Source of the DNA: a virus
Length of the DNA: 39,891 nucleotides
IMG/VR virus record: IMGVR_UViG_3300033146_002714
Location: 1 to 39,891 of that record
Reading direction: 5' to 3' (one strand)
The position numbers and the translations under genes are program-made. Shown piece by piece: positions 1 through 39,891 of the stretch (its first letter is position 1; the number at the start of each line of letters is the position of its first letter). Under the pieces are notes generated by a model that made no database searches, was not told the origin of the DNA, and saw only the letters and a list, made by a program, of their open reading frames with translations.

Positions 1-1113
1 CTCAGTTCTCTCTAGGTCAGAGAGCGTGTTCCCAATATAGACGATAGTTTTAAAATTGCCCACATCCACAGCGCTTCTAATCGCTTTTGAGATCTTGGAG
101 ATGCCATCGTTGACACGTTTTTGACTCTCCATGCGGTATTGATCTCTTCGTTTTATAGCTTCTCTAGTAAGTTTTCTAGCCTCGTCCGCAGGAATGATTC
201 CAAGAGGCGTTTCCTTGAAAGCGAGATTGCATGGGGTCTCAAGGAAAGAGCTCCCTTCTGCGCATGGATTCGAGTTTCTAACTTTGTCGAATCGGAACGT
301 CGTGTTTGATGTGCTCGCAGAGGTAGGCCCGCAAGAGTGATTTGAAATGTCCATTCTTAAGGAGTCCTCAACATCTTGAATCATTCGTCTCTCAATGGAT
401 TTTCCTATATCAGAGAACATGTTTATGTCTAAGTGAGAGAGTTTGTTTGATCCAGATATTCTCTCTGCTACAGATACTGCTTCTGCGGTTTTAATCATCT
501 TTGATAGGCTGTCAAATACTCTTACAGGACATGAGTATCCATTTTTTCTTAACGAATCTCCTAGCTGCTCTTTAATTCTTTCTAGAAGAAGCATCTTAGC
601 TCTTTCCGAAACTATCGGTGATTCGACAGCCTTGATTCTAGCTTTAACTATCTCCATTCCCGCATATCTTACTGGGAGAGGTTTGGTAAGAAGAACGCAA
701 GTGCTGTTTTTCAGGTAGCGGCAAACCCAGACGTCAGTCATGAATCGTGGTTCGGCTAGTTTTTTCTTCTCCTTCTCCATTCGAAGGTGATTCTGATAGT
801 CTTCTAATCTGAGATATAGTTTAGTTGGCTCTTGAAGATGGTTGTCTATCAGAAGTGCTTTGATTTGAGGATTGATATTTTTTAGTAGTGCGATCTTATC
901 CTTCATTTTTTCCATGTTGTTGATGTGACGTTTCTGTAATCGCTCTACTAGGATTAGTGGTGTTGAAACGTAGTAGTTTTTAACTTGTACTAGGTCAGTG
1001 CTGTGCAGACCTTCGTCGTTTGTATCTCTAAACAAGTGCTGTAGGAACATCACTGTCTCGCCGTTGTCTCTTCTAGCTATAGAGATGTTTAGCCCTATTC
1101 GTTTTTCTTTCAT
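1..1113 (-). CDS. Hypothetical protein, 3' end outside window
   Basis: An uninterrupted minus-strand frame runs from an ATG at 1113 to the window edge (371 codons, no stop), so the C-terminus is missing. The start is set by a strong ribosome binding site (AAAGGAGAGTCAAT before ATG) and a promoter at 1149-1177. The protein starts MKEKRIGLNISIARRDNGET and is rich in charged residues, with a Lys/Glu-rich stretch around residues 100-120 that may be helical. I recognise no domain. It is the last visible gene of the leftward early region. The function is unknown; the reading frame itself is secure. Confidence 0.8.
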   Translation of the reverse strand, partial: MKEKRIGLNISIARRDNGETVMFLQHLFRDTNDEGLHSTDLVQVKNYYVSTPLILVERLQKRHINNMEKMKDKIALLKNINPQIKALLIDNHLQEPTKLYLRLEDYQNHLRMEKEKKKLAEPRFMTDVWVCRYLKNSTCVLLTKPLPVRYAGMEIVKARIKAVESPIVSERAKMLLLERIKEQLGDSLRKNGYSCPVRVFDSLSKMIKTAEAVSVAERISGSNKLSHLDINMFSDIGKSIERRMIQDVEDSLRMDISNHSCGPTSASTSNTTFRFDKVRNSNPCAEGSSFLETPCNLAFKETPLGIIPADEARKLTREAIKRRDQYRMESQKRVNDGISKISKAIRSAVDVGNFKTIVYIGNTLSDLERTE

Positions 1114-1148
1114 ATTGACTCTCCTTTTTTGTTTTGTTTTATATTAAT

Positions 1149-1177
1149 ATTATAAGCTATTTTTTTGAAGTTGTCCA
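1149..1177 (-). promoter_or_regulatory. Sigma-A-type promoter for the leftmost gene
   Basis: On the minus strand: TGGACA, 17-base spacer, TATAAT. It sits 36 bases upstream of the ATG at 1113. The same TGGACA variant occurs in the promoter of the next gene (2692-2720). Confidence 0.75.
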
Positions 1178-1203
1178 TTGAGGGTGCGGCCATGTGGAGA
1201 GCT

Positions 1204-1258
1204 GTTACTTTTTTACCTCGAGGGAGAGAGAGTTACTTTTTTACCTCGAGGGAGAGAG
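1204..1258. repeat. 27-bp direct repeat, two copies
   Basis: Copies at 1204-1230 and 1232-1258 begin GTTACTTTTTTACCTCGAGG and continue with a GA-rich tail. The GTTACTTTT core recurs in the hairpin at 1430-1465. The repeat lies upstream of the promoter at 1149-1177, in a 517-base gene-free stretch (1114-1630). Confidence 0.8.
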
Positions 1259-1429
1259 TTTGTGGTATGTGTATTTTTATTCGTCTTTCTATTAAAATAG
1301 ATGCAAATTTTGCGAAGCCTGTTAAACTTTTTCATTTTTGGTTAACTTTTTAATTCACAATATAAGGATCGATTTTTCTACTGCCGATTTCCCTCTTGAA
1401 TTTTCTTTTGTTTTTCTTGTTTTGCTTTT

Positions 1430-1465
1430 GAGTTACTTTTCCTATCTTCGATAGAAAAGTAACTC
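1430..1465. repeat. Long hairpin / inverted repeat
   Basis: GAGTTACTTTTC (1430-1441) and GAAAAGTAACTC (1454-1465) are perfect inverted copies. The TATC/GATA inner pairs extend the stem, with one bulged C and a short loop. It lies downstream of the gene at 1631-2647 and could end its transcript or be a protein site. There is no clean U-tract. Confidence 0.6.
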
Positions 1466-1523
1466 TAGGGCAAGCAAAAGTCCCAAGCGGCCAAACCAAG
1501 GCTCCAAAGAATCGAAGCCCCAG

Positions 1524-1552
1524 TTGACACTTAGGGGAAAATAAAGTATAAT
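1524..1552 (+). promoter_or_regulatory. Perfect-consensus promoter facing rightward (antisense)
   Basis: TTGACA (1524-1529), 17-base spacer, TATAAT (1547-1552) on the plus strand. The predicted start is near 1559, about 70 bases before the 3' end of the oppositely oriented gene at 1631-2647. No plus-strand gene follows. A CTCAAGC/GTTTGGG stem with TTCTTTTC behind it occurs near 1580-1605, which could end a short RNA. Confidence 0.55.
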
Positions 1553-1630
1553 AAGTTATAGGTTAAGTTACAAGTTTCTCAAGCTCTCTAGTTTGGGTTC
1601 TTTTCAATATAGATTCGCGCTTTCAACGAT

Positions 1631-2647
1631 TTACTCCCAACTGATGGTGATCTTGCTCTTATCTCCTAGGTGGAAGTCCACGGAATACCCCTTAGACTCT
1701 AAAGACTTAAAGATCTCCTTAAACTCTTCATAACTAAGGAGGTCTACGCAAGAAACGTTCCCAGCTCTTAAAATTAGTTTACCCACGGATCTTAATCTTG
1801 AGTTAGCTAGGAACTGAGCTAACATTCCAAAGAACTCCATTTGTAATGGGGTTGGGTTGGGTATCTCGTAGACCTTGAAAGCTGTAGGGAAGTTGCTAAG
1901 GATCTTTAAGTTTGAGGCTAGCGCTTTCTCGTCGAAAGATGTCTTGGACGCTCGGCCTGCTTCGAATCCCCTACGATAACCCTCACTTCTTAGTTTGTCA
2001 TCTAAACACTTTTGATTAGCCTCTTCTCGACGTTGCAACCTACCCTTCTCGAACTCCGCGGCCTCCTCTCTTCGAATCATATCTAAGAACCCTTGTCTAG
2101 ATCGAAGGAGGGAAACTGGTTTACGAGATACTTCCTCGTACAGGTCTCTAATCTGACTTAATTGAGAGTTAGAGTTGGGGGTGAAGGCGATTACACTGAC
2201 ATGGAAAGCTTGCACGAATGGGGTCGCAGTGTCGTCGCGATTAAGAGACCCTAGAACAGCCACTCTTTCTCCTGCGTAGTAGCCTTTAGCCATAAGAACC
2301 ACCGTAAATATGGACTTAGATTTAATGGTTTTCAGGTAGGGCTCACATCTTAGAACTGGCCTTGGGTCCGCAATTCTTTTTTCGAGGTCTTCTGCGGTTA
2401 AGAAGATATCTTGTACTAGAGAAGGCTTAGGTGAAAATGCTTTCATGTAGGTGCTTTTTCTGTCGTAGTAGGCTACCTTTTCATTTAGCTCTTCCTTTAT
2501 TCGCTTTAGGTTGAAGGGGTGTGATTTGACGGACACGGTTGTTGGAGGGGTTTTTAGAAGGTTCATTGTTTTTTCGGGGATTGGCTCTAAGCATCCGAAT
2601 TTGGCGCCTGAATATGTTTCTGCGATGTATATAGTTATTTTAGTCAT
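1631..2647 (-). CDS. Hypothetical protein, 338 aa
   Basis: The ATG follows a good site (AAAAGGAGAAACCA) and the promoter at 2692-2720. The N-terminus MTKITIYIAETYSGAKFGCL looks like a beta strand-rich start. A charged, probably helical stretch lies around residues 185-225 (EEAAEFEKGRLQRREEANQK). No signal peptide, membrane segment or known motif was seen. It is monocistronic as far as visible. The function is unknown; a consensus antisense promoter faces its 3' end from 1524. Confidence 0.75.
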   Translation of the reverse strand: MTKITIYIAETYSGAKFGCLEPIPEKTMNLLKTPPTTVSVKSHPFNLKRIKEELNEKVAYYDRKSTYMKAFSPKPSLVQDIFLTAEDLEKRIADPRPVLRCEPYLKTIKSKSIFTVVLMAKGYYAGERVAVLGSLNRDDTATPFVQAFHVSVIAFTPNSNSQLSQIRDLYEEVSRKPVSLLRSRQGFLDMIRREEAAEFEKGRLQRREEANQKCLDDKLRSEGYRRGFEAGRASKTSFDEKALASNLKILSNFPTAFKVYEIPNPTPLQMEFFGMLAQFLANSRLRSVGKLILRAGNVSCVDLLSYEEFKEIFKSLESKGYSVDFHLGDKSKITISWE

Positions 2648-2691
2648 TGGTTTCTCCTTTTTCTCTATGGTTTTCTTTTACCTTATAATAC

Positions 2692-2720
2692 ATTATATAC
2701 TAATTTTTTATATTTGTCCA
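2692..2720 (-). promoter_or_regulatory. Promoter for the 338-aa gene
   Basis: Minus strand: TGGACA, 17-base spacer, TATAAT, 45 bases before the ATG at 2647. Confidence 0.75.
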
Positions 2721-2761
2721 CTAGATTGAAGATGGTGAGGCAGGGTGGGTGTAGTGGTAGA

Positions 2762-2844
2762 GGTAAATTGAGTAGTAGAAAAGGTAAATTGAGTAGTAGA
2801 AAAGGAGAGAAAAGGAGAGAAAAGGAGAGAAAAGGTAAATTGAG
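2762..2844. repeat. Compound purine-rich tandem repeat
   Basis: Two 21-bp units (2762-2782, 2783-2803; GGTAAATTGAGTAGTAGAA plus AA) are followed by three 10-bp units GGAGAGAAAA (2804-2833) and a partial return of the first unit (2834-2844). It is just upstream of the promoter at 2692-2720. The short frames that cross it are low-complexity and not credible genes. Confidence 0.8.
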
Positions 2845-2976
2845 GTGGGACGTCTCCTTCAACACTTTCTCACAAATCCACCGTCTAACGACCTTTTCCA
2901 TCCAATCTCACCTAATTTCTACGATAATTTCTTTCCAAATAACCGATCCGAACAAACTTACTCTCGAAACTTTTCC

Positions 2977-3227
2977 CTTGTTTCTGAGAGTCCCTAATCC
3001 TATCCAGAGCTACCTGAAAAATGCGGGAATTAGTCCAATTTTGGCTCAAATCTGAAACCTGAAAAAAGGACGCAAAGAAAATCCCAAGCCTCTTCGCTCA
3101 GGATACGATTAATTTGTATGCAAATAACTGGCGTGAACATTTGCTCACACCAGGAGATAAACTTGTTTCTGAGAGTCCCTAATCCTATCCAGAGCTACCT
3201 GAAAAATGCGGGAATTAGTCCAATTTT
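2977..3227. repeat. 66-bp direct repeat pair
   Basis: Positions 2977-3042 and 3162-3227 are identical over 66 bases, separated by 119 bases. The right copy includes the last codons and stop of the 59-aa gene at 3215-3394. The left copy probably marks the end of a lost duplicate of that gene or a recombination product. Apart from this and the terminator at 3121-3153, nothing else was recognised in 2845-3214. Confidence 0.85.
3121..3153 (-). terminator. Rho-independent terminator
   Basis: On the minus strand CTGGTGTGA and TTCACGCCAG form a 9-pair stem with one G-U, followed by TTATTTG. It lies 60 bases after the stop of the gene at 3215-3394. Confidence 0.6.
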
Positions 3228-3394
3228 TTTTCTCGTTCAGATTGCTCTAACTCGAAGATCTCTTCCTTAACCTTTTTAATAGCATCTCCATACACACCGA
3301 GGTCGTACATAAGTTCATCAATATCACTATTCAGGCAGTCCACGTTGTACTGGAACTCCGCAAGATCTGTTTTACATTCTTCTAGATTTCTCAT
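3215..3394 (-). CDS. Small acidic protein, 59 aa, coupled to upstream gene
   Basis: The frame MRNLEECKTDLAEF... ends at TAA 3215. Its ATG overlaps the TGA of the gene at 3391-3795 (ATGA), a classic translational-coupling arrangement. The composition is Glu/Asp/Lys-rich with heptad-like spacing, so a short coiled coil is likely. The second 66-bp repeat supplies its last codons. An analogous coupled small gene (5119-5292) follows the paralogous upstream gene, so the pair seems to be a two-gene module. Function unknown. Confidence 0.65.
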   Translation of the reverse strand: MRNLEECKTDLAEFQYNVDCLNSDIDELMYDLGVYGDAIKKVKEEIFELEQSEREKKLD

Positions 3395-3795
3395 ACGATC
3401 TCCTTATCACTATAGCCGTCTGGTTTCCTTTTATGTTTAGTTACCGCAACAGTGTAATACGCGCCGTCCGCATCCATGAAGCTTATTTTGGTAGCTGTCA
3501 TGTCCTGCGCCCGCATGAAGAGGCCATTTCCTTTGATAAAATCAAATAGATTTGAGATGATAGCTTCCTTGTTAAGATCTGCCTTCTTCTTAGCCTTCAT
3601 AGTGAGGACTTTGCCGAGAGTGGATGGTGCCTTGTCTTTTACTTTTGCGGTCTTTGCTTCTATCGCATCTACTACTGGGTTGGAGATCTCATTGTGATCA
3701 AAGCTATAAAGCTCCTCTGCTTCGCCTCTGTCAATGCCTAGTTTAGACATAGTTGCTACTATAAAGTTCTCTTTTGCTTTCTTTTGACTTATCAT
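3391..3795 (-). CDS. Hypothetical protein, 134 aa (paralog of 5292-5744)
   Basis: The start is fixed by AAGGAGATCTAAT before ATG and the promoter at 3848-3876. It is clearly paralogous to the protein at 5292-5744: both share EAEEL/EQAEEL followed by a SFDHNEI motif, then GKVLTMKAK, and YYTVAVTKHKRKPDGY near the C-terminus. Both are followed by a small coupled gene. The family is unknown to me. The basic TMKAKKK and KHKRKP patches could contact nucleic acid, but that is inference. Confidence 0.8.
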   Translation of the reverse strand: MISQKKAKENFIVATMSKLGIDRGEAEELYSFDHNEISNPVVDAIEAKTAKVKDKAPSTLGKVLTMKAKKKADLNKEAIISNLFDFIKGNGLFMRAQDMTATKISFMDADGAYYTVAVTKHKRKPDGYSDKEIV

Positions 3796-3847
3796 ATTAG
3801 ATCTCCTTCTCAGCGTGATTTATTTTTTTCTTTTTCTCTATATATAT

Positions 3848-3876
3848 ATTATACCATAAAAATAGGAGATTGTCAA
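3848..3876 (-). promoter_or_regulatory. Consensus promoter with extended -10
   Basis: Minus strand: TTGACA, 17-base spacer ending TGG, TATAAT. It drives the pair 3391-3795 / 3215-3394 and begins 9 bases beyond the stop codon of 3885-4316. Confidence 0.85.
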
Positions 3877-3884
3877 TAGACATT

Positions 3885-4316
3885 TTATCGCAGACTTTTA
3901 AGTTTAGAAACCGTTGCGGCAATGACGCGTTCGCTCTCTCTCATGTCTAGTTGAAGGCTTATGATATCTCGCTGCGCCTGAGCTCTCTTTTTGTTCTGAT
4001 ACTCAATTTTGGATTCTAGCGCGTTGATTTCTTCTGAAATAACCTCTGCGTCTGTGAGAAACCTGTCTGAACCCCACTTGTAACATGTCACGTCATCCGC
4101 AACCGGCACTGCCCACCCCTCACACGAGCATTCTATATCGCAATTTGAGTTGCAATTAAAAGGATCTTGATCACAGTCGTCGCAGTCCGCATCACATTGA
4201 CATTCTATGCGCTCTTGCGCCTCTTCATGGGCCTTATCTATGTTACTCGTGTTAACGAACCCTTCGAAACTCTTAGTTCCACCACTTTCAATTATGAACA
4301 TTCCATACTTAGGCAT
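3885..4316 (-). CDS. Cys-rich protein with C-terminal coiled coil, 143 aa
   Basis: The N-terminus (MPKYGMFIIE) resembles that of the upstream gene (MKKFAMFTES), and the layout is the same: a short beta-like start, a Cys/Asp-rich middle, and a helical C-terminus. Here the middle (about residues 37-78) has nine or more cysteines including CQCDADCDDCDQD and CDIECSC, suggesting metal binding. Residues 90-143 look like a coiled coil. The ATG lies inside the 3' end of the upstream gene (8-base overlap), so translation is probably coupled. Function unknown; the two genes look like a tandem duplication. Confidence 0.75.
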   Translation of the reverse strand: MPKYGMFIIESGGTKSFEGFVNTSNIDKAHEEAQERIECQCDADCDDCDQDPFNCNSNCDIECSCEGWAVPVADDVTCYKWGSDRFLTDAEVISEEINALESKIEYQNKKRAQAQRDIISLQLDMRESERVIAATVSKLKSLR

Positions 4317-4770
4317 CTTTTCCCCTCCATGTCTTTGCGAATTTAGTTGACAGTCTTGCTAGTTCAGCTGTATCTGACTTACTTCGTCTGTGAAGTTCTT
4401 TGATCCGAGCGTTAGCCAGTTTGATCTCAGAGCGAAATTTTGTAATGTCTTTATTCGAACGTGCGATTCGAATGGAAAGATAGTCTAACTCCCTTTGATC
4501 CAGCTCCTTCCGAGTGTAAAACTTCTCTTCGAGCTCGTCGTAGTGAATGGTATCCATAGAGACTTGCTCTGCGTGCGCGTTGCATGTGCATTCGGGCTCT
4601 ATTCCGCCATCTTCTTCATCTTCTTCATCATAGTCTTCATAGAGCTCGCAGTTACAATCGACGTAGTCCCAAGCTTTATCATCGGCTTCCTCTTGAGCTT
4701 CTGCGTGCAAGAATCCTTTAAACTCACGGCTCTCGTAATCTGATTCAGTGAACATTGCGAATTTCTTCAT
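4309..4770 (-). CDS. Acidic Cys-containing protein with coiled coil, 153 aa
   Basis: The start has a strong site (AGGAGGGTACT before ATG) and a promoter at 4821-4849. The middle is extremely acidic (EDYDEEDEEDGG) with flanking CNC and CTC pairs, and the C-terminal 70 residues are helical and basic. It is a likely paralog of the downstream gene 3885-4316, with which it overlaps by 8 bases. A phage protein that binds a metal or mimics nucleic acid charge is conceivable, but nothing here proves a function. Confidence 0.75.
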   Translation of the reverse strand: MKKFAMFTESDYESREFKGFLHAEAQEEADDKAWDYVDCNCELYEDYDEEDEEDGGIEPECTCNAHAEQVSMDTIHYDELEEKFYTRKELDQRELDYLSIRIARSNKDITKFRSEIKLANARIKELHRRSKSDTAELARLSTKFAKTWRGKDA

Positions 4771-4820
4771 AGTACCCTCCTATATGTTTTGCTTCATTTG
4801 ATTTCTTTACCCTATAATAC

Positions 4821-4849
4821 ATTATATACTATTTTTTGATTGAGGTCAA
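4821..4849 (-). promoter_or_regulatory. Promoter for the Cys-rich gene pair
   Basis: Minus strand: TTGACC, 17-base spacer, TATAAT, 51 bases before the ATG at 4770. Confidence 0.75.
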
Positions 4850-5090
4850 TGAAGGTGGGGCGTGCGCTTAGTTGCGGGATCGAGGGGGCTGTTCGAAAAG
4901 AGGTCACTGAAGGGCGGAAAATGGCGTAAAGCGAGGGCTCCTGGGACACCGGCCGATGGCGAGCGGAGTTTCAAGATGTGTCATGAGATACTCCGGGATA
5001 AATGGGTTGAGTTTGGAAGTCGGTATTGGCTCCGGAAAATCTGCGTAAAGAGGAGGTAGTGGGAAAGCTGCCCGTGCACGGACAGCAAAT
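4850..5090. other. GC-rich gene-free island
   Basis: About 240 bases upstream of the promoter at 4821-4849 are visibly richer in G and C than the surroundings (for example GGGACACCGGCCGATGGCGA). A 65-codon plus-strand frame (4862-5059, GTG start, strongly basic) crosses it, but there is no plus-strand promoter or homology to support it. A related word (GGAAAATnnGCGTAAAG) occurs twice. At 5067-5086 is a hairpin of the cassette type (CTGCCCGTGCACGGACAG) without TTGACA. It could be transferred DNA or a structured RNA; unresolved. Confidence 0.4.
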
Positions 5091-5120
5091 AAGCCCCATC
5101 AATTGATGAGGCTTTTTTTT
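5091..5120. terminator. Strong terminator, effective rightward and probably leftward
   Basis: GCCCCATCAATTGATGAGGC folds into a near-perfect stem followed by eight T on the plus strand. On the minus strand the same stem overlaps the stop of 5119-5292 and is followed by TTATTTG. A plus-strand terminator here implies some rightward transcript from the GC-rich island or upstream of it. Confidence 0.75.
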
Positions 5121-5292
5121 AAGCTCTACAGAATAGCTGTATTGGTTTTATCATTTCCTTTTCAACTAGTATTTCTAAAATGTCGTCTGCGGTGATATTT
5201 TCTTTTGTTAGTAAAATTTCATTCTCGGTTTCTAGTATATCTTTACGCCCACTGTCTGAGTGGGTCGTAAGGAATAATTGAGTGTCTAGCAC
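5119..5292 (-). CDS. Small protein, 57 aa, GTG start coupled to upstream gene
   Basis: The frame begins GTG CTA GAC, overlapping the TAG of 5292-5744 by one base (TAGTG). GAGGTGAAATA just before the GTG serves as ribosome binding site. It ends at TAA 5119 within the terminator. The protein is acidic and probably helical (DILETENEILLTKENITADD). It occupies the same position relative to its upstream gene as 3215-3394 does to its own. Function unknown. Confidence 0.6.
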   Translation of the reverse strand: MLDTQLFLTTHSDSGRKDILETENEILLTKENITADDILEILVEKEMIKPIQLFCRA

Positions 5293-5744
5293 TATTTCAC
5301 CTCTTTTCTAATTGGGTCTGGGAAGTCCGGCTCTGGAACGGTTCTGTCTAAAACTGTTTCTTCTAGACCGTAACCATCAGGTTTTCTCTTGTGTTTAGTG
5401 ACGGCAACAGTGTAATAAGAGTCTTCGGAGTCCTTAAAAGTAATTTTAGTTGTTGTCATAATCCTAGCGCCTATCATGTTCGCTTTAACGAATGCAAAGA
5501 CCTTATCTATGATGTTTTCTTTTTCTAAATCAGATTTTCTCTTAGCCTTCATAGTTAAGACCTTGCCGATTTTAGAAGGTGGCTTCTCTTTTGCTTTTTC
5601 CGTTTTAGCTTCTATCTCTGATACTATGTCGTTGTCGATTTCATTATGGTCGAAAGACCAAAGTTCTTCGGCTTGTTCATATGTCATTTGTAGATTTTTC
5701 ATTGACTTATTTAAAAATAGTTCTTTTTCTGTTAATTTAGCCAT
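5292..5744 (-). CDS. Hypothetical protein, 150 aa (paralog of 3391-3795)
   Basis: It is a duplicate of the gene at 3391-3795: shared WSFDHNEI/YSFDHNEI, GKVLTMKAKRKSDLEKENI, TTTKITFKDS, and YYTVAVTKHKRKPDGY. It differs by a 16-residue Pro-rich tail (TVPEPDFPDPIRKEVK). The ATG at 5744 follows GAGGAGAAA, and an out-of-phase ATG upstream gives only five codons. The promoter is at 5791-5819. Function unknown. The conserved HKRKPDGY motif would be a good search seed. Confidence 0.8.
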   Translation of the reverse strand: MAKLTEKELFLNKSMKNLQMTYEQAEELWSFDHNEIDNDIVSEIEAKTEKAKEKPPSKIGKVLTMKAKRKSDLEKENIIDKVFAFVKANMIGARIMTTTKITFKDSEDSYYTVAVTKHKRKPDGYGLEETVLDRTVPEPDFPDPIRKEVK

Positions 5745-5790
5745 TTTTCATTTTCTCCTCTTTTTCCTGTTTCTCAATTGCTTATAACTT

Positions 5791-5819
5791 ATTATAACAT
5801 GTTTTAACCAAAAAAACAA
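5791..5819 (-). promoter_or_regulatory. Promoter for 5744 operon
   Basis: Minus strand: TTGTTT, 17-base spacer, TATAAT. It is followed by a leader reading AAGTTATAAGCAATTGAG that is shared by the promoters at 6786, 7946, 9024 and 11922. Confidence 0.7.
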
Positions 5820-5843
5820 GCTTTTTCAAGGTTTTTTCACTAA

Positions 5844-5951
5844 AAATATCACTTTTTTCGGGATTTTTCAACCTTGTTTTTTAGTACATTTTACCCTTGA
5901 CAAAAGTGCGAAGCTGTGGTAGAATTATAAAAACTGTCCGTGAGCGGACAG
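5844..5951 (+). promoter_or_regulatory. Intergenic TTGACA-hairpin cassette, copy A
   Basis: Plus strand: TTCGGGATTTTT word, TTGACA (5897-5902), 17-base spacer, TAGAAT (5920-5925), then a perfect 7-bp hairpin CTGTCCG-TGAG-CGGACAG (5934-5951). The hairpin arms differ from the usual CCTTCCGC/GCGGACGG but keep base pairing. If it is a promoter, RNA would begin at the hairpin and run antisense into 5984-6334. Confidence 0.65.
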
Positions 5952-5969
5952 CCCCGAGGTTTAGAGCAT

Positions 5970-6002
5970 AAAAAATGAAGCCCCTAGGAAAAAAGGACTT
6001 CA
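5970..6002 (-). terminator. Terminator of the GIY-YIG gene
   Basis: On the minus strand GAAGTCC and GGGGCTTC pair around a T-rich loop and are followed by ATTTTTTATG. The stem overlaps the stop codon region at 5984. Confidence 0.65.
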
Positions 6003-6334
6003 TATTCTTTTCTGATTTTGATTGAAACCTTTTCAACTCCGATTGGAATTATAAAGCGGTCATTTCTCATGTACTGCCAAGTCGGTTCAGTTTCTCGCCA
6101 TAGGTTAATCATGTTCTCCTCAACTCTAAGAGTGGAGAACCGACTTTTCAGAGGTGGTGATAACCAAATTACATGAATTTTTTTGCCGTAACCTCTTCGG
6201 TGTTCTGTCATTCTTCGCTTAGGATTGTTCGTTGTACCGATTTTGAAAAGTCTTTCTTCCTTATCTCCGATACGGATAAAGTAAATCCACTGATGTCCTT
6301 TATTGCCTTTATTCGGCAAGTCTTTTAGTAGCAT
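5984..6334 (-). CDS. GIY-YIG superfamily nuclease, T5orf172/MUG113-like
   Basis: This 116-aa protein is about the size of a single compact GIY-YIG domain. Residues 17-40 hold the signature: WIYFIRIG, a short insert, then LFKIGTTNNPKRRMTEH. The YFIRIG...FKIG pair stands for GIY...YIG, and the Arg in NPKRR is the usual catalytic arginine. A Glu at VEEN near residue 72 may be the metal ligand. Such stand-alone proteins in phages are generally thought to cut DNA. The start follows AGGTGTAGAAA. It is the second gene of the operon begun by 6358-6639. Confidence 0.75.
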   Translation of the reverse strand: MLLKDLPNKGNKGHQWIYFIRIGDKEERLFKIGTTNNPKRRMTEHRRGYGKKIHVIWLSPPLKSRFSTLRVEENMINLWRETEPTWQYMRNDRFIIPIGVEKVSIKIRKEYEVLFS

Positions 6335-6357
6335 TTTCTACACCTGTGGCACTACCT

Positions 6358-6639
6358 CTATTGAGATAGCACTTCCGTTTCTGTAGATTCAACGATTGGA
6401 GATTCCTCTTCCTCTTCCTCTTCTTCTAGTTGCTCGTAACGGTCGATACCAGCTTTTGGAACGATTGGTTTAATTTGTAAGTCGAACGCACCACCATTCA
6501 CCACTAAAGTACCTTTTGTCATTCCATAGTCTTCACCTGAAGTTACAGTCATGCCTTGTTCCACTAATGCCTCTTGAACTTTTGCCATAATCTCGAATTT
6601 GAATACTGCCTTTGGGTTTACTTTTTTCATTTTAGCCAT
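6358..6639 (-). CDS. Small hypothetical protein, 93 aa (paralog of 10972-11190)
   Basis: It is clearly paralogous to the protein at 10972-11190: both begin MAK-KK-(V/I)(N/D)PKA and share YGMTKGTLVV/FGMTKGTIVV, then LQIKPIVPKAG-DRYEQ. This copy adds an acidic tail with about seven Glu in a row. The two genes also share the leader around their ribosome binding site (ACTTGAAAGGTGG). Two promoters lie upstream (6701-6729, 6786-6814). Function unknown; the compact domain and acidic tail fit a phage accessory or inhibitor protein, as inference only. Confidence 0.8.
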   Translation of the reverse strand: MAKMKKVNPKAVFKFEIMAKVQEALVEQGMTVTSGEDYGMTKGTLVVNGGAFDLQIKPIVPKAGIDRYEQLEEEEEEEESPIVESTETEVLSQ

Positions 6640-6700
6640 GTTGTTTATCCACCTTTCAAGTAGAAATCTTATTTAGTTTCTGTTCCCTTGCTATGTACTA

Positions 6701-6729
6701 ATTATACCACATTTGAGATATTATGTCAA
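6701..6729 (-). promoter_or_regulatory. Proximal consensus promoter for 6639 operon
   Basis: Minus strand: TTGACA, 17-base spacer ending TGG, TATAAT. Confidence 0.85.
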
Positions 6730-6785
6730 GTCTTTTTCAAAAATCTTTTTTTGTGACTTACGGCTTTCTCAATTGCTTATAACTT

Positions 6786-6814
6786 ATTATACCATGGATA
6801 CGGATAAAACACAA
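6786..6814 (-). promoter_or_regulatory. Distal promoter for 6639 operon
   Basis: Minus strand: TTGTGT, 17-base spacer ending ATGG, TATAAT, with the shared AAGTTATAAGC leader. It forms a tandem pair with 6701-6729; the paralog at 11190 has the same two-promoter layout. Confidence 0.75.
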
Positions 6815-6827
6815 GGGGTAATACTGC

Positions 6828-6928
6828 ACAAGATTTGGGATTTTTTGCTTCAAATCTTTAGTACATTTTATCCTTGACAAAAGTGCGAAGCTGTGGTAGA
6901 ATTATAAAAACCTTCCGCGTGCGGACGG
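6828..6928 (+). promoter_or_regulatory. TTGACA-hairpin cassette, copy B
   Basis: GATTTGGGAT word, TTGACA (6874-6879), 17-base spacer, TAGAAT (6897-6902), hairpin CCTTCCGCGTGCGGACGG (6911-6928). The 31 bases between TTGACA and the hairpin are identical to those of copy A. Confidence 0.7.
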
Positions 6929-6935
6929 CAAATAG

Positions 6936-6966
6936 AAAGAGGCTAATTTCTAGCCCCTCTTTTTTA
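6936..6966. terminator. Bidirectional terminator
   Basis: GAGGCTAATTTCTAGCCCCTC makes a stem followed by six T on the plus strand and by TTTCTATTTG on the minus strand. It ends the unit 7169-7879 / 6964-7140. Confidence 0.65.
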
Positions 6967-7140
6967 CTTTGCGTTACCTTCAGCTTCTGTGTAAAGTTCT
7001 AATATTTCATTCGCTCCAACTTTGCCCCAGTCGCTAACATGGTCGGATTCTGTTCCATTGCTTATCATGTCGAGATACTCCTCTTCGGTCATCTCTTTTT
7101 CGAACCCCATTGCTACCAATAAATTAAATTTTACTATCAT
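6964..7140 (-). CDS. Small acidic protein, 58 aa
   Basis: I place the start at ATG 7140 because CACAGGTGAAAGC precedes it directly; the longer frame from 7182 has no ribosome binding site. The protein reads MIVKFNLLVAMGFEKEMTEE and is acidic. It is the second gene after the exonuclease gene, with a 28-base gap, so they probably share a transcript. No family recognised. Confidence 0.65.
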   Translation of the reverse strand: MIVKFNLLVAMGFEKEMTEEEYLDMISNGTESDHVSDWGKVGANEILELYTEAEGNAK

Positions 7141-7168
7141 GCTTTCACCTGTGGTGCAAGGGTGGGAC

Positions 7169-7879
7169 TTAAAGCTTCCCACTTGCTTGCATTTCCTTTC
7201 TTTTTTTCTGTGGAATAGTCCAACAGTATCGATTGATGGTCTTTTTCATTTTCTTGTGTTGTTTGAAGCATTGCGCCATAATTTGAGTTTCGATTAAAAC
7301 ATCTGAAAGCCCTGTATGGTCCTCTTCAAAAGAGTTATCACCGGTTAAGTATCTATAGCCGACCTCTGCTGATGTTTGAAGGTTCCCCGCAGGTGATACG
7401 AAATCATTCTCAAAAGCAAATTTTACGAATCTCGTTTGAGTGTAAAGAACTTGGCAAGCCATTGACCAAATACATTCGAACTTAGTGCCATATGGAAAAA
7501 AATATCTGAATTTGCTTTTAGTTAAAAATCTTTGAGTTGTGTTCAATGCTGACATGTCAAAGTTTGCGTTGTATGCCATTACTGTTTTTATACTGTACTT
7601 TTTCATTAATGCTAGTAAAATAACTCTAGCTGTATAAAAGTTAACTACTTGAAATTTTTTGTTTTTAATCCCTTGAAGATACATAGGAATTTTTTTTGCG
7701 TAGTATGCTGACTGCATTAACTCTGATTCACCATAGAAAATTTCTGATATTATCAAGGATTGAGTCTCGTAAATGTTTCCTTGCCTGTCTGTCACTGCAA
7801 AACCTAAGTCATACACCAAAGAGTCTGTTGTATCGTTTGCAGTTTCCACGTCTACTACTAAAAAATATTGCTTTTTCAT
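7169..7879 (-). CDS. DEDDh 3'-5' exonuclease (DnaQ-like)
   Basis: This 236-aa protein carries the three exonuclease motifs in order. Motif I is VVDVETAN near residue 10 (Asp-x-Glu), motif II is AYNANFDMSAL near residue 103 (Asn-xx-Phe-Asp), and motif III is EEDHTGLSDVLIE near residue 186, with His four residues before Asp, the DEDDh pattern. These residues bind the two metal ions that hydrolyse 3' nucleotides. Without an attached polymerase it could serve repair, replication or nucleotide recycling. The start follows AAAAGGAGACTTTAAA and the promoter at 7946-7974. Its 85-bp promoter/leader is identical to that of the HAD gene at 8424-8957. Confidence 0.85.
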   Translation of the reverse strand: MKKQYFLVVDVETANDTTDSLVYDLGFAVTDRQGNIYETQSLIISEIFYGESELMQSAYYAKKIPMYLQGIKNKKFQVVNFYTARVILLALMKKYSIKTVMAYNANFDMSALNTTQRFLTKSKFRYFFPYGTKFECIWSMACQVLYTQTRFVKFAFENDFVSPAGNLQTSAEVGYRYLTGDNSFEEDHTGLSDVLIETQIMAQCFKQHKKMKKTINRYCWTIPQKKRKEMQASGKL

Positions 7880-7945
7880 TTTAAAGTCTCCTTTTGTTTT
7901 ACGTCCTTTAGACGATTTAAGCTGTTTCTCAATTGCTTATAACTT

Positions 7946-7974
7946 ATTATACCATGGATAGACCAACTACGCAA
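7946..7974 (-). promoter_or_regulatory. Promoter of the exonuclease gene
   Basis: Minus strand: TTGCGT, 17-base spacer ending ATGG, TATAAT. Confidence 0.75.
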
Positions 7975-7989
7975 GAGGGAATATTGCAC

Positions 7990-8089
7990 AAAGATTTGGG
8001 ATATTTGAGATGAATCTTTGTATAGTTTTTTACTTGACAAAAACTTCAAACTGTGATATGATTGCGTTTTACCTTCCGCGTGCGGACGG
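7990..8089 (+). promoter_or_regulatory. TTGACA-hairpin cassette, copy C
   Basis: AAAGATTTGGGATATTT, TTGACA (8034-8039), 17-base spacer, TATGAT (8057-8062), hairpin CCTTCCGCGTGCGGACGG (8072-8089). A credible plus-strand promoter. Confidence 0.7.
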
Positions 8090-8090
8090 C

Positions 8091-8115
8091 AAAACAGAGA
8101 CCCTTTCGAGTCTCC
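8091..8115 (-). terminator. Terminator of the membrane-protein gene
   Basis: Minus strand: GGAGAC...GTCTCT stem followed by GTTTTG. The T-run directly abuts the cassette hairpin. Confidence 0.6.
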
Positions 8116-8123
8116 GATTATTG

Positions 8124-8387
8124 CTATTTGTCAACCCTCTCTTTTAAATCGTCCCACTTTTGATTCTCTTCTGCGGCTCTTCGGCTTCTCCTTCTTCTTG
8201 TTTGTTTTCTTCGATTCCGTCTCACTAGAGAGTAGACAGGAAGTAGAACAGCCAACGCAATCCATGTAACGGGACCGTTTAAAAATAATCTTAAATAAGA
8301 TAAATCTATGTTGTAGTACTCTTCAATAAAATAAACTACAGTAAGGGCTAAAGAATAAAGAATTATTGTTACTAGTATATTAAACAT
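8124..8387 (-). CDS. Small membrane protein, 87 aa
   Basis: The start is the ATG at 8387 after GAAGAGGTGCAAA; an earlier ATG lies inside the upstream gene without such a site. Two hydrophobic segments (about residues 3-21, FNILVTIILYSLALTVVYF, and 38-55, GPVTWIALAVLLPVYSLV) are followed by an Arg-rich tail (RRNRRKQTRRRRSRR), so the C-terminus should be cytoplasmic. It follows the HAD gene by 36 bases in the same unit. Function unknown; phage early membrane proteins of this type sometimes alter the host envelope. Confidence 0.7.
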   Translation of the reverse strand: MFNILVTIILYSLALTVVYFIEEYYNIDLSYLRLFLNGPVTWIALAVLLPVYSLVRRNRRKQTRRRRSRRAAEENQKWDDLKERVDK

Positions 8388-8423
8388 TTTGCACCTCTTC
8401 CTTTTAAAGTGATGGTGCAAGGG

Positions 8424-8957
8424 CTATCCCTCGCACGCTATGGTTGATATGATTTTTTCTATTTTTTCTAAAATGTTTTCTCGGTATGTTTGACCACCAA
8501 GAGGAGCTAAGCACTTTGTAGCATTTACTGATTTTCTAAGTTTTTTAGTGTTCCACCTTTTAAGGACTTCTCTGTTGTCGTCTACTAAAATTTGGTAGTC
8601 CTTACAACCTTTTTTAATGATTGACTGTTTGGGTGTTCCGTAAGGAATTGCAAAAAATCTGTCTATGTCTAGTACGTATTGGCTACCCAACCAAGCAGCT
8701 TTGGAAAATTCACACTCTTTCTGATACTTATAGGTTGCTTCCATAGGTGTCCAAGTAATAACTCCGATTTTTAGATTAACTTCGTATATGTCTGCAAGTT
8801 CCTCTATATCAGCAAATAAAGCGTATATGTCTAACATAGGTCTTAGTATCTCGAATATCTCTTGTTTTTCGTCCCTAAGAGCTTCCAACCAACCCTCTTC
8901 ATTATATAAGTCTGCTATCGTTCCGTCCATATCAAACCACACATTTACTTTTTTCAT
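8424..8957 (-). CDS. HAD-superfamily phosphatase, 5'-nucleotidase-like
   Basis: This 177-aa protein has all four HAD motifs. Motif I is FDMDGT near residue 8 (nucleophile Asp and acid/base Asp), motif II is the Thr in VITWTP near residue 68, motif III is the Lys in GTPKQSI near 110, and motif IV is LVDDN near 125. The small cap after motif I (EEGWLEALRDEK) resembles the 5'(3')-deoxyribonucleotidase group, so dephosphorylation of nucleotides or nucleic acid ends is likely. It is first in an operon with the membrane protein and uses the duplicated 85-bp leader. Confidence 0.8.
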   Translation of the reverse strand: MKKVNVWFDMDGTIADLYNEEGWLEALRDEKQEIFEILRPMLDIYALFADIEELADIYEVNLKIGVITWTPMEATYKYQKECEFSKAAWLGSQYVLDIDRFFAIPYGTPKQSIIKKGCKDYQILVDDNREVLKRWNTKKLRKSVNATKCLAPLGGQTYRENILEKIEKIISTIACEG

Positions 8958-9023
8958 TTTAAAGTCTCCTTTTGTTTTACGTCCTTTAGACGATTTAAGC
9001 TGTTTCTCAATTGCTTATAACTT

Positions 9024-9052
9024 ATTATACCATGACTAGAGCAAGAACGCAA
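9024..9052 (-). promoter_or_regulatory. Promoter of the HAD gene
   Basis: Minus strand: TTGCGT, 17-base spacer ending ATGG, TATAAT. Same -35 and -10 as the exonuclease promoter but a different spacer sequence. Confidence 0.75.
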
Positions 9053-9066
9053 GAGGGAATAGTAGC

Positions 9067-9167
9067 CAAACATTCGGGATTTTTGATCTAAATCTTTGTG
9101 CAATTTTTTACTTGACAAAAAGCTGAAATCATGTTCTCACTCCCAAATACCTTCCGCGTGCGGACGG
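9067..9167 (+). promoter_or_regulatory. TTGACA-hairpin cassette, copy D (no -10)
   Basis: CATTCGGGATTTTT, TTGACA (9112-9117), 32 bases, hairpin CCTTCCGCGTGCGGACGG (9150-9167). At the -10 position it reads TCTCAC, so it is unlikely to work as a promoter although every other part is kept. Confidence 0.6.
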
Positions 9168-9168
9168 C

Positions 9169-9195
9169 AAAACAGAGAGGCTTTTACACCTCTCA
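9169..9195 (-). terminator. Terminator of the radical SAM unit
   Basis: Minus strand: GAGAGG...CCTCTC stem followed by TGTTTTG. Confidence 0.6.
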
Positions 9196-9201
9196 TTTGT
9201 T

Positions 9202-10077
9202 TTAGAATATTAAACTGGCTTTATCGTCCCACTGTGAATATAGCTTACAATCCTCTCTTAGAATCAAGTATTTAAAAGTATCTTTGTCCTCTTCCTTACT
9301 CATGCAATCCGAATCAATTACCACAGACATTTCTCGGTAAGAATATTTTTTTGCCCCATATTCTAAAACCCCCATAAGCTTACAGCTGTTGAATAAAAAT
9401 TCTTTAATGCGGTCTACGCTGTTGTCACTTAGTCTGTTTTTATTAATCCATTTGTTTTGGTCGTTTTCTTCCTCTGAGGTATAAAGAACTCGAAAAGTAA
9501 CTTGGTCTGCCAAGAATACGTTTTTTGCAATGTCTAGAATATCTTCTGGCAGAAGCTCCTCAAAACTGCTAGTAAGATTTATTGATAACCTTAAATTAAA
9601 ATCATATTTTTTAATACTCGCGCACAGTTCAGCTAAATCTAGCTCTATGCTTTTCGGCACTTGCAGCGTATCTCTATTTCTACGATTGAGAAAAGATGAC
9701 ACACTCAGACTAATGGTTGACACTCCAACATGGTTTCTTAAGAATCTTAGGTAACTGTCATCTAGCAGGACTCCTGTTGTTTGCATTTCTACACATCTAA
9801 AAGGTTTTTCTAGAGCGTTGTTGATAGTTCCGAAGGACTGTAGGAAATGTTTGTTCTGCTGTGGTTCTGAATTACCTGTTAGCATTACAGTATTACAACC
9901 ATTATCCCTTGCAAATTCTAATCTTTTGATATAGTCCTTCATATATAAATCATAAAATGGACTGTTTTCCTCTAATTGGTTTTTGTAGTTCTCTGCGTTC
10001 ATTTGTGACACGCAGAACTTGCAATTGTTAATACATTTCTTATTAGGTACTACTACTGATAAGCTTTGAATTTTCAT
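9202..10077 (-). CDS. Radical SAM enzyme of unknown substrate
   Basis: This 291-aa protein begins MKIQSLSVVVPNKKCINNCK and has the CxxxCxxC iron-sulfur motif (CINNCKFC) near residue 15. A TGNSEP stretch near residue 70 corresponds to the GGEP-type S-adenosylmethionine contact. The rest fits a TIM-barrel of normal size. Enzymes of this class cleave S-adenosylmethionine to start radical chemistry such as methylthiolation, nucleoside or peptide modification. The start at 10077 is fixed by GAAGAGGTGTAAAC, which lies in the end of the upstream gene (2-base gap). Its partner is a membrane protein; the substrate cannot be told from sequence. Confidence 0.85.
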   Translation of the reverse strand: MKIQSLSVVVPNKKCINNCKFCVSQMNAENYKNQLEENSPFYDLYMKDYIKRLEFARDNGCNTVMLTGNSEPQQNKHFLQSFGTINNALEKPFRCVEMQTTGVLLDDSYLRFLRNHVGVSTISLSVSSFLNRRNRDTLQVPKSIELDLAELCASIKKYDFNLRLSINLTSSFEELLPEDILDIAKNVFLADQVTFRVLYTSEEENDQNKWINKNRLSDNSVDRIKEFLFNSCKLMGVLEYGAKKYSYREMSVVIDSDCMSKEEDKDTFKYLILREDCKLYSQWDDKASLIF

Positions 10078-10079
10078 GT

Positions 10080-10655
10080 TTACACCTCTTCCCAAAATTT
10101 TAAATATCCTTTTGTATCACTAACTTCTTTTTCTTCTTCCCTTCTTCTGTACTCGAACTCTTTTAGATAACTCATTAAAAATACGCTCATTCCTTTTTTT
10201 GTTTTAATTATTTCCTTTGCTTTTTGTGTCGAATAGTCAAGGTTGAGATTATAAGTAATAGACACACCTTCTCTCATACTAAATCTTTTCGTATGTTGTG
10301 AAATACCTTTTCTTTTAAAATATATTGTTAAATTATCAAAGTTGCTTTTGCTATATCCTATGTAGTCAATGTTTAAATTCTTTAAGGTTATAAATCTCTG
10401 GTCTTGTAAGTCATTCACGTTAAAATTTGCACTAACTATTATAGTTAAAAGCATCAATGCGAGATACGTTACAAAGATACCAATCGGCAACTGAATCTCA
10501 AAATCCATTATAGTGTAACCGGTCCCAAAGCCTAAAGCTATTACTGCGACAGGAAGCATTATTATCGACGTAAAAAACGCAAACTTGTTTAAAAATTTAT
10601 CTATCTTCTCATTCCTATTTATTTTACTTCCATCAAATCTGATTATTTTTTCCAT
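10080..10655 (-). CDS. Two-pass membrane protein, 191 aa
   Basis: The start is ATG 10655 after AAAAGGAGATAAA; the longer frame from 10697 runs into the promoter. Residues about 22-46 (FAFFTSIIMLPVAVIALG) and 56-77 (GIFVTYLALMLLTIIVSA) are membrane segments joined by a short loop. The C-terminal 110 residues are soluble with a charged helical end (EFEYRRREEEKEV). The topology resembles small PH-like or signalling membrane proteins, but I do not recognise the family. It is cotranscribed and probably translationally coupled with the radical SAM gene. Confidence 0.7.
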   Translation of the reverse strand: MEKIIRFDGSKINRNEKIDKFLNKFAFFTSIIMLPVAVIALGFGTGYTIMDFEIQLPIGIFVTYLALMLLTIIVSANFNVNDLQDQRFITLKNLNIDYIGYSKSNFDNLTIYFKRKGISQHTKRFSMREGVSITYNLNLDYSTQKAKEIIKTKKGMSVFLMSYLKEFEYRRREEEKEVSDTKGYLKFWEEV

Positions 10656-10708
10656 TTTATCTCCTTTTGATAAGCTCTTGATGTTTTCCTGCCCCATCTC
10701 TTAATACT

Positions 10709-10737
10709 ATTATACCATGGCGCAAGAGTAAAAGCAA
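10709..10737 (-). promoter_or_regulatory. Promoter of membrane/radical SAM operon
   Basis: Minus strand: TTGCTT, 17-base spacer ending ATGG, TATAAT. The leader (AGTATTAAGAGATGGGG) matches that of the promoter at 12417, a second leader class. Confidence 0.75.
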
Positions 10738-10761
10738 GTGTTTTAGCATGTAATATTCGCT

Positions 10762-10861
10762 AAAGATTCGGGAGTTTTCCTTTCAATTCTTGTTTATATT
10801 TTCACTTGACAAAAACTCCGAACTGTGCTTCTAATTGAAAATACCTTCCGCGTGCGGACGG
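10762..10861 (+). promoter_or_regulatory. TTGACA-hairpin cassette, copy E
   Basis: AAAGATTCGGGAG, TTGACA (10806-10811), 18-base spacer, TCTAAT, hairpin CCTTCCGCGTGCGGACGG (10844-10861). A weak promoter is possible with the longer spacer. Confidence 0.6.
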
Positions 10862-10900
10862 CAAAGTAGACCTATCTCCCCAAGGGAAACAAGTCTACCT
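10862..10900 (-). terminator. Possible terminator after the tRNA-like element
   Basis: Minus strand: GTAGAC (10893-10898) and GTCTAC (10866-10871) can pair across a 21-base interior, followed by TTTGCC. Weaker than the other terminators in the region. Confidence 0.4.
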
Positions 10901-10922
10901 CTAACAGTAAAACAAGGTTAAG

Positions 10923-10965
10923 AGTGACGAGAGGGAGTCGAACCCTCTTTCAGCCATTCGCCACT
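10923..10965 (-). ncRNA. tRNA-like minihelix (acceptor stem + T arm only)
   Basis: On the minus strand GTGGCGA (10958-10964) pairs with TCGTCAC (10924-10930) as a 7-bp acceptor stem with one G-U. Directly stacked on it is a perfect T arm, GAGGG-TTCGACT-CCCTC (10931-10947), with the canonical T54-T55-C56-x-A58 loop. Only ten bases (ATGGCTGAAA) replace the D and anticodon arms. No CCA is encoded. It starts 7 bases after the stop of 10972-11190. It could be a decayed tRNA (the linker resembles a class II D arm) or a functional tRNA mimic at an mRNA 3' end. Confidence 0.6.
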
Positions 10966-10971
10966 GTAGAA

Positions 10972-11190
10972 TTATTCGGCTTGCTCGTAACGGTCAACAC
11001 CAGCTTTTGGTGCGATTGGTTTCAATTGAACATCAACGTTCTCAAGTCGAACGACAATAGTGCCTTTTGTCATTCCGAACTCTGCACCATCGATGGTATC
11101 GAAACCACCTTCGTTAAGGCATTTTACTACCTCTTTCATTACCATAGTTTTTGCGATTGCTTTTGGGTCGATTTTTTTAACTTTAGCCAT
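10972..11190 (-). CDS. Small hypothetical protein, 72 aa (paralog of 6358-6639)
   Basis: The start is ATG 11190 after ACTTGAAAGGTGGAAATAAA; a GTG four codons upstream overlaps the ribosome binding site and is not used. It shares MAKVKKIDPKA, EFGMTKGTIVV and LKPIAPKAGVDRYEQ with the 93-aa protein at 6358-6639 but lacks the poly-Glu tail. Two promoters precede it, as for the paralog. The tRNA-like element follows its stop codon. Function unknown. Confidence 0.8.
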   Translation of the reverse strand: MAKVKKIDPKAIAKTMVMKEVVKCLNEGGFDTIDGAEFGMTKGTIVVRLENVDVQLKPIAPKAGVDRYEQAE

Positions 11191-11252
11191 TTTTATTTCC
11201 ACCTTTCAAGTAGAAGTCTTAGTTGAGGTTCTGTGTCATTTGCTTATAACTA

Positions 11253-11281
11253 ATTATACCATATAATCAAGTAACTGTCAA
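11253..11281 (-). promoter_or_regulatory. Proximal consensus promoter for 11190 gene
   Basis: Minus strand: TTGACA, 17-base spacer ending ATGG, TATAAT. Confidence 0.85.
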
Positions 11282-11350
11282 CACTTTTTTCAAATTCTTT
11301 TGATTTTCTTTTGAGTGATTATTGAACTAGTTCTCCTTGACTACTATTTA

Positions 11351-11379
11351 ATTATACCACGTTTAGGGTATTTTAACAA
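11351..11379 (-). promoter_or_regulatory. Distal promoter for 11190 gene
   Basis: Minus strand: TTGTTA, 17-base spacer ending GTGG, TATAAT. Confidence 0.75.
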
Positions 11380-11401
11380 GGAAAATCGTATGTAAAAAGT
11401 A

Positions 11402-11502
11402 CTAAACTTTGGGATATTTTAGAGCATAATTTTGTATAGTTTTTTACTTGACAAAACTGCGAAGCTGTGGTATGATCCCAAATACCTTCCGCGTGCGGAC
11501 GG
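11402..11502 (+). promoter_or_regulatory. TTGACA-hairpin cassette, copy F
   Basis: AAACTTTGGGATATTTT, TTGACA (11448-11453), 17-base spacer, TATGAT (11471-11476), hairpin CCTTCCGCGTGCGGACGG (11485-11502). A credible plus-strand promoter. Confidence 0.7.
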
Positions 11503-11532
11503 CAAAACAGGTACCACCATTCGGCAGTACCC
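11503..11532 (-). terminator. Terminator of 11548-11862
   Basis: Minus strand: GGGTAC...GTACC stem followed by TGTTTTG, abutting the cassette hairpin. Confidence 0.55.
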
Positions 11533-11547
11533 ATGTCACTGTTTGTT

Positions 11548-11862
11548 TTATACTTCCTCTTGTAGCTCCTCTAGCACATACATTTCTTCTTTTGAAATAT
11601 ACGTACGGTCATGGTTCCAAACATCATTCTTTGGTGTTGACATTGAAATTCTTACTTGTTCGTCACCCAGCACCAAAAATAAGTCTAATGGAGATTTTGA
11701 GGAATCAATGCTCTTGCCTGTCATTGATGCGATACCATACGACTCAAGGGCATTCTTGATTACTGTTAAAATCTCTGACTTTACGAGTCTTGTGTGACTC
11801 GCATTTGGTACGAAGTACTCTTTGAATGCCTCTGTTGCTACTGCTTTGTTTAATTTTTTCAT
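11548..11862 (-). CDS. Small hypothetical protein, 104 aa
   Basis: The leader (ACTTGAAAGGTGGACAATAAA) matches those of the paralogs at 6358-6639 and 10972-11190. The layout (basic N-terminus, helix with KSEILTVIKNALESYG, then strands LDLFLVLGDEQVRISMS) suggests a distant third member of that family, although direct identity is low. The acidic end reads LEELQEEV. Its promoter is at 11922-11950. Function unknown. Confidence 0.75.
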   Translation of the reverse strand: MKKLNKAVATEAFKEYFVPNASHTRLVKSEILTVIKNALESYGIASMTGKSIDSSKSPLDLFLVLGDEQVRISMSTPKNDVWNHDRTYISKEEMYVLEELQEEV

Positions 11863-11921
11863 TTTTATTGTCCACCTTTCAAGTGAGTTGTTTTTTGTTG
11901 TTTCTCAATTGCTTATAACTT

Positions 11922-11950
11922 ATTATACCATGGATAGACCAACTACACAA
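11922..11950 (-). promoter_or_regulatory. Promoter of the 104-aa gene
   Basis: Minus strand: TTGTGT, 17-base spacer ending ATGG, TATAAT, with the shared AAGTTATAAGC leader. Confidence 0.75.
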
Positions 11951-11960
11951 GAGTAAAATG

Positions 11961-12064
11961 TACCAAAGATTTGGGATATTCCAATTGGAATTTTGGTTAT
12001 AATTTTTCTTGACAAAATGCCCACAGCTGATGATGAACTTAAAATACCTTCCGCGTGCGGACGG
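11961..12064 (+). promoter_or_regulatory. TTGACA-hairpin cassette, copy G (no -10)
   Basis: ACCAAAGATTTGGGATATT, TTGACA (12009-12014), 32 bases, hairpin CCTTCCGCGTGCGGACGG (12047-12064). The -10 position reads GATGAA. The first half is nearly identical to copy H. Confidence 0.6.
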
Positions 12065-12093
12065 CAAATTAGATGCAGTGGTTGCCATCTAAT
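12065..12093 (-). terminator. Terminator
   Basis: Minus strand: ATTAGATG (12086-12093) and CATCTAAT (12068-12075) form a perfect 8-bp stem followed by TTGCC. Confidence 0.5.
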
Positions 12094-12140
12094 CCCAAAA
12101 TCCTTCGCCACAGTCTCTGTAGTAATGGTTCACACCCTCT

Positions 12141-12161
12141 GTGGGCTCCCTTGAAACCCAC
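12141..12161 (-). other. Strong hairpin after the 61-aa gene
   Basis: Minus strand: GTGGGTTTC-AAG-GGAGCCCAC, nine pairs with two G-U. No U-tract follows. A short in-phase frame (about 30 codons ending at TAG 12089) reads through it with protein-like composition but no clear start. Confidence 0.4.
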
Positions 12162-12173
12162 GTCTTAACTTGA

Positions 12174-12359
12174 TTACTGTGGTCTGTACATGTTATCTAA
12201 AATGTCTGAGAATATTTGCTCTGCTATCCCTCGCGTCATCTCTTCATCTTCATCATACTCAGCAAGCATGTCACTGATGATTAAAAGCCAATCTGTGTAA
12301 CCGCCTTCTGTGTATGTCTCAATTTGATATTCCGATAGTGCTTTTTTAAGCTTGTCCAT
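12174..12359 (-). CDS. Small acidic protein, 61 aa
   Basis: The start must be ATG 12359: the promoter (12417-12445) lies inside the longer frame, and AAGGGAGATTCT precedes this ATG. The protein reads MDKLKKALSEYQIETYTEGG with an acidic centre (AEYDEDEEMTRG) and is probably helical. Monocistronic. Function unknown. Confidence 0.7.
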   Translation of the reverse strand: MDKLKKALSEYQIETYTEGGYTDWLLIISDMLAEYDEDEEMTRGIAEQIFSDILDNMYRPQ

Positions 12360-12416
12360 AGAATCTCCCTTGTGCAACGAGGTAGCTATGGTATCCGCTC
12401 CCCATCTCTTAATACT

Positions 12417-12445
12417 ATTATACCATGCCACCTGGTGTCCGTCAA
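12417..12445 (-). promoter_or_regulatory. Promoter of the 61-aa gene
   Basis: Minus strand: TTGACG, 17-base spacer ending ATGG, TATAAT; leader class shared with 10709-10737. Confidence 0.8.
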
Positions 12446-12455
12446 TAGTAAAATG

Positions 12456-12559
12456 TACCAAAGATTCGGGATATTTCAATTGGAATTTTGGTTATAATTT
12501 TTCTTGACAAAATGGCTGATGGTAATAATGAATGCAAAATACCCTCCGCGTGCGGACGG
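12456..12559 (+). promoter_or_regulatory. TTGACA-hairpin cassette, copy H (no -10)
   Basis: ACCAAAGATTCGGGATATTT, TTGACA (12504-12509), 32 bases, hairpin CCCTCCGCGTGCGGACGG (12542-12559). Here one arm base has changed T to C, which leaves the mismatch in place. The -10 position reads AATGAA. Confidence 0.6.
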
Positions 12560-12560
12560 C

Positions 12561-12645
12561 AAAAAATAGCCTGGCAGCCGCAATTATCTTGCGACTTAGC
12601 TACCAATGGTTAATAAGTAGCCGCAATTATCTTACGACTACTTTT
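12561..12645 (-). terminator. Twin terminators with a duplicated core
   Basis: Two copies of a 21-base core (AGCCGCAATTATCTTRCGAC plus T on the plus strand, at 12576 and 12619) each fold into an 8-bp stem on the minus strand. The distal one is followed by six T. They end the unit 12922-13242 / 12652-12873. Confidence 0.6.
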
Positions 12646-12651
12646 GAGCTT

Positions 12652-12873
12652 TTATCTTGCGGAAATCTTTTTAATTTGCAATCCCAGTCCAATCATTGAC
12701 CAACCAACAACGCCGTCAAAAGTAAGTGTTAATACCCACCCCATTAAAGATACGAGCCAGTAATCTGAGAACCCTATCAACATAACGAACGTATTAGTGA
12801 CAACTATTAAAGACAAGCCAAGTACCATGAATAAGATTGAATACACTGCGATTAATTTAGTTGAATTTTTCAT
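12652..12873 (-). CDS. Small membrane protein, 73 aa
   Basis: The start follows GAAGAGGTGTAAA. Residues 7-33 (LIAVYSILFMVLGLSLIVV) and 41-66 (LVSLMGWVLTLTFDGVVGW) are hydrophobic, so the protein is nearly all membrane with a short Lys/Arg tail. It follows 12922-13242 by 48 bases. Function unknown; the small size would also suit a phage superinfection or lysis-related membrane peptide, but nothing specific supports that. Confidence 0.7.
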   Translation of the reverse strand: MKNSTKLIAVYSILFMVLGLSLIVVTNTFVMLIGFSDYWLVSLMGWVLTLTFDGVVGWSMIGLGLQIKKISAR

Positions 12874-12921
12874 TTTACACCTCTTCCCCTCAGTTTAAAG
12901 TCATGAGGTGGACTACTTTAT

Positions 12922-13242
12922 TTAGATTTCAGTATTTAAAACGATAGTGTTCCATTCATCAATGTCAATCGTACTAATTAACCACCCTTGTTTCTCTACA
13001 CTGTCGACACCTAGAGCGTCTTTGCTTAGCGCTTGAACTACTTGATGGAATCTCTCTACTGGATATATGTCGTAATCTCTAAGGTCATGAGTTTGTACGG
13101 TTAATCCGATTACGTTTAATTCCATCACCTGGTCATCAATGCTCATGGTGATATCATCTAAACACGCCTCGTTTAGTAGTTGCTCGACTTCTTCCGTTGA
13201 TGCTGACATAACTGCATAAGTGCCTACGTATTCTAATCTCAT
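12922..13242 (-). CDS. Hypothetical protein, 106 aa (paralog of 15153-15476)
   Basis: The start follows AAGAAGAGGTACACAAT. It aligns with the 107-aa protein at 15153-15476 throughout: MRLEYVGTYAV versus MKLTNLTSYAL, GLTVQTHDLRDYDI versus GVTFITNDNRFFEI, VERFHQVVQALS versus MERFEEIIKKFS, and a shared QGW motif near residue 84. First gene of a two-gene unit with the membrane protein. Function unknown. Confidence 0.75.
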   Translation of the reverse strand: MRLEYVGTYAVMSASTEEVEQLLNEACLDDITMSIDDQVMELNVIGLTVQTHDLRDYDIYPVERFHQVVQALSKDALGVDSVEKQGWLISTIDIDEWNTIVLNTEI

Positions 13243-13295
13243 ATTGTGTACCTCTTCTTTCTCTTGCTTGATTGATTAACTAACCTTGTAATACC

Positions 13296-13324
13296 ATTAT
13301 ACACCCTACACCAAAAAATTGCAA
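13296..13324 (-). promoter_or_regulatory. Promoter of the 13242 unit
   Basis: Minus strand: TTGCAA, 17-base spacer ending GTG, TATAAT. Confidence 0.75.
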
Positions 13325-13531
13325 GGCTTTTTTCATGTAATATTGCACAAGATTTATTTATTTTTTTGTGCATTATTTTCTTAGGTGTACAAATTGCACA
13401 AGATTTTTTCTGAATCGACCTAAATTTTGGTAATTTTTATGTTAATTTATTTCAAATTTTTGATCATATTATTGCACAAAAATCAAGCCAATTTAGCCCC
13501 CAAGTTTGGTACATTTTTTCACCCTGCAAAT

Positions 13532-13636
13532 GTACCAAAGATTCGGGATTTTTGAGGTCAATATTTGTGTAGTATTACCATTGACAAAATCCCCTGAACC
13601 GGTACTGTTAAAAAAATCCCCTCCGCATGCGGACGG
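13532..13636 (+). promoter_or_regulatory. TTGACA-hairpin cassette, copy I (no -10)
   Basis: GTACCAAAGATTCGGGATTT, TTGACA (13581-13586), 32 bases, hairpin CCCTCCGCATGCGGACGG (13619-13636). The hairpin loop differs (CA for CG). The -10 position reads ACTGTT. Confidence 0.6.
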
Positions 13637-13640
13637 CGCA

Positions 13641-13669
13641 ATTTTACCATATTCGCACCCAAAAGTCAA
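13641..13669 (-). promoter_or_regulatory. Leftward promoter running straight into cassette I hairpin
   Basis: Minus strand: TTGACT, 17-base spacer ending ATGG, TAAAAT. RNA would start near 13634, inside the cassette hairpin. There the minus strand reads GCGGAGGGGATTTTTTT, that is, a stem followed by a T-run. A short attenuated transcript is possible. Confidence 0.5.
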
Positions 13670-13936
13670 TAGTAAAATCTCCTAAAGATTCGCTCTGATT
13701 ACCTCTTTCTATTGGTACATATGCACAAACCTCAAAAGTCAACTGCCAAAATAACTGCCAAAATCAAGCCGCAATCTTTGGTACAATTGCACAGCGATTT
13801 TACATAAAAATAGCAATTGTACTAGAAAAATTGCCCTAATATTCGAAATCTTTGGTGCTTATTTTTAGTTAATATAGGAAGATATAGCAAATGTACCAAA
13901 GAACCATATAAAACTTTGGTACATTTGTACAGTAAA

Positions 13937-13974
13937 ATAAGTACCAAAGATTTGTTGCTATCTTTGGTACTTAT
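13937..13974 (-). terminator. Terminator of the five-gene operon (15-bp perfect stem)
   Basis: ATAAGTACCAAAGAT and its exact complement flank an 8-base loop; TTT follows on the minus strand. It lies 13 bases after the stop at 13987 and is built from the region's repeated TACCAAAGAT word. Confidence 0.55.
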
Positions 13975-13986
13975 TACTTTTGCTAT

Positions 13987-14223
13987 CTAACCTATATCGT
14001 AAGCGCTGCATATGTATGATACAGCTAATTCAATTTCAGTAAAGGTTATAAAGTTACCACTGTCATGAATAGAGAATATCTTATCTTTATACACTACATC
14101 TATTGGTCTTATTACGCCCCTATCTGTTACATATACAGTATGTTTTCCTTCATCTGCTAATCTTAATAATTCCAACCTAACATCTAACTCATTAACACAT
14201 AAGTTTATAGTTATTCTATCCAT
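13987..14223 (-). CDS. Small hypothetical protein, 78 aa
   Basis: Last gene of an operon of five small genes. The start follows GAAGGTGGTATTCA, part of a 35-bp leader repeated before four of the five genes. The protein (MDRITINLCVNELDVRLELL) looks like a compact alpha/beta domain with a strand HTVYVTDRGVIRPIDVVY in the middle. The layout resembles that of 14495-14743 (N-terminal strand, helix, central strands, C-terminal helix), so distant kinship is possible. Function unknown. Confidence 0.75.
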   Translation of the reverse strand: MDRITINLCVNELDVRLELLRLADEGKHTVYVTDRGVIRPIDVVYKDKIFSIHDSGNFITFTEIELAVSYICSAYDIG

Positions 14224-14271
14224 TGAATACCACCTTCTGCCCGTATAGTCGATAGCACATCTGCTATATAG

Positions 14272-14442
14272 TTAGTCGTTAAATGGAATGTTTAACCCCA
14301 TATTTATATCCTCTAGTAAGTAAGTCAATCGATGTCTAAACGTTCCCTTCTTCGCTCCTCTGCTATCCATGCTACTATCTTTCAATAATCGATATATCTC
14401 GTTTAGCTTATCTTCTAATAGCTGTCGCTCACTATCTCCCAT
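14272..14442 (-). CDS. Small hypothetical protein, 56 aa
   Basis: The ATG at 14442 follows the repeated 35-bp leader with its AGAAGGTGG site, and the frame runs MGDSERQLLEDKLNEIYRLL to a TAA at 14272. It is charged and mostly helical. Although short, the identical leader and exact spacing to its neighbours support it. Function unknown. Confidence 0.7.
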   Translation of the reverse strand: MGDSERQLLEDKLNEIYRLLKDSSMDSRGAKKGTFRHRLTYLLEDINMGLNIPFND

Positions 14443-14494
14443 TAAATACCACCTTCTGCCCGTATAGTCGATAGCACATCTGTTAGTTATTAAG

Positions 14495-14743
14495 TTAGTA
14501 GCGAATCATGTATTGTACGTGGTCTACGAGTTCGCTTATCTCGTGATGTGTAACATGCGAACTGTCTAAGCTCGTGTAATATGTAGAACCATAGTCATTA
14601 GTTAGTTTATACACATTAACTCTTAATACCTTGTGGTCATCATCTAAAACATAGAAGTCTAAATTAGTTGTATCTAGTAACTCTTCGATTGCCTTCTGTA
14701 CTTCTATCATGCTAGTTAAAATCTTTACTTTCATAGTAAACAT
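14495..14743 (-). CDS. Small hypothetical protein, 82 aa
   Basis: The start follows the 35-bp leader. An ATG three codons later is possible but worse spaced. The sequence (MFTMKVKILTSMIEVQKAIE) predicts a strand, a helix, central strands (LDFYVLDDDHKVLRVNVYKL), and a C-terminal helix with HHEISELVDHVQ. Third gene of the five-gene operon. Function unknown. Confidence 0.75.
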   Translation of the reverse strand: MFTMKVKILTSMIEVQKAIEELLDTTNLDFYVLDDDHKVLRVNVYKLTNDYGSTYYTSLDSSHVTHHEISELVDHVQYMIRY

Positions 14744-14792
14744 ATAATACCACCTTCTGCCCGTATAGTCGATAGCACATCTATTTTATAGT

Positions 14793-15086
14793 TTATAGTA
14801 AGTCGTTCAATTCGTCCAATATATATTCCATACCACCGTAACCAACAAAGTCATCAAGTTGAAACGAGTAGATGTCAGCGAACTGGTGTATTACTATAGC
14901 TAGTACAACACCAGCGTACGAACCATCACCATGCTCTTGAGGGAACACGAACTTTTTCACGGTGCTACTGTCTGCCATTTTAGATTCGATTGCCTCTCGT
15001 GTTTTGTATCGACATGCGTCAATTTGATAATCGTTCATGTTATTAAATACGTCTATTGTATTATTCATAATGTTATTAGATTTCAT
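14793..15086 (-). CDS. Small hypothetical protein, 97 aa
   Basis: The start follows the 35-bp leader. An Asn-rich N-terminus (MKSNNIMNNTIDVFNNMNDY) precedes a helical segment with YKTREAIESKM. A hydrophobic stretch, YAGVVLAIVIHQFADIYSF (about residues 51-69), is too interrupted to be a secure membrane segment. Second gene of the operon. Function unknown. Confidence 0.75.
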   Translation of the reverse strand: MKSNNIMNNTIDVFNNMNDYQIDACRYKTREAIESKMADSSTVKKFVFPQEHGDGSYAGVVLAIVIHQFADIYSFQLDDFVGYGGMEYILDELNDLL

Positions 15087-15152
15087 TGAGTACCACCTTC
15101 TGCCCGTATAGTCGATAGCACATCTATTAGTTATTAATTGCCAACTATATTC

Positions 15153-15476
15153 TTATAAATTAATTGAAAGCTCGACGTCCATATAATCATGTGACATAAT
15201 CACTGTACGCCAACCTTGTTGAATCTCGTCTGAAGTTACGTTAAAATCATAAGAGAACTTTTTGATAATTTCTTCGAAACGCTCCATGTCTTCTATCTCA
15301 AAAAAACGGTTATCGTTGGTTATGAACGTTACGCCATTTAGACTGATTTCGATAGAACTGTAGTTGTCTGACTTAGATACAGTGAAGAGTTCTAAGTCGC
15401 AAGTGTTTAAAATGTCTTCGAATTCTAAAGTATTAGTTTCAAGTAATGCGTAGCTAGTTAAGTTTGTTAATTTCAT
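15153..15476 (-). CDS. Hypothetical protein, 107 aa (paralog of 12922-13242)
   Basis: First gene of the five-gene operon. I choose ATG 15476, preceded by AGAAAGTAGGTATTTT, over an ATG 27 bases upstream that has no binding site. The paralog at 12922-13242 also starts at this point (MKLTN/MRLEY). Shared motifs are MERFEEII and a QGW near residue 86. It lacks the 35-bp leader, which appears only before the following four genes. Function unknown. Confidence 0.75.
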   Translation of the reverse strand: MKLTNLTSYALLETNTLEFEDILNTCDLELFTVSKSDNYSSIEISLNGVTFITNDNRFFEIEDMERFEEIIKKFSYDFNVTSDEIQQGWRTVIMSHDYMDVELSINL

Positions 15477-15524
15477 AAAATACCTACTTTCTAAAAAAAC
15501 CATAGTTGTTTTGCTGTTAGTTCA

Positions 15525-15553
15525 ATTGTACACCAGGTAGAACCAAATAGCAA
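15525..15553 (-). promoter_or_regulatory. Promoter of the five-gene operon
   Basis: Minus strand: TTGCTA, 17-base spacer ending GTG, TACAAT. Back to back with the rightward promoter at 15821. Confidence 0.75.
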
Positions 15554-15587
15554 GAGAAACTTTATTTTTTTTTAGAAGTCTTTTTTT

Positions 15588-15612
15588 GGGGAAAAGGGGG
15601 GGAGGTTTTGGG
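15588..15612 (+). other. G-rich tract, possible quadruplex
   Basis: GGGGAAAAGGGGGGGAGG followed by TTTTGGG lies behind a T-rich run, in the divergent control region. An AGAAATTTT/AAAATTTCT stem follows directly. It could influence melting or transcription. Confidence 0.45.
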
Positions 15613-15662
15613 AGAAATTTTATTGAAAAAATTTCTATTGCCTTGCGTACCTCAGCTTAGGC

Positions 15663-15778
15663 CGTCAACCAAATCTCATCTAACGAAATAACGTCAACCA
15701 AATCTCATCTAACGAAATAACGTCAACCAAATCTCATCTAACGAAATAACGTCAACCAAATCTCATCTAACGAAATAA
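15663..15778. repeat. Four perfect 29-bp tandem repeats
   Basis: Units at 15663, 15692, 15721 and 15750 are identical (start CGTCAACCAAATCTCATCTA). A degenerate CCAAATCTCA follows at 15788. There are no spacers. They lie between the two divergent promoters, 43 bases before the -35 of the rightward one, so they may be sites for an activator of the structural genes, a repressor, or an origin. Confidence 0.9.
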
Positions 15779-15820
15779 ACCACCCCACCAAATCTCAACC
15801 CCCATCTCACCCCTACAAAC

Positions 15821-15849
15821 TTGACATCCCCCAAAAAATTTGTTACAAT
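15821..15849 (+). promoter_or_regulatory. Promoter of the rightward region
   Basis: TTGACA, 17-base spacer, TACAAT, 42 bases before the ATG at 15891. Confidence 0.85.
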
Positions 15850-15890
15850 AGACATAAAAGTTAAAACCAACCAAGAGAGGAAAGGAAACA

Positions 15891-16916
15891 ATGAAATTAA
15901 ACCTAGACTACACCATCAAAGACATAAACATTAGAAAAAATATCGTTGATGAAGTCTGTGAAAAATACCACGAATCCCTCACTCCTCAGAATTTAGAAAG
16001 TCTATCTAACTACATGTTAACAGCATTAGACAAAAAAGAAAGAAAAGAAAAAAGAATACTAACAGACAACCGCATGTCAACAGTTAACAAGAGAGAGACC
16101 TCAATGGAAGGTTTGTCAGCTAAATTCGAAACAAGTGAGGACGGTTTATATCAACTCGTAAGAGAAGATAAAAACATGTTACTGTCTCCCGCAGTTTCAA
16201 TTACCAAAAAAGACATAGAGGAGATCCCCTTCCTGGCGCAAATAAGAGATTCAATAGAAAAGCTTAAGAAAGTAACCCCCAGGAATTACATAGTTCAACA
16301 AGCGATTATAGATCTATCTCAAAGTCAGTACATAGTTAAGAACGCTTACCGCAAAACGGTAAATCTAAACGCCTTCCCGCGATTGACTTTTAAAGAGGTA
16401 ACATGGGGAGAGTGGGTCGATTTTAAAGACCCAACACACGTCGCCGCATTATTAAAAAACTACTCAAAAGTAAAATCCGAGCTGGACGGTAAGACTCAAA
16501 CGGATCTTTACTGGATCATGTGGGATTTTGAAGAAATAATTGACGAATACGTCAAAAAGCAATACCCGATACTTTTTCACATAATTGTGGAGAAGATAGA
16601 CGGCCGCACCAACGAAGATATTAATATTTCTCTATTAGAGGAGTTTGGTATCTCATACAGCAATGAGTACCTGTCAACCGTGTTCAACCATAAAATACCG
16701 AAGGTCATCGCCTTAGCTGCGCAGACCAAGGAACTAGAATGGTGGTTCACCTTTAAAACGAAAGGTAAGTGGAAGAGATGCTCTCGATGCGGCGAAATTA
16801 AATTAGCCAGCAACCTATTCTTTTCGAAGAACAAGGGAAGCGCAGATGGCTTTTACAGCATTTGTAAGAGCTGTAGATCAACCGCCTACCAAAATACAAC
16901 TAAGAAAGGCAGATGA
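15891..16916 (+). CDS. Zinc-ribbon protein, 341 aa, start of structural cluster
   Basis: The start follows AGAGGAAAGGAAACA. The C-terminus (about residues 298-332) has CSRCGE...CKSCRS, two CxxC pairs 26 residues apart, a zinc-ribbon often found in phage DNA-binding and packaging proteins. The N-terminal 290 residues are mostly helical and contain a WGEWVDF and an LEWWFTF stretch. It is the first gene of the rightward unit and lies ahead of PhoH and the terminase, so a role in DNA packaging or late control is possible. A similar ribbon opens the protein at 18182-19402. Exact function unknown. Confidence 0.75.
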   Translation: MKLNLDYTIKDINIRKNIVDEVCEKYHESLTPQNLESLSNYMLTALDKKERKEKRILTDNRMSTVNKRETSMEGLSAKFETSEDGLYQLVREDKNMLLSPAVSITKKDIEEIPFLAQIRDSIEKLKKVTPRNYIVQQAIIDLSQSQYIVKNAYRKTVNLNAFPRLTFKEVTWGEWVDFKDPTHVAALLKNYSKVKSELDGKTQTDLYWIMWDFEEIIDEYVKKQYPILFHIIVEKIDGRTNEDINISLLEEFGISYSNEYLSTVFNHKIPKVIALAAQTKELEWWFTFKTKGKWKRCSRCGEIKLASNLFFSKNKGSADGFYSICKSCRSTAYQNTTKKGR

Positions 16917-16920
16917 ATAC

Positions 16921-18135
16921 ATGTTTTTATTAGACACAAATATTTTAATGTCAGTAGAGAATTTCGACAACTTATTCAACGAGTTCGGAGACGGCATTTA
17001 CATCTCCGCGGAAACACTTCAAGAGTTAGATCATTTGAAGACCGCACCAGAGGCAAAGGGGTTCAGAGCTAGAAGAGCCGTCCGCAACGTAGAGAAGCAT
17101 TGGAACGAGTTACATTTCGTCAGTAAAAGTGAGAGATACTACAGGAAATTGGATAGAAAAGTAACTTCCATGGACGACATCATCATTTCTTACATGCGCG
17201 AACCAGGTTTCGCTAAAGCGGAGTTAATAACGAATGACGTAGCCATGAAATTAAAAGCTATGTCTGCGGGCGTTCCAACTAATAAGTATAAAGAGATAGT
17301 AGCCGCAAGAGAAAGTGTCATGACAGTTAATATGAATGATGATGACTTCGCAGAATTTTCTGAGACTCTTGCGAATCTTTTTGATCGAATCCCTGGTGAA
17401 TACCTTATTGTGCGGGATCTATCCTTTGAAAAAGCCATTAGAGTTATACTTAAGTACAACGGTGGCACCGATTGGGACGTGATTGATGAAGAGGTCGGCA
17501 TTAAAAATTATTTATGTAATATTAAGGCATTAGACGAATATCAAAGATGCGCGATTGATTCTTTGATAAACGATGATTTCACGGTTGTAAGTGGACCAGC
17601 GGGAACGGGTAAAACGTTATTATGTTTATCTCATGCGCTTGGAGTCACTGAGAAACACGGTTCTAAGCTACATGTCTTTGTAAACCCTGTTAAGGTTAGA
17701 GGTTCTGAGGAATTAGGATACTACCCAGGCAGTAGAGATGAGAAGTTATTACAGAATTTCATTGGTGATATATTAAAGAACAAGGCTGGGGATATGGATG
17801 AGATCTATAGACTTTTGAGCACTGGCGCTTTGAACATTTATCCAATGTCAGATATTCGAGGTATAGAGATTCCTGCCGGAGATATTATGTATATAACAGA
17901 AGGTCAGAACCTGTCGATCGACTTGATTAAGTTGGCGATACAAAGACCTGCGGAAGGCGCTAAAATTATCATAGAGGGAGATCCTTACACTCAAGTTGAT
18001 AAGAGCTATTTCGAAGGAGAGCTGAATGGATTAAGGAGAGTAATCGATGTGTATGCGGGATTCGATGGCTTCGGTCATGTTTATTTACCAAATATCCATC
18101 GTTCAAAAATTGCTGATAAAGCAGAGGAGCTATAA
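16921..18135 (+). CDS. phoH: PIN-PhoH family protein (YlaK-like)
   Basis: I start at ATG 16921 (MFLLDTNILMSVENF), 4 bases after the upstream stop; the longer frame overlaps the previous gene. Residues 1-140 form a PIN domain: LLDTN, SAETLQELDHLK, then ITNDVAMK with its Asp. Residues 200-404 form a PhoH ATPase: Walker A GPAGTGKT near 224, IMYITEGQNLS at the Walker B position, and EGDPYTQVD near 357. PIN domains cut RNA; PhoH is an ATPase of the RNA-helicase type, common in phages with unclear benefit. The 404 aa match the size of two-domain bacterial homologues. Confidence 0.85.
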   Translation: MFLLDTNILMSVENFDNLFNEFGDGIYISAETLQELDHLKTAPEAKGFRARRAVRNVEKHWNELHFVSKSERYYRKLDRKVTSMDDIIISYMREPGFAKAELITNDVAMKLKAMSAGVPTNKYKEIVAARESVMTVNMNDDDFAEFSETLANLFDRIPGEYLIVRDLSFEKAIRVILKYNGGTDWDVIDEEVGIKNYLCNIKALDEYQRCAIDSLINDDFTVVSGPAGTGKTLLCLSHALGVTEKHGSKLHVFVNPVKVRGSEELGYYPGSRDEKLLQNFIGDILKNKAGDMDEIYRLLSTGALNIYPMSDIRGIEIPAGDIMYITEGQNLSIDLIKLAIQRPAEGAKIIIEGDPYTQVDKSYFEGELNGLRRVIDVYAGFDGFGHVYLPNIHRSKIADKAEEL

Positions 18136-18150
18136 GCTCTTTTGTTTTAC
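18126..18150 (+). terminator. Weak terminator after phoH
   Basis: GAGCT-ATA-AGCTC stem followed by TTTTGTTTT. A CCCTTCGGGG tetraloop hairpin lies just beyond, before the next ribosome binding site. Confidence 0.45.
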
Positions 18151-18181
18151 CCTTCGGGGCAGCTGAAAAGGAAGTGATTAA

Positions 18182-19402
18182 ATGGCAGTACCAGTAACTA
18201 AAGTATTAAAGACCTGTCCGAAATGTAAGAAAACTATGGAAGAGACAGCGAACTACTACTCATATAAAGACAAAGAGCATCTCGGGACTCATGAGCTTTG
18301 TAAGAAATGTTTTACAATGCACATTAACTTGCGGGAGCCTTCTACTATAACGCCTTTGCTAGAGGAGCTAGATTTTCCTTTTATAGGATCAGAGTGGGAT
18401 AGCCTAGTTGAGAAGTATGGCAGCAATCCTAAAACTACGTCTACTGCGGTTTTCGGTAGATATATAGGCAAGATGAAACTTACTCAATATAAGAAGTACT
18501 CATTCGCTGATACGAAACAGTTTATGGCAGATGAAGAGGCTAGGCAGCTCAAGATAAAAGCCGAACAGTTGGCGCAAGTAAATAAATACAGATTAGCAGT
18601 AGACGCAGGTCAAGTTGAAGAGATTGCGGGCGGCACTATCCTAGGATACGATGGCTCGTTACTAAGCGACGAAGAGATTGCGGAGTTGGCATGCCCTAGT
18701 GGAGAGGTTCGAACTGGAGAAGAGTACTACAACAACGCTCAAAGTGGACTTACCATAGAAGATAAATTTTATTTATTTTCAAAATGGGGAAAAAGTTATA
18801 CCGTACCAGAATGTATAATTTTGGAGAAACTATTTGTGGACATGATGGATTCTTACGACATCAGAACAGGAAGTCACAAGGATTATTTACTCAAAATTTG
18901 TCGCTTGTCTCTGAAAATCGACCAGGCGTTAGAATGTAACGACATAGATGGCCATCAAAAGATGAGTAGGGTTTATGACCTTTTAATGAAATCGGCCAAA
19001 TTCACTGCCGCACAGATTAAAGACCAGGCCGATGATTACACTGATTCAGTTGGTGTTCTAATCGCCGCGTGCGAGGAAACTGGTTTTATTCCCAAATACC
19101 AAGATGAGAGAAAAGATGTCGTTGATATTACTCTAGAAGATATGAACAAGTACACTAGGAACTTAATTATGAACGAAATGAATCTTGGTAACCTAATTGA
19201 GATCTACTTAGCTAAGATGCAAGCAGAGCAAGTTAAGGACGAGGATGAAATGGATGAAGACGAGGATGATGATTTACTTTTGACAGGCCTTGACGACAAC
19301 GACGATATCTTGAAGGATGAAGACTTTGAAGACTTTAATGACATGATAGAAGCTGAGCAAGACTTCGATGAAGAGTTCCTAAAGAAAAATGGTGATTTAT
19401 AA
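18182..19402 (+). CDS. Putative small terminase subunit or packaging adaptor with zinc ribbon
   Basis: The ATG follows AAGGAAGTGATTAA. Residues 11-43 hold CPKCKK and CKKCFT, a zinc ribbon like the one at the end of 15891-16916. The middle is helical (EEARQLKIKAEQLAQVNKY), and the last 60 residues are very acidic (DEMDEDEDDDLLLTG). Its stop overlaps the terminase start (TAATG). Directly preceding the large terminase it would conventionally be the small subunit, and the DNA-binding ribbon suits DNA recognition. At 406 aa it is large for that role, and the assignment rests on position. Confidence 0.55.
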   Translation: MAVPVTKVLKTCPKCKKTMEETANYYSYKDKEHLGTHELCKKCFTMHINLREPSTITPLLEELDFPFIGSEWDSLVEKYGSNPKTTSTAVFGRYIGKMKLTQYKKYSFADTKQFMADEEARQLKIKAEQLAQVNKYRLAVDAGQVEEIAGGTILGYDGSLLSDEEIAELACPSGEVRTGEEYYNNAQSGLTIEDKFYLFSKWGKSYTVPECIILEKLFVDMMDSYDIRTGSHKDYLLKICRLSLKIDQALECNDIDGHQKMSRVYDLLMKSAKFTAAQIKDQADDYTDSVGVLIAACEETGFIPKYQDERKDVVDITLEDMNKYTRNLIMNEMNLGNLIEIYLAKMQAEQVKDEDEMDEDEDDDLLLTGLDDNDDILKDEDFEDFNDMIEAEQDFDEEFLKKNGDL

Positions 19403-20031
19403 TGGTAGATACGAAAGTTAAGAGCGAAGAGCTCAAAGGGAAGATGAGTAAGTATGAGTACAGTGAGTCCATGCGGAAGATGCTTGGAATTAACGATTAC
19501 ATTAGAAGCGATGCCTTACTGGAGCTCCTGGATATTGAAAAAGGCTCCGAAAAGATTGGAATGTCAGAAGAGAGAGTTCAAGAGAATTTGGATGAAATTA
19601 GGAAACACGCTTCATTTTGGAGAGAGTATCCAGATAAATTCATTGATTTTCTCTTGCCGAAGAAGTCTACGTTTAACCTTTTCTTTTATCAGAGAATATT
19701 TTTACGTGCAGCGATTAGGCATAAATACACTTTTGCGACTTTCCCTCGTGCGTTTTCCAAGTCTTTTTTATCTGTTTTAGTTTTAGTTATTAGATGTATG
19801 TTATACCCAGGTGCGAAGCTATTCATCGTTGCCGGTACAAAAGAACAGGGTGCAGCAATAGCTAAAGAGAAATTGGAAGAACTGAAGGAGCTAATTCCGG
19901 CATTTAAGAACGAAATAGTAGAGAGAAAATCTTTGTACGGAAAAGATTACGTTAAAGTAACTTTTAAGAATGGTTCTGTCCTTGACGTTGTTGCGGCTAG
20001 GAACAGTACAAGAGGTGGTCGTCGCCACGGT
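19402..20031 (+). CDS. terL: Terminase large subunit, exon 1
   Basis: This is the first 210 codons of the packaging motor ATPase. FPRAFSKS near residue 115 is the Walker A-type loop, and RNSTRGGRRHG just before the splice precedes the Walker B strand. Without splicing the frame stops at 20073 after 13 intron-coded residues. Exon 1 ends at the T of GGT (20031), and the frame resumes at 21152 with GGT TTA ATA. Together the five exons code for about 600 aa. The ATG overlaps the preceding stop. Confidence 0.85.
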
Positions 20032-20069
20032 GAGGCCTTAGGCGTCATGATGACCACATTAGCAGCAGC

Positions 20070-20098
20070 TTGACATTTTTAGAAAAATTTTGTATAAT
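20070..20098 (+). promoter_or_regulatory. Consensus promoter inside intron 1
   Basis: TTGACA, 17-base spacer, TATAAT, 37 bases before the nuclease ATG at 20136. It lets the homing gene be transcribed independently of terL. Confidence 0.8.
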
Positions 20099-20135
20099 AT
20101 AAACAGAAGTTAAAAAATTTAAGGAGCGTGTTTAT

Positions 20136-20927
20136 ATGTACAATCAGTTTTACTTTATTTACTCATTAACCAACACTAAGAATGGGAAGAGATATATAGG
20201 ATATTCGAATGATTTGAATAGAAGGTTATTTGATCACTGGACACAGTTAAAACTAAACCAACATCCCAATAAAATTCTACAAAAAGATTTTACTGAGGAA
20301 GATTTTAAAATTGAAATATTGGAAACATTCATTAACGTAGACAACGATTTTATCTCAAAATTCGAGAAGGAAGTAATATTAAAGTACGATTCTTTCAACA
20401 ATGGATATAATCAAACACCAGGTGGAGAAAAACAAGGGCAGAAAAACAATAATGATATACTTTTATCTGTATTGTTTATTTTAACACACTATGAAAATAG
20501 TGGTGTCGTTGTTCAGAAGCTGTTTAAAATGAGTGAAAGTGCTGTCTTGAGATTAAAGAATCACCAATCGCATCTTCATATTTATGAGATAGTTAAAAAC
20601 ATGTCTAAAGAGACAATATCTAACATGAAAGAAGAGTGCGAGAGAGAGTACGATATTTCAAATGCAATAAAAACCCACCGAAGTGAAGTAACTCTTGGGT
20701 CAAGAAAACTTGATCGAGAAACGGTTCTTCAGATAATTTCAGTGTGTAATAACAGGCAAAGAGTTGGTGGAATTGTGGAAAGACATCTTGGACTAGCATC
20801 TCAACATTCATCTCGAATAAAAAGAGGTCTTCGATATAGGGAGTATTATGATGAGTATTTAAAAATGGCAGAAGAAGAAAAAGGTCAATGGTTGATATCA
20901 GGACTGGAACGTTTTAGATTAGAGTAA
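20136..20927 (+). CDS. GIY-YIG homing endonuclease of intron 1
   Basis: This 263-aa protein has its GIY-YIG domain in the first 95 residues: FYFIYSLTN, then KRYIGYSNDLNRRLFDH with the catalytic Arg, the metal-binding Glu near FEKEVILKY, and the closing NNGYNQTPGG. The C-terminal half carries two helix-turn-helix-like repeats (MSESAVLRLKNHQSHLHIY and LGLASQHSSRIKRGLRYREY) that would contact the target. It should cut intronless terL near the insertion site and so spread the intron. Ribosome binding site AAGGAGCGTGTTTAT. Confidence 0.9.
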   Translation: MYNQFYFIYSLTNTKNGKRYIGYSNDLNRRLFDHWTQLKLNQHPNKILQKDFTEEDFKIEILETFINVDNDFISKFEKEVILKYDSFNNGYNQTPGGEKQGQKNNNDILLSVLFILTHYENSGVVVQKLFKMSESAVLRLKNHQSHLHIYEIVKNMSKETISNMKEECEREYDISNAIKTHRSEVTLGSRKLDRETVLQIISVCNNRQRVGGIVERHLGLASQHSSRIKRGLRYREYYDEYLKMAEEEKGQWLISGLERFRLE

Positions 20928-21151
20928 TAAATTAAATCGCCGTGGTTGTAAATCGAAGTATTAAGCGGGAAAGCTGAAATGCCAATCCGAACCGAAGGCT
21001 ATACCAAGTATAGTCAGGGGCAGAGCATAGGTGGTGAAAAGATATAATCCACCCAAGAGACTTCGACACAGAAATGTGAAAAGATATGCCGAACTTGCAC
21101 GAAAAACAAGTGTAAGAACATAGGGATAAAAAGCCTTATGGATAACAAATG

Positions 21152-21289
21152 GGTTTAATAGAAGAGGTCGTCTTAATAGACGGCACGGCATTAAACGAAG
21201 TAATCCTGCCATTAATGAACGTTTCAAGGAGGGCGAAGAATGGTAAGGTAGATGAACAGGAAAGTTTAAACAAGAGTCAAATCTATGTT
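21152..21289 (+). CDS. terL: Terminase large subunit, exon 2
   Basis: Forty-six codons, GLIEEVVLIDGTALNEVILP and onward to KSQIYV. It carries the Walker B strand and catalytic Glu (EEVVLIDG). It ends with T at 21289. Confidence 0.85.
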
Positions 21290-22418
21290 AATATTTTTGG
21301 ACAAAACGTTACAATGTTATGCGCTTAATTTTCATATTATAAAAAGGTGGTATTATATGTATTATTTATACAAAATAGAAAATTCAGTTAATCACAAAAA
21401 GTACATCGGTTTAACAAATAATGTAAAGAGACGACGCTCTCGACATTTTACAGATTTATTAAACAACAACCACGACAATGCTTTCTTTCAAAAAGAATAC
21501 AATATTTTTGGAAAAGAGAGCTTCACTTTTGAAGTTATCCTCGAAGGGGATTATTCTCACAAAGAGATTTCAGTGGCTGAGGTTAAAGCAATTGAAGAGT
21601 ATGATTCTTACTTTAATGGATACAATCAAAACAAGGGCGGTAATTTTGGTCCTAGTAATGGAGGCTCTCAACTAACAGAGTCAGACATCTTTTGTATTCT
21701 GTCAGCTCTTGAATTTATGTCTAGACCGGGTCAGGTTTTGGCTGATATCTTTGAGATCAGTAGAACAACAGTCTCAAGAATCAAAAGAGAGGTAAGTCAC
21801 AATGAGATAATTGAGAAGTACAAAAAATTATCCATAGAAGAAAAAAAACGCGTGTACGAAATATTTTGTGAAAGCCATAACTTGCTAGAGAAAAAAGCTA
21901 ATTCTACTATTATAGAGTCAAAGAGAAAGCTAAATGAAGAACAGGTTCATATCGTTTTATTCAATGAAGTGAATGGTAGAATAATTCCATTAAAGAGATT
22001 AGCTTTCTTATTGGGACTAAAGAGTGGAAACACTTTAACGACAATTCTAAATAAGAAGTCGTATCAGGATTACAGCTTATCCTACTTAAAACTAGATGAA
22101 AGCCAAAAAGATAAATTAGCATCATTGCTTAGTAATATGCAATAGTAAACCCATTGAACTGCTGGAAAGCCCTTAGAGCTTAATCAACTACAACGCAATC
22201 GAAAACGATAAACGTGAATGTTAAAAATGATTGAGATTGGGTAATCAGCATCCAAGCCTCGGTAACAGAGGAAGGTTCAACGACTATCTCGCAAGAGAGT
22301 AGAATCAAGCGATTCGAAGTGGTGGGCTCCCTATTCAATAGGGATGAAGATATAGTCTGCTCTTTAGGGAAACTTAAAGAAGGAAGATTTGGCGAGTCTT
22401 TCGTAACATAAAGGAACG
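21290..22418 (+). ncRNA. Group I intron 2 in terL (with GIY-YIG gene)
   Basis: 1129 bases. It starts after exon TGTT (which can pair with GACA as P1, with the usual U-G) and ends with G at 22418, so QIYV joins TAGHKGSF. Core elements after the nuclease gene: GAACTGCTGGAAAG, AATCAGCATCCAAGCCTC, CAACGACTATC and GAAGATATAGTCTGCTCT, the same order as in the phage T4 td intron (group IA). Confidence 0.85.
21357..22145 (+). CDS. GIY-YIG homing endonuclease of intron 2
   Basis: The start is ATG 21357 (MYYLYKIEN) after AAAAAGGTGGTATTAT; a longer frame begins in exon sequence and is not credible. The 262-aa protein has YLYKIEN, KKYIGLTNNVKRRRSRH, the Glu of VKAIEEYDS, and FNGYNQNKGG at the domain end. 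Its tail holds two helix-turn-helix-like repeats (FEISRTTVSRIKREV and LGLKSGNTLTTILNKKSY). It is a paralog of the intron 1 enzyme but clearly diverged. No own promoter is obvious, so it may depend on terL transcription. Confidence 0.9.
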   Translation: MYYLYKIENSVNHKKYIGLTNNVKRRRSRHFTDLLNNNHDNAFFQKEYNIFGKESFTFEVILEGDYSHKEISVAEVKAIEEYDSYFNGYNQNKGGNFGPSNGGSQLTESDIFCILSALEFMSRPGQVLADIFEISRTTVSRIKREVSHNEIIEKYKKLSIEEKKRVYEIFCESHNLLEKKANSTIIESKRKLNEEQVHIVLFNEVNGRIIPLKRLAFLLGLKSGNTLTTILNKKSYQDYSLSYLKLDESQKDKLASLLSNMQ

Positions 22419-22531
22419 ACAGCAGGTCACAAAGGATCCTTCGCATACGAAAAACTACTTCAATTGCTTATATGGCAAATTGTGCGACCAGAGTCTAGCT
22501 TCATTTTTGGTGGTAGTTGGCGTATACCCCC
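22419..22531 (+). CDS. terL: Terminase large subunit, exon 3 (3' end approximate)
   Basis: Begins ACA GCA GGT (TAGHKGSFAYEKLLQLL), the conserved TAG/coupling motif of the ATPase, and runs to GGSWRIP. The exact end lies between 22525 and 22533: a P1-like pairing suggests 22533 (CCGT), but that does not restore the frame with exon 4. Confidence 0.7.
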
Positions 22532-22803
22532 GTAAACAACATTGCGGCTTGGTGCGGTGACGCACTTCGAAAAACTCTTTTAATTCAGAGGAACTCTTTC
22601 AAAAAGACAATTCTGAGCCAAGGGTCATTTTAATAAATGCAAATGATCAAGGTGCAACGACTATCCCGGGTACGGGAGTACACCCAAGTGGGTGGAAAAG
22701 GAGAGGCTCTCAACGAGAGTGTGATATAGTCTACTCTATATGGTGACATATAGCTGCGAGCAAAGTCGCGGACTGGAGATGACGAAACCAGTTGAATAAA
22801 AGG
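22532..22803 (+). ncRNA. Group I intron 3 in terL, ORF-less (ends approximate)
   Basis: About 270 bases without a gene. Elements: GTGCG-GTGA-CGCAC (P2), CAACGACTATCCCGGGTACG, and GTGATATAGTCTACTCTATA followed by GGTGACATATAGCTGC, closely matching the td-type core. It ends near GTTGAATAAAAGG. Its compact size is like other nuclease-free phage introns. Confidence 0.75.
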
Positions 22804-22855
22804 AATGCACAAATTACTAGATAGGAACTTTGTTAGAGATTTAAAAATGGACGGT
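22804..22855 (+). CDS. terL: Terminase large subunit, exon 4 (5' end approximate)
   Basis: About 17 codons, MHKLLDRNFVRDLKMDG, linking the ATPase and nuclease domains. The 3' end at the T of GGT (22855) is firm because GGT joins ACC TTC in frame. Confidence 0.75.
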
Positions 22856-23160
22856 GAACGTAATGTTAGTGCCGTAAGAAATTTTACCAGTGCTCACTGG
22901 GGTTTTGCATCTTAAGACGCAAAGCTAACGGGGAAGGCTAAACCAGAGATGGCATGTTGATCCCGTGGGAAATCATTCAAAAACAAGAACCATCAAATCA
23001 GCTCGAAGAGAGGTTTAAATGGTTTTTGAATGAGACCTGTATCGACTATCCTCGTCTAGAGGAGTAGGGACACTATTGAGACGTGTTTCGAAACAGTTTC
23101 CTCTCGCATCCGGTGAGAGTAAGATATAGTCAGTGCCATTAGAAATAATGGATAAACACG
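22856..23160 (+). ncRNA. Group I intron 4 in terL, ORF-less
   Basis: 305 bases from GAACGTAATG to a terminal G. Removing it joins KMDG to TFNEMSFAREYESEW. Core: ATCGACTATCCTCGTCTAGA, GGAGTAGGGACACTATTGAG and GTAAGATATAGTCAGTGCCA. Confidence 0.8.
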
Positions 23161-24033
23161 ACCTTCAATGAAATGTCTTTCGCAAGAGAGTACGAATCAG
23201 AGTGGAGCGGAAGTTCAGAAGATTCATTCTTTAGACCTGAACTATTCGACAAATACAGAATTTTAAAAGTTCCATCTGCTAGGGGGTATTACGTAATGTC
23301 TGTCGATGTTGGACGTATAGGATGTTCATCTGTAGTTGTAATTACCAAAGTTATGCCTCAAGTTAAAGGCGGAGCCTTCAAGTCAATCGTTAATCTCTAT
23401 TCGTTTGATGAAGATCACTTTGAGGCACAGGCACTGAAAATAAAGAGGCTTTTTTACAGATACAACCCGCAGGCAATAGTAATTGATGCAAACGGTCTGG
23501 GTGTTGGTCTTATTGACTTCATGGTAAAGACAACAACAGACGAGGTAACTAAAGAGACGTACCCTCCGTTCGGAGTTATTAATGATGAAACTAAGTTATA
23601 CAAGAATTTTGCAACGCCCGATATGGAGAAAGATATTCTATACCTGGTGAAAGCAACTCAAGATATTAACACAGAGGCTCATGCCAATGTATTAAGTCAG
23701 ATCAGCTCAGGAAAGGTTAGACTTTTAATAGATGAGCGTGCGGCGAAAGCTAAATTCTTATCTACTAAAGTCGGTATGGCAGCCTCATCAGAGCAAAGGG
23801 CAAGTTACTTAAAACCTTTTACCTTAACTTCCATCTTAAGAGAAGAGATGTTGAATCTTAGAGAAAAAAGAGAAGGTAAACATTTGGTATTGGAGCCTGT
23901 AAACAGAAAGATTAAAAAGGATAAGTTCTCAGCTTTTGAATATGGACTTTACTACATTAAGCAAGTTGAAGATAGTAAAAGAAAACGCAAGAGGGGTAGA
24001 ATATCTGACTTTATGTTTTACAGTAAGAAATAA
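23161..24033 (+). CDS. terL: Terminase large subunit, exon 5 (nuclease domain)
   Basis: 290 codons. It starts TFNEMSFAREYESEWSGSSE and contains the RNase H-like nuclease: MSVDVGRIG (first Asp), AIVIDANGLGVG (second Asp), and an acidic third site near LIDERAAKAKF. This domain cuts the concatemer into genome lengths. The C-terminus is Lys/Arg-rich (DSKRKRKRGRISDF). The ATG at 23173 is internal, not a start. Confidence 0.85.
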   Translation, partial: TFNEMSFAREYESEWSGSSEDSFFRPELFDKYRILKVPSARGYYVMSVDVGRIGCSSVVVITKVMPQVKGGAFKSIVNLYSFDEDHFEAQALKIKRLFYRYNPQAIVIDANGLGVGLIDFMVKTTTDEVTKETYPPFGVINDETKLYKNFATPDMEKDILYLVKATQDINTEAHANVLSQISSGKVRLLIDERAAKAKFLSTKVGMAASSEQRASYLKPFTLTSILREEMLNLREKREGKHLVLEPVNRKIKKDKFSAFEYGLYYIKQVEDSKRKRKRGRISDFMFYSKK

Positions 24034-24048
24034 AAGGAGTGAGTTAGA

Positions 24049-24414
24049 GTGGCAATGAGTCGCGGCGAATTAAAAATAAAAGATATACTAGAGGATAACA
24101 ACATTAATTTTGAGCAAGAGTACATATTCTCAGATTTAATAACTTCCAGTGGAAGACCTCTTAGATTTGATTTTGCTGTTTTTGACGATGACGGTAATTT
24201 AGATTACCTAATAGAGTTCCAGGGTGAGCAGCACTATACAGGTGTTGCTCATTTCGGAGGTCAAAAGCATTTAAAGATACAGAAGTTTAATGATAAGGCA
24301 AAGAGGCAGTTCTGTTTTAAAAAAGGATATAAGCTAGTTGCTATTCCCTATTGGGATTACGACAAAGTAAATTTCTCTTATCTTATTGAAAAATCAGAAG
24401 AGTTCAGGTTATAA
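24049..24414 (+). CDS. PD-(D/E)XK / VSR-like nuclease, possible free-standing homing endonuclease
   Basis: The start is GTG 24049 after AAAGGAGTGAGTTAGA. The 121-aa protein has RFDFAVFDD, then YLIEFQGEQHY, the D...ExQ core with a His-Tyr tail that marks VSR-like and related single-domain nucleases, and KGYKLVAIPYWDYDK near the end. This is the fold of I-Bth0305I-type phage homing enzymes. Sitting directly after an intron-riddled terL, it could be a free-standing homing nuclease or could act in packaging. The family assignment is from motif only. Confidence 0.65.
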   Translation: MAMSRGELKIKDILEDNNINFEQEYIFSDLITSSGRPLRFDFAVFDDDGNLDYLIEFQGEQHYTGVAHFGGQKHLKIQKFNDKAKRQFCFKKGYKLVAIPYWDYDKVNFSYLIEKSEEFRL

Positions 24415-24417
24415 AAT

Positions 24418-24446
24418 TTGACTTCTTCTGGAAATTTTGTTATAAT
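24418..24446 (+). promoter_or_regulatory. Promoter of the head gene run
   Basis: TTGACT, 17-base spacer ending TGT, TATAAT. It begins 3 bases after the stop of 24049-24414 and serves the portal gene onward. Confidence 0.8.
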
Positions 24447-24511
24447 AATATTAGTGGAGGTGAGAAAAAATCAAAAGATATGAACACCCACAAGCGAAAG
24501 TTAATCAAGGC

Positions 24512-25987
24512 ATGAACTTTGCAAAAATTATTTCTAGTGCGGAAATAGGAAAAGATGCAGTTCTTGAACTTGAGAGATTTAAAGGGTCGAGTTTTACCAA
24601 TACCTATCTTGATGATGTAGCAATTAGAGAAGCTCTAGAGAAAAAAGATACTAAATTTTTACGAGAGCTATCAGTGTACTTTACAGGTGTTAGTGGTATA
24701 TATTCTAGACTGTTGAAATATATGGCAGGAATATTAACTTACGACCATATGGTTTATCCATACATGCTATCAGATAAGTTTGATAATAAAAAAGTTAATG
24801 AAGATACAAATGAAGTTATCAGGTACATGGATTTATTGAAATTAAAAACGTCTCTTTATACGATTTCACTCCAGGTCTTAACAGAAGGGGCTTACTACGG
24901 ATATGTAGTAACCAACAAAACAAAGACCGCAGTTTCTCTTTTAGACTTACCAGTTAGATATTGTAGGTCAAGGTACACTGTAAACGGAATGGATGCCGTT
25001 GAATTTAATGTAAAATATTTCGACGATAATTTTAGAGATGCAACAGAAAAAGCTTTGGTTATAAACAGTTTTCCAAAAGAGTTCGCAAAAGCATATAATG
25101 CGTATAAAGCCGGAACGTTAAAAGCTGATACAACAGATAGAGGAGTATGGTTCCTATGTGACGTTGATCTCTCTATGAGATTTGCTCTTTCAAATGATGC
25201 GATACCGTTGTTAATTACTGCAATTCCCGCAATCATTACCCTAGAAGAAGCGAAGCAAATAGATATGAAAAAGACATTGCAAGAGCTATTAAAAGTTATT
25301 GTTCAAAGAATGCCGTTAGATAAAAACGGTGATTTAATCTTTGATATTGACGAGGCTGCGGACATGCATAACAACGCAGTGCAAATGATTGACAACAGTG
25401 TTAACGTAGATGTTTTAACTACTTTTGCAGAAATTGAGATGCTTGACTTAGACAATACTTCTGCTTCTTCTGCGGCTAGCGATAATTTAACTAAAATTGA
25501 GAGAGGTGTGTTTAACGAAGCTGGTGCAAGCCAAATGTTATTCAACACTGATGGAAATCTATCACTAGAGAAATCAATTTTAAATGATGAAGCTATTATG
25601 TTTTATCTGTTAGCTCAGTATGAAAACAAACTAAACGCTGTAATAGGTAGGTTGTTTAATACAAGGACTGAAATCGTATTGTCAATGCCTTCGATATCCA
25701 TTTATAACAAAGAGAGAAAAGAAGCTTTGGCTGATACTCGCTCTAAGGCAGGTTACTCTAAGTTAATGCCCGCTATTATTAGTGGTCAAAGCCAATCAGC
25801 GTTTTTAAGCTTGAATGTATATGAGAACAAAATCCTTAAATTAAACGATGTAATGAAACCTCTTTCAATTAGTTCAACTCAGTCAAGTTCAACTAATGCT
25901 TCAGAAAAGGGTTCGGGTGGCGCACCAGCTAAGGCTGCCGACGAAGTATCAGACAAAACAATTCAAAATCAAGAAAGTTTATCATAG
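24512..25987 (+). CDS. Portal protein
   Basis: The 491-aa length, position (terminase, then portal, then protease) and content fit a portal: helical crown and stem segments, an ELSVYFTGVSGIYSRLLKY start region, and an acidic IEMLDLDN region. The ATG at 24512 has a poor site (CAAGG one base away). The frame stays open upstream to 24464, and a strong GTGGAGGTGA at 24454-24463 is nine bases before an in-frame ATC at 24470. Alternatively an 11-codon leader peptide from ATG 24480 ends at TGA overlapping the portal ATG. A low-complexity Ser/Ala tail closes the protein. The portal is the dodecameric DNA gate at the capsid vertex. Confidence 0.75.
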   Translation: MNFAKIISSAEIGKDAVLELERFKGSSFTNTYLDDVAIREALEKKDTKFLRELSVYFTGVSGIYSRLLKYMAGILTYDHMVYPYMLSDKFDNKKVNEDTNEVIRYMDLLKLKTSLYTISLQVLTEGAYYGYVVTNKTKTAVSLLDLPVRYCRSRYTVNGMDAVEFNVKYFDDNFRDATEKALVINSFPKEFAKAYNAYKAGTLKADTTDRGVWFLCDVDLSMRFALSNDAIPLLITAIPAIITLEEAKQIDMKKTLQELLKVIVQRMPLDKNGDLIFDIDEAADMHNNAVQMIDNSVNVDVLTTFAEIEMLDLDNTSASSAASDNLTKIERGVFNEAGASQMLFNTDGNLSLEKSILNDEAIMFYLLAQYENKLNAVIGRLFNTRTEIVLSMPSISIYNKERKEALADTRSKAGYSKLMPAIISGQSQSAFLSLNVYENKILKLNDVMKPLSISSTQSSSTNASEKGSGGAPAKAADEVSDKTIQNQESLS

Positions 25988-25996
25988 GAGGATAGA

Positions 25997-27382
25997 ATGA
26001 AAAGAAAATCGTATCAGACCAATATGCAATTTGAGTTTATCGATATTACTCCTATTGATGACAAAATTTCAAAATGTAGAGTAAAAGTTTTGTATCATGG
26101 GAAGAACAGAAATAAAACCTATATCTCAAAAGCAGTTGCAAATCAAATGGCAAACTCACTTCCAAGAACACCTATTGTTGGTTTCTACAACGTAGAAGTA
26201 AAAGATTTCGAGGATCATGGCGAGGAAATCCTTATCAATAAAGATGGAGTTCATTTTACTAAGAAGACTCGACCTTGGGGTGCTATTTCAGAATATGGAA
26301 GAATTGGATGGCAAGAATTTTTAGATCCAGATGGCGTTAAAAGAGAGTATCTTGTCGCAGACGGTTATCTATGGGTTGGAAGATATCCAGAACTCTTGCC
26401 GGTTATCGAAGAAGGAAAAGGTCAATCATTAGAGTTCTTTCCTGAATCAGTTCAAGGAAATTGGGCAAACTTTGATAATGAAGATGAACAATTTTTCATC
26501 TTTAATGAAGCCAGTATCTCGGCACTTTGTATCTTAGGCGATGACGTAGAACCTTGTTTTGAAACCGCGTCTATTGAGGGCAAAGAAGATGAAGATGAAT
26601 ACGCAAGCATAAACTACTCTTTAAACAAAAATTCGTTCAAGACAGAGTTTGACGATTTTATGTTTCAATTGAGTAAAGCTATAGAAGGGAGCGAAGGAAT
26701 GAAAATATTTAAAACGTTAAACCCAGACGGTACATTCTCTTATAAGAATGAAGCCGGAGAAGCAGTAGATATTTCAACAATGGCAGTAGACACTTACGAG
26801 TTAGTTGAAGAGCCTGTTGAGGAGGTTCCAGTTGTAGTTGAGCCTACGGTAGAGCCAGTTGTAGAACCAGTTGTAGTTGAGCCTACGGTAGAACCAGTTG
26901 TAGAACCAGTTGTAGAACCAGTTGTAGTTGAGCCTACGGTAGAACCAGTTGTAGTTGAGCCTGAAGGAGTTGCTGAAACTCCCGGACAAAACGATGCAAT
27001 AACTACTCCAGAAAATACGAGTACAGTAGAGGGAACTATTTCAGAAACAGAGTTTAGTTTACTAAAACAAGAGTTCGAAGATCTTAAAGTATCTTACAAT
27101 TTATTAGTTGCGAAAGAAGTTGCAAGAGAAACAACTGAAAAACAAACGTTGATTACTAAGTTCACTGAAATTCTTGGAGCAGACATCAAAGATATAGTAG
27201 CAAACATTACCGACTATACTTTTGAGCAGTTAGACGACAAACTTTCAGCACTAGCATTTAAAAAAGGACTTTCTTTCAACTTAGAAGACGGCCTTGAAGA
27301 CGTAGTAGTAGTAAAGAACACTGATAATACTGTAACGTTACCAATATGGTTACAAGCAGTAGAAAACAAGCAAAATAAATAA
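25997..27382 (+). CDS. Capsid maturation protease fused to scaffold
   Basis: The start follows GGAGGATAGA. Residues 1-190 look like a prohead protease: FEDHGEE with the candidate His near residue 74, GQSLEFFPESVQGN with the candidate Ser near 144, and EASISALCIL after it. Residues 270-325 are a Val-Glu-Pro repeat, and residues 340-420 are a predicted coiled coil (SETEFSLLKQEFEDLKVSYN) typical of scaffolds. Protease plus scaffold in one chain, just before the capsid gene, is a known arrangement. The catalytic residues are inferred from context. Confidence 0.65.
   Translation: MKRKSYQTNMQFEFIDITPIDDKISKCRVKVLYHGKNRNKTYISKAVANQMANSLPRTPIVGFYNVEVKDFEDHGEEILINKDGVHFTKKTRPWGAISEYGRIGWQEFLDPDGVKREYLVADGYLWVGRYPELLPVIEEGKGQSLEFFPESVQGNWANFDNEDEQFFIFNEASISALCILGDDVEPCFETASIEGKEDEDEYASINYSLNKNSFKTEFDDFMFQLSKAIEGSEGMKIFKTLNPDGTFSYKNEAGEAVDISTMAVDTYELVEEPVEEVPVVVEPTVEPVVEPVVVEPTVEPVVEPVVEPVVVEPTVEPVVVEPEGVAETPGQNDAITTPENTSTVEGTISETEFSLLKQEFEDLKVSYNLLVAKEVARETTEKQTLITKFTEILGADIKDIVANITDYTFEQLDDKLSALAFKKGLSFNLEDGLEDVVVVKNTDNTVTLPIWLQAVENKQNK
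26829..26962 (+). repeat. In-frame Val-Glu-Pro coding repeat
   Basis: Short units coding VEPTVEPVVEPV recur about ten times within the protease/scaffold gene. The DNA units (CCAGTTGTAGAA, GTTGAGCCTACGGTA) are nearly identical, so length can change by slippage. Probably an extended linker. Confidence 0.85.
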
Positions 27383-27401
27383 ACCAAGGAGGACATATTA
27401 A

Positions 27402-27914
27402 ATGGCATTAATAGCAAAAACAGGATATGGTCAAATAGAGCCTAATCACTTATCAGCACAAAGAAACGGTAAGATCTACGGTCAATTACCAGCATTAGCA
27501 GGAACAGCTAAGCTTGAGAACGCATCTTTCGTTAAGTATGATCTTGCGGCAGGTTTCGTTAACGAAGCTGGAGCAGGAAAATGGAAAATGGTATTCAACG
27601 AGATTAAACTTTATGACAACAAGAGACAATCTGTTAAAGATTTCGCTCAGTTAAAAGTTAATTACAACGATGGCGTTATTACTCCTAGAGTAATCACTGT
27701 TGACGAAGGAGATATCTTTACTACTAATCTAGTAGATGTATTAACTACAGCAGCTGCAGCGGTTGGAGAGATCTTGGTTCCTACAGGAACTACAGACGGA
27801 TACGCGGTTTTAAAAGAAACAGCATCACCAGCTGAAACAGATGAGCAGTACTTAGTAGTAAAATTGACAACTATGCCAGACGGCCAAGAAGCACTTAAAG
27901 TTGTAAAACTTTAA
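27402..27914 (+). CDS. Probable capsid decoration/minor head protein, 170 aa
   Basis: The start follows CCAAGGAGGACATATTAA, one of the strongest sites in the window, consistent with high expression. The protein is beta-rich and Ala/Gly/Thr-rich (MALIAKTGYGQIEPNHLSAQ; VDVLTTAAAAVGEILVPTGT). Lying between protease/scaffold and major capsid, it is most likely a head decoration protein. No sequence signature proves it. Confidence 0.6.
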   Translation: MALIAKTGYGQIEPNHLSAQRNGKIYGQLPALAGTAKLENASFVKYDLAAGFVNEAGAGKWKMVFNEIKLYDNKRQSVKDFAQLKVNYNDGVITPRVITVDEGDIFTTNLVDVLTTAAAAVGEILVPTGTTDGYAVLKETASPAETDEQYLVVKLTTMPDGQEALKVVKL

Positions 27915-27940
27915 TAATAAACTGAGAGGAGAAATAAAGA

Positions 27941-28951
27941 ATGTTAGATAAGAAAAACTTAACTATACTTGCTAAAAAAGTAGCTGAAGCTAAAAGAAGT
28001 GCAGCTGTTGCTTACAAGTTTGGAGACAATGAATATAGTTTTAATACTTTAAATGAGACTTTAAGAGACGAGTTTAAAGAGATGGCGGGAAGTTACAATG
28101 ACTACCGTAGAAACAAAGTAGACATCTTCGAGATTATGCAAGAAGTAATTGACGAGGTACTACCTGCTAAGATAATTCAACAATACGGAGAATGGGCTGA
28201 GATCAAGCAATATGGTCAAGGTAACAAACCATCATTTGTCAAGAGAACAGGCGCTAAGAGAGCAAAACAATTTATCACTAAAGTTGGGCTTGCTGGTATT
28301 TACGAAGTTTTCAAATTAGACAAAGAGTTCTTCGAAGTTGAAACTACTGCTTTCGGTGGTGCAGCTCAAATAGGGCTTGAAGAGTTTTTAGACGGTCTTA
28401 TTGATTTTGCTACTATCTTAGACATCATGGTTGAAGGATTAGATGACGCAGTATATATCGAAATCGCTAAAGCTATGGCAACTTTACAAGACAACTTACC
28501 AGCTTCAAACAAAGGTGCGGCTGCAGGATTCGATGCGACTATCATGGACGCTATTCTAGTTAAAGCTAGATCATTCGGAGTTCCTATAATCTATGCAACT
28601 TTAGAGTTGGCACAAAAAATAGTACCTGCCGACGGATGGATCTCAGAAGCAGACAAGATGGCTATGAGAGCTCAAGGTTTCGTTGGAGTTTATAAAGGAA
28701 CTAAAGTTATCGTTATGCCACAATCATTTGAAGATGAGACTTTAGCAGTTAAAGTTGTAGACCCTGCGTTCGCGTATATTCTTGTTACGGGTGGAAATCA
28801 AAAACCAGTTAAGATTGCAATCGAAGGTGAAACAATCGTTGATGAGTACGTAAACAAAGACAGATCAAGAGAAGTTCAAGCATACAAGAAATTCGGTGTT
28901 GCTTTAATGGTTACTTCTGATATGTTCTTATACGAAGACACATCATTATAA
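27941..28951 (+). CDS. Major capsid protein (HK97 fold)
   Basis: A 336-aa protein with a strong site (GAGAGGAGAAATAAAG). The N-terminal helix (NLTILAKKVAEAKRSAAV) is followed by the E-loop-like region. The domain order (spine helix IDFATILDIMVEGLDDAV, then GVYKGTKVIVMPQSF and the P-domain strand AFAYILVTGG) fits HK97-type capsids. A strong terminator follows immediately, as expected for the most abundant virion protein. It is a plausible target of the upstream protease, although no cleavage site was determined. Confidence 0.75.
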   Translation: MLDKKNLTILAKKVAEAKRSAAVAYKFGDNEYSFNTLNETLRDEFKEMAGSYNDYRRNKVDIFEIMQEVIDEVLPAKIIQQYGEWAEIKQYGQGNKPSFVKRTGAKRAKQFITKVGLAGIYEVFKLDKEFFEVETTAFGGAAQIGLEEFLDGLIDFATILDIMVEGLDDAVYIEIAKAMATLQDNLPASNKGAAAGFDATIMDAILVKARSFGVPIIYATLELAQKIVPADGWISEADKMAMRAQGFVGVYKGTKVIVMPQSFEDETLAVKVVDPAFAYILVTGGNQKPVKIAIEGETIVDEYVNKDRSREVQAYKKFGVALMVTSDMFLYEDTSL

Positions 28952-28978
28952 GGTAATTAAATAGCAGTTTGTAAATAA

Positions 28979-29013
28979 GGGAGGATGGTTTAAACCTCCT
29001 CCCTATTTTTTTT
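28979..29013 (+). terminator. Strong terminator after major capsid gene
   Basis: GGGAGGA and TCCTCCC pair around a GGTTTAAACC core, followed by TATTTTTTTT. Confidence 0.85.
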
Positions 29014-29034
29014 GAATAAAAGGAGGAAATAGAA

Positions 29035-29616
29035 ATGGATATTATGGATAGAACTGAAAAAACTATTGTTGTTAACAGAACGAGCGGAATGGTTGGATAT
29101 ACAATACCAACATTAAGAATTAATAGAGTATGGCATAAAACGGGTGACATTATTTTAGTTCCAATCAACGAATTGGTTGAATTAACAATGATGCCAGGTG
29201 GTAGAAAATTGCTTGAAGAGTACTTACTTGTTCAAGACAAGTCCGTTGTTGAAGATGTGCTTGGTGTTGAAATGCAACCTGAGTATAGCTACTCAGACAC
29301 AGAGGTTGACTTTATACTTTACGAAGGAACTGATGAGCAGTTTTCAGATTGTTTGGACTATGCTCCAGCAGGCGTTATTGGAATGCTAAAAGCTAAAGCG
29401 ATAAAAAAGAAACCGAATACAACTTTTAAACTTGCGGCTTTAAATGAAAAGCTAGGTGTTAACTTAGATGTTCTAATTAGAAACGCAGACACAGAAGACT
29501 TGATCGATGAAGCATCTAAGATTTCAGAAAGAAGATCTGCTCCTGTTAAAATAGAAAAGAAAGCTATAGGATCTAAAACTAAGTCTAAATACAAAGTGGT
29601 AGAGCCTAAAAAATAG
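29035..29616 (+). CDS. Head-region hypothetical protein, 193 aa
   Basis: The start follows AAAAGGAGGAAATAGAA, just after the terminator. The N-terminal half is strand-rich (KTIVVNRTSGMVGYTIPTLR), the C-terminus Lys-rich (SKTKSKYKVVEPKK). Its place between capsid and connector genes fits a head-tail joining or minor head protein. Not recognised. Confidence 0.7.
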   Translation: MDIMDRTEKTIVVNRTSGMVGYTIPTLRINRVWHKTGDIILVPINELVELTMMPGGRKLLEEYLLVQDKSVVEDVLGVEMQPEYSYSDTEVDFILYEGTDEQFSDCLDYAPAGVIGMLKAKAIKKKPNTTFKLAALNEKLGVNLDVLIRNADTEDLIDEASKISERRSAPVKIEKKAIGSKTKSKYKVVEPKK

Positions 29617-29634
29617 ATAGGGGAGTGAGTTAGT

Positions 29635-30159
29635 ATGACTGAAGCAGAACGATACGCTGGTCAAACTCCTTTTCAAGAAATTTATAATAAGTTTTTTTCT
29701 ACAGTTACCGAAGAGATGTACTTGGAATGGGACGAAGATGAAACCAAGGCAGATATAAAAAATATTTTAATATCTGCTATCCCTGGTTTCAGTTTTCCTC
29801 GTTTTAAGTTATATGATTATGAAAAGACTACCGATTCAGGTACTAATGAGATAACTGTTGGAGACACATATAATTTTCTACTTGACGAGGAAGAGATCGA
29901 TATTTTTAGTGGTCTTATGGTTGGGAATTGGATTAACCGACAAATTTTAACCGCAGACGTAACAAGACAAAAGTATAGCTCAAGAGATTTTGAATTCACT
30001 TCTCAAGCCAATCACTTAGGGAAGTTGATGAGTCTTAAAGAATTATTCGCTAAAACAAACAATAAAAAACAAAAAATGTATAAAAGAAGAAAGACTGATG
30101 CGGATGGATACATCAGACCTAACTTTGGAATGCTTGGAGGTAAGAAAAATGCCTACTAA
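29635..30159 (+). CDS. Probable head-tail connector protein, 174 aa
   Basis: The start follows AGGGGAGTGAGTTAGT. The sequence (MTEAERYAGQTPFQEIYNKF) begins with helices and continues with IGSAIPGFSFPRF-like packing (here LISAIPGFSFPRFKLYDYE), then NWINRQILTADVTRQKY. It sits at the usual place of an adaptor/connector. Assigned by position. It overlaps the next gene by 11 bases. Confidence 0.6.
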   Translation: MTEAERYAGQTPFQEIYNKFFSTVTEEMYLEWDEDETKADIKNILISAIPGFSFPRFKLYDYEKTTDSGTNEITVGDTYNFLLDEEEIDIFSGLMVGNWINRQILTADVTRQKYSSRDFEFTSQANHLGKLMSLKELFAKTNNKKQKMYKRRKTDADGYIRPNFGMLGGKKNAY

Positions 30160-30463
30160 CAAGTTAACCTTAGACAGAAAAGACGAGAGTAAATACAAGA
30201 GAGTCCTTGTTAATATGGTTTATAAGCTACTTCCTTTGCGAGAAGAGGGTACAGATTGGATTAAATACCTAGACTCTTTAATATTAGAGATAAAAGGATT
30301 CGGCTATATCTTTGAGAATGATGATTCAGTGTCTTTCATTCGACTGCTTAGTAAACTAGAAGGCTTAAGAGACCTGGTCGAAGACAGTGACTTTATGCTT
30401 TACCGAAAAATTATTTTTGAATGTACTAACTTAATTAACATCAAGGAAGTTGGTGCTGAGTAA
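30149..30463 (+). CDS. Neck-region hypothetical protein, 104 aa
   Basis: The start is ATG 30149 with TTGGAGGTAAGAAAA before it; an earlier in-frame ATG at 30098 lies well inside the upstream gene without a site. A small helical, charged protein (MPTNKLTLDRKDESKYKRVL). Its stop overlaps the next start (TAATG). Probably part of the neck assembly. Confidence 0.65.
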   Translation: MPTNKLTLDRKDESKYKRVLVNMVYKLLPLREEGTDWIKYLDSLILEIKGFGYIFENDDSVSFIRLLSKLEGLRDLVEDSDFMLYRKIIFECTNLINIKEVGAE

Positions 30464-31659
30464 TGTCAGAAGCATATGATCTTTTTCAAAAAAGAATACT
30501 AGACCAAAGAAAAATTCCAAAAGATCGCCTAATTGCTGATAAATTAAACGGGTTCAAAGCCGCACTCGAAAAGTCTTACAACGCGGAAAGTATTGATATT
30601 AACGGTATAAGAACAAAAGGTTTTATTACCAGAGTTGATTCAAGTCCTAAGATAAAGACCGAGGGGTTCTCGGCGCTTAGTCAATACTGTTCTATTGGAA
30701 GTATCGTATATTGGGTTAGAGATAACTCTTACTGGATGATATCTGAGCAAAACAAAAATGAGGCGGCTTACTTTAACGGCAGTCTTTTGCAGGCTCTGTA
30801 TGAAGTTACTTGGAGAGATGATGAAACTGGGAAAAATTATTCTACTCGATCCGCAGTAAAAGGCCCAGAAGAAACGACCCACCCAGTAGAATACAAGCAA
30901 GGTATTACAGTCAACACACCAAATCTTTCGCTGACATTGATCATCTCAAAAGACGCCGATGGCGTAGGACTATTAAAGAGATATTCTCAAGTTTTCGTCA
31001 ATGGCGAAAAATGGGAGGTTGTTGCATACGACAAGTACACCGATGAACACTTAATAACATTTGAAATGATTGAAAAAACAATTGATAAAGAGTTTGACGA
31101 CACGGATAATCAAATCCCTGGTGGTATGGAAGACATTATATTTACTCATACTTCTGCGCTTTCAGATTTTCCTCAGATCGAATCTGATACTTCAATTGCA
31201 AATTTAGCACCTGTCTTATTTAGAAATGATGAGATCTATGACTCACCTTATGTGGTTGGAGCTTACAATTGCACTTTAACAGAGTCTGGAGTTATATTGG
31301 ATACAGTGGGAATGGCTAAGGTTATTTACACATATCCAGAGATAAGTAAGATATTTACATACGAGACAGAAGTAACTGCAACGCCTGTATCTGAAAAGGT
31401 TTTTGCTATTAGTGGAGCTTCACTAGTGTCGGCTTACTTGGAATCTACTTACACAGTATCACTAAAAGAAAATGGTAGAACCCTGGTAACAGAAGGAGAC
31501 TGGACTTACGATGAAACATTCTTTGAGGGAGTGTTAATTGAATACGGTAAGCTAGTGTTAAAAGCAACGGGGGTTGCTGGAAATACGTCTATTAGCTATA
31601 CTTTTAACGGAGAGACAGTAGCAAAGGTTGTTAAAGTTGCACCTATCTTTGAGAATTAA
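30463..31659 (+). CDS. Neck/head-closure protein with C-terminal Ig-like domain, 398 aa
   Basis: Residues 1-200 resemble a head-closure domain: helix, then beta barrel with FVNGEKWEVVAYDKY. Residues 270-398 look like an immunoglobulin-like module (TYTVSLKENGRTLVTEGDW, VLKATGVAGNTSISYTF), as often attached to phage surface proteins. Order in the cluster (connector, small neck gene, closure, tail terminator) supports the call. No family match can be verified here. Confidence 0.55.
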   Translation: MSEAYDLFQKRILDQRKIPKDRLIADKLNGFKAALEKSYNAESIDINGIRTKGFITRVDSSPKIKTEGFSALSQYCSIGSIVYWVRDNSYWMISEQNKNEAAYFNGSLLQALYEVTWRDDETGKNYSTRSAVKGPEETTHPVEYKQGITVNTPNLSLTLIISKDADGVGLLKRYSQVFVNGEKWEVVAYDKYTDEHLITFEMIEKTIDKEFDDTDNQIPGGMEDIIFTHTSALSDFPQIESDTSIANLAPVLFRNDEIYDSPYVVGAYNCTLTESGVILDTVGMAKVIYTYPEISKIFTYETEVTATPVSEKVFAISGASLVSAYLESTYTVSLKENGRTLVTEGDWTYDETFFEGVLIEYGKLVLKATGVAGNTSISYTFNGETVAKVVKVAPIFEN

Positions 31660-31670
31660 AGGAGGTTTAC

Positions 31671-32189
31671 ATGAGAGCTACGATAGATTTAACAAGTAAA
31701 AATAATGGAACGAATTTCCTTGATACCGCAACAGACTTAGAGGTTATCGTTGGAAAGATTTTAAATAATCAAGATCTTTTAAAACTGCTCTACTATAACG
31801 ATGGAGACTGCTTGGAGAGGGAAGATATTACAGATCCAGCTATTTTAAAAGACATCATGAGAAACAATATAAGGGTAAAACCAAAGTTGGAGATACCTGA
31901 AGAGACGAATTCTTACATAGTTATTACTTTTGACTCTTTTACGCCTTCGGAGAACCCGCAGTACCGAGACAACTTAGTTATTTTTGATGTTTTATGTCCG
32001 ATAGAGTCTTGGGATAACCTTGGTAGTTATTTGTTAAGACCAATGGCGATACAACATCAATTATCTTCAATGTTTCATAAACAAAAATTAAGTGGAATCG
32101 GAGTGGCTCAGTTTAATACCTCTGACCTTCTTAACTTAGGCCCTTATTCTGGATATCAGCTAGTCTTCTCCGTTACTAATCGTGATTAA
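31671..32189 (+). CDS. Probable tail terminator protein, 172 aa
   Basis: The start follows AAAGGAGGTTTAC. The core DNLVIFDVLCPIESWDNLGS resembles the central strand of tail terminator/neck proteins, flanked by helices (LLRPMAIQHQLSSMFHKQ). Position just before the tail tube gene agrees. Medium confidence. Confidence 0.55.
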   Translation: MRATIDLTSKNNGTNFLDTATDLEVIVGKILNNQDLLKLLYYNDGDCLEREDITDPAILKDIMRNNIRVKPKLEIPEETNSYIVITFDSFTPSENPQYRDNLVIFDVLCPIESWDNLGSYLLRPMAIQHQLSSMFHKQKLSGIGVAQFNTSDLLNLGPYSGYQLVFSVTNRD

Positions 32190-32949
32190 CAATCTTCTAT
32201 TGAATGTGGGGATTGACATACCAATGATGCAGTATGGGGTCAAATTGCATCAACCCTCTATTTTAGAAATTGCATTACTTGGTGAGGAAGAGTTTTTTTA
32301 TTCTCTCAGGCTTATATTTTTAAATGGTTTAAAAAAAATTCAAGAATCAGTTGTAGACTCAATAGACGACAAACAAGGTAAAGAAGTTATCAGGTGCTAT
32401 AATGAGTCTCAACTATTAAAATTAACCTATGAATTAATCCCTACTCAAAAGAGCGCGTTAAATGGTTTTTTTAAGCTTTCGTTTCCGGGGTTTAAAGTTA
32501 TTTCAAAAGGCGATTATTTATTTTTAGCAAATGAGGTTGAGGAAAAGATTCTTATTATAGATCAAGAGTTTTTAGAGAATTTAAAAGAAACCTGGTATGA
32601 TGTTTATTGTGTTAAATTTCTACTAAAGGAACAAGCTGACTTCAACACAAAAAGCAGTAAAGCTAATTCGATTGCAGATAAAATTAAAAATTCAAGGTCG
32701 AAGGTTTCCAAAGAGACTGAGTCAGCCAGCCACAATTCAAGTATATTAGGATATTATGCATCGAAGCTATCTGTTGGTAGTCCATCAATGAATATCCTAA
32801 ATATAAACCAGTTAACCTTATATCAACTTTTAGATCAATTCGCCGGTCTTATGTCCTTTTTAGAGCACAAAGCAAGTTTCAGTGCCGCTCTTCAAGGTGG
32901 TAAGGGAGAGGTCGTAAATTGGTTAAAAGATGACAATATAAACACATAG
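32182..32949 (+). CDS. Tail-region hypothetical protein, 255 aa
   Basis: The start is uncertain. GTG 32182 overlaps the previous stop, but no ribosome site is visible there; TTG 32200 or ATG 32224 are alternatives. The GIDIPMMQYGVKLHQPSILE region looks like a true domain start, so I favour an upstream start. The C-terminal half is Ser/Lys-rich and helical (KIKNSRSKVSKETES). Function unknown; by position a tail assembly factor. Confidence 0.65.
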   Translation: MINNLLLNVGIDIPMMQYGVKLHQPSILEIALLGEEEFFYSLRLIFLNGLKKIQESVVDSIDDKQGKEVIRCYNESQLLKLTYELIPTQKSALNGFFKLSFPGFKVISKGDYLFLANEVEEKILIIDQEFLENLKETWYDVYCVKFLLKEQADFNTKSSKANSIADKIKNSRSKVSKETESASHNSSILGYYASKLSVGSPSMNILNINQLTLYQLLDQFAGLMSFLEHKASFSAALQGGKGEVVNWLKDDNINT

Positions 32950-32960
32950 GAGGAAAATAA

Positions 32961-33803
32961 ATGAAATATGGTATTAGAGAAGCCGTTGACGTAGTTTTTA
33001 AAGCTGCATCAGCAATGACATTGGGTACACAGACATTCGCAAAAGGCGAGCCAGTTATCTATTTTGATAGCTTAAAGAGTTCAACTGTTGAGGGCGGAGC
33101 TACTACAGTTTACGCTATGGGTGGTAAGGGCAACACTCGTTTACTAGCATGGGAAGGCGATAAGACTGTAACTTTCACTTTTGAAGATGCACTTATCTCA
33201 TCAACAGGTCTAGCAATTCTTTCTGGAGCTGGACTTATAAAAGCAGCTACGGGAGAGTCATTAACATCTCATAGAACAGTTACAGCAACTTCTACCGTTA
33301 CTGTCGAAGGAACTGTACCAGTGGATATTAGCGCAGCAATTGACGCTAGTGAGACATTTGTAACCACAGACGTATTCGGTATGGTATTAGACTCAGCCGG
33401 AGAAATCGTGACTAAGCTTGGTGTTGCTTCAGCTACAGGTGCAACAGACTTAGAGTTCACCGCAGCTACTGCGGCAGACGTTCCAGTTGGAAGTTACACA
33501 GTTCTAGTCGATTACTACGTTACGAAAGATGCTGACATCACTCAAATTGATATTACAGCAGAGCAGTTCGCTGGATACTTCTACATTGAGGGAGATACTT
33601 TGTTCAGACGTCAACAAGACGGTGTGGATATCGAGGCTCAAGTTATAATTCCAAACGCTAAGATTCAAACTGCATTCACCTTAGCAATGTCACCAACAGG
33701 AGATCCATCATCATTCACATTCACTGCTGATGCTTTCCCAGGTGTCGTTAAAGGTAACACAGAAGCTAAAAAAGTTCTTTACGCACTTCAACTAGCAGAG
33801 TAA
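32961..33803 (+). CDS. Major tail (tube) protein, 280 aa
   Basis: The start follows AGGAGGAAAATAA. A beta-rich, Thr/Ala-rich protein with few Cys or Trp, with the pattern TRLLAWEGDKTVTFTFEDA near residue 53 that is common in tail tube proteins. An Ig-like or spacer segment sits in the middle (VTATSTVTVEGTVPVDISAA). High-quality ribosome site and an immediate strong terminator suggest high expression. Confidence 0.65.
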   Translation: MKYGIREAVDVVFKAASAMTLGTQTFAKGEPVIYFDSLKSSTVEGGATTVYAMGGKGNTRLLAWEGDKTVTFTFEDALISSTGLAILSGAGLIKAATGESLTSHRTVTATSTVTVEGTVPVDISAAIDASETFVTTDVFGMVLDSAGEIVTKLGVASATGATDLEFTAATAADVPVGSYTVLVDYYVTKDADITQIDITAEQFAGYFYIEGDTLFRRQQDGVDIEAQVIIPNAKIQTAFTLAMSPTGDPSSFTFTADAFPGVVKGNTEAKKVLYALQLAE

Positions 33804-33810
33804 TTTGATG

Positions 33811-33845
33811 CGGTGGTGTTTTAATTAACACCACCGATTTTTTTA
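33811..33845 (+). terminator. Strong terminator after tail tube gene
   Basis: CGGTGGTGTT-TTAATT-AACACCACCG perfect 10-bp stem followed by ATTTTTTT. Confidence 0.9.
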
Positions 33846-33861
33846 AAAAGGAGAAAATGGA

Positions 33862-34371
33862 ATGAAAATAGATAATTATGATATAAAAAAAACAACAAAA
33901 GAGATTCTCATAGAATCTGAGAAGGTTCTTATTAAACAGTACCTACCAACAGAAATCAAGAGTGACCTTATAGAAGGTGTAACTCAAATAGTCGCAGAAG
34001 AAAACAGTTTCACCGCTAGTCAAGCTAATGTAAACGCATTGTTTCATGGTTTCTTAGTTGTTAATTATTCAGATATAGAGTTTGAAACGATTAACAGAGA
34101 AACTGCTATTAAAGTTTATGACTACTTCGAAAGCAATGGTTACATGGAGAAAGTTATAGCAGCAATACCAAAGTCAGAATATTCCTCTTTATTCGATTAC
34201 ATGACAGAGTCAATAAACGAGTTAAATAAATATAAACAATCAATGTCCATCGTTGTAGATAAAATAATTGCATCGGTACCAGTGTTAATGGAGCGAGTTC
34301 GAGACATATCTAAGGATATAGATTTTGAGGAATTAGGAATTATAAAAGATATATATTCTAAACTAGGTTAA
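33862..34371 (+). CDS. Possible tail assembly chaperone, 169 aa
   Basis: Start ATG 33862 after AAGGAGAAAATGGA; an ATG five bases earlier gives only two codons. The protein is helical and acidic. Its place between tail tube and tape measure is where chaperones lie. The usual second, frameshift-extended product is not evident, since the gene is followed at once by a terminator. Function inferred from position only. Confidence 0.55.
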   Translation: MKIDNYDIKKTTKEILIESEKVLIKQYLPTEIKSDLIEGVTQIVAEENSFTASQANVNALFHGFLVVNYSDIEFETINRETAIKVYDYFESNGYMEKVIAAIPKSEYSSLFDYMTESINELNKYKQSMSIVVDKIIASVPVLMERVRDISKDIDFEELGIIKDIYSKLG

Positions 34372-34375
34372 GCGA

Positions 34376-34407
34376 GTCCGTCCATTTATATGGGCGGACT
34401 TTTTTTT
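34376..34407 (+). terminator. Strong terminator
   Basis: GTCCGTCCA and TGGGCGGAC pair around a short TTTATA loop, followed by eight T. Confidence 0.85.
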
Positions 34408-34427
34408 GTGAGAAAGAAGGTTTAAGA

Positions 34428-35768
34428 ATGTCACATTATACCGGTGGAAATAAAGTCATCGCAAAAGAAGCGGCTGCGAGTAGGGCGGCCTTATTAGAAT
34501 CAGAAAAACTAATGAGAAAAATGTACTCTCATTTCGTATCTTCGTCTAAAGTAACAAAAACTACTGAGCTAATGAAGCAAACTGAGAAGCTTAGAGATCA
34601 ATTTAATAAAGTTTTTACAGAGGACCCCTACATGGCTTTAAAAAACATGTTAAAAGATAGGGTGATAGTGGAAAAAGGTAGCTGGATATCACAAGCACAA
34701 ACGGCTACTAAGGACTTGAGAAATAGAAAGCCAGAGAGAACAAGAGCAGAGGTGCAGAAAAGATTAGATGCAATTCAATTGCTTCTAAAAGTTTCTATAG
34801 AAGTAAGAGACTTAAGAACTTGGAGTAACTCAGCTTCCATTGAATCTGTGATAAAACAGCTTTCCGCCTATGAGAAAGTACTCGCTAAAGGACTCACAGG
34901 GAAAAAGAGATATACTTCAAGTGCGAACGACAACCTTTTTAAAGAATTTGGTTCAGCTATGAATGATTTTACTGGATATATAGTCGGTGAAGCTATGGAT
35001 GAATACGGGATAGATAAGATAGTAGACAAAAGCATTCAAACTTCAGTCAGTATGGTTGGTAATAAGCAAGCTCTTAAGTACTATGTAGACGAAAATTTTG
35101 AGACTAAGTCAAGAATGAAGAATCAAGTTTCTGACTTGGAGGTAACGAGGGTTGTTGGAGGAGAGAAGTACCGAATAAACATTAGTGCAAAGATGAGAAA
35201 TTTCGGTCATTTTAACAAAGACAATTCTTTAAATGGTGCTAACTTTAGACCAGAAGTTACGCTTCAAGGCAACGTTGGTTTCAATAGAGTAATTGCCATG
35301 ATAAAAATGGGTCCGTATGCACAAGAGTTTTACAGGTTTGCAGCTGCAACCTTTAATTATAATAGATATCCAGAGGACAATATTATATTTAGGTTTACAA
35401 GGTCTAACCAGAAGTCTCCTACGGAATATTTAAAAACACTCTCTAATATGATTTGGCTGTCAACCTTCCAGGAGTCTTTTGGTTTAGGTGCTAATCAAGG
35501 ACAGTTAATATCCGCAATGATAATTAATAAGAAAATGTATACACTACAAGATATTTATCCAAGATCAGTCGCTGAAGTATCGCTGCACTCAGATAACAGT
35601 CTTTTTTCGAAGAAATTCTCAACAAAGTATATACCATATAATCCAGAACTTACTTTTTATAACGCAGGTTCTAGAGAGCAGTATTTAGTAAAATATCTTG
35701 AGTTAAAAGCTCAAGTCAAACTGAAGTCAATGATGATAAGAGAAACAAGCACTTTAATGAAGGGGTGA
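34428..35768 (+). CDS. Tail-region hypothetical protein, 446 aa
   Basis: Start after GAAAGAAGGTTTAAGA. The first 170 residues are helical (AASRAALLESEKLMRKMYSH); the rest is mixed with a TRVVGGEKYRINISAKMRNF stretch. The stop is 4 bases before the tape measure start, so the two are cotranscribed. Not recognised. A tail-tip or tape-measure-associated protein is possible. Confidence 0.7.
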   Translation: MSHYTGGNKVIAKEAAASRAALLESEKLMRKMYSHFVSSSKVTKTTELMKQTEKLRDQFNKVFTEDPYMALKNMLKDRVIVEKGSWISQAQTATKDLRNRKPERTRAEVQKRLDAIQLLLKVSIEVRDLRTWSNSASIESVIKQLSAYEKVLAKGLTGKKRYTSSANDNLFKEFGSAMNDFTGYIVGEAMDEYGIDKIVDKSIQTSVSMVGNKQALKYYVDENFETKSRMKNQVSDLEVTRVVGGEKYRINISAKMRNFGHFNKDNSLNGANFRPEVTLQGNVGFNRVIAMIKMGPYAQEFYRFAAATFNYNRYPEDNIIFRFTRSNQKSPTEYLKTLSNMIWLSTFQESFGLGANQGQLISAMIINKKMYTLQDIYPRSVAEVSLHSDNSLFSKKFSTKYIPYNPELTFYNAGSREQYLVKYLELKAQVKLKSMMIRETSTLMKG

Positions 35769-35772
35769 AAAA

Positions 35773-38700
35773 ATGGCAGCAGATAGAAAATTTAATATTC
35801 AATTAGATTTTACAACGAACAAACAAAGTATGGATAAGGCGCTCAGTCAACTTTTGAAAGTTACTAATTCAGTACAATCTCAAGGGATGAAGCTGGGTAT
35901 TTCACAAAAATCAATAGACTCAACGAAAAAACAAGTAGATATATTAACAGCAGCAATGAAATCTAGTTTTAACAGAGCTACAGGAGAGATAAATTTTGGT
36001 AAGGTTAAGCAAGAGCTTATTCTTGCAGGTGTTTCTGTTGATGACCTTAAATACAATTTTAAGAAATTGGGTATAAACGCAACTCAGTCTCTCGATCAAA
36101 TAGAGCAAGGTGTTGTAAAAGTAAATAAAACAGCTGAAAAGGGAAAGAGTGTCTTACAAGGATGGGGAGAAACTCTCTTTAACAGTGCTAAATGGACTAT
36201 CACAAGTGGACTTGTTCATAAGGTTCAAGGCGAGCTTCAAAAAGCAGTTTATTTTACAAAAGACTTAGATAGAAACTTGACTGCGATTCGAGTTGTATCT
36301 GGCAAGAGTGCTCAAGATATGGCGGCTTTTGCAATAGAAGCGAACAAGGCAGCGTCAGCCTTAAAAACAACTACGAATGAATACGCTGCAGCTTCACTAG
36401 TGTTCTTCCAACAGGGTCTTACGGCTGATAAAGTTCAGATTATGACAGAAGCTACCGTTATGTCTGCTAGATTAGCAGGAGAAACGACAGAAGAGATGTC
36501 AAACCTTTTAACATCTACAGTAAATGGATATAGAATTGCGGTTGAAGATGTTTCATCTGTAACAGATAAATTCGCAGCTGTCGGTGCAGGTACTGCGGCA
36601 GACTTCCAAGAGTTGGCAGTTGCAATGTCAAAAGTTGCATCTATGGCGAACATTGCCGGAATTCCTATTGAGAGTTTAACGGCTCAAATAGCAACAATAG
36701 TTTCAGTAACGAAAGAGTCTCCAGAAGCAATCGGAACATCTTTAAAGACTATTTACGGTAGAATGTTAGCGTTTAAAAACGATATCAATGGAAACATCGT
36801 AGACGAGGACGGAGAGTCTTTTAGCGCTCCAGCTGTAGAGAGCGCTCTTGCTAAAATGAGTGCGGCTACAGGTCAGACGATTTCACTTTTTGAAACAGTA
36901 AATGGAAAGAAGACGCTGAAAGACGTTGGATCAACGATAGAGGAAATTGGTAACGCTTGGGGATTAGTGACAGACAAGTCTATTAAAGCCGGAGTAGCAA
37001 CAGCTCTCGCGGGTTCGAGACAACAGAACAGACTTTTATCTCTTTTAGATAACTGGAATATGTATAGAGATGCAGTAACTATGGCCGACGAGTCGGGTGG
37101 AGCTACTTTAATCCAGCATGCGATTGCGATAGACTCAATTGAAGGTAAAACTTCAGAGCTTCAAAGTACCATGGAAAGCCTTTATATGGAGTTAATAAGC
37201 CCAGATGATATGAAAGACATACTTGGGTTCCTCAATGAAGTTGCTAAAGTAGTTAAAAATATAACTAGTTTGGGAGGCGGTTTAACGAGTATCCTCGGTG
37301 GTGCTATGGGTATGGTAGGCGGTTCTATTGCTAGCAAAAGATACTCTGCGGACAATCTCTATCGAGCTAGTACAGACAAAGCTCAAGCTGCAGAGCTGCA
37401 GAAAAAATTCACACCTCTTTCAGGCCTAGAAAAAGAGGCTTTGGAATTCGATAAAATCTTTGATAAATTAAGCGGCTCCTATACTCAGGGAACTATGGAT
37501 GGGATGAGAGCAGATGCCAATGAGTTCTTAATGCTCTCAAAAAATGTGGAGTTAGCTGAAAAATCGGTTGAAGATCTCACTGATGCATATCAAGAGTATT
37601 TAGCAGCTAGTAGGAATATATCTAAAGGTATCGTAGTTGAAATCGATAAAAACGGAAACGAAAAAGTCTCTAGCACAATATCGAGAAAATTTGGGGTTGG
37701 GCCTAAAAAGGGCGAGAAAGATAAACGAGTTAGTTATAGTGAGTATATGTCGAACGCAGACAATAGTTCGAAGCTTCTAGGGTCGATAGGACATAAAGGG
37801 TCAGCCGGCTTAACAGACGCTGTTAAAGAGACTATAGGCGCAATGAAGTCAATGGGTCTCGATCAAGCGGAGAAAATGGGGGTTGTTGGATACGAGTCAG
37901 CTATGAATGATGCCTTTGAAGAAGCTTATCAAGAAATCTTTGAGCATGTTAACGAGGCTGGAGAAGAAGGCTTGGCAACAATCAAAGAAACGGCTGATGC
38001 GATAAAAAAATACGAAGCAAAGATTATCAGTGTTATTGGGCAACCAACTGATAATGTCGAAGAGTCAAAAAAACTAGCTAGAGAAAAAGGCGAGGCTGTA
38101 GCCAAGAGAGCAAAAGAGATGGAAAAGAATGCGATCGCGGCTGAAAAAGCAGCGGCTAGAGGTCAGGCGGCTTCAGCACTCTTAATCCCAATGGCGGCTA
38201 CAGCATTCGATTCTGGAGCAAGCATAGACGAGTTCTTTGTAGGTTTAGCTAAGTCTTCCGGAGCTTTAACTCCTATGATAGTAGATAATATATCAAAAGG
38301 AGTCATGGCAGTGGGTGAGGCAGGCGGCGGTTTTAAAGCTGGTGCTGAAGCATTTTTTGCACCTCTCTTATCAATGGGAGCTGCGATTGGCCCGATTGTT
38401 ATAGGCCTTGCGGCTCTTGCTACAGTTGTTTTTGTGGTAGTTAAGGCAATTGATCGCTCTATTGTAAGCGTAAAAGAGCATAATGAAAAGATTGCTCAAC
38501 TTGGTTCAGACTCTCAGCTTGCGGCAGATAATCTTAAAGCATTGAAAGACGAACTTACAAACGCAATGGACGCAGACCCTCATTTCGAGGTATCTGACGC
38601 AGAGAAAGAGCTTCTTGCTTTATATACGCAACAGAAAGAATTGAAAGACATACAGCTAGATCAAGAGGCTGCAATGCTTGCGTATAAGTTGCAAGAAGCA

Positions 38701-39891
38701 GCTATTGATGGTGAAGTCATTGCCGGAGACTCTACGAACTTAATTACAGATTCAGATACAAGCTCGACGGACATGTATAGAGAGAGATTTGGTATTGACG
38801 AAGACATTAATCTTCTTGTGGGGATGGTTAGCATGTCCGCACTTGATATAATTAAGGGAGGCTTAGACGCTTTTATACACCCGCGTTCTTTTATCCAAGA
38901 GAATAAAAAGAGTTTTGATGAGGTGTTCGGAGAGAAAATAAGTCCAACACAAAAGAATGTAGATTTACTTAGTATTGCTCAATCAAATAAGCAAGCCCAC
39001 CTTGCGACTCTTCGTGGGACAGAGATTGATTCGTACGCCTACAAAGAAGCTGAAGCAGCGATGGCTAAAGACGATGAAGTAATAGCAGAGCTCGGAGTTA
39101 GAATCGAGCAGAACATGGTAGACAGGTTAGCAGAATTAAAACTAGAGTACGGTGATGACTGGAACAGTTACACTGAAAACTCTGTACGTCAAACAGATAA
39201 TGAGTTTTTACTTGGGAGTAGGTTTACAAACGCACTTCACGACCCAGACACCTCAGAAGACATAGTCGAAGAGCTCGAAATAGAAAAACAAGAAGCTGCG
39301 GTGCAAGCTGCGATACAGGCTACTCTTGATGATCTATCAGCTCTTGCTGATAAATATTCTGAAATAGAGTCTTCTTACAAACAACTCTCTGAAGCAGAGC
39401 AGGAGTTTTCAAACAGTGGAGAGCTAACGAATAAAACAAAACTTGCTTTAATTGAGTCTAATCCTGAGTTGCAGCTCGTAGAAGGCAACGAGAAGGAAAT
39501 GATGGTTGCAATTGCTAAGCTTCGAGAAGAAGGTCTAGGTGAATTAAAGGAATCTAATAAAGCCAAGTTGCTAGTGAGTGAATCTTACTACACGGCAATA
39601 AGAAAAAAAGAAAAAGATAAGTTCAATGTCATTGAAGATTATTATGGATTAGATCTCAGTGAAGCGAATACAATGGCTCAAGCTAAAATAGATATTGAGG
39701 AGAGAATTGCAGCTGAGGCGGCTAAAGTAGCAAAGGCGAAGGCGGATCTCTCTGAAGGAGAGCTTCTTGGAGTTGCATATACCGACGATCTTGAGAAGAT
39801 CATCTCTGAAAGCAATCTTGCTACCGAGGCATTTGAAGCGATTCTTTTAGTCATGAGTGGCGGGGATCAGATTTCAGAAGAGATTAGAAAA
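35773..39891 (+). CDS. Tape measure protein, 3' end outside window
   Basis: 1373 codons are present without a stop, from ATG 35773 after AAGGGGTGAAAAA. Residues about 130-430 resemble the TP901-type tape measure domain (LDRNLTAIRVVSGKSAQDMA; VEDVSSVTDKFAAVGAGTAA; PEAIGTSLKTIYGRMLAFKN). Hydrophobic segments near 855-895 (GPIVIGLAALATVVFVVVKA) could enter the membrane during DNA ejection. The remainder is long coiled coil, which sets tail length. At 15 nm per 100 residues-type scaling the tail must be long, but the full gene is needed. Confidence 0.85.
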   Translation, partial: MAADRKFNIQLDFTTNKQSMDKALSQLLKVTNSVQSQGMKLGISQKSIDSTKKQVDILTAAMKSSFNRATGEINFGKVKQELILAGVSVDDLKYNFKKLGINATQSLDQIEQGVVKVNKTAEKGKSVLQGWGETLFNSAKWTITSGLVHKVQGELQKAVYFTKDLDRNLTAIRVVSGKSAQDMAAFAIEANKAASALKTTTNEYAAASLVFFQQGLTADKVQIMTEATVMSARLAGETTEEMSNLLTSTVNGYRIAVEDVSSVTDKFAAVGAGTAADFQELAVAMSKVASMANIAGIPIESLTAQIATIVSVTKESPEAIGTSLKTIYGRMLAFKNDINGNIVDEDGESFSAPAVESALAKMSAATGQTISLFETVNGKKTLKDVGSTIEEIGNAWGLVTDKSIKAGVATALAGSRQQNRLLSLLDNWNMYRDAVTMADESGGATLIQHAIAIDSIEGKTSELQSTMESLYMELISPDDMKDILGFLNEVAKVVKNITSLGGGLTSILGGAMGMVGGSIASKRYSADNLYRASTDKAQAAELQKKFTPLSGLEKEALEFDKIFDKLSGSYTQGTMDGMRADANEFLMLSKNVELAEKSVEDLTDAYQEYLAASRNISKGIVVEIDKNGNEKVSSTISRKFGVGPKKGEKDKRVSYSEYMSNADNSSKLLGSIGHKGSAGLTDAVKETIGAMKSMGLDQAEKMGVVGYESAMNDAFEEAYQEIFEHVNEAGEEGLATIKETADAIKKYEAKIISVIGQPTDNVEESKKLAREKGEAVAKRAKEMEKNAIAAEKAAARGQAASALLIPMAATAFDSGASIDEFFVGLAKSSGALTPMIVDNISKGVMAVGEAGGGFKAGAEAFFAPLLSMGAAIGPIVIGLAALATVVFVVVKAIDRSIVSVKEHNEKIAQLGSDSQLAADNLKALKDELTNAMDADPHFEVSDAEKELLALYTQQKELKDIQLDQEAAMLAYKLQEAAIDGEVIAGDSTNLITDSDTSSTDMYRERFGIDEDINLLVGMVSMSALDIIKGGLDAFIHPRSFIQENKKSFDEVFGEKISPTQKNVDLLSIAQSNKQAHLATLRGTEIDSYAYKEAEAAMAKDDEVIAELGVRIEQNMVDRLAELKLEYGDDWNSYTENSVRQTDNEFLLGSRFTNALHDPDTSEDIVEELEIEKQEAAVQAAIQATLDDLSALADKYSEIESSYKQLSEAEQEFSNSGELTNKTKLALIESNPELQLVEGNEKEMMVAIAKLREEGLGELKESNKAKLLVSESYYTAIRKKEKDKFNVIEDYYGLDLSEANTMAQAKIDIEERIAAEAAKVAKAKADLSEGELLGVAYTDDLEKIISESNLATEAFEAILLVMSGGDQISEEIRK

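Follow-up and report, generated by a model that had tools for sequence, protein, structure and literature searches.

The whole stretch of DNA that we analyzed (hereafter the window) is a virus record of 39,891 bases, possibly a fragment, in which the gene for the large terminase subunit (terL) spans exactly positions 19402–24033 of the plus strand and is divided into five exons by four interruptions. Upstream lie a PhoH-like and a phrog_3314 gene, downstream the portal gene. We placed the exons by means of intronless relatives, namely Enterococcus phage H1 (591 aa), Geobacillus virus E3 (588 aa) and several dozen IMG/VR phages, and scored candidate junctions against a TerL profile of relatives. 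Exon 1 matches phrog_15503 (E=8e-58), with the terL phrogs scoring more weakly, and exon 5 matches PF17289 (Terminase_6C) barely above the cut-off and has tblastn matches in 83 phage records. The product is identified as a TerL by its ATPase and RNase H-like nuclease domains, both homologous to those of annotated terminases. Genes in the window terminate with TAA, TAG and TGA, as in the normal code; many of the IMG/VR relatives have TAG or TGA within TerL and appear to decode these codons as amino acids. The nearest cellular-genome contigs belong to Lachnospiraceae, Clostridium and Oscillospiraceae MAGs, a hint at the host that is suggestive only. The features of the locus are listed below, with a caret marking splice junctions.

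19402..20031, + strand: terL exon 1, 210 codons, N-terminal part of the ATPase with Walker A, ending RGGRRHG; placed by the profile junction scan
20032..21151, + strand: intron 1, group I, 1120 nt, site 210, phase 0; leave-one-out model and covariation
20070..20098, + strand: perfect sigma-70 promoter (TTGACA-17-TATAAT, 12/12 matches) within intron 1, upstream of the nuclease gene
20136..20927, + strand: GIY-YIG homing endonuclease of intron 1, 263 aa, in the P1 loop; PF01541, phrog_7168
20937..20946, + strand: intron 1 guide sequence tcGCCGTGGT, pairing with the exon end GCCACGGT^ga
21152..21288, + strand: terL exon 2, GLIEEVVLIDG..KSQIYV, with Walker B; junction scan
21289..22414, + strand: intron 2, group I, 1126 nt, site 255, phase 2; Rfam
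21357..22145, + strand: GIY-YIG homing endonuclease of intron 2, 262 aa, in the P1 loop; PF01541; its 3' end overlaps the guide sequence
22115..22122, + strand: intron 2 guide attaGCAT, pairing with the exon end ATGT^taat
22415..22533, + strand: terL exon 3, TTAGHKG..GGSWRIP
22527..22531, + strand: CCCCC run, the source of a two-base frame offset between exons 3 and 4
22534..22803, + strand: intron 3, group I, 270 nt, no ORF, site 294, phase 2; Rfam
22804..22855, + strand: terL exon 4, 52 nt, about 17 codons, MHKLLDRNFVRDLKMDG
22856..23160, + strand: intron 4, group I, 305 nt, no ORF, site 312, phase 0; leave-one-out model
23161..24033, + strand: terL exon 5, TFNE.., RNase H-like nuclease domain
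24049..24414, + strand: free-standing homing-endonuclease-like ORF in the gap between terL and the portal gene; phrog_9084 (E=5e-30), phrog_559 (E=1e-26)

The preliminary description of this DNA had proposed that group I introns interrupt terL at four conserved motifs, and the junctions and the ribozyme cores agree on this. Intron 1 enters at RGGRRHG^GLIEEV, on the approach to Walker B, intron 2 at IYV^TTAG, the coupling motif, intron 3 at GGSWRIP^MHKLLD and intron 4 at KMDG^TFNE. Its mention of very short exons is borne out by exon 4, as is its division into two introns that carry GIY-YIG genes (introns 1 and 2) and two bare ones (introns 3 and 4). Introns 1, 2 and 4 each have a junction that is at once in frame, supported by the profile, preceded by the 5' U and closed by the 3' G. 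Intron 2 could also be cut after GTTAAT with the required U and G, but such junctions score lower against the profile and replace a conserved T with N. All four introns end in G (for intron 3, at the site with the best P10) and have the U-G pair of P1, which is accompanied by 9, 7, 5 and 5 further pairs in introns 1–4, respectively.

Structural covariance models, which the preliminary description had proposed as a check, recovered each of the four introns, two with Rfam and two with models from which the window had been excluded. The Rfam family RF00028 detected intron 2 (74.5 bits at 22103–22379) and intron 3 (84.4 bits at 22524–22753) above its gathering score. It gave intron 4 a sub-threshold 21 bits and had no match to intron 1, even at relaxed thresholds. 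Because Rfam is blind to intron 1, we built a separate covariance model, which found this intron with 119.8 bits (E about 1e-23) at 21017–21148; the second match of the class model in the window was the P7–P9 part of intron 2. In 12 sequences of the class, 83.9% of the cells of the structure are paired, compared with 66.4% in shuffles, two-sided changes number 100 versus 32, and the covariation score is 0.513 versus 0.183. One relative, L008, which has TAG inside TerL, carries an intron at the identical site with a core 76% identical to that of intron 1, and the differences between the two form compensating pairs in P3, P6a, P7.1, P9 and P9.1. Other members of the class interrupt or adjoin RecD-like helicase, tape-measure and capsid genes of Bacillus, Streptococcus, Clostridioides and crAss-like phages, and Rfam detects none of them at their positions. 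For intron 4, a window-excluded model made from three relatives gave 108.3 bits (E=2e-22) at 23034–23160, with introns 3 and then 2 as its next matches in the window. Across the four sequences of this class, the window included, two-sided changes occur in 24 of 60 consensus pairs and the U-G pair is invariant. The two leave-one-out models also give weak matches to introns 2 and 3 (E about 0.01 to 0.0006).

The guide pairings show how the two nuclease genes are housed. In intron 1, GCCACGGU^GA pairs with UCGCCGUGGU, located 908 nt downstream of the splice site and past the nuclease gene, and the counterpart in L008, ACACGGT/GCCGTGT, covaries with this pairing. In intron 2, AUGU^UAAU pairs with AUUAGCAU, 831 nt downstream of the splice site, where the nuclease gene ends. 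The relative L183 has a homologous intron at the same site (64% nucleotide identity over 1046 nt), in which ACGT^taaa pairs with tttaGCGT, a compensatory change. Given these guide positions, both nuclease genes sit in the P1 loop. The same layout occurs in L008, L228 and L183, and the guides of L008 and L183 have compensating changes. The nucleases of introns 1 and 2 match PF01541 with E=3e-9 and 37.5 bits and with E=5e-9 and 36.8 bits, respectively (cut-off 22.6), and are related to each other (30% identity); an intron nuclease of Enterococcus phage VRE9_1 is 54% identical to that of intron 2. About 0.005 promoters as perfect as the one in intron 1 would be expected by chance in the base-shuffled region.

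The two bare introns have compact pairings. Intron 3 forms P1 between CCGU^AA and UUGCGG and P10 between CAUU and AAUG, and its site is private in that no same-site counterpart was found among the sampled relatives. Intron 4 forms P1 between ACGGU^G and UGCCGU, and L045 carries a homologue of it at the identical site. That homologue and the related introns found at site 215 in VRE9_3 and L156 contain a GIY-YIG-like ORF where intron 4 of the window has only a hairpin. Intron 4 could thus plausibly derive from an ORF-bearing intron that lost its nuclease.

Together the five exons come to 1811 nt, two more than the frame allows, a discrepancy that the preliminary description did not mention; the break lies at the junction of exons 3 and 4. 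The closest relative, L156, has no intron there and reads CGT ATA CCA GTT GCA CAT AAA (RIPVAHK); the window with CCC in place of CCCCC would read CGT ATA CCC GTA ATG CAC AAA (RIPVMHK). P1 sets the 5' site of intron 3 and P10 its 3' site, and the ligated RNA as assembled, CCCCCGU^AAUGCAC, therefore contains a UAA stop that turns the expected RIPV^MHK into RIPP-stop. Exon ligation at intron 3 thus fails to restore the frame because of CCCCC, and this failure is one of the exon, or host gene, and not of the ribozyme core, which scores 84 bits. We tried every G-ending 3' site within reach of the intron 3 5' site, and none rescued the full exon set. The sole candidate without a stop, at 22821, deletes MHKLLD. 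A reassigned code was also rejected as a rescue, given the normal TAA, TAG and TGA gene ends in the window and the fact that the junction stop is TAA. A search for another contig over the exon 3–4 junction with a variable C run found none. The likeliest source of the two surplus C residues is an assembly error or a real, recent indel. The preliminary description had packaging depend on four splicing events; with the sequence as assembled, removal of all four introns at the right sites would yield a complete TerL only if the CCCCC is an error or can be bypassed.

If the CCCCC is real, splicing of intron 3 would create a UAAUG stop-start, such that an ATPase chain ending in RIPP would be followed by a nuclease chain translated from MHKLLD by coupling; alternatively, –1 slippage on CCCCC would give one chain with an extra proline. 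The P1 and P10 of intron 3 indicate precisely the splice sites that produce this RNA, and the same phage uses a TAATG overlap at the start of terL (19400–19404) and near 30461. We nevertheless consider two chains or slippage unlikely, since nearly all relatives that lack intron 3 encode a single chain with RIPV, KIPV or RIPI at this point, the ligated RNA has no Shine-Dalgarno sequence at a normal distance, and expansion of a C run by two bases is a simple error or mutation. The frame break could also be bypassed by joining the intron 2 5' site to the intron 3 3' site, both of which are phase 2, to give a shortened TerL that lacks exon 3. Exons 1-2-4-5 are the only tested exon set that stays open to the terL stop as assembled (563 aa), and skipping between tandem group I introns has precedents in phage SIOphi (PMC11878797) and, as cited in PMC10136302, in Twort orf142. 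The shared phase may be chance (1 in 3), and such a product would lose the TTAG coupling motif along with the rest of the approximately 39 exon 3 residues, which are conserved in all relatives, and so should not package DNA; we regard exon skipping as highly improbable. That the extra Cs are real and that a splicing choice, either two chains from UAAUG or an exon 3 skip, controls the packaging motor is a speculative idea that we doubt.

The frame break might instead mark terL as a decayed pseudogene, with a functional copy in a missing part of the genome, and the record of 39.9 kb is indeed short beside the 110–190 kb contigs of many relatives. Against such decay, the break is single and lies in a homopolymer, and elsewhere the exons remain open and conserved among relatives, so we rate a pseudogene as very unlikely. 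We assign next to no probability to the insertions being inteins or freestanding nuclease genes. Two of them do hold GIY-YIG genes, but read-through of each of the first three hits a stop within 13 codons, and ribozyme cores with guide pairings are present in all four; the cores rule out both kinds of element.

We therefore favor the reading of terL of this large phage as a single gene that has been repeatedly invaded by mobile group I introns, and put its probability, including the inferred splicing, homing and function of the spliced product, at about 0.88. The anatomy, the guide pairings, the covariation, the shared sites and the absence of introns in relatives are direct observations. By analogy with known group I biology, each intron would fold in the transcript, pair the upstream exon end with its own guide and remove itself through two guanosine-dependent transesterifications, rebuilding the TerL message on which TerL production would depend. 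Introns 1 and 2 would be complete mobile units, the GIY-YIG nucleases of which would home by cutting the intronless terL of co-infecting phages. At least three ribozyme groups are represented among the four introns, making separate arrival most likely rather than duplication within the gene. Nor does blastn support such duplication, since it pairs introns 1, 2 and 4 most closely with introns of other phages at the same sites.

To place this intron load in context, we counted terL introns in 127 distinct, near-full-length TerL relatives, a non-random set sampled by similarity. Most (112) have none, eight have one, three have two, three have three and one, L053, seen on two contigs (L053 and L054), has four. 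In this family, introns occupy at least 15 sites (116, 117, 146, 210, 215, 230, 255, 257, 258, 260, 266, 294, 312, 323 and 424 in window residue numbering), and window sites 210, 255 and 312 hold homologous introns in L008, L183 and L045, respectively. Among Enterococcus phages, terL of H1 has no intron, VRE9_1 one, VRE9_3 two and EF1 three, the VRE9 counts being lower bounds because these records break inside terL. The terL exons that these four phages share, compared as exon DNA or as TerL, are mostly at least 97% identical away from intron edges, which is the pattern that recent intron mobility would leave. The preliminary description had called four introns in one terL exceptional. Four is the maximum that we found, and published terL genes have two to three introns (PMC11878797) or are in two to three fragments (PMC12363816), but the window is not alone, as the terL of L053/L054 also has four.

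With these observations, the largest documented number of group I introns in a terL becomes four instead of three, and a single TerL family reaches it in two distinct patterns. They also reveal one gene family with at least 15 intron sites, most of them at conserved motifs, and with re-use of sites across phages that even differ in genetic code. The terL of this clade is a good natural system for studying intron accumulation, a possible role of homing nucleases as weapons between phages and the number of splicing steps that an essential late gene tolerates. A practical warning follows as well, as multi-intron genes appear broken to gene callers, and the Rfam cut-off misses half of the introns here.

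Bastillevirinae phages such as SIOphi and phiAGATE have been described with group I introns in terL, at most three per gene (PMC11878797). The endonucleases there are VSR-like (phrog_559), in contrast to the GIY-YIG enzymes of the window, and the TerL lineage differs (PMC11878797). In Jug phages, terL and nrdD are split, with terL in two to three pieces separated by group I introns, and metatranscriptome reads span the junctions (PMC12363816). These phages have fewer introns per terL than the window, and their predicted hosts are Bacteroides or Phocaeicola (PMC12363816). Four interruptions of an essential gene, as in the window, are found in a crAss-like Zeta phage, but in the major capsid protein (MCP) gene, which is in five fragments with group I intron domains in three of the four interruptions (PMC7886860). 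Twort orf142, as cited in PMC10136302, resembles the window in that very short exons lie among several group I introns, but it is a different gene with three introns. Closer to hand, Enterococcus phages EF1/EF5 and VRE9_1–3 share the TerL family of the window and have up to three introns with GIY-YIG and HNH endonucleases. Their comparison with the intronless H1 and VRE9_4 reveals a presence/absence polymorphism between nearly identical genes, and none of their sites (215, 230, 257, 260 and about 323) falls exactly at those of the window. L053/L054, from the same family, matches the window in number but has its introns at 116, 230, 323 and 424, with no site in common, all four bare and with TAG inside the exons. 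The terL of the window thus lies at the upper end of intron load in a phenomenon that is itself already known.

At the junction of exons 3 and 4 of terL, the terminase large-subunit gene, the reading frame is off by two bases owing to the CCCCC at window 22527-22531, and the spliced RNA is predicted from the sequence to carry UAAUG there.

Comparison sequences L146-L155, L008 and L228 and window 20938-21151, in intron 1, share the conserved 3' end GAUAAAAAGCC..GAUAACAA and represent one class of group I introns in phages; Rfam RF00028 detected this class in none of these sequences. Its hosts or neighbours are helicase, tape-measure and capsid genes.

Many close TerL relatives appear to use stop codons as sense codons, TAG in L003, L008, L017, L036 and L053 and TGA in L009, L012 and L021. 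Intron sites are common to these relatives and to phages with the standard code.

Nuclease-like ORFs outside the terL exons and introns, and predicted promoters (window coordinates)
5984-6334, minus strand: small GIY-YIG/T5orf172-like ORF outside terL
20070-20098: predicted sigma-70 promoter, perfect (12/12), in intron 1 upstream of the nuclease gene
24049-24414, plus strand: free-standing homing-endonuclease-like ORF, 121 aa (phrog_9084, phrog_559)
24418-24446: second predicted sigma-70 promoter, near-perfect, upstream of portal

The 121-aa ORF is flanked by terL and portal. Members of the phrog_559 family lie within terL introns of Bastillevirinae (PMC11878797), and a similarly sized ORF occupies the same position in the Enterococcus phages EF1 and H1.
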